Shown here: piece by piece, positions 1-24,517 of the stretch | Position numbering within the stretch: position 1 is the first letter of the stretch | Layout of the letters: each line of letters begins with the position of its first letter | Virus record (IMG/VR): IMGVR_UViG_3300046328_000195 | Location: 1-24,517 of that record | Strand: one strand, 5' to 3' | Origin: a virus | DNA length: 24,517 bases | The notes under the pieces: generated by a model | Seen by the model: the letters and a program-made list of their open reading frames with translations, nothing else | The model's database searches: none | What the model was told of the DNA's origin: nothing | Program-made: the position numbers and the translations under genes

Positions 1-1094
1 TTAAGTCGTAGAGTTTTAGTAAACCCATGAGCGTAAGCAACAGCATATCCATTCTCGTCAGCTCTTTCCAAAAAGCCCTTCAAGTAACCTGCTCTATGGG
101 TAACAACAGACAGTCCATCTAAGTGTTCGATAGCCGGCTCTATTTTGGCCAACTCTAAAACACTCTTACAAAGCATCTTTTCTTTATCACGAACTTGAGG
201 TACTTTACCATTTCTACCATCCTCAAATAGAAGAGGCTTCCAACCAAGACCTGTTAACCAATCTTTAACTTGTATAGGACTACCTGCATTAGGCTCTGAA
301 AATCCTGTTTGTACGGTTATTTCCTGGTCGTAGTCTTCCGGCAAACCATTATGCTCTAGTATCTCTAGCCATTTAGCCCCGGATACACTTAAACTACCAT
401 CTTTCTTGTGCATAGTCTTTGGTTTACCTATGGTCTTTAAGATAGGAATCTTTGGCATAGCAGCTTCCAACAAGAGTTTCTTTTCGTTCTCTATTCCTTG
501 TAAGTACTCTAAGTTCTTTTTACATTGCTCTATGTCAATTAATATCTTATCCTCTTCTTGTATTCTTAAACAAAGTAATTTAAAATTAAGGTACTGAATT
601 ATACGAACAATATCATTAGGGTCAGAGTATATCTTTTTAAGGTAGTTGTATTGTTTAATCCAAAGGTTGGCATTAATTTTAACATCCTCTTGTACCCTGT
701 GGCAATACTCCTCAACTGTAAGGTTTTCCCAGTCGTCAATCTTAGGCTTAGATACACCAAAAGATTCACCCCAAGCTGCAAGACCGTGCTCTCCTTGACC
801 TTTCTCTGGGTATAAGTACCAAGATAGGCCTAGTGAGTCGATAACTGCTGCTTGAACTTTTATACCTAGGATTTTTTCACATAGGGGTATATCAAACCTA
901 ACTATGTTATGACAAGCTAAGGTGTTTTCAGGATTAGTCAGAATTTTACGCATATCATCGTAATCAGTAGTTGACTTAACCTGCCACTTACCTTCTTTGT
1001 TTTTCCAAGAAATACCCATACACCAAATCTTAGTTGCTTGATCAACTAATCCATCTGATTCAAAATCTATTATAAATACTTTTTCTAAATTCAT
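1..1094 (-). CDS. Family A DNA polymerase, T7-like, N-terminal part (partial, 3' end outside window)
   Basis: An open frame of 364 codons starts at ATG 1094 and runs off the left edge without a stop. It begins with a 3'-5' exonuclease domain: DFE at residues 10-12 gives Exo I (DxE), NIVRFD near residue 65 gives Exo II, and VQEDV near residue 145 matches the VQDV Exo III of T7 gp5. The stretch AWGESFGV before it also resembles T7 polymerase (ALEAWGYRLG). A helical linker follows, and the last visible residues (FTKTLRL) fit the TGR-type motif just before the polymerase palm. It should copy the phage genome with proofreading. It has its own promoter 23 bases upstream and is separated from the helicase gene by a terminator. 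The start context is AGTAAGATG. The thumb/palm core lies outside the window, so the polymerase half is inferred. Confidence 0.88.
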   Translation of the reverse strand, partial: MNLEKVFIIDFESDGLVDQATKIWCMGISWKNKEGKWQVKSTTDYDDMRKILTNPENTLACHNIVRFDIPLCEKILGIKVQAAVIDSLGLSWYLYPEKGQGEHGLAAWGESFGVSKPKIDDWENLTVEEYCHRVQEDVKINANLWIKQYNYLKKIYSDPNDIVRIIQYLNFKLLCLRIQEEDKILIDIEQCKKNLEYLQGIENEKKLLLEAAMPKIPILKTIGKPKTMHKKDGSLSVSGAKWLEILEHNGLPEDYDQEITVQTGFSEPNAGSPIQVKDWLTGLGWKPLLFEDGRNGKVPQVRDKEKMLCKSVLELAKIEPAIEHLDGLSVVTHRAGYLKGFLERADENGYAVAYAHGFTKTLRL

Positions 1095-1116
1095 CTTACT
1101 CTATAATTTTATTTTG

Positions 1117-1151
1117 CAAAGATAAGAACAACTTTTTAATCTCGCAAGCTT
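1117..1151 (-). promoter_or_regulatory. Bacteroidota-type promoter for DNA polymerase
   Basis: On the minus strand, TATCTTTG (1124-1117) is the -7 box and AAGCTTGC (1151-1144) the -33 box, with the TTG 21 bases from the -7 box. An AT-rich tract lies upstream. The same arrangement recurs at 10793, 13161, 20147 and 21994. The polymerase ATG is 23 bases downstream of the -7 box. Confidence 0.8.
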
Positions 1152-1170
1152 TTTGTTAAATATTTTTAAA

Positions 1171-1224
1171 TGTTCATTAAAATTGCTTGTTCATTGTAAC
1201 TGAACGTTCACGTTTCCGTGAACA
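1171..1224. repeat. Cluster of GTTCA/TGAAC half-sites, candidate operator
   Basis: GTTCA occurs at 1172, 1189 and 1206, exactly 17 bases apart, and TGAAC at 1201 and 1219. Two of these form the palindrome TGAACGTTCA (1201-1210), and GTTCACG/CGTGAAC (1206-1223) makes a 7-bp inverted repeat with a 4-base loop. The cluster lies between the helicase terminator and the -33 box of the polymerase promoter, where a regulator could bind. No binding protein is identified in this window. Confidence 0.45.
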
Positions 1225-1257
1225 TAAAAAAACCCCAACTAAGTTAATAGTCGGGGT
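1225..1257 (-). terminator. Rho-independent terminator after the helicase gene
   Basis: On the minus strand ACCCCGACTA and TAGTTGGGGT pair over 10 bp (one G-U) around a 6-base loop, followed by seven or more T residues. It begins 6 bases after the helicase stop codon and ends that transcription unit ahead of the polymerase promoter. Confidence 0.88.
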
Positions 1258-1262
1258 AATTG

Positions 1263-2408
1263 CTAAAAGGGGGCATCGTCATCTTCCTCCACACCAGTGT
1301 TAAAAACTGGCTCATCAAAAGCTGAAGCAACATCAAAGTTTGGTGCTACTGGTGAAGGTACCTCTAATGGAGGCATTGTAAACAAAGGTACATCTTTTGT
1401 AATACTACCAGAGACAGTCTCAGATCTTCTCTTCTTTCTTATACTTTCCACATCAGGAATGTTAAGCTCCTCTGCATAGATATCTAAATAAAGACCATCT
1501 GCCTCACGACACTTCAATAAGTGAACGTAGTTAACACCAAACGGTTCTAATGAAACTCTACCTTTGCTGTCTTCCTCTAAGAAGAACTTCTTTAGGTCTG
1601 GGTATCTTTCGGGATCAATCTTACTGTATTCTTTAATACCAAGTTTTGTAGGGTTAGTCATAACTGCTACAAAGTCGGCAACCTGGAAAGTAAATTGAGA
1701 ATAATACAAATCTGAGGGTTGAGGCTGTGACATAATATCTTTGTCTTTAGCTCTCTTTATCATCTCAGAGTTTGTTTGAGAAAGTAAAATGAAAATAGCA
1801 TTCTCATACTCCATCTTCAAGTCATTAACTCTCTCGATAAACTTCTCAATTATCGCATTTCTAGCTTCACCAGAGTCAGCAGAGATTAAAGCCAAGTGAT
1901 CGACAGTAATAACTACTGAATCTTTGTCTTTATTTAACTCTAAAAACTCCTTACATCCCTCATAAAATTTAGCGGGGGTAGTTGGTACCTGTGAGATACT
2001 AACTCTATCATCCTGTAGGGACTCAAAATAAGCCTTTGCTTGCAACTTCTCTTCGTCAGTGAACTCTTGTAACAAAATCTCTTTTTTTGTCTTAGATTTG
2101 ATATTTTTAGCCATACCACGTAAGACTAAACTAAGAACTCTCATCTCAAGAGATATATTCAATACTGCAAAGTTCTTAGACAAAGGGTTGAGGTCTTCAT
2201 TTAAGATGTTCTCCACCATTCTTGCCAGTGTATAACTCTTACCAATACCTGAACCGGCAGAGAAAACAATAACAGAACCATTCACTACAGGAAACACATC
2301 ATCAAAGTAAGGGAGACCTGTTTTAATAATCCCCTTTTTACCTACTTGGTATTTCTTAATCTCTGTGAATGCCTGTTTAGTAAGGTCTTTAAATTTTTGT
2401 ATTTGCAT
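1263..2408 (-). CDS. DnaB-like replicative helicase (RecA fold) with SSB-like acidic C-terminal tail
   Basis: 381 residues. Walker A is AGSGIGKS (51-58), NISLEM (84-89) matches the conserved SLEM segment of DnaB/T7 gp4 helicases, Walker B is VVITVDH (165-171) and ILLSQTN follows as the sensor-like strand. It lacks the DnaB N-terminal domain and any TOPRIM primase domain, so it is the motor alone. It should unwind DNA as a hexamer at the phage fork. The protein ends in EEDDDAPF, very like the DDDIPF tip of bacterial SSB. It is the last gene of its unit, 2 bases after the winged-helix-like gene, with a strong terminator behind it. That pairing suggests the upstream protein is a loader or partner. 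The family call is firm; the role of the tail is inference. Confidence 0.88.
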   Translation of the reverse strand: MQIQKFKDLTKQAFTEIKKYQVGKKGIIKTGLPYFDDVFPVVNGSVIVFSAGSGIGKSYTLARMVENILNEDLNPLSKNFAVLNISLEMRVLSLVLRGMAKNIKSKTKKEILLQEFTDEEKLQAKAYFESLQDDRVSISQVPTTPAKFYEGCKEFLELNKDKDSVVITVDHLALISADSGEARNAIIEKFIERVNDLKMEYENAIFILLSQTNSEMIKRAKDKDIMSQPQPSDLYYSQFTFQVADFVAVMTNPTKLGIKEYSKIDPERYPDLKKFFLEEDSKGRVSLEPFGVNYVHLLKCREADGLYLDIYAEELNIPDVESIRKKRRSETVSGSITKDVPLFTMPPLEVPSPVAPNFDVASAFDEPVFNTGVEEDDDAPF

Positions 2409-2410
2409 TT

Positions 2411-2998
2411 TTATTCTAAGGTTTGAAATTTGTTATCAAAAGATGTTTTGTGTTTTAAGTAATATCTGTACAAGCTAGACTGCTCTATGTCGAATCTAAC
2501 TGAGAATGCGTTACTAGGCTTAAAGAACAAATATTCCAATCTTTTCGACCACTCAAATTGAGAACTGTCATTCATAAAGGATTTGCAGAGATAGGCTAAC
2601 TTGTTTCTATCAATACCGGAATGTGCTCTAAACAGAGCAATGTACAGTTTTGTTTTCTTTCTGTTACCTATCTCTTTATCTTCTGCTTTGTAAATACTTT
2701 CTAACCAATCGTATAGCTTAAGATCATCTTCGTTGACCTCAGGTACTTGTAATGTCTCTAATAAATCTGAACCTTTGCTAGTAAGCCTAATACGGTTTTG
2801 TATAGTATCAGCTTTGTTTTTAGCTTTTACTAAAGACACATATTCAGATTTTTGATATTTATCAAGAACCTCTAAGGAGATATTATTTGTTATAACCTCT
2901 TCTAGGCTCTCAGTTTTATTCTGAGAAATAAGTTGAAGATTTATAACATCAATTGGGGACAAACCCCACTTACACATAAGATCAAAATTTATATACAT
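2411..2998 (-). CDS. Winged-helix-like phage protein, possible helicase partner or loader
   Basis: 195 residues, with no family I can name with certainty. Residues about 65-85 (IRLTSKGSDLLETLQ) have the look of a winged-helix wing and recognition region. The C-terminal half is helical and aromatic, ending in RYYLKHK. It starts 2 bases after the 33-residue membrane gene stops and ends 2 bases before the helicase ATG, so the two are co-transcribed. In phage replication modules a small DNA-binding protein directly upstream of a DnaB-type helicase is often an initiator, loader or primosome component. That is the best guess here, from position only. Confidence 0.7.
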   Translation of the reverse strand: MYINFDLMCKWGLSPIDVINLQLISQNKTESLEEVITNNISLEVLDKYQKSEYVSLVKAKNKADTIQNRIRLTSKGSDLLETLQVPEVNEDDLKLYDWLESIYKAEDKEIGNRKKTKLYIALFRAHSGIDRNKLAYLCKSFMNDSSQFEWSKRLEYLFFKPSNAFSVRFDIEQSSLYRYYLKHKTSFDNKFQTLE

Positions 2999-2999
2999 A

Positions 3000-3101
3000 T
3001 TAAAAAACTTTTTTACAAATCCATACTATCCCACAAATCTCAATTGTAACCAGGGATAGGTACCAAATTATTGTTAGCCAAAAAAACACTTTATCTTTCA
3101 T
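3000..3101 (-). CDS. Small single-pass membrane protein, 33 aa
   Basis: A 33-codon frame (ATG 3101, TAA 3000) fills the gap between promoter and winged-helix gene. It is MKDKVFFWLTII..., almost entirely hydrophobic over residues 5-28 with a KK end, so one membrane helix. It stops 1 base before the next ATG, which fits the packing seen elsewhere. Its ATG lies only 5 bases from the -7 box of the promoter, so its mRNA would be leaderless or nearly so. A 7-bp inverted repeat (CTATCCC 3026-3032, GGGATAG 3053-3059) lies inside it. Function unknown; it could instead be leader sequence. Confidence 0.5.
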   Translation of the reverse strand: MKDKVFFWLTIIWYLSLVTIEICGIVWICKKVF

Positions 3102-3105
3102 TTTG

Positions 3106-3140
3106 CAAAGGTATAAATTATTTTCCAGTAAACCTAACAA
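3106..3140 (-). promoter_or_regulatory. Promoter for the helicase unit (weak -33)
   Basis: TACCTTTG (3113-3106, minus strand) fits the TAnnTTTG -7 box and is followed by GCAAAATGA. The -33 region has no TTG at the usual 21-base distance; the nearest TTG is at 3140-3138, 25 bases away. It sits between the dUTPase stop and the small membrane gene. Confidence 0.55.
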
Positions 3141-3148
3141 TATTACAA

Positions 3149-3676
3149 TTATTTTCCACTACTTCCGTAGCCACCATCTCCACGCTCTGTATCAGAAAGT
3201 ATAGGTGCCTCTTCAAATTCTATTCTAGGATAAGGTAAAATTAAAATTTGACCAATTCTATCTCCAACTCCGTAGGAACCAAACCCATACTCATCACAGT
3301 TTTGCCCTTTACCGTATGGTAATATTGTATAGTCAAAAGTTTCAGTAACTTTTCCTACTTCCCCTGGATTTGATTCATCATCATCTGCAAAAAATGCAGA
3401 AGGTTTGAACTTAAAAAAGACCTCTCCTCTATAACCTGAATCTAGAACTCCAACAGAGTTAGATAGTATAAGGTCTTGCTTTGCATTTGAGCTTCTAGGA
3501 AACAGTAACCCTACATAACCTTTAGGTATCTCAAAGGCTAAACCGGTACCAAATACCATATTACCCTCTTCATCAAAGTGTTTAGAAGTTGCCGTTATAT
3601 CCATTCCTGCATCCCCCGGTTTCGCATAACTTGGTATTACTGCCTCAGGTACTAATTTTTTAATTCTTACTAACAT
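3149..3676 (-). CDS. dut: dUTP diphosphatase (trimeric dUTPase)
   Basis: 175 residues with all five motifs of trimeric dUTPases: AKPGDAGMDI (18-27), PRSS (60-63), VGVLDSGYRGE (75-85), GDRIGQILILP (138-148) and the glycine-rich RGDGGYGSSGK (165-175) at the very C-terminus. It hydrolyses dUTP to dUMP and PPi, keeping uracil out of phage DNA and feeding ThyA. An acidic insert of about 30 residues between motifs 3 and 4 makes it longer than the roughly 150-residue bacterial enzyme. It overlaps the metallophosphoesterase gene by 17 bases, so the two are probably translationally coupled. It is the last gene of the unit from the promoter near 4786. Confidence 0.95.
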   Translation of the reverse strand: MLVRIKKLVPEAVIPSYAKPGDAGMDITATSKHFDEEGNMVFGTGLAFEIPKGYVGLLFPRSSNAKQDLILSNSVGVLDSGYRGEVFFKFKPSAFFADDDESNPGEVGKVTETFDYTILPYGKGQNCDEYGFGSYGVGDRIGQILILPYPRIEFEEAPILSDTERGDGGYGSSGK

Positions 3677-4394
3677 TTTTTATAAATTTTATTTGGTTTG
3701 TATCTGGATCCCAATCAAATGTCATGGGCTTTTGTGTGTACTCATAAGACTCGTCTAATACTGATGCATTAAAAAAGTGAGTACCGTCTTTGAACTCGTA
3801 GCCGTATCCTGAATGTATGTGACCACAAACATGAATCTTGGGCCTTAATCTTTCTATTCTTTCTGCCAATAACTCGCAACCTAACCCGTCCCAAGGTCTA
3901 CCTGCCACAGTATCTAAAGTACCAAAGGCTGGCCCATGTGTAATAAGGATATCTGTCTTGTCAGGGATTGCTTCCCACTTACCGGCTATCTCTATGCCAC
4001 CTTTGGGTAAATTAAATGCCCACGAGTAAAACGCAGGCTGCCATGGAGAGCCGTAGATACGAATATTCTCCTCAGGATGTTCTCCGTTAGGACCGTCAAA
4101 GTATAACACTACTTCATCGTCTTGCAAGTAGTCAATATCTAAGAACTTGTTTAACCACTCTTGTACATCTTCGGGGTGATTTTCAAACATACGATCATGG
4201 TTACCTGCTATGAATATTTTAGCTTCATATTGTTCCAATGAATGATACCAATGTAGAAAGTCCCAAATGTCATTTCTGTTATACCCTGAGTTCATAATAT
4301 CTCCGGCATGTATAAGCAGATCTCCACCTGGTAGGTCTTCCATAGGTATTAGCCCATGTCTAGTATGTGTGTCTGATATTACTGTTATTCTCAT
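3660..4394 (-). CDS. Calcineurin-like metallophosphoesterase (MPPED-like)
   Basis: 244 residues from ATG 4394; a longer frame upstream is rejected because it overlaps the preceding gene, while ATG 4394 gives a 4-base ATGA overlap with that gene's stop. Metal-binding motifs are in order: ISDTH (6-10), HAGD, GNHD, ITHGP and GHIHSGYG. The YGSPWQPAF and HGPAFGTLD segments are typical of the MPPED/UPF0046-type class III phosphodiesterases. It probably hydrolyses a phosphodiester or cyclic nucleotide in the cytoplasm; the substrate cannot be read from sequence. It lies between a small unknown gene and dUTPase. Confidence 0.88.
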   Translation of the reverse strand: MRITVISDTHTRHGLIPMEDLPGGDLLIHAGDIMNSGYNRNDIWDFLHWYHSLEQYEAKIFIAGNHDRMFENHPEDVQEWLNKFLDIDYLQDDEVVLYFDGPNGEHPEENIRIYGSPWQPAFYSWAFNLPKGGIEIAGKWEAIPDKTDILITHGPAFGTLDTVAGRPWDGLGCELLAERIERLRPKIHVCGHIHSGYGYEFKDGTHFFNASVLDESYEYTQKPMTFDWDPDTNQIKFIKNVSKN

Positions 4395-4606
4395 AATCCT
4401 TTTTCTTTTTTGAACTCGGTTAACATATCTTGGTCTGAGTAACCAAACCATTTTTCTGCATTTTCGGGGGTATCTTCTTTCCTTAACCAAAGAGCAAACG
4501 CAATAGCATAACTATCTGCTATTTTTTCACACTCTTCAGACTTTTTGAGGTTATCTTTTTCTGAATACCAAGGTAATTTTTGGCTAAATCTTTCTCTTAA
4601 TGTCAT
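4391..4606 (-). CDS. Small phage protein of unknown function, 71 aa
   Basis: 71 residues, charged and helical. The core KIADSYAIAFALWLRKE and the end FKKEKGL recall small proteins often seen in Bacteroidota phages, but I cannot assign a function. It has AAATAAGAT upstream of its ATG, the start context used by many genes here. It is coupled by ATGA to the metallophosphoesterase downstream. Its own ATG overlaps the stop of the +1 frame that follows the J-domain gene. Confidence 0.72.
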   Translation of the reverse strand: MTLRERFSQKLPWYSEKDNLKKSEECEKIADSYAIAFALWLRKEDTPENAEKWFGYSDQDMLTEFKKEKGL

Positions 4607-4627
4607 AGTATCTTATTTATTAATCTT

Positions 4628-4762
4628 TCAAAGAAGCCCATTGGTTTCTTCCTCTCCACCAGTCTTATCCGGGTGATATCTTTTTACTAGCTTTTTGTAC
4701 GCAGCTTTAACCAATACTACATCAGAACCTTTTGGAATCTCTAATATTTCATAATTGTTCAT
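4628..4762 (-). CDS. Truncated DnaJ (J-domain) protein, possibly frameshifted
   Basis: From ATG 4762 a 44-codon frame encodes MNNYEILEIP..., a J-domain helix I, a basic helix II (AAYKKLVKR, 20-28) and the signature YHPDKTGG (29-36), then stops at 4628. The HPD tripeptide stimulates DnaK-type Hsp70 ATPase. A complete J-domain is about 70 residues; helices III and IV are missing. The +1 frame over the same bases encodes KKPMGFFERLINKIL and ends at 4603, overlapping the next ATG as ATGA. So the gene may be joined by +1 frameshifting, carry a recent frameshift, or really be a short HPD peptide. It is the first gene after its promoter and could redirect host DnaK. Confidence 0.65.
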   Translation of the reverse strand: MNNYEILEIPKGSDVVLVKAAYKKLVKRYHPDKTGGEEETNGLL

Positions 4763-4785
4763 AAACTTACTTTTTAAATTCTGTG

Positions 4786-4817
4786 CAAAGATAACACCTT
4801 TCTAAATACTACACAAT
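4786..4817 (-). promoter_or_regulatory. Promoter for the J-domain/dUTPase unit
   Basis: TATCTTTG (4793-4786, minus strand) with a TTG (4816-4814) 21 bases away matches the spacing of the other promoters, although the AAGCTTG box is reduced to AGATTG. It overlaps the 3' end of the HAD phosphatase gene. The J-domain ATG is 24 bases downstream. Confidence 0.65.
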
Positions 4818-5171
4818 CTTTTTTTGATTTATTTTTTGAACCATGTTATAAATCTCTTCCCAAGTATCAGGAAGACCCATTAAACAACGGTCATCAATAT
4901 AAACATCAGCAGATATTTTTCTGCAATCTTGGCCATAGTCCACTATTAAGTGTGGCATGTTTGAGTTTATGTAAGAAAAAGGAATATCATTTGCTCTAAG
5001 AAAATCTTCTGCCATACCTTCGTACTTACCTGATCTACAAGTGTTAATTACTATAGCATGACCCTCTGACCAAAGTCTTCTGATGTAAACATCTGCATCC
5101 TTTTTAAGAGCCCCTACTTCAGGAAAACTCTGTTCGGTAATTGTACCGTCAAAATCTATTGCTATTACCAT
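4809..5171 (-). CDS. HAD-superfamily phosphatase, BT_0820-like
   Basis: 120 residues. The N-terminus IAIDFDGTI (3-11) is HAD motif I with the nucleophile and acid/base aspartates; VINTCRSG supplies the motif II-like Thr, and VYIDDR the late acidic motif. The size and layout match the small single-domain HAD hydrolases related to Bacteroides BT_0820, common in phages of this group. It is likely a cytoplasmic phosphomonoesterase acting on a small substrate, perhaps a nucleotide given the neighbouring nucleotide genes; the substrate is unknown. It is the last gene of a long unit; the next promoter lies in its 3' end. Confidence 0.85.
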   Translation of the reverse strand: MVIAIDFDGTITEQSFPEVGALKKDADVYIRRLWSEGHAIVINTCRSGKYEGMAEDFLRANDIPFSYINSNMPHLIVDYGQDCRKISADVYIDDRCLMGLPDTWEEIYNMVQKINQKKIV

Positions 5172-5172
5172 A

Positions 5173-5388
5173 CTATTTCTTTTGTAATCTAGCTAGAGCT
5201 ATTGCCTTAATACCATTTTTTACATCTAAATAGTAATCTATTCTAGCCTGGTCCCATCTAAGCTCTTGAAGCTCTGACAACATGCCATTTACTATCTTAT
5301 CTGCCACACTTAAGCCATATTTATCTGTCAACTCTTTTGCTTTTTCAGCAGAAGTCATTGCCTTAGGCTTCTCTTTTCTTACTATCAT
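5173..5388 (-). CDS. Small helical phage protein, 71 aa
   Basis: 71 residues, predicted helical: AEKAKELTDKYG, ADKIVNGMLSEL, then YYLDVKNGI. This layout resembles a small protein found repeatedly in Bacteroidota phages (AKEL-DKY ... YWxEVK), of unknown function. The listed start overlaps the upstream gene by 26 bases. An internal ATG at 5358 would give a 61-residue protein with no overlap and would still hold the recognisable part; the first ATG is preferred because AAAAAACT precedes it. One base separates it from the HAD gene. Confidence 0.65.
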   Translation of the reverse strand: MIVRKEKPKAMTSAEKAKELTDKYGLSVADKIVNGMLSELQELRWDQARIDYYLDVKNGIKAIALARLQKK

Positions 5389-5554
5389 AGTTTTTTATTT
5401 CTGTTAATAAACTTTCGTTTAAATACCTAGTAGGAGTTCCGTACACTATATAGTCTTCAAACTCTTTATCCAACCTAGCGATTTCTTCTTTAAACTCTTC
5501 TGAATTTAAAAACTCTTGTACATACTTCTCTACTTCTTTTTTTACACCACTCAT
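5363..5554 (-). CDS. Small charged protein of unknown function, 63 aa
   Basis: 63 residues, rich in Glu and Lys, predicted helical over residues 5-34 (VEKYVQEFLNSEEFKEEI). I do not recognise a family. It sits in a run of short co-directional genes between the dNMP kinase and HAD genes, 4 bases after the upstream stop. Accessory phage function unknown. Confidence 0.6.
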   Translation of the reverse strand: MSGVKKEVEKYVQEFLNSEEFKEEIARLDKEFEDYIVYGTPTRYLNESLLTEIKNYDSKKREA

Positions 5555-5558
5555 AATC

Positions 5559-5942
5559 TTATACTATTCCCCAGTGAATCTCAGACAAGAATCTTTCCTT
5601 TTCTCCCGGTTCTGTCAACAATCTTTTGTGCTCTTCACTAAACGTCACTGCCTCTCCTGTAGGAGTTTTTCCAAAAATAGTGTTTTGATCATAATGATTT
5701 AATTTAGCTAATCTTACCAATTCATTATAATCTTCATCTCTCAAGTGACCTTTCAATGGCATAATTCTACCAACACAAGAGTGCCAATATAATCTTCTGC
5801 CATCATAAGTTATCCAATAATAATCTGAATCATCTTCTCCTACAGCTATTAACCTATTGATCTTTTGCGAGGCAGTAATAATAAACTGCCCCTTTAATTC
5901 TTCAAACTCTCTTAGGATTAGCGTTTTATTATCTTCGCTCAT
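5559..5942 (-). CDS. Hypothetical phage protein, 127 aa
   Basis: 127 residues. The first half looks like a small beta-rich domain (QFIITASQKINRLIAVGEDDSDYYWITYDG), followed by a helical part with HLRDEDYNELVRLAKL. No recognisable catalytic motif and no membrane segment. Its ATG overlaps the stop of the dNMP kinase gene as ATGA, so it is translationally coupled to that gene. Function unknown. Confidence 0.68.
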   Translation of the reverse strand: MSEDNKTLILREFEELKGQFIITASQKINRLIAVGEDDSDYYWITYDGRRLYWHSCVGRIMPLKGHLRDEDYNELVRLAKLNHYDQNTIFGKTPTGEAVTFSEEHKRLLTEPGEKERFLSEIHWGIV

Positions 5943-6688
5943 AGTACTTCCTCTTTAATTAAAATGTCTTTTACTTTTTCAATTAGCTCTTCTATAGAAC
6001 CATCGTTTTCAATAACATAGTCAAACTCAGCATCATCAAGAGCTGTCTCTGATGGATGTAAGTTTAATGATTGTGCCAATTTAAGAGCAACGTGTTTAGG
6101 GTTAGTGCTATCAAACTTCTCAATATGAAAGTCATCAGGATCACCACTATGCTGAATCTTAATATCATGTTCTCTAACTACTCGAATAGTGATACCATTT
6201 CTTTCTTTTACAGCTTCCAACTCATTAGGGAATCTCATGTCTGTAATAATCCATTTAGGATACTTACCATCATAAGTCTCTAAATCAAAAGAGTCTGCAC
6301 TCCTAACTTTAAGAGGTTTATAATCAGCAAACAAAGCATTGACCCAAACCTCTTCATGTAAACCCTCTCTCATAGCTTCTGTACCAAGTCTTTGCAAAAA
6401 CTCACGATATGTCATACCCCAATCAGCGGTCATCCTTTGCTTCTTAAATTCTTGGTTTTCAAAGTCTTCTATATTTGCTCCTGATAAAAGGGCAGCTATA
6501 GTCTTCAGCTTACCTGCAAACTTTTTAATTTTAAATAGGCTATTATGATACCCATCAATAGGTAATCCACCTCTAACTCTTTTTATACAGTTCTCTGAAT
6601 TATCTTCAGCAGTTAAATACTGAATAATACTACCTACGGTATCTTTTCCAGACCCGGCTCTGCCACTTAGGGCGATTAAATTTCTCAT
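5939..6688 (-). CDS. Deoxynucleoside monophosphate kinase, phage type
   Basis: 249 residues. GRAGSGKD (9-16) is the P-loop. The LID/substrate region includes FLQRLGTEAMREG and the central strand gives WIITDMRFPNELEAV, both typical of phage dNMP kinases (T4 gp1-like). The C-terminus HPSETALDD...FDYVIENDGSIEELIEKV is likewise a recurrent ending of this family. It should phosphorylate dTMP and other dNMPs toward dNDPs, the step after thymidylate synthase, whose gene lies immediately upstream (3-base gap). A broad dNMP substrate range is inferred. Confidence 0.87.
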   Translation of the reverse strand: MRNLIALSGRAGSGKDTVGSIIQYLTAEDNSENCIKRVRGGLPIDGYHNSLFKIKKFAGKLKTIAALLSGANIEDFENQEFKKQRMTADWGMTYREFLQRLGTEAMREGLHEEVWVNALFADYKPLKVRSADSFDLETYDGKYPKWIITDMRFPNELEAVKERNGITIRVVREHDIKIQHSGDPDDFHIEKFDSTNPKHVALKLAQSLNLHPSETALDDAEFDYVIENDGSIEELIEKVKDILIKEEVL

Positions 6689-6691
6689 AGT

Positions 6692-7816
6692 TTAATTACT
6701 TAATGGTGCTTTAATTGTTTCGTGTGATTTATAATTCTCAATTTTAAAAAAGTCAGGTCTGAATTGGTCTATCTTTTCGCCAAAGGATATATTTCCTACT
6801 AATTCTGGATCTTTTAGATAATGGTACTCGTCTAAATAGGAGATACTTGGTAATTCAAAGCTTTCTCTACTAATCTGCTCCTTTGCTTGGTCAATATGAT
6901 TAGAGTACAAATGAACATCTCCTAAGTTACCTACCAACTCTTCAGGAACCATGTTTACTTCTTGAGCTATAATCTCTAGCAATAATCCATAAGAAGCAAT
7001 GTTGAACGGTAAGCCTAAAAATGTATCTACTGAACGTTGATTCCACATTAGAGAGATTGCTCGCTCAGGTATTTTAAACAGCTCCATCTCTTCGCTTAAC
7101 CCACCACCAAATGCTAATAAATCTTCTACATAAGAGTTATACCAATCTTCACCTGCTGCAAATTTTAAAAGGTCCCATCTTTCTCCGGCACTCAACTCTC
7201 TAGTATAAACTTGGAATCCATAATGACAAGGTGGAAGAACCATTTGGTCTAATTCTCCAACATTCCAAGCATTAACCATTAATCGTCTTGAATCTGGGTT
7301 TGTTTTAAGATCGTTGATTAGATTTTGAATTTGATCTATAACTTTTTCACCTACTAAAGTATGTAAACCATTATGCCCGACAGTTACAGTTTCACCCGTG
7401 CCCCACTGTCTCCATTGCTTACCGTAAATTGGTCCTAAATCACCCCATTTCTTAGCGAAATTATCATCAGTTTTTACTTTATCAATAAAATCAGATATTG
7501 ATAAAATCTTATCTGGCTCATTCCCAATCATCAGTATTTGATAATTCTTATAAGCATCACCATTCCAAATGTTACAACCATTATCCACCAAATACTTAAT
7601 ATTAGTATCACCTCTTAGGAACCAAAGTAACTCAGTTACAATTGATTTCCATGGCATCTTCTTAGTTGTAAGTAAAGGAAACCCCTCTGACATCTTATGT
7701 CGGATCTGTCTTCCAAATACTGAGACTGTCCCGGTACCTGTTCTGTCTTGCTTCACTACACCATTGTCTAAAATATCTTGTAGTAAGTCTTGGTATTGCT
7801 TATCTATTTTGTTCAT
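6692..7816 (-). CDS. thyA: Thymidylate synthase, ThyA type, with large insertions
   Basis: 374 residues against about 264 for E. coli ThyA. Recognisable parts are RTGTGT (25-30, phosphate loop), WFLRGDTN, GPIYGKQWRQW, DSRRLMVNAWN, the catalytic LPPCHYGFQVY with Cys197, NQRSVDTFLGLPFNIASYGLL and GDVHLYSNHIDQ. It methylates dUMP to dTMP with methylene-tetrahydrofolate. Two insertions explain the length: about 45 residues after NIWNGDAYK and about 50 residues (205-254) directly after the catalytic loop. It lies between an unknown gene (17-base overlap) and the dNMP kinase, so dUTPase, ThyA and kinase form a dTTP path. All core residues are intact, so it should be active. Confidence 0.96.
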   Translation of the reverse strand: MNKIDKQYQDLLQDILDNGVVKQDRTGTGTVSVFGRQIRHKMSEGFPLLTTKKMPWKSIVTELLWFLRGDTNIKYLVDNGCNIWNGDAYKNYQILMIGNEPDKILSISDFIDKVKTDDNFAKKWGDLGPIYGKQWRQWGTGETVTVGHNGLHTLVGEKVIDQIQNLINDLKTNPDSRRLMVNAWNVGELDQMVLPPCHYGFQVYTRELSAGERWDLLKFAAGEDWYNSYVEDLLAFGGGLSEEMELFKIPERAISLMWNQRSVDTFLGLPFNIASYGLLLEIIAQEVNMVPEELVGNLGDVHLYSNHIDQAKEQISRESFELPSISYLDEYHYLKDPELVGNISFGEKIDQFRPDFFKIENYKSHETIKAPLSN

Positions 7817-8204
7817 TTTTCTCTATTGTTTTTGCAATTTGTTGATTAATATAAGCTCTTTTGTCATCATACATCTTTTTAATCTCATCTTCTCTACCAT
7901 CATTAATAAAGGCATTGTTAACAATCTTAATGATTTGCTTATGTGTTTTTTCTAGGATGCTGTCAGGAGATGAAGCCATTGGCATAAAGAATAAGTGCTC
8001 AACTGTATACTTATCAAATGTTAAGAGTAGATTAGCTGATCGAGTGTATTTTCTTAAGACTTTTATTTCTACATCTACATTAACTTTAGGCCCCATTTTT
8101 GAATAAGCGTAATCGTTATTACCTTTTGGTTCCATAAGTTGTACCTTTAAGTTTTTTTCTAGGTACTCTAAAATAAACTCTACGTATTTTTCTGTTATAT
8201 TCAT
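7800..8204 (-). CDS. Hypothetical phage protein, 134 aa
   Basis: 134 residues. An N-terminal alpha/beta region (KYVEFILEYLEKNLKVQLMEP, then NVDVEIKVLRKY) is followed by a strongly helical, lysine-rich C-terminal half (HKQIIKIVNNAF ... IAKTIEKNEQNR). No known motif. It overlaps the zinc-protein gene by 4 bases and thyA by 17 bases, so it is embedded in the operon and likely translated with both. Confidence 0.68.
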   Translation of the reverse strand: MNITEKYVEFILEYLEKNLKVQLMEPKGNNDYAYSKMGPKVNVDVEIKVLRKYTRSANLLLTFDKYTVEHLFFMPMASSPDSILEKTHKQIIKIVNNAFINDGREDEIKKMYDDKRAYINQQIAKTIEKNEQNR

Positions 8205-8395
8205 AACTCTTCTTTTTTATCCTCTACCCAAATATGAATATCTACTTCTAGAGGGTTTGATTTTCCAGGAATATACTCTGGGTTATTAATCGTTTTCCAT
8301 TTGGTACCACATCTTTTACACTCACACTTAGTAGGCATCCAACCAAAGTTGTAAGAGTAATCATGCCCTATCAATCCACAAACTAATACTTTCAT
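8201..8395 (-). CDS. Small zinc-finger protein, DUF1660-like
   Basis: 64 residues. C6 and H11 (CGLIGH) with C24/C26 and C29 (CECKRCGTKW) make a probable zinc site, and the FGWMPTKCECKRCGTKWK core resembles the short phage/prophage DUF1660 proteins. It probably binds a nucleic acid or protein partner; no function is established. One base after the metallophosphoesterase ends upstream, with a 4-base overlap downstream. Confidence 0.72.
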   Translation of the reverse strand: MKVLVCGLIGHDYSYNFGWMPTKCECKRCGTKWKTINNPEYIPGKSNPLEVDIHIWVEDKKEEL

Positions 8396-8396
8396 A

Positions 8397-9056
8397 CTAC
8401 TTATAGTTTTCTGTTATTGTGTGGTGATCTTTGTCCATGAACCCATCTATAGGCTGCTTTGACAGTATTCTGATAATATTCTCTAAGCTTATAGGAAATA
8501 ATTGATTTCCGTCTACACCTACATCCATTACCTTACCTCTACCGACTCTTCTTCCTGGAGGCAAGTGAACATGTCCATGTAAATGACAAACACCTCTTCC
8601 TAATCCATCCCAACTTGCAATTGGGTAGTGCATGCAAACAAAGTGTGCTCCTTGATGCTTACCGGTACCGTCCGGCCACTTAATGGACAAGTCTAAGTAT
8701 TGGCTAACAGAACAGAACAGCTCTGCTACACCGTCCTTATTATTGGCAATATGGTGGTCATGGTTCCCTAGAACTAAGTGTACGTTCTTACAAATAATCT
8801 GGTTTCTGAACTCAGCAATAGCATCAAATCCACCAAAACTCCAATCTCCTAGATGAATCAGTATGTCATTCTCTGTGGCTAAGGCATTGATGTTATTAAC
8901 CAATACCTCATTCATCTCTTCTAGGGTATCAAAATCTCTAAAGTGATTTTCTCCCTCTCTATCCCACTGTGTTGTGCCTCTACAGATGTTAGCATGATTG
9001 TAGTGTGTGTCACTAGTAAACCATACTCTCTGTCCCGGCTGCAATAGTATTTTCAT
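8397..9056 (-). CDS. Metallophosphoesterase in the RNA-repair operon
   Basis: 219 residues with the calcineurin-like motif series: FTSDTHYNH (D-x-H) near the N-terminus, HLGDW, LVLGNHDHH, the CMHYP histidine and LHGHVH. It shares only the superfamily with the other phosphoesterase in the window. The two genes just upstream encode an RNA ligase and a polynucleotide-kinase-like protein. In bacterial Pnkp these three activities are fused (kinase, metallophosphoesterase, ligase), the middle domain being a 2',3'-phosphatase. The order and co-transcription here make an RNA-end phosphatase or cyclic phosphodiesterase role plausible, but the substrate is inferred. The start context is AATAAGAGTTATG. 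Confidence 0.87.
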   Translation of the reverse strand: MKILLQPGQRVWFTSDTHYNHANICRGTTQWDREGENHFRDFDTLEEMNEVLVNNINALATENDILIHLGDWSFGGFDAIAEFRNQIICKNVHLVLGNHDHHIANNKDGVAELFCSVSQYLDLSIKWPDGTGKHQGAHFVCMHYPIASWDGLGRGVCHLHGHVHLPPGRRVGRGKVMDVGVDGNQLFPISLENIIRILSKQPIDGFMDKDHHTITENYK

Positions 9057-9066
9057 AACTCTTATT

Positions 9067-10209
9067 TTAATGACTATCTCCTACATCATTTTTCTCTCCA
9101 TAGATCAAATAGTCAGGGTTAATTACTTTGGCTACTTTATTACGGTCTCCTGATACATGCTTGATTACAATTCCTTCGTGTGGCACTTTTGTACCCTCAA
9201 TAAAGTTCTTGAACACAAAGCTATCCTGTACTTCTTGTGACCACATACCTTCGTAAAGTAACTCTACATGAGGTAACTCTAATAAATCTTGGATTACAAT
9301 TTCAGAAGTTTCTGTATTTGAGTAGTCTCCGTTTATTGTAAAGTCAAACCCTGCAAATTGTGTATCACTCAAACCGTACTCATAGTTTTTTTGAATACCT
9401 GCCCCATAGATTTCTCCGTACAATACTACACCTGAGCCTACCTCTTCTACTCGCATACTTTTAACTAGCCTCCAAAGTCTTTCTTTGATATTGTATTTTT
9501 CAGCAATAGTTCTCCAAACATCAGTTGAGTAAAACCCTTGTGAATCAGATCCTTTCTCTACATTATGTGAACCATATACGTATTCATAATCAATCCATTT
9601 GTCAGCTAACCCAAACCATTTTTTCACTTTGTCTAAGAATGACAAACTAGATTTTCTTACAATACCAAACCTAGCATTTGTGCCATGGATTTTTCTAGTA
9701 ATCTGAACATAATCATCTTCTGTAAAACGCCCCGATACATTTTTAAGATTAGGGAATTTATAGTAAACATGGAAGTTCTGATTATCTCGGTATTTGATTT
9801 TTCTACCCGATGCTAATTGGATTTGTTTAACTGGCGGCTCATACTTAGTGATACCTAAAAACCCCATACAATCGCTGCCTGCCTTTAAATCATAGTCTCC
9901 CATAGTAGTTTTACCATGTAAATAGCTCTTAGGGATGATTAAACACTCAGAGTAAACACCTCTTAACTTAACAGTTCTTACTCTACTGCCTTTTCTTAGG
10001 TAAGAAGTAACTCCCATTTCTTCAGACAACTCTTCAGGAATAACTGCATCTGTAGTTGCGATGATTACTTCGTCTTCTACTTTGAATTCGCCTTTTTTAG
10101 TAATTGCATTCCATCCACCTGCTATTACAAGTTCGATGTTGTCTGCCCCTTCGATTGCTTTTACTTCGTTGATTTTTGCTATAAAGCAAACACTGTTATT
10201 ATTTTCCAT
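9067..10209 (-). CDS. RNA ligase, Rnl5/DraRnl-like, with N-terminal OB domain
   Basis: 380 residues from ATG 10209; an upstream ATG at 10269 is rejected because that extension overlaps the preceding gene. The first 110 residues look like an OB/EMAP-type domain (VCFIAKINEVKAIEGADNIE), followed by a nucleotidyltransferase: motif I KIHGTN with Lys173 as the adenylation site, motif III-like VLYGEIYG, motif IV HEGIVIK and motif V KVINPDYL. An OB domain in front of the catalytic domain is the layout of Deinococcus DraRnl (Rnl5), which seals nicks with 3'-OH and 5'-phosphate. It probably repairs cleaved RNA, for instance tRNA cut by host defence nucleases. A kinase-like gene lies upstream in the same unit and a phosphoesterase downstream. 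Confidence 0.86.
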   Translation of the reverse strand: MENNNSVCFIAKINEVKAIEGADNIELVIAGGWNAITKKGEFKVEDEVIIATTDAVIPEELSEEMGVTSYLRKGSRVRTVKLRGVYSECLIIPKSYLHGKTTMGDYDLKAGSDCMGFLGITKYEPPVKQIQLASGRKIKYRDNQNFHVYYKFPNLKNVSGRFTEDDYVQITRKIHGTNARFGIVRKSSLSFLDKVKKWFGLADKWIDYEYVYGSHNVEKGSDSQGFYSTDVWRTIAEKYNIKERLWRLVKSMRVEEVGSGVVLYGEIYGAGIQKNYEYGLSDTQFAGFDFTINGDYSNTETSEIVIQDLLELPHVELLYEGMWSQEVQDSFVFKNFIEGTKVPHEGIVIKHVSGDRNKVAKVINPDYLIYGEKNDVGDSH

Positions 10210-10219
10210 TTTTATAGTT

Positions 10220-10399
10220 TTAATTTTCTTCTTCGTTAAAGTACATAAACTCAAGGCATTTATAAACACTTAGATTATTTTGCCAACATCCTACGATATA
10301 GTCTCTATATTCTTCAAAATACTCATCAGTGTACTTGTAATCATCTTCTGTGCGTCTGTCTTTTAGTCTTTGCAAATACTCTTCAAATGTTTCTTTCAT
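10220..10399 (-). CDS. Small acidic protein, 59 aa, inside the RNA-repair operon
   Basis: ATG 10399 overlaps the stop of the kinase gene as ATGA, and the frame ends at 10220, 10 bases before the RNA ligase ATG. 59 residues: MKETFEEYLQRLKDRRTEDDYKY then EYFEEYRDYIVGCW, acidic, tyrosine-rich and helical. It fills the gap exactly, which is strong support for a real gene. No family recognised; it could be an adaptor for the ligase or kinase, from position only. Confidence 0.72.
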   Translation of the reverse strand: MKETFEEYLQRLKDRRTEDDYKYTDEYFEEYRDYIVGCWQNNLSVYKCLEFMYFNEEEN

Positions 10400-10779
10400 A
10401 GCTGTACCTCAAATCTGTTTTTCATCTTCTCTAATGTCTCTTGAGGCACACCGTGAATGTTTACTCCACCATGTCTATTTTCTACAATAATAGAATAGAC
10501 TCTGTATCCATGCTCCTTAGCTAAATCATAGTAAGGCTGCATCTCCCACTCTTGAGTAAATGTATTGGATACTACAACTTTACTATAAGATTTTGTAAAA
10601 TATGCTTTTACCATATTTTTACACCACTCATGGGCTTCTTTTATTTTAGTAGGTTCAAATTTGTATTCTCCCTCATTCATAAAATATTTATCCGCCTCTA
10701 CATGTCTTCCTCCTATTGATTCAGCTAATGTTGTCTTACCTGCTCCCGGTAGTCCTCTTAATAAAAATAATTCTTTCAT
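10396..10779 (-). CDS. Polynucleotide-kinase-like P-loop protein (N4BP2/AAA_33 type)
   Basis: 127 residues. GLPGAGKT (9-16) is the P-loop; AEAD-type VEADKYF, EAHEWCK and the VVVSNTFTQEWEMQPY segment match the PNK-like kinase domain of N4BP2 and related phage kinases, as does the ending NRHGGVNIHGVPQETL. This family phosphorylates 5'-OH ends of nucleic acids or similar hydroxyls using ATP. It is the first gene after its own promoter (14 bases from the -7 box) and is co-transcribed with a 59-aa gene, an RNA ligase and a metallophosphoesterase. That makes an RNA 5'-kinase the favoured role. The lid region is short, so substrate range is uncertain. Confidence 0.86.
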   Translation of the reverse strand: MKELFLLRGLPGAGKTTLAESIGGRHVEADKYFMNEGEYKFEPTKIKEAHEWCKNMVKAYFTKSYSKVVVSNTFTQEWEMQPYYDLAKEHGYRVYSIIVENRHGGVNIHGVPQETLEKMKNRFEVQL

Positions 10780-10792
10780 CTTATTTATTTTG

Positions 10793-10827
10793 CAAAGCTA
10801 CGAATTGTTTTTTAATTCTACAAGCTT
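10793..10827 (-). promoter_or_regulatory. Promoter for the RNA-repair/thymidylate operon
   Basis: TAGCTTTG (10800-10793, minus strand) is the -7 box and AAGCTTG (10827-10821) the -33 box, 21 bases apart, with an A-rich spacer like the other AAGCTTG promoters. It overlaps the 3' end of the 56-residue gene upstream. Confidence 0.75.
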
Positions 10828-10968
10828 TCGTGTTAATTTTTCTATCTCGTTTTCTAACTTGTTAATTAGAGGGTAGTTTATTACCTTATCTACCTTAACT
10901 ATTTTGGCACAAGCTAAGTCTGATTTTAGGTGATTCAACCTATCTGTTACTTCTTTGATGCTATCCAT
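10798..10968 (-). CDS. Small coiled-coil-like protein, 56 aa
   Basis: ATG 10968 to TAG 10798. 56 residues, mostly helical with heptad-like spacing (LINKLENEIEKLTRKLVELKNN at the end). It overlaps the HNH-like gene by 22 bases and its last codons form the promoter of the next operon. The coding look is good but the protein is short and the family unknown. Confidence 0.5.
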   Translation of the reverse strand: MDSIKEVTDRLNHLKSDLACAKIVKVDKVINYPLINKLENEIEKLTRKLVELKNNS

Positions 10969-11465
10969 TCTTCTATCTTTAACTTAAATTTAGTTTGCTC
11001 TTGCACTTCATCTAACAATATCTCCATTCTTCCTAAAGCTAATATCCAAGCGTGTCGGAACTCTTCTTGTAACTTCTCAAACTCGTGAGAGTAAAGCAGT
11101 TGATCAAACCTAGTGTGTTCATCTAATGTTAAGTAGATGTAGTTGGCAATGTTGCCCTGCACACTAGGATGTCGACCCTTATCAAACAAGTGACAAATAT
11201 TAGCTCTAGTAGGAAGATAGATATGTTTGCCGCTAAACTCTGAGGCAACACACTCTTTTAAATGGTGGTCAAAGTAAGCATCTCTTATCTCAGATCTCGT
11301 ATTGCGATATGCGATATTTTTCTGAGTCTGCTTCTTAATAGGCTTCCTCTGAGTAAGAGTATTTGGGGTAGAACTTATTGTACAACTCTTACATCTCTTC
11401 TTAGAGAACCAAGGTTGGTCTGTCCTACCACAAATAATACACTCTTTGTTTTTAGCTTTTATCAT
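10947..11465 (-). CDS. Zinc-finger HNH-like nuclease (possible recombination endonuclease)
   Basis: 172 residues. The N-terminus has a four-cysteine zinc knuckle, CIICG (9-13) and CKSC (25-28). A central segment, NICHLFDKGRHPSVQGNIANYIYLTLDEHTRFD, has H, N and H at the spacing of a His-Me/HNH site (H of ICH, N of GNIANY, H of DEH). A zinc knuckle plus HNH-like core is the layout of phage recombination/resolution nucleases of the NinG kind, so cutting branched or double-stranded DNA is the best guess. It sits between the primase-like gene and a small coiled-coil gene; start context AAATAAGATG. Confidence 0.6.
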   Translation of the reverse strand: MIKAKNKECIICGRTDQPWFSKKRCKSCTISSTPNTLTQRKPIKKQTQKNIAYRNTRSEIRDAYFDHHLKECVASEFSGKHIYLPTRANICHLFDKGRHPSVQGNIANYIYLTLDEHTRFDQLLYSHEFEKLQEEFRHAWILALGRMEILLDEVQEQTKFKLKIEEWIASKK

Positions 11466-11470
11466 CTTAT

Positions 11471-12073
11471 TTAGTTTTCTAAACTGTTAGGGTAATATAA
11501 TAACGTTGGGTTTTTCTTCTGAATGTCAATATCAGGATATTGTTTTTTGAACTGTATTACATCAAACTTACCTGTAATCAAATGATGACCACTTTTAGTA
11601 GGGATAACTGTCTCAATCTTACTTCTGTAAGGCTTGCATTCATTATCTATGTAAGCCATCATTATGGGGCTTGCCTCTTTAATATCATCTACATCGATAA
11701 TCCATCTTTTCTCTTGAGTCTTGAGTTGCCCCACAACTGAGTCAAACAATCCTTTCTGATTGTGATTACCATTTTGAATCTTTTGTGCCAGTGCAGCCAT
11801 CATACTCAGCGACACATCAAAATGATTCTGCTTCTGAACGTGTATATAAGCCCGTGCTTTGAACATCTCACACAGTTGTACTATCTCATCATATCTTCTG
11901 TCTAAGTGCTCTAGGCTCTCAATACAGTATGTTTTAATAGTACGCACTGATTGGTGATTATCTCGCTCTCCCTCCGGTTGATCTTTCTTACGCTTAAAAA
12001 CGTACAGCATGTAAAAATCCCCCTTCTCTGAGAAATTTAACAGAGGCTTAACTATTTCTAAATTATCTATCAT
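11471..12073 (-). CDS. Conserved-looking phage protein, possible primase-like (AEP-type) catalytic motifs
   Basis: 200 residues. RWIIDVDD (123-130) has the acidic hDhD pattern and PTKSGHHLI (158-166) the s-x-H pattern that mark motifs I and II of archaeo-eukaryotic-type primases/PrimPols. A third acidic motif is not clear; D171 in KFDVIQF is a candidate. The N-terminal half (YMLYVFKRKKD, TIKTYCIESLEHLD, ARAYIHV) is an alpha/beta fold I cannot name. No DnaG-type primase occurs in this window and the helicase has no TOPRIM domain, so a primase is missing and this is the only candidate. The function is inference; the gene itself is sound. Confidence 0.6.
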   Translation of the reverse strand: MIDNLEIVKPLLNFSEKGDFYMLYVFKRKKDQPEGERDNHQSVRTIKTYCIESLEHLDRRYDEIVQLCEMFKARAYIHVQKQNHFDVSLSMMAALAQKIQNGNHNQKGLFDSVVGQLKTQEKRWIIDVDDIKEASPIMMAYIDNECKPYRSKIETVIPTKSGHHLITGKFDVIQFKKQYPDIDIQKKNPTLLYYPNSLEN

Positions 12074-12075
12074 AA

Positions 12076-12351
12076 CTATTCTGTTTCTGCTGCTATTATT
12101 AAAAAAGTGTAGGCTAGAAGTAGCATCCTAAAAAAGCCTAATACAACTGGATCTGTAGGTATAGTAGGAATTATTACTTTCCATATTATAAGACATATAA
12201 GAATATATACACCAAATAGAAAAAGGCCTATTGCTAACAACCCTTGTAGCCATGCTATTATAAATTTTACTAATCTAGTTTCCAATAAATCTTTTACACT
12301 TATTTCAACTAGTTGCATAGCTGGAAATAAAAACTTTAGTTTATTTTTCAT
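12076..12351 (-). CDS. Two-helix membrane protein, 91 aa
   Basis: 91 residues with two strongly hydrophobic segments (about 32-60 and 69-87) joined by a short PTIPTDP turn. The N-terminal 30 residues are amphipathic and basic. No family recognised. It starts inside the end of the 28-codon frame upstream and stops 2 bases before the primase-like gene. Likely an inner-membrane accessory protein. Confidence 0.68.
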   Translation of the reverse strand: MKNKLKFLFPAMQLVEISVKDLLETRLVKFIIAWLQGLLAIGLFLFGVYILICLIIWKVIIPTIPTDPVVLGFFRMLLLAYTFLIIAAETE

Positions 12352-12427
12352 CTTTTAAGTATCCGTTAATTCTCCAACCAAATCTTTTTGTCCATGTGTA
12401 ATACGGTGTTCCTTTACTTTTTTCCAT
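12341..12427 (-). CDS. Possible micro-protein, 28 aa
   Basis: ATG 12427 lies 1 base after the stop of the single-pass membrane gene, and the frame runs 28 codons to 12341, overlapping the next gene by 11 bases. The peptide MEKSKGTPYYTWTKRFGWRI is basic and aromatic. It would fill the only gap between two close genes, but a frame this short can arise by chance. Confidence 0.4.
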   Translation of the reverse strand: MEKSKGTPYYTWTKRFGWRINGYLKDEK

Positions 12428-12428
12428 A

Positions 12429-12734
12429 TTATTCGTCTTTTATTTTATATCTCTCTAGAGTATCCCCTTCTCTAAAGGACATATATTCTTCTAATTCCAC
12501 TTTTTCCAATTCTCCTGACTCATATAAGAAGTAGTAATTGGTCCTAAATTCTCCAAATCTATTGATAGATTCTTGCTCACTTTGTTTAGCTACTAGCACA
12601 TCTGTTACTGCTGCATACTCTGGGGTGAATGCTTGATTGTTTTCTAAAACTGCAAATAGCCCTATGTACACTATCAACAGTAGTGCGGCTACTGCCATTA
12701 CTCCTATAATTTTGTTTTGCTGCTTTTCAGTCAT
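12429..12734 (-). CDS. Single-pass membrane protein, 101 aa
   Basis: 101 residues: basic N-terminus (MTEKQQNK), one membrane helix at about 9-30, then a soluble acidic domain of about 70 residues with alternating strands (YYFLYESGELEKVELEEYMSF). Probably anchored with the domain outside the cytoplasm. Its ATG follows AAATAAGAT. No family recognised. Confidence 0.68.
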   Translation of the reverse strand: MTEKQQNKIIGVMAVAALLLIVYIGLFAVLENNQAFTPEYAAVTDVLVAKQSEQESINRFGEFRTNYYFLYESGELEKVELEEYMSFREGDTLERYKIKDE

Positions 12735-12737
12735 ATC

Positions 12738-13133
12738 TTATTTCTTTTTAAATTTTTGTTCAAACCACTCAGGTATCTCAAATTTCTCAATTGGTGAATA
12801 GCAAGCAACACTAAACTCGTTTAATATTTCAAGGACTTCTTCTTTACTATACATTTTATTGTCTTGCTGTTCTTTAGCAATATCTACCATTGCCTGCACT
12901 ATGTGTCTGTCAATATAATCTGCTGTAGTTTCTCCATCAGTTAATTCTTTTATTAATTTTCCATAAGCTACTGAATGGTATTCTGAAGCTATGTCTTGAA
13001 TTGTTTCCTCCTTTTCAGTAATTTGCCCCATTTCTAAAATATCAGTTTGCTGCTTTTCACTTACCGATAACTCCATTTTAACCAATGTGGATCCTTTACC
13101 TAATACTATTCCTTCTGGTGATGATTGTGCCAT
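12738..13133 (-). CDS. Hypothetical phage protein ending in a WFEQ motif, 131 aa
   Basis: 131 residues, no membrane segment. The C-terminal part, YSKEEVLEILNEF ... IPEWFEQKFKKK, resembles the short C-terminal module seen at the end of many small Bacteroidota phage proteins. The N-terminal part is acidic and of low complexity. It is the first gene of its unit, 28 bases from the -7 box, with the AAATAAGAT start context. Function unknown. Confidence 0.7.
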   Translation of the reverse strand: MAQSSPEGIVLGKGSTLVKMELSVSEKQQTDILEMGQITEKEETIQDIASEYHSVAYGKLIKELTDGETTADYIDRHIVQAMVDIAKEQQDNKMYSKEEVLEILNEFSVACYSPIEKFEIPEWFEQKFKKK

Positions 13134-13160
13134 ATCTTATTTGTTGTTAAATTTATTTTG

Positions 13161-13195
13161 CAAAGATACAAACAACTTTTGGATCCTACAAGCTT
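13161..13195 (-). promoter_or_regulatory. Promoter for the 13133-10798 unit
   Basis: TATCTTTG (13168-13161, minus strand) and AAGCTTG (13195-13189) are 21 bases apart from TTG to -7 box. The 16 bases from 13191 to 13206 are identical to those from 1147 to 1162 beside the polymerase promoter, so the conserved part extends upstream of -33. Confidence 0.8.
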
Positions 13196-13214
13196 TTTGT
13201 TAAATTTTTTGCAT

Positions 13215-13241
13215 AAAAAAACCCTCCTGATCAGGGAGGGT
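13215..13241 (-). terminator. Rho-independent terminator after nrdA
   Basis: On the minus strand ACCCTCC pairs perfectly with GGAGGGT (7 bp, 7-base loop CTGATCA) and is followed by seven T residues. It lies 32 bases after the nrdA stop and just before the next promoter. Confidence 0.92.
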
Positions 13242-13273
13242 CTTCTACTTAAACTAAAAAAACTATGGAAACA

Positions 13274-14935
13274 CTATCCTGAACAGGTGTCACACTCTAA
13301 AATAGACCTTCTTGTAAAAGTCTGTGCGGCATTCTGATTTAATTGATAATATAAAGTTTTAACACCTAACTCATGTGCTTTTAAGTAGTAATCACTTACT
13401 TCTTTAGCTGAGGTTCCAAAAGAAATCATGGTGTTAAATGATATCCCCTGGTCAATAAACTTCGTTCTTGAAGCATTCTGTAACAACAATTCCATAGGGC
13501 TTATTTCTGAGAAAGTCTTAAAGACACTCTTTTCTAAGTCTGATAGGAAAGATAAATTCTGTACCGAACCATTGCTATTTTTAATACTGTCCCAAACCTC
13601 TTCAGTGTTCTTGCCTTTTTCTTCTAACAACTCTTCCAAGAATCTGTTTTTAGAAGCATACTTGTTCTTAGCCAAGGCTTTGATAAAGTAGTTACTGTAA
13701 GTAGGCTCAATACTTTGACTCCACTGTCCGAAAATCTCACTACTCGAAGTGTTGGGTGCAATAGCATTTAATGTTACGTGTCGTCTAAGATAATCAGTGC
13801 CTTGTAACATCGGTGCTCTACCGTACTCTTTTGCCATTTCTTCAGAAGCTGCATAAGACATAGCTTTCAATGTTCTGAAAATCTCCGCATTCTTCAATTT
13901 AGCTTCTATACTTTCCAAAGGAATCATATTCATTTGTAAGTAAGAGTGATAACCACTTGCACCAATACCCACTGCCATTTGCTCTCTAGCAAAATTTACA
14001 GGACGTTGCATCAAAGGGTTGTCTTTGTTCTTCTCGATGAAATCTAATAAGAAACAGTCTAACAAGTTCAATAAGATCTCTACTGCATCTGTGTCTCTCC
14101 ATTCATCAAAGTGTACAATGTTCATAGCTCCAATACAACATACAAAAGTATTAAAATGGTCATTAGATAACAAGATCTCAGTACACAAGTTACTGTTGTT
14201 AACCTTTAGGCCCAAGTCTTTGTAAATATCAACTACGTTGTTGTTTACGTTGTCTTTGAACAAAATGTAAGGGAACCCTGTCTCGAATTTCTTCTTGATA
14301 ATCTTGGCCCAAATATCTCTCTTATCTGTATCTCCTTCTTTTAGAGAGGCAATCCAAGCATCCCCGATAACTACTGCAAAAGGAACTTCATGTATGTCAG
14401 AAGTACGGTCTTTTATAGTTAAGTATTTATGGATATCCGGGTGCTCTACATCTAAGTAAACTGCTACCTTACCTCTTCTACTTCTTTGGCTGATCCAACT
14501 TGTAGTATCTTGAAGTCTTTTAACAAACCTCATAATACCATCGGCAAATCCACCACCGGTAATTGGTGAGCCCTCTTTTCTGATGTCACTTAAACAAACA
14601 GAAGTACCTCCACCAATCTTAGACAGCATTCCAATCTCTGCATCTGTCAAAATTAAACCTTCTACTGAATCTTCTGCCCAAGAACCAAAGCAACTAATAG
14701 CACTTTCTTTGGTGTGTAGGAAGTTAGTAATTCCAGGAGTAGGTAACAAGTAATACCCTTTAGATAAGTTTTCAATAAACCTATCAGCCCACCCCGGCTT
14801 GTTTAACATTTTCTCTGCCTTCTGAGCTATTGCATAAAAGTGCTCTTTCTCATCTCCTACTATGTACCCGTTTTGTAAAAATTCTTTACTTTGGTCGTTT
14901 AACCAATACCACTTCTCAAATTGTCTTTTTTCCAT
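13274..14935 (-). CDS. nrdA: Class I ribonucleotide reductase large subunit
   Basis: 553 residues, shorter than E. coli NrdA (761), and without the N-terminal ATP-cone, so overall dATP inhibition is probably absent. The catalytic set is complete: Cys82 (AISCFGS) and Cys266 (TFVCCIG) for the redox pair, Cys251 and Glu253 in NLCTEILL for the active site, and the radical-transfer tyrosines in KTLYYQL. The C-terminal ECDTC (CxxC at 548-551) is the shuttle pair that takes electrons from thioredoxin or glutaredoxin. It reduces NDPs to dNDPs for phage DNA synthesis with NrdB, whose gene is 3 bases upstream in the same unit. A strong terminator follows. Confidence 0.95.
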   Translation of the reverse strand: MEKRQFEKWYWLNDQSKEFLQNGYIVGDEKEHFYAIAQKAEKMLNKPGWADRFIENLSKGYYLLPTPGITNFLHTKESAISCFGSWAEDSVEGLILTDAEIGMLSKIGGGTSVCLSDIRKEGSPITGGGFADGIMRFVKRLQDTTSWISQRSRRGKVAVYLDVEHPDIHKYLTIKDRTSDIHEVPFAVVIGDAWIASLKEGDTDKRDIWAKIIKKKFETGFPYILFKDNVNNNVVDIYKDLGLKVNNSNLCTEILLSNDHFNTFVCCIGAMNIVHFDEWRDTDAVEILLNLLDCFLLDFIEKNKDNPLMQRPVNFAREQMAVGIGASGYHSYLQMNMIPLESIEAKLKNAEIFRTLKAMSYAASEEMAKEYGRAPMLQGTDYLRRHVTLNAIAPNTSSSEIFGQWSQSIEPTYSNYFIKALAKNKYASKNRFLEELLEEKGKNTEEVWDSIKNSNGSVQNLSFLSDLEKSVFKTFSEISPMELLLQNASRTKFIDQGISFNTMISFGTSAKEVSDYYLKAHELGVKTLYYQLNQNAAQTFTRRSILECDTCSG

Positions 14936-14938
14936 ACT

Positions 14939-15922
14939 TTAAAATAGCGAATCCGCTGATATATCTTGTTGTCCTATTGTATAATTTGGTGATTGAATGT
15001 CAAAGAAATCTACTCTAACATCTAACACTCTTTCCTCTTCAAACCATTTTGCTGACTCTCCTAATATAGAAGCATCAATTTCAAACATTGGCTCTATTCC
15101 TATAGCTTTCAATGCTTTATTGAACCTATCTTTCAAGAAAACTTCTACCATATCTTTAGTAATGAAGTCTAGGTCTTGTCCGTCAAAGATCCAATCAATA
15201 ATTTTTAATTCGGCATCATAAGCTTTCTTACAAGCTCTTCTTATTTTTTGGTAGAACTCTTCGTTAAACCATTCAGGATACTCTTTCTTGATGATGTTGA
15301 TAAGCTCTACACCAAATTGGAAATGTACATCCTCTTCTTTTGCTGTTGCCATAACAATGTTATCTACAGTCTTCATTTTGTTTTTCTTTTGGCAGAAAGA
15401 TTTAACAATATAAAACTGGCTGAACAAAGAACAAGACTCGATAAATGCAGAAAATAGTAATAAATTTAACGCATAATTTTCTCTCTTGTTTTCAGAAGCC
15501 CCCTTTAGATACTTTGTTAAATAATCTACTCGGCCCTCAATAACTGGGTCTTTCAAAGCTTTTGCAAACTCGTCTTCCAAACCTAGTCTTGTAAGTAGCT
15601 CACTGTAAGCCTCTTGATGAATTACTTCATTCATGGCAAACGTATATCCTACCATATAGATCTCCGGTTTAGGTAAGTTGTCTCCAACCTGTGCCCAGAA
15701 TTTTTTAACATTAACTTCGATTTGTGAGATAGCTAGTAAAGATCTTTTAATAACACCTCTCTCTTGTTCTGTTAATACGTTGTGATAATCGCTTATGTCT
15801 CTGTCTAAGCGTTCGTTGAATTCGTCAATGAACCATAAGGTTCCTCGGATGGCTTTCATGTAAGAAAGCAGTTCAGGGTACTCGTAGGGTTTTACCGCTA
15901 CCCTTTTGTCAAAAATGCTCAT
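14939..15922 (-). CDS. nrdB: Class I ribonucleotide reductase small subunit
   Basis: 327 residues from ATG 15922, chosen because AAATTAAAA precedes it; an ATG at 15958 falls in the leader hairpin. The metal ligands and radical tyrosine are all visible: Glu69 (SQIEV), Glu99 and His102 with Tyr106 (NEVIHQEAY), Glu162 (FIESC), and Glu197 and His200 (KEEDVH). It generates the tyrosyl radical used by NrdA. The C-terminal tail ends ADSLF, an acidic-hydrophobic end that docks into the large subunit. First gene of its unit; the promoter lies 72 bases upstream with a terminator-shaped hairpin between. Confidence 0.95.
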   Translation of the reverse strand: MSIFDKRVAVKPYEYPELLSYMKAIRGTLWFIDEFNERLDRDISDYHNVLTEQERGVIKRSLLAISQIEVNVKKFWAQVGDNLPKPEIYMVGYTFAMNEVIHQEAYSELLTRLGLEDEFAKALKDPVIEGRVDYLTKYLKGASENKRENYALNLLLFSAFIESCSLFSQFYIVKSFCQKKNKMKTVDNIVMATAKEEDVHFQFGVELINIIKKEYPEWFNEEFYQKIRRACKKAYDAELKIIDWIFDGQDLDFITKDMVEVFLKDRFNKALKAIGIEPMFEIDASILGESAKWFEEERVLDVRVDFFDIQSPNYTIGQQDISADSLF

Positions 15923-15948
15923 TTTTAATTTAGTTAAGTTTATAGGAT

Positions 15949-15979
15949 AAAAAAGCACCTCCTAGTTAAAGAAGATGCT
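15949..15979 (-). promoter_or_regulatory. Terminator-like hairpin in the nrdBA leader (possible attenuator)
   Basis: On the minus strand AGCATCTTCT pairs over 10 bp (two G-U) with AGGAGGTGCT around a 6-base loop, followed by six T residues. Unlike the other terminators it lies between the promoter (-7 box at 15994) and the nrdB start. It could end upstream read-through, attenuate nrdBA or protect the 5' end. Confidence 0.7.
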
Positions 15980-15993
15980 CGTGAATAAGAGTG

Positions 15994-16026
15994 CAAAAGT
16001 ACAACAAATATTTTAGATTTCCAAAT
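15994..16026 (-). promoter_or_regulatory. Promoter for nrdBA
   Basis: TACTTTTG (16001-15994, minus strand) fits TAnnTTTG, and a TTTGG (TTG at 16024-16022) lies 21 bases away. The AAGCTTG extension is absent, so nrdBA may be controlled differently from the five AAGCTTG units. Confidence 0.6.
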
Positions 16027-16029
16027 TTG

Positions 16030-16290
16030 TTAAAACTTTAATTTTTCAATTTTTGAAAAACATTCCTCTGTTACTCTTATACAGTCTTTTACATCTACAG
16101 ACTCTTTTTGTGCAACCTCCATATACTTTTTTAAAGCGTGGGTCACACTAGGAAAATGGTATTCTCTTGAAGAAGTGTAAGGTGTTCCGTCTGCCTTTTC
16201 CTTCTCCTCTGTCATCACTAAAGTACAGTTGTAACTGTCTTGTACATTGATGTAGTTTTCTTCGTCAATCTGTAACTTCTTATTTTTCAT
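16030..16290 (-). CDS. Hypothetical phage protein, 86 aa
   Basis: 86 residues, alpha/beta: strands at YINVQDSYNCTLVMTEE and REYHFPSV, then a helix HALKKYMEVAQKES. This strand-strand-helix plan recurs in small phage proteins of unknown function. It overlaps the upstream gene by 11 bases and ends just before the nrdBA promoter. Confidence 0.66.
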   Translation of the reverse strand: MKNKKLQIDEENYINVQDSYNCTLVMTEEKEKADGTPYTSSREYHFPSVTHALKKYMEVAQKESVDVKDCIRVTEECFSKIEKLKF

Positions 16291-16630
16291 TTGCTTTTTG
16301 TTTTATTATTTCTATTAGTTTTTTAAGGCATTCAAGTTGTGCTTCTTCGTAGGTGTAAGGTTTTTGGTTTTGTTCCCAAAAATCTCCTTTTACAATCTTC
16401 CAAAACCATTTACCTTCTGATTCATAAATCCATGCTGGTAAATTATACTCCTCTCTAAACCATCTAAATGCTTGTTGGTAAAGTGGTGCTTGTGTATAAA
16501 AATCATGATTATGCTCGTACCCAATAAATAATTGATTTGTACTTATATCATAACCTGCCATACAAGGTTCGTCAAATCCTAATTCTTTTAAAGCTAATGC
16601 TTGTTCATAAGGTATAAATTCTTTTTCCAT
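16280..16630 (-). CDS. Conserved Bacteroidota phage protein of unknown function, 116 aa
   Basis: 116 residues. The segments YEQALALKELGFDEPC and PLYQQAFRWFREEYNL are familiar from many small proteins of Bacteroidota phages and prophages, always without known function. Tryptophan-rich centre (WIYESEGKWFWKI), helical lysine-rich end. Four bases after the HNH gene stops. Soluble; no catalytic motif visible. Confidence 0.75.
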   Translation of the reverse strand: MEKEFIPYEQALALKELGFDEPCMAGYDISTNQLFIGYEHNHDFYTQAPLYQQAFRWFREEYNLPAWIYESEGKWFWKIVKGDFWEQNQKPYTYEEAQLECLKKLIEIIKQKANEK

Positions 16631-16634
16631 AATC

Positions 16635-17126
16635 TTAACTATGTTTTGTGTTATTTAATATAAAGTGTAGAGTTCCTTTTGAGCTAATCCCAAATTTCTC
16701 CATAGTCTTTTTATAAGACTTGTTTTGCGAATAAAACTCTTTTACTTCAGAAGCCTGGTATTTCCTGATGTAGCTTGCGGCATTTAGTGCGTACTTTAAT
16801 CTATCTTCAGCAGGCTTATCCATATTGTTATCTGCCATAGTCCCTATAAGGATATTACCTGTACTACAGTCTGTCTTTATACTATTTTTGTGCCTAACTA
16901 CTATACCTTCTTTAAACAACTCTTCTCCATATTTTTGCATAGCTTGTATCCTATGCCAAGGCACTTTCATTGTTTTTTTACCAATCCTGACATTAATTAT
17001 TGGATACCCCTTTTCAAAAGCTACTTGAGGTCTTTTGTTTCTAGCTGTTTTTATAAATTTTCCACAATCAGATACTCTAAACCCTCTATTGTAAGCTTCT
17101 ACTAAAAATAAATTTGATTCACTCAT
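16635..17126 (-). CDS. HNH homing endonuclease-like protein
   Basis: 163 residues. Residues 57-105 hold an HNH_3-like core: VPWHRIQAM, VVRHKNS, then a late asparagine in STGNILIGTMADNN. The last 40 residues (SEVKEFYSQNKSYKKTMEKFGIS) look like the helix-turn-helix DNA-binding repeat attached to such enzymes. It lies directly downstream of the tRNA-Met gene, next to the noncoding RNA region, a usual place for free-standing homing endonucleases. It may cut a site within the tRNA/RNA region of related phages and drive its spread. It could alternatively be domesticated. Confidence 0.82.
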   Translation of the reverse strand: MSESNLFLVEAYNRGFRVSDCGKFIKTARNKRPQVAFEKGYPIINVRIGKKTMKVPWHRIQAMQKYGEELFKEGIVVRHKNSIKTDCSTGNILIGTMADNNMDKPAEDRLKYALNAASYIRKYQASEVKEFYSQNKSYKKTMEKFGISSKGTLHFILNNTKHS

Positions 17127-17141
17127 AATTTTTTATGTTAG

Positions 17142-17213
17142 TGGTCCCGGAGGATTACGATACCCCGACCTTGTCGTTATGAGCGACCTGCTCTACCGCT
17201 GAGCTACGAGACC
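17142..17213 (-). tRNA. tRNA-Met (CAU), with abnormal T-loop
   Basis: 72 nucleotides. The acceptor GGTCTCG/CGGGACC (7 bp), D-arm GCTC...GAGC and anticodon loop CTCATAA (anticodon CAT, 17181-17179) are canonical. G1-C72 pairing argues against an initiator; a lysidine-type Ile (CAU) identity is also possible. The T-arm is odd: the stem closes with T-T at 53/61 instead of G-C, and the loop is ATCGTAA, lacking the TTCRA core. CCA is not encoded. Confidence 0.75.
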
Positions 17214-17217
17214 ATTT

Positions 17218-17496
17218 GGGGAGATGTCGTTCTCCCCGGACGTGTTAGGCTGCAGATCTCATCTGTACCCCACCAAGTGTGTAAACGTTGTCGTTTAATT
17301 TTGAAATTAATTCTCCTTATTACCTACTTATTGCCAATCAATACTATTTCACCCCCAATAACACCGGCTGTTTAAGGCACAACCGATAAAGCCTAGGTCT
17401 CTGATTTCTCATCGACTCCACCACCTTGTTTATAGTTCAAGGAAACTTTTGTGGAGGTGCCGGGCTCTGCCCCCGGGTCTTGCTCAAATTCAATAA
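17218..17496 (-). ncRNA. Structured RNA, possible permuted tmRNA-like element
   Basis: No protein gene fits here. In order on the minus strand: a 5-bp hairpin with 7-base loop (CCGGG/CCCGG, 17476-17460) followed directly by CACCTCC (17459-17453); a pseudoknot (AGGC/GCCT and a 9-bp stem 17387-17379/17371-17363); GGGGGTG (17356-17350), which can pair with CACCTCC as a 7-bp acceptor stem with G3-U70, the tmRNA hallmark; CAATAA (17333-17328) able to pair with TTATTG (17496-17491); a short frame ending ...SAA-stop at 17245; and a perfect 7-bp hairpin (17237-17218). The order 3' half, spacer, 5' half, tag is that of permuted two-piece tmRNA. The T-loop and D-region do not match well, so this is a hypothesis. 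Confidence 0.35.
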
Positions 17497-17516
17497 TAAA
17501 TCAACAAATCATTTCG

Positions 17517-17587
17517 TGACTGAGGCTGGATTTGAACCAACATATAGCAGGATCTCTACTATGCTTTACCAATTACGCCACTCAATC
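17517..17587 (-). tRNA. tRNA-like gene with non-canonical anticodon loop (Ile-GAU by position)
   Basis: 71 nucleotides. Acceptor GATTGAG/CTCAGTC (7 bp), D-arm with GG, T-arm GTTGG-TTCAAAT-CCAGC fully canonical, 5-bp anticodon stem TAGTA/TGCTA. The loop is GAGATCC: position 33 is A instead of the invariant U, and 37-38 are CC. By position the anticodon would be GAT (17554-17552). A CCCCC/GGGGG hairpin (17605-17592) lies just upstream. It may be a decayed tRNA, a tRNA mimic, or a tRNA with altered decoding. Confidence 0.6.
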
Positions 17588-17688
17588 ATTTCCCCCATGT
17601 GGGGGCACTTGTCAAGGTCCGAGGTAGCGTGCTCAAGTCAAATGACTGAGCCTCGAATCTTCAATATCAAAATAACACAATAACCTAT

Positions 17689-17720
17689 AAAAAATGGCAA
17701 AGCTTGGACTGAAAATGCCA
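17689..17720 (-). terminator. Weak terminator-like hairpin inside the RNA region
   Basis: TGGCA/TGCCA (5 bp, 16-base loop) followed by six T residues on the minus strand, between two tRNA-like elements. The stem is short, so it may be leaky or only a processing signal. Confidence 0.35.
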
Positions 17721-17788
17721 CACACCTACTTTACCTGGTAGGAGTCTTTTTATGCGTACTGGTCGCAACCTACAGGACCAACCGTGAG

Positions 17789-17838
17789 ACTAGCTTCCTC
17801 CGTTGGTAGTCATCGTCCTAGTGCTAGTTCAGATGACT
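17789..17838 (-). ncRNA. Predicted pseudoknot between tRNA-like elements
   Basis: AGTCATC (17838-17832) pairs with GATGACT (17814-17808), 7 bp. Within that loop ACTAGC (17828-17823) pairs with GCTAGT (17794-17789), 6 bp, giving an H-type pseudoknot. A nested CCAAC/GTTGG stem is an alternative to the second helix. It starts 4 bases after the tRNA-like element upstream. Confidence 0.45.
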
Positions 17839-17842
17839 GCTG

Positions 17843-17915
17843 TTGTCAGGGAGGACTCGAACCTTAAAGCAACCATATAGGACTCGGCAACCACGCCTCA
17901 TTACGCCACCTGACA
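17843..17915 (-). tRNA. tRNA-like element with degenerate anticodon arm
   Basis: 73 nucleotides. Acceptor TGTCAGG/CCTGACA is a perfect 7 bp and the T-loop TTCGAGT is canonical, but the T-stem has only 3-4 pairs and the anticodon stem (GAGTC/GTTGC) has two mismatches. The loop is CTATATG, giving AUA by position. The 5' acceptor strand can also pair with TTGACAG just upstream (17940-17934). Reads as a decaying or modified tRNA. Confidence 0.45.
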
Positions 17916-17979
17916 GTTGCTTGTCTTTCCAAGCTGTCAACATTGTGCAATTAGTGGGGCACGTTGCTCATAACCATTG

Positions 17980-18086
17980 GTACCGGTGAGAGGGTCGAAC
18001 TCTCATCTGCTGACAAATTAAGAGATGCTATCTCAGTCAACGTGTTAACCCAAGGTGGTATTTATTCCCACTTACACCAACCGGTA
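17980..18086 (-). tRNA. tRNA-like element with long variable region
   Basis: 107 nucleotides. Acceptor TACCGGT/ACCGGTA (7 bp), D-arm GTGT/ATAC with GGG in the loop, and T-arm GAGAG-TTCGACC-CTCTC are good. The anticodon loop reads GGGTTAA (GTT, Asn, by position) but lacks U33 and its stem has two mismatches. About 35 nucleotides of variable region contain a nested stem (TTGAC/GTCAG around GAGAT/ATCTC). That length is not normal for tRNA-Asn. Confidence 0.5.
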
Positions 18087-18094
18087 CTCTCTTT

Positions 18095-18690
18095 TACCAA
18101 CCTGTGTCTTTCATGTAGCCTACCGAGTTATCAGTTACGGGGCTTGTACATGAGCAGGGTTTCTGATTGAGTGCAATGAGTAACGTTTTCCTACTGTAAA
18201 CCCTTATTCGGAAATTAATACACTCTACTTCTCAATTAACAGCGAGCATTGGTAAATTATTTTAGAACCCTCTCTATTAGCTGTTATACGCTCACTAGAT
18301 ACTGCCTCCCTATGAAAATAGGCTCAAGGGCTCTCACTAATAAGAGTAGGGTCACGTGGTCAAAAGCGTGCTTTACAGGATGTCGCTTTTAGCCTGACAA
18401 AATACCACTTGCTGAGAACTCATTTGTGTTGTACACCCCTATTTACGGTGTGTATGCTTTAAGGGTTCCTTTCTCAAGGGAACAACACATCTACCATTAC
18501 TGATAGTATCTTTATGTAAAGAGGAAATTATTAGTTTTCTTAAAAGCAATTTCTGCGTTACTCTTTTACAAAGGCTTCAATGTTTAACCTACTAAAGTTA
18601 TCGACTACAAGGTTAACTATAATGCGTGAGCTTTTAGCACGCTACCTGCCAGTTTGTACATAGGAACTGAAACCTTTTATAAAAACCTCA
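18095..18690 (-). ncRNA. Large structured noncoding RNA candidate (GOLLD/ROOL-like class)
   Basis: About 600 bases with no convincing reading frame on either strand, in an otherwise densely coding window. On the minus strand I find a three-way junction at 18489-18425 (TGTGTT/AACACA closing GTTCC/GGAAC and ACACC/GGTGT), a pseudoknot at 18396-18362 (CAGG/CCTG with AAAAGCG/CGCTTTT), a long-range TAACAGC/GCTGTTA stem (18286-18280/18243-18237), a CCTAT-TTTC-ATAGG hairpin, and a long hairpin at 18152-18112 (CATGTA/TACATG continued by GCC/GGC and CCG/CGG). It lies directly upstream of tRNA-like genes. GOLLD and ROOL RNAs have this size, this phage setting and this link to tRNAs. Which class, if either, cannot be decided by eye. 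Confidence 0.55.
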
Positions 18691-18696
18691 CACCCA

Positions 18697-18843
18697 TCAA
18701 GATTGGGATAAAGTACCTAATCTTATTACGTAACCTTTAGATTCAGTTATTTCATTCAAGGAATTTTTATCATACTCAACAACCATAACACCTCTTGATT
18801 GTGTTGTAACTAAATTTTTCGCCCTCAGTGGTCCATCCACCAT
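18697..18843 (-). CDS. Small protein of unknown function, 48 aa
   Basis: ATG 18843 to TGA 18697, 36 bases after the SPFH gene. 48 residues: MVDGPLRAKNLVTTQSRGVM then VVEYDKNSLNEITESKGYVI, a plausible small alpha/beta protein with a mixed composition not expected of noncoding sequence. It is the last protein gene before the RNA region. No family recognised. Confidence 0.55.
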   Translation of the reverse strand: MVDGPLRAKNLVTTQSRGVMVVEYDKNSLNEITESKGYVIRLGTLSQS

Positions 18844-18879
18844 TGTTACTTGTTTGTCTTTCTATGTGTGGTTTATGTT

Positions 18880-19731
18880 TTATTTTCTATTCAACATGAT
18901 ACCTGTACCGGCACCAAAAACGTTATTAGATCCATAAGGAGATACACCTTGTTCAGCCCATACTCTCTCTGTTTCAGCTCTGTATAACTCTAACATTTTA
19001 GGCTGTGATAAAATAGCTTTTGTTTTAGCTTCGTATAAAGCTGCTTCATAGTTACCTTTAGCCAATGCTACTTTCTTTAATGCTGTTTGCTCTGCTTGTA
19101 ATGTTTGAGACTTAATAGTAGCTGTTTCTTGAATTACTCTAATCTTTGTTTCAATGGCTTTTTTATAAGATGCCGGAATTGACATTTTTAACACTGCAAT
19201 GTTGTTTAATATAAAACCCTCTTTAGCTAAAGACTTTGTCAATGTGCGTGTTACACCTGCCTCATATACATTTCTATGTTGTAGTAAACTATCTGACGCA
19301 AATCCTACTGCATTATCTAATAACTCTTTTCTTACGATATTACGAACTCTTGTATTAATCAACTCATCCATATCTACTCTATACTTTGTAAATAAAGTTG
19401 GTGCTGCTGATCGTTCTAATTGTAAATTAATTGCTACATCTAATCCAAACGTTGCTCCATCTCCTGATGTTACGTCAATATGCTCATCTGTTGGAGAATC
19501 CTCATCTACTGATGCTGTCCAAACTTTATGTTGTACAGATGTTGGATACATATAAACATCTTGTGTTGGTGGAAAATAGAAGATAAATCCCGATGCCATT
19601 TCGATGTTTGGTACACCTTTGTCATTTCCAATTTGGTCTACTACCAATGCCACTTCAGAAGAATCTGCTGTTGTACATGATGTAAACGTCATTACTAATA
19701 CTAAACTCAATAACCCTAATACTTTTTTCAT
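18880..19731 (-). CDS. SPFH/prohibitin-like lipoprotein
   Basis: 283 residues. A signal peptide (MKKVLGLLSLVLVMTFTSC) ends in a lipobox-like FTSC with Cys19. An SPFH-like domain follows: strands around FIFYFPPTQDVYMYP and DVTSGDGATFGLDVAINLQL, then NTRVRNIVRKELLD and NNIAVLKMSIPASYKKAIETKI. Next comes a helical coiled-coil region (TQTLQAEQTALKKVALAKGNYEAALYEAKTKA-like composition, about 205-245). SPFH proteins form large membrane-associated rings or lattices. A phage copy could alter the host envelope during infection, for example in superinfection exclusion, but that is inference. It follows a two-helix membrane gene by 3 bases. Confidence 0.82.
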   Translation of the reverse strand: MKKVLGLLSLVLVMTFTSCTTADSSEVALVVDQIGNDKGVPNIEMASGFIFYFPPTQDVYMYPTSVQHKVWTASVDEDSPTDEHIDVTSGDGATFGLDVAINLQLERSAAPTLFTKYRVDMDELINTRVRNIVRKELLDNAVGFASDSLLQHRNVYEAGVTRTLTKSLAKEGFILNNIAVLKMSIPASYKKAIETKIRVIQETATIKSQTLQAEQTALKKVALAKGNYEAALYEAKTKAILSQPKMLELYRAETERVWAEQGVSPYGSNNVFGAGTGIMLNRK

Positions 19732-19734
19732 TCT

Positions 19735-19908
19735 TTACTTTTTAAATTTTGTGAATAATTTTGTTTTTCCAATAACGAACCCTAATAAAAAGAGCCCGAT
19801 CAATCCTGCTATGTTCATAAGAGTGTTTCCTGCATTCAGCATAGACAACAACTTCATAAATATAAGTACTGAACAAAAGATACCTATAATACTGATTAAA
19901 TACTTCAT
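19735..19908 (-). CDS. Two-helix membrane protein, 57 aa
   Basis: 57 residues from ATG 19908; an in-frame ATG at 19929 would add seven residues but lies in A-rich leader. Two hydrophobic helices (about 3-24 and 31-48) with a short NAGNTLMN turn and a basic end (KTKLFTKFKK). Co-transcribed with the SPFH lipoprotein 3 bases downstream, so it may be its membrane partner. No family recognised. Confidence 0.68.
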   Translation of the reverse strand: MKYLISIIGIFCSVLIFMKLLSMLNAGNTLMNIAGLIGLFLLGFVIGKTKLFTKFKK

Positions 19909-19964
19909 TTTTTCTTTTTTAAAAAACACACCGTCATCAAGGTTGAAATAAGGTAGTTTACTAT

Positions 19965-20072
19965 TTACACTGGTTCTGTAAGTCCAGGATTATTTCTACT
20001 TTATTATACTAAGCTAGGTCTAATGTTCCTTGTTACATTAAGAGTCGTCACAATATAGGCGACTGCTATATC
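19965..20072 (-). ncRNA. Pseudoknotted 5' leader of the SPFH unit
   Basis: The 240 bases between the -7 box (20147) and the membrane gene hold no gene. Two H-type pseudoknots can be drawn: GATATAG/CTATATT (20072-20066/20058-20052) with AGTCG/CGACT (20064-20060/20047-20043), and CTGG/CCAG (19987-19984/19973-19970) with TTACA/TGTAA (19981-19977/19969-19965). A hairpin TAATGT/ACATTA lies between. Leaders elsewhere in the window are only about 15-30 bases, so this may be a regulatory element. Confidence 0.45.
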
Positions 20073-20146
20073 AGGGCGTGGGCTATAAATACTACCAATT
20101 CTTACCTCTTTGACTGCCTTTCTCAGTGTGTTGTTATTTTCTTCTG

Positions 20147-20181
20147 CAAAGATACAAACTATTTTTTAATCCTGCAAGCTT
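20147..20181 (-). promoter_or_regulatory. Promoter for the SPFH/RNA unit
   Basis: TATCTTTG (20154-20147, minus strand) and AAGCTTG (20181-20175) with the standard 21-base spacing. It abuts the stop codon of the PD-(D/E)XK gene. It is the only clear promoter upstream of the RNA region. Confidence 0.8.
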
Positions 20182-20870
20182 TATTTAAAATATTTTTTAT
20201 AAATTTTATGATAGGCTTCTATTTCCTTAGCTACCTTATCAAACTTATTCAAAAATGTCTCTGCTCTTTCTTTAGAGTAAGGTGTTGGTATGTAAGCAAT
20301 CTCTCCTGTTAATCTAAGAGGATACTTTTCTTGACCGTTCCCTTTTCTATCTACTAGCATTACACCTGAATAAGCAATCTTCTCTCCCTCTAACTCTCTT
20401 TGATAAGCGTATAGAGTTGTTTGTTGATAATCATCTCCTCCGTAGTCTTTGGCTTTCTTATCAATTGCCCCAGTCTTTAAATCCTGGATTACTAAACCAT
20501 TTTCCCCTTGGTACTCTTGGTCAATAAATCCTTGGATAACATAAGAACCTCTATCAACAACTACTTCAACCTCGTATTTTGCATTCTCCGGCCTTGTAAT
20601 CTGAGATAGTACAGAAATATCAAACTCTGAAAGATCTGATGTCTCAAGCTTCTCTAAGAACTCTCCGCACTTACTACCATACTCTGTGAAGATATTTCCC
20701 TCTCCTCTGATACCCAAGAAGTAATTAGCAAAAAACTCTCCTCGATAAGCCTCCTCAGTAAACGACCCGTAGGCCGAATAACTGAGTTTAGGTTTACCTA
20801 TGTGTTGGGGGTACTTCCCTCCTTCATTCTCATAGACTTTTGGTAAGTCTAACATCTTTGTCTCTCCCAT
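20181..20870 (-). CDS. PD-(D/E)XK nuclease, Cas4/RecB-like
   Basis: 229 residues. The catalytic core is VIQGFIDQEY (GxxD) followed by LVIQDLKTG (D-x-K), then the QQTTLYAYQREL helix that matches the Q-x3-Y motif of RecB/Cas4 nucleases. There is no obvious iron-sulfur cysteine cluster. The N-terminal segment KLSYSAYGSF is like the LSxS start of the family. It is probably a 5'-3' DNA exonuclease for recombination or end processing. It follows the DnaQ-like exonuclease gene by 1 base in a two-gene unit, so the pair may work together. Confidence 0.85.
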   Translation of the reverse strand: MGETKMLDLPKVYENEGGKYPQHIGKPKLSYSAYGSFTEEAYRGEFFANYFLGIRGEGNIFTEYGSKCGEFLEKLETSDLSEFDISVLSQITRPENAKYEVEVVVDRGSYVIQGFIDQEYQGENGLVIQDLKTGAIDKKAKDYGGDDYQQTTLYAYQRELEGEKIAYSGVMLVDRKGNGQEKYPLRLTGEIAYIPTPYSKERAETFLNKFDKVAKEIEAYHKIYKKYFK

Positions 20871-20871
20871 A

Positions 20872-21972
20872 CTAAATACTGTCTAACATTTGTGCAATTT
20901 CTGCACGTTTACTTTCTTGTAATGCCGGCTTATCCGACTTAAACATCTCGTTATTTATATAGATATTTACTAAAATATCCTCTACGATAACTCTATCTTT
21001 CTTAGTCAACTTTTTCTTTTTGAGTAAGTCTTTTAACTCTTCTTTAGTCTCATCTAAGATCTCTGTTGCATTAATCAACTTATGTAATAGTGGTAGTTTA
21101 GCAAACAATACATCCTCAGGATCTGTTGTATCTACTTTTTCTGCAACTTTCTTTACGGGAGCTTTCTTAGGCTCTTCTTTAGGGACATCTACTGGCTTAG
21201 CAATATTCTTTGTTGGAACTAATTTAGTTGCACCACCCTCTTTTACTGCTGTTGCTTCATCAAACTCAAACACTCTCTCTCCCTTGATTCTACGAATTAC
21301 GTTGAATGTAGCAATAGTGTCTAACGTACAATACTTAGCAATTCTTTCTACTTCTCCTCTGTAATAAGCAGATCCTACTTCATCTCCAACTAAATCTACT
21401 TTAGAGATTGGGATGTTTAATGTTGTGCACAATGCTTGCAAAGAACTGCCCGCACCTGTTCCGCCCATCTTCCAAATGTCGGCATTTGTACAAAGATTAC
21501 GGCTTTCCCAAGGTTTTAAGTGAGCTGTGTCTAACAATGTAGGAATAGTGATGCTGTTGATTATGTATCTCTTGCATAAGAAAGGGTAATCAAAGTACTT
21601 AGCTGCGTGTCCTACTAATCTGTAGTTTTTACCACCTTCACTTTGAGCCATTCTCTGTAAGAAATCTCTAAGCTCTGTTAATAAAGCTGCTTCATCTTCT
21701 CCGTAGAACTCTTTGAACTTTAGCTTTTCTTCCCCAATCATAAACACAAGACTTACTGCACATACTTTACTAAACTCTGCGAATAGTGATGATGTCTTGT
21801 CCCAAGAGTCTGATAATTCCTCAAAATAAGGAACTTCTCCTGATTGCTTGTTCTTATACTCCCAAGCTGATTGCCATTCGGGTGATAAGTCTTCGTACTT
21901 TTCCTTAATTCTAACCGTCTCAATGTCAATTGCTACGAAGTGGTTAGTTGGAATGTCTCTTAATAATTTCAT
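20872..21972 (-). CDS. DEDDy 3'-5' exonuclease (DnaQ/PolB-exo-like) with C-terminal extension
   Basis: 366 residues. AIDIET near residue 15 (DxE), VGHAAKYFDYPFL near residue 123 (second Asp) and the late YRGEVERIAKYCTLDT (Y-x3-D type) form a DEDDy exonuclease site. After about residue 240 comes a Lys/Pro/Glu-rich linker (VPKEEPKKAPVKK) and a helical domain of about 90 residues unlike any I know. It is separate from the polymerase's own exonuclease domain. Probable roles are recombination, host DNA degradation or proofreading in trans. First gene after its promoter and paired with the PD-(D/E)XK nuclease. Confidence 0.85.
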   Translation of the reverse strand: MKLLRDIPTNHFVAIDIETVRIKEKYEDLSPEWQSAWEYKNKQSGEVPYFEELSDSWDKTSSLFAEFSKVCAVSLVFMIGEEKLKFKEFYGEDEAALLTELRDFLQRMAQSEGGKNYRLVGHAAKYFDYPFLCKRYIINSITIPTLLDTAHLKPWESRNLCTNADIWKMGGTGAGSSLQALCTTLNIPISKVDLVGDEVGSAYYRGEVERIAKYCTLDTIATFNVIRRIKGERVFEFDEATAVKEGGATKLVPTKNIAKPVDVPKEEPKKAPVKKVAEKVDTTDPEDVLFAKLPLLHKLINATEILDETKEELKDLLKKKKLTKKDRVIVEDILVNIYINNEMFKSDKPALQESKRAEIAQMLDSI

Positions 21973-21993
21973 ATTCTTGTTTTAAATTTTTTA

Positions 21994-22028
21994 CAAAGGT
22001 AATACTTCTTTTTTATTCTTGCAAGCTT
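21994..22028 (-). promoter_or_regulatory. Promoter for the nuclease pair
   Basis: TACCTTTG (22001-21994, minus strand) and AAGCTTG (22028-22022) with a 21-base spacing. It starts at the stop codon of the secreted-protein gene, and the exonuclease ATG is 22 bases downstream. Confidence 0.75.
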
Positions 22029-22412
22029 TTATGGTAAAAATTGTATCATTGATTCATCACTAAAGACAATCCTACATCCATACTTAGCTTCATCAAACAT
22101 TTGGAGCCCTATTTCTAGCCCTGTACCTCTTTGTCTATACACAGCAGATTGAAATACCATACCACCTGATGTTTTACCCTCATCAATATCGGTTACTTGA
22201 TCATAGAAAGTAATTGTGTTGTCGGAGCTGTATATCTTAAGTACTGCTCTATTGCCGTAGTTAAAAAAGATAGTGTTTACAGCATCTATTCTCTTTGTAT
22301 CGTCCCCTTTAGTTACAGCTACTTCTGTATAAATTCTTCTGAACTGCTTTTGTTGTGCGTTAGCAAAATTTAGTGAAAGCACTAACAACAATAGTAAAAA
22401 TATTCTTTTCAT
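22029..22412 (-). CDS. Small secreted protein with signal peptide, 127 aa
   Basis: 127 residues from ATG 22412, chosen because it begins a classical signal peptide (MKRIFLLLLLVLSLNFANA, cleavage before QQ) and leaves a 1-base gap to the upstream stop; the longer frame from 22463 would overlap that gene. The mature part is beta-rich and tyrosine-rich (RRIYTEVAV, RAVLKIYSSDNTITFYDQ, YGCRIVFSDESMIQFLP). Probably periplasmic. No family recognised; secreted proteins are uncommon in phage early regions. Confidence 0.75.
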   Translation of the reverse strand: MKRIFLLLLLVLSLNFANAQQKQFRRIYTEVAVTKGDDTKRIDAVNTIFFNYGNRAVLKIYSSDNTITFYDQVTDIDEGKTSGGMVFQSAVYRQRGTGLEIGLQMFDEAKYGCRIVFSDESMIQFLP

Positions 22413-22413
22413 A

Positions 22414-22623
22414 TTAATCTTCTTTAATTTCCCACTCTCTTCCCAAAATTCCGGCAAACCCAATAGTGTTACTTACTTCATCTACTATGTAGCTTGAACC
22501 CTCTAATGGAGTAAAAAATGCATTTTTTTCGGCATCATACTCTTTAAATATTGCCCAATCTTCTTTCGTGTTATCAAGGTAGTAGACTTGCCCTGGAACT
22601 AATTCTTCTTCTCTGTGTTTCAT
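22414..22623 (-). CDS. Small hypothetical protein, 69 aa
   Basis: 69 residues, acidic, strand-rich: LVPGQVYYLDNTKEDWAIFKEYD then FFTPLEGSSYIVDEV. The opening PGQVYY pattern suggests a small beta-barrel. No membrane segment, no family. It ends 1 base before the secreted-protein ATG. Confidence 0.68.
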   Translation of the reverse strand: MKHREEELVPGQVYYLDNTKEDWAIFKEYDAEKNAFFTPLEGSSYIVDEVSNTIGFAGILGREWEIKED

Positions 22624-22626
22624 AAT

Positions 22627-22941
22627 TTATTTGATTAAATCTATATAAGTTGGTGCCGGAGCAAGTTCTAAAGTAAACTCATCATACTCATCATATTTTT
22701 TACCAATTGTTAAATGGTAATCATCAGGCTCGCCATAAATTTGTTGAAGATTAGATAGTAACTCTTTTGTTGGCATATACTCTCCATTATCTTCAAGCTC
22801 CTCTGTTCTACATACCCACGAAAACCGTGTGTCTAAGTTAATATCACATTCTACTAATTGTAGAGACTCTTCTAATGGTAAGAAATCTAATTTCTCATCC
22901 AACATTTTCTGTGCAAATTTTTGCTTTAGTTTTTCTTGCAT
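22627..22941 (-). CDS. Hypothetical protein, 104 aa
   Basis: 104 residues. A helical N-terminus (KLKQKFAQKMLDEKLDFLPLEES) is followed by an acidic alpha/beta part (YGEPDDYHLTIGKKYDEYDEFTLELA). The start context is AAATAAAGATG, like other genes here. No known motif. Three bases from the next gene. Confidence 0.68.
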   Translation of the reverse strand: MQEKLKQKFAQKMLDEKLDFLPLEESLQLVECDINLDTRFSWVCRTEELEDNGEYMPTKELLSNLQQIYGEPDDYHLTIGKKYDEYDEFTLELAPAPTYIDLIK

Positions 22942-22943
22942 CT

Positions 22944-23201
22944 TTATTTATTTTGCGGGTTCATGGCTTTATAATTAGCCAATACATATTTTTGTACTCT
23001 TTTAGATGCCTTTGAAGTTCCGTTTAGCATTGCCTCATAGGCTTCTTTAAAACTCAAGTTAACATACTTTAAATGTCTGTATAATTCTCGATGAATTGGG
23101 TATGGACTAGTTGACCATTGATTCCCATCTTCTGATATGTACAGACCTCCAATTTCTCGGATATCAGATAAGTCTTGTTTTGTTCCTGTATAAAATGCCA
23201 T
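22944..23201 (-). CDS. Hypothetical protein, 85 aa
   Basis: 85 residues; begins MAFYTGTKQDLSDIREIGG and ends in a basic helix (KASKRVQKYVLANYKAMNPQ). The ATG follows AGATAAGAT, a clear example of the start context used across the window. Function unknown. Confidence 0.66.
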   Translation of the reverse strand: MAFYTGTKQDLSDIREIGGLYISEDGNQWSTSPYPIHRELYRHLKYVNLSFKEAYEAMLNGTSKASKRVQKYVLANYKAMNPQNK

Positions 23202-23214
23202 ATCTTATCTATTT

Positions 23215-23376
23215 TTAATAATCATCTGCTAATTTTATTCCCCAAAAAAGGGTCGCAAATAGCAGTGGTATATACGCTATAAACCAAGCTTCTCCGTAAG
23301 TTATTTGTAAGAAAGTAACCCCTACTATAAACCCTACTAAAATTAGTAGTACAAATATATTTATAAAATGTTTCAT
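23215..23376 (-). CDS. Two-helix membrane protein, 53 aa
   Basis: ATG 23376, TAA 23215. 53 residues: MKHFINIFVLLILVGFIVGV is one membrane helix and AWFIAYIPLLFATLFWGI another. It begins 1 base after the upstream stop and ends 13 bases before the next ATG, exactly filling a gap. No family recognised. Confidence 0.68.
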   Translation of the reverse strand: MKHFINIFVLLILVGFIVGVTFLQITYGEAWFIAYIPLLFATLFWGIKLADDY

Positions 23377-23377
23377 A

Positions 23378-23746
23378 TTAATCTAACCCTAATTTTTTAC
23401 GTTTGTTTGTATCGTACTGACTACCTTTGAATAGCTCAGCAAATTTTGCATCAATTACTTTTCTTGATTTGTACCATCTTGGCACTGCACCAACCCCACC
23501 TATTGTGTAAGGGTAATATAGAAACCATTTAGGATTTCTAATAATACGAGGATGCGTAGTACCATATATGTATAAATTACCTGTCCAAGTAGAAGTAATT
23601 CTAGTGTACTCTCTATCGGTTTTTTCTAAAAACTCTAAAATATCCTTATCTTTAGCCGGAGACCCGTCTTCAAAACGTAGTATAGCACCGCTTATTAATT
23701 GCACTATAAAAAATGCAGTTAGTACTGACATAATAAATACCCCCAT
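23378..23746 (-). CDS. Membrane-anchored hypothetical protein, 122 aa
   Basis: 122 residues. A hydrophobic N-terminus (about 2-24) is an anchor or signal, followed by a basic soluble domain rich in aromatic residues (NPKWFLYYPYTIGG, VPRWYKSRK). Its ATG overlaps the preceding TAA by one base (TAATG), so translation is coupled. A second ATG at 23731 is possible. Function unknown. Confidence 0.68.
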   Translation of the reverse strand: MGVFIMSVLTAFFIVQLISGAILRFEDGSPAKDKDILEFLEKTDREYTRITSTWTGNLYIYGTTHPRIIRNPKWFLYYPYTIGGVGAVPRWYKSRKVIDAKFAELFKGSQYDTNKRKKLGLD

Positions 23747-24270
23747 TATTCGTAATTTTCGTTAAACACCTTGTTCAAATTATCTCTTTTATCCTTTAGC
23801 TTTTTTCTGCGAGCAGCTTTTTCCAACTCTTCAGCATTTTCAATAGCCCATTGCGTTTCGTAGAACTCTTCTAAGCTTACATTAATGTCTGTGTATTTCT
23901 TATCCCCTAGAAAAATCCCACCTTTAGCTACGTACTTATACCTGTATAAGTTAATAGGGTAAATCAATAATAGCATCAAAAACTGCAATCCTACATTATT
24001 ATCTGTATAATCTAACTCCCACTTTACTATACACCAACCCTGCCAATCAGTATCTTTTAGCTCGTAGATTGGATCTACTTTGGTCAAGAACCTTTCTCTT
24101 TTTGGTAATTTAATATTTATAGAGATATAATCTCTTAAACTTTTACCACTTTTTAATTTTGTCGAGTCTAGCATCATATACAATAACCCTGAAACAGCAA
24201 CCCATACAAGCAATACTATAAAGCTGCCTGCTAAAAAACCCAGTACGTCTTCTATAAATATATTTTCCAT
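23746..24270 (-). CDS. Membrane protein with two hydrophobic segments, 174 aa
   Basis: 174 residues: membrane helix at about 10-34, a soluble loop with DTDWQGWCIVKWELDY, a second hydrophobic stretch (GLQFLMLLLIYPINLYRY, about 94-112), and a C-terminal lysine-rich coiled-coil-like tail (NAEELEKAARRKKLKDKRDN). Envelope-associated by composition. No family recognised; with the next two genes it makes a run of three membrane proteins. Confidence 0.68.
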   Translation of the reverse strand: MENIFIEDVLGFLAGSFIVLLVWVAVSGLLYMMLDSTKLKSGKSLRDYISINIKLPKRERFLTKVDPIYELKDTDWQGWCIVKWELDYTDNNVGLQFLMLLLIYPINLYRYKYVAKGGIFLGDKKYTDINVSLEEFYETQWAIENAEELEKAARRKKLKDKRDNLNKVFNENYE

Positions 24271-24272
24271 AA

Positions 24273-24517
24273 TTAACTCATTAAATCTTTATCTGTTAAA
24301 TCTTCTTCTTTAAAAAGTTCATACTCACTATTTTCTGTTTTGAAATGTAAGTAATCTTCTCTCTGTTCTAAAATCTCTGTTATTGGTGTTGTTAACCAAG
24401 AGTACGAGATGCTTTTTGGGCCTACTATTGCAGAATATCCAACTTTAGGTTCGTTGTGTACTTCTTTGAAAGACCCTCTTTCATCCCACTCTACCCAATT
24501 AATGTCTTTTGACTCTT
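24273..24517 (-). CDS. Hypothetical phage protein, C-terminal 80 residues (start outside window)
   Basis: An open frame enters from the right edge and stops at 24273. It reads INWVEWDERGSFKEVHNEP, then VGYSAIVGPKSISYSWLTTP and an acidic end (YELFKEEDLTDKDLMS). A compact alpha/beta domain ending in a charged tail; no family recognised. Two bases separate it from the membrane gene downstream. Confidence 0.65.
   Translation of the reverse strand, partial: ESKDINWVEWDERGSFKEVHNEPKVGYSAIVGPKSISYSWLTTPITEILEQREDYLHFKTENSEYELFKEEDLTDKDLMS

Follow-up and report, generated by a model that had tools for sequence, protein, structure and literature searches.

Between an SPFH gene and an HNH gene, a virus record from IMG/VR carries about 1.7 kb of RNA genes, and the upstream part of this cluster (positions 18095 to 18690) raises the question of what a stretch of about 600 nucleotides (nt) contributes if it encodes no protein. 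The record (IMGVR_UViG_3300046328_000195; its whole length of 24,517 nt, or 24.5 kb, was analysed and is termed the window herein) carries its genes on the minus strand, including those for ribonucleotide reductase, thymidylate synthase, a DnaB-like helicase, and the SPFH lipoprotein; the SPFH gene ends at 18880 and the HNH gene starts at 17126. A preliminary description, made from the sequence of the window, had proposed a single structured RNA of about 600 nt, either a member of the GOLLD or ROOL RNAs or a new class. Its noncoding claim holds, since the listed open reading frames (ORFs) include no notable one on the sense strand and only two of ≥40 amino acids, one of 68 amino acids that crosses the end of the region and one of 47 amino acids, both antisense. 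The tRNA-adjacent phage context was likewise confirmed, as tRNA-Met, a permuted tmRNA, tRNA-Ile, and several tRNA-like pieces lie in the same cluster. The single RNA, by comparison, has to be replaced by two, termed RNA-A and RNA-B, which together with a leader of about 100 nt make up the region on the minus strand. The elements of the cluster are as follows.

17141 to 17213, minus strand: tRNA-Met(CAU) (ARAGORN and Rfam searches)
17245 to 17509, minus strand: phage-encoded permuted (two-piece) tmRNA (Rfam RF04321, 57.8 bits)
17516 to 17587, minus strand: tRNA-Ile(GAU) (ARAGORN and Rfam searches)
17593 to 17667, minus strand: RNA-D, a conserved 75-nt element (blastn, 84% identity; sequence)
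17975 to 18090, minus strand: tRNA-like element with acceptor, T-arm, and an odd middle (sequence; missed by ARAGORN)
18093 to 18256, minus strand: RNA-B, with closing stem UUUACCAA/UUGGUAAA, P2 AUUGAG/CUCAAU, and a pseudoknot (25-sequence alignment A2)
18112 to 18152, minus strand: optional hairpin module CAUGUACAAGCCCC...GGCUACAUG of RNA-B (sequence identity to module M5 of L066)
18263 to 18590, minus strand: RNA-A, whole element of 328 nt (covariance model R1 match at 18523 to 18326, 87.8 bits, E = 6e-20)

The tag of the window tmRNA is readable and ends in ...NDNVYTLGGVQMRSAA followed by a stop. RNA-D is structured and is located upstream of tRNA-Ile in the window and upstream of tmRNA in two other viral loci (L015 and L027). 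The type of tRNA-like element found at 17975 to 18090 recurs after or beside RNA-B in many phage loci; a second tRNA-like element (17840 to 17918, minus strand), also missed by ARAGORN, has a good acceptor or T-arm and an abnormal middle. The noncoding stretch at 17690 to 17840 (minus strand) shows several possible hairpins and falls within a block of about 90% identity common to L023.

Minimum free energy revealed nothing unusual for the region, RNA-A, or RNA-B (z scores of about 0 to −1), the whole region scoring 0.01 on the minus strand and −0.72 on the plus strand, RNA-A by itself −1.04, and RNA-B by itself −1.10. Since there was neither a convincing ORF nor an unusual folding energy, the structure claim was tested by comparison. 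Via the neighbouring SPFH protein, 29 related viral loci were gathered, of which L015, L027, and L029 share similar short noncoding stretches despite different surroundings, while L023 is more closely related. A motif of 16 bases taken from the shared part occurred in at least 119 stretches in IMG/VR, with at least 96 of its occurrences in the fetched loci also having an upstream partner motif, and a gapped-pattern search again returned at least 119 stretches. After removal of duplicates, at least 120 RNA-A copies were kept for counts, so that all copy numbers are lower bounds. RNA-A has a median length of 324 nt (89 copies) and occurs in more than 100 IMG/VR viral fragments, usually with one copy per viral record: among 20 whole viral records (35 to 373 kb), 18 contained a match, 17 of them one each and the eighteenth two neighbouring partial matches.

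The ends of RNA-A (5′ hairpin and 3′ end) were set by motif comparison across about 100 copies. In the window, the element is built from the following parts.

18572 to 18590, minus strand: P0, the 5′ hairpin AGG-UUAAACAUUGAAG-CCU with the conserved loop UAAACAUUGA (motif comparison)
18515 to 18570, minus strand: P1, UGUAAAAGAG with CUCUUUACA, enclosing the variable module M1 (stem-length comparison)
18491 to 18506, minus strand: P2, hairpin CUAUC-AGUAAU-GGUAG (covariation)
18425 to 18489, minus strand: three-way junction with closing helix UGUGUUG/CAACACA, P3 UUCC/GGAA, and the variable hairpin M3 (covariation)
18413 to 18476, minus strand: pseudoknot of the P3 loop UGAGAA (18476 to 18471) with the linker UUCUCA (18418 to 18413) (sequence match)
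18356 to 18408, minus strand: P4, hairpin GUGGU/ACCAC with the variable module M4 (covariation)
18267 to 18352, minus strand: P5, long-range stem ACCCU/AGGGU with an inner helix and module M5 (covariation)

Across the family, the common plan runs from P0 (AGGUUAAACAUUGAACCU) through P1, which encloses a variable module, the strand AUAAAGAUAC, P2, and the three-way junction, in which the P3 loop UUGAGAA is matched by the linker UUCUCA, to an optional P4, P5, and the 3′ end, which is usually GCUAA and reads UUCUA in the window. The near-invariant core comprises about 150 nt and offers four or five sockets for free hairpin modules.

This plan is borne out by covariation. In an alignment of 41 RNA-A sequences with loop interiors removed (A1; 149 columns, no gaps), 93.1% of the cells are paired, 26 pairs show double changes, and 137 cells are compensatory, compared to 28.8 in shuffles (0 of 500 shuffles reached 137); the covariation score is 0.298 vs. 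0.101, and sliding the partners by 1 to 3 columns yields 0.05 to 0.09. Most of these sequences were collected with a search pattern in which part of the core is preset, and the invariance of that part is therefore overstated. In an alignment of 46 untrimmed matches (A3), which is fitted to covariance model R1, 92.0% of the cells are paired and 182 are compensatory, compared to 38 in shuffles. Among the 41 sequences, P2 has double changes at all five pairs and is paired in 100% of the cells, the closing helix of the junction has double changes at 6 of 7 pairs (99% paired; 7 of 7 in A3), and P4, which is absent from L063 and L130, has them at 6 of 8 pairs; P5 is 98.5% paired and includes compensatory cases such as ACCCA/UGGGU. 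A long form of P2 occurs in other phages. The P1 stem formed within each copy is longer than cross-sequence or shuffled stems, with variants UGUGAACA/UGUUCACA and GAUAGU/ACUAUC. The window copy belongs to this family, as it has the covarying P2, three-way junction, P4, and P5 and scores 87.8 bits. The three-way junction, the long hairpins of the minus strand, and the long-range stem of the preliminary description (18348 to 18352 with 18267 to 18271, extended by the inner helix) thus hold across homologues. Selection, which had also been proposed there, is shown by this comparison but not by folding energy alone, which is ordinary.

The proposed pseudoknot was found (18471 to 18476 with 18413 to 18418) but fared less clearly: UGAGAA/UUCUCA is invariant in the 41 aligned sequences, with no double changes. 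In copies found by the 5′ motif only, most changes keep the pairing (C to U, A to G) and a few break it. The pseudoknot is likely, being compatible with the data and near-invariant, and covariation gives no proof of it. A kissing interaction between the P0 and P2 loops (CAUU/AAUG) was judged by eye not to covary and was dropped.

Since the first RNA-A set had been chosen by its core motif, an independent search was run with a motif of the P0/P1 region, which lies outside covariance model R1; in most copies, the P0 motif precedes the core by no more than 250 nt. The core was recovered at E ≤ 1e-11 in 20 of 24 newly found loci. As for the remaining loci, L275 gave a weak match with a linker insertion, L278 and L283 run off the end of the locus, L274 has a degenerate sequence, and L295 lies in coding sequence; strictly counted, one of these belongs to the 24 only through a weak match. 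Searches of Rfam at gathering cutoffs and at E ≤ 10 gave no match over RNA-A beyond chance, the best chance match being RAGATH-9 with 17.2 bits (cutoff, 75.2), and the open-licence literature yielded no description of RNA-A, but instead work on GOLLD and ROOL and on a phage two-piece tmRNA (PMC9004378). Taken together, the data support RNA-A as a new structured RNA family without an Rfam entry, the second of the two options in the preliminary description.

The first option, a diverged member of GOLLD or ROOL, is highly improbable. The covariance models of GOLLD (which we take to be Rfam RF01998) and ROOL gave no match at gathering cutoffs, at E ≤ 10 in the window, or at E ≤ 5 in eight other loci. 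The GOLLD cage is a 14-mer, and the ROOL cage is held by intermolecular kissing loops. Both RNAs form RNA-only cages and are found near tRNA islands: GOLLD is a large structured phage RNA whose variable linker can hold tRNAs and for which ribosome binding has been reported, and ROOL, a phage or prophage RNA, contains pseudoknots and a linker that is variable and disordered (PMC12286853). RNA-A resembles them in being phage borne, near tRNAs, and probably pseudoknotted, with variable inserts (PMC12286853), a context that in the case of ROOL is shared but not diagnostic. Its median of about 324 nt compares to about 660 nt for ROOL env-120 and more than 800 nt for many GOLLD RNAs (PMC12286853), making it less than half as long as GOLLD, and it has several swappable hairpin sockets where ROOL has one linker. 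Judged by model match and length, and not by helix order, RNA-A is a member of neither, and GOLLD and ROOL are its nearest analogues in context.

RNA-B is distinct from RNA-A and forms the second RNA of this kind in the cluster. It measures 95 to 169 nt over 36 distinct sequences and has a closing stem of 8 bp (UUUACUAA/UUAGUAAA in L077). In P2, the sequence is fully replaced with pairing kept (AUUGAG/CUCAAU, GUUGAAC/GUUCAAC, and GGUACG/CGUACC), and the mean length of this stem is 6.6 bp, compared to 3.5 bp in shuffled sequences. The pseudoknot GGGUU[U/A] with [A/U]AACCC has a U-A pair in 14 sequences and an A-U pair in 10; in the window, it is formed by GGGUUU (18203 to 18198) and AAACCC (18162 to 18157). 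RNA-A is followed by RNA-B in the window, L069, and L077, and the order is reversed in L018, L081, and L269.

The variable hairpins of RNA-A have medians of 36 to 80 nt and sit at fixed positions of the core. Poor alignment with varying insertions, named in the preliminary description as a sign against the structure, is therefore seen in part only: the hairpin inserts vary freely, but their sockets are fixed and the core covaries strongly. A decoy or counterdefense RNA, in which the constant core shows exchangeable hairpins that exhaust host defense or RNA-processing factors, could account for modules that are mostly unrelated between phages and that sometimes swap sockets, such as M1 of L137, which equals M4 of L143 (98% over 53 nt), and M5 of L089, which resembles M1 of L143 (94% over 31 nt; no such matches were seen in shuffled modules). 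It would also fit modules shared with RNA-B, as the CAUGUACAAGCCCC...GGCUACAUG hairpin serves as the P5 module of RNA-A in L066, L062, and L108 (33 bases of the RNA-B insert in the window are identical to M5 of L066), and the T-arm-like hairpin found in four RNA-A modules, compared to 0.18 in shuffles. However, the conserved part is the core and not the modules, and no defense partner is known, so that we consider a decoy unlikely. Rather doubtful, too, is a more general proposal in which RNA-A would be a universal chassis of unrelated phages, with a fixed pseudoknotted core and standard sockets into which functional hairpins (decoys, tRNA-like arms) are swapped, with modules that also occur in RNA-B; if true, this would add a previously undescribed modular RNA platform for host takeover.

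In three loci, HNH/NUMOD4 genes were found inside or beside RNA-A, at different points.

L018, 2105 to 2416: HNH endonuclease ORF (Pfam HNH_3)
L023, 7374 to 7712: HNH endonuclease ORF (likeness to the L018 ORF)
L027, 7157 to 7642: HNH endonuclease ORF (Pfam HNH_3)

These genes recall the homing genes of group I introns, which likewise combine a conserved core with variable peripheral hairpins and lodge HNH ORFs in some phages, and together with the spread of RNA-A over unrelated phages they could point to a ribozyme or an intron-like mobile RNA. This is quite improbable: no Rfam group I or II model matched at E values of up to 5 to 10 (up to 1 for Cellulophaga phage phi14:2), RNA-A is intergenic and interrupts no ORF on its own strand (no sense ORF runs across its core in 43 loci), it usually occurs once per genome, and HNH genes are able to invade conserved targets as free-standing genes. 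The idea of a group I intron, raised by the HNH genes and the GGGUGCUAA end, was rejected, as there was no model match and no host gene. The stop codon of the L018 HNH ORF is supplied by the RNA-A end GGTGCTAA. In L027 (7018 to 7085) and L074 (4256 to 4394, minus strand), the domain fused downstream of the P0-P1-P2 part is a different hairpin domain, which points to an exchange of domains.

RNA-A is co-oriented with its neighbors. All 90 tRNA and tmRNA genes predicted by ARAGORN within 3 kb (at least 120 copies) have its orientation, as do the flanking ORFs in 41 of 43 and 40 of 43 cases. Of 120 copies (at least 120 in all), 17 have a tmRNA within 3 kb and only 38 a tRNA or tmRNA predicted by ARAGORN within 1 kb, although many sequences are short or have tRNA-like genes that ARAGORN missed. 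In several loci, tRNA 3′ ends lie a few nucleotides before P0, and in L119 the tmRNA starts 7 nt past the end of RNA-A. The RNA-A phages of this set carry a standard or a permuted tmRNA, the latter above the cutoff in two phages besides that of the window. As an immediate same-strand neighbor, tmRNA (RF00023/RF04321) probably shares a transcript with RNA-A, but RNA-A has no tRNA-like domain, tag reading frame, or Rfam tmRNA match over its span. Within 200 nt upstream of 97 copies, the TATATTTG box, presumably a Bacteroidota-type promoter box, occurs 10 times, compared to about 1.6 expected (about 6.5-fold overrepresented). A small recurrent element (UAGCUAAGCUGUGUAAAGC...UCUGUUAGAAGCUA) was observed between promoter and RNA-A in L057, L059, L060, L076, L097, L113, L119, and L167.

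A cis-acting antitermination, processing, or stability signal of the nascent tRNA/tmRNA operon transcript would agree with an element that is always sense to the neighboring genes and tRNAs, often directly abuts a tRNA or tmRNA, and is usually present once per record. We nevertheless regard it as somewhat unlikely, as the downstream genes differ (tRNA, tmRNA, RNA-B, or ORFs), RNA-A and RNA-B swap places from locus to locus, and RNA-A is elaborate for such a role; its co-oriented genes on both sides do not place it clearly at operon starts, which rules against a cis-antiterminator there. At a probability of roughly 50%, RNA-A instead constitutes a new family of phage noncoding RNA, stable and acting in trans, that would be cut from the tRNA/tmRNA transcript and serve as a scaffold in infection. 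It would be transcribed with the tRNA/tmRNA cluster, in some cases under a TATATTTG-type promoter of its own, and could be released by RNase P and tRNA 3′ processing enzymes that mature the tRNA and tmRNA neighbors, often a few nucleotides away. Alone or with protein, RNA-A might then serve during infection as a structural scaffold keeping hairpins close to the translation machinery. The small share of copies with a predicted tRNA or tmRNA within 1 kb and the absence of double changes in the pseudoknot count against this reading.

RNA-A is also present in a cultured phage, the crAss-like Cellulophaga phage phi14:2 (KC821624, 2,913 to 3,358), where GenBank lists hypothetical ORFs, of which RefSeq withdrew those overlapping RNA-A. 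BLAST of the window RNA against INPHARED gave no match, and another family member reached phi14:2; matches in Staphylococcus phages in INPHARED fall in coding sequence and were rejected as chance. A 22-mer had zero matches in GTDB genomes, and among the 84,980 species genomes of bacteria and archaea a gapped pattern gave a single match, which lies on a phage-like contig of 20 kb from a Sphingobacteriales metagenome-assembled genome. Based on phi14:2, this contig, and the promoter motif, the carriers are apparently viruses of Bacteroidota bacteria. Their terminases are 23 to 43% identical or not alignable, except for one pair at 85%, and that of phi14:2 has no detectable similarity to those of other carriers; with terminases so diverged, either the core moved from phage to phage or an unusual constraint preserved it. 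RNA-A is constrained in its core like a ribozyme and is found in more than 100 viral contigs and in unrelated phage lineages of up to 373 kb, with no Rfam entry. As a named Cellulophaga baltica strain served as the isolation host of phi14:2, RNA-A expression, processing, and loss of function are testable, and the family bears on the common ground of large tRNA-linked phage RNAs (GOLLD and ROOL) and on why phages keep RNA scaffolds.

Two further observations concern the window outside the region. A signal around AUCUUGAUGG.UGUG, which may be a promoter or a terminator, is repeated between genes at about 18697 to 18710 and at 19930 to 19955 and is also found in L023, L042, L076, and L108. The thymidylate synthase (6692 to 7816, minus strand) is about 100 amino acids longer than the Pfam profile, which suggests an insertion.
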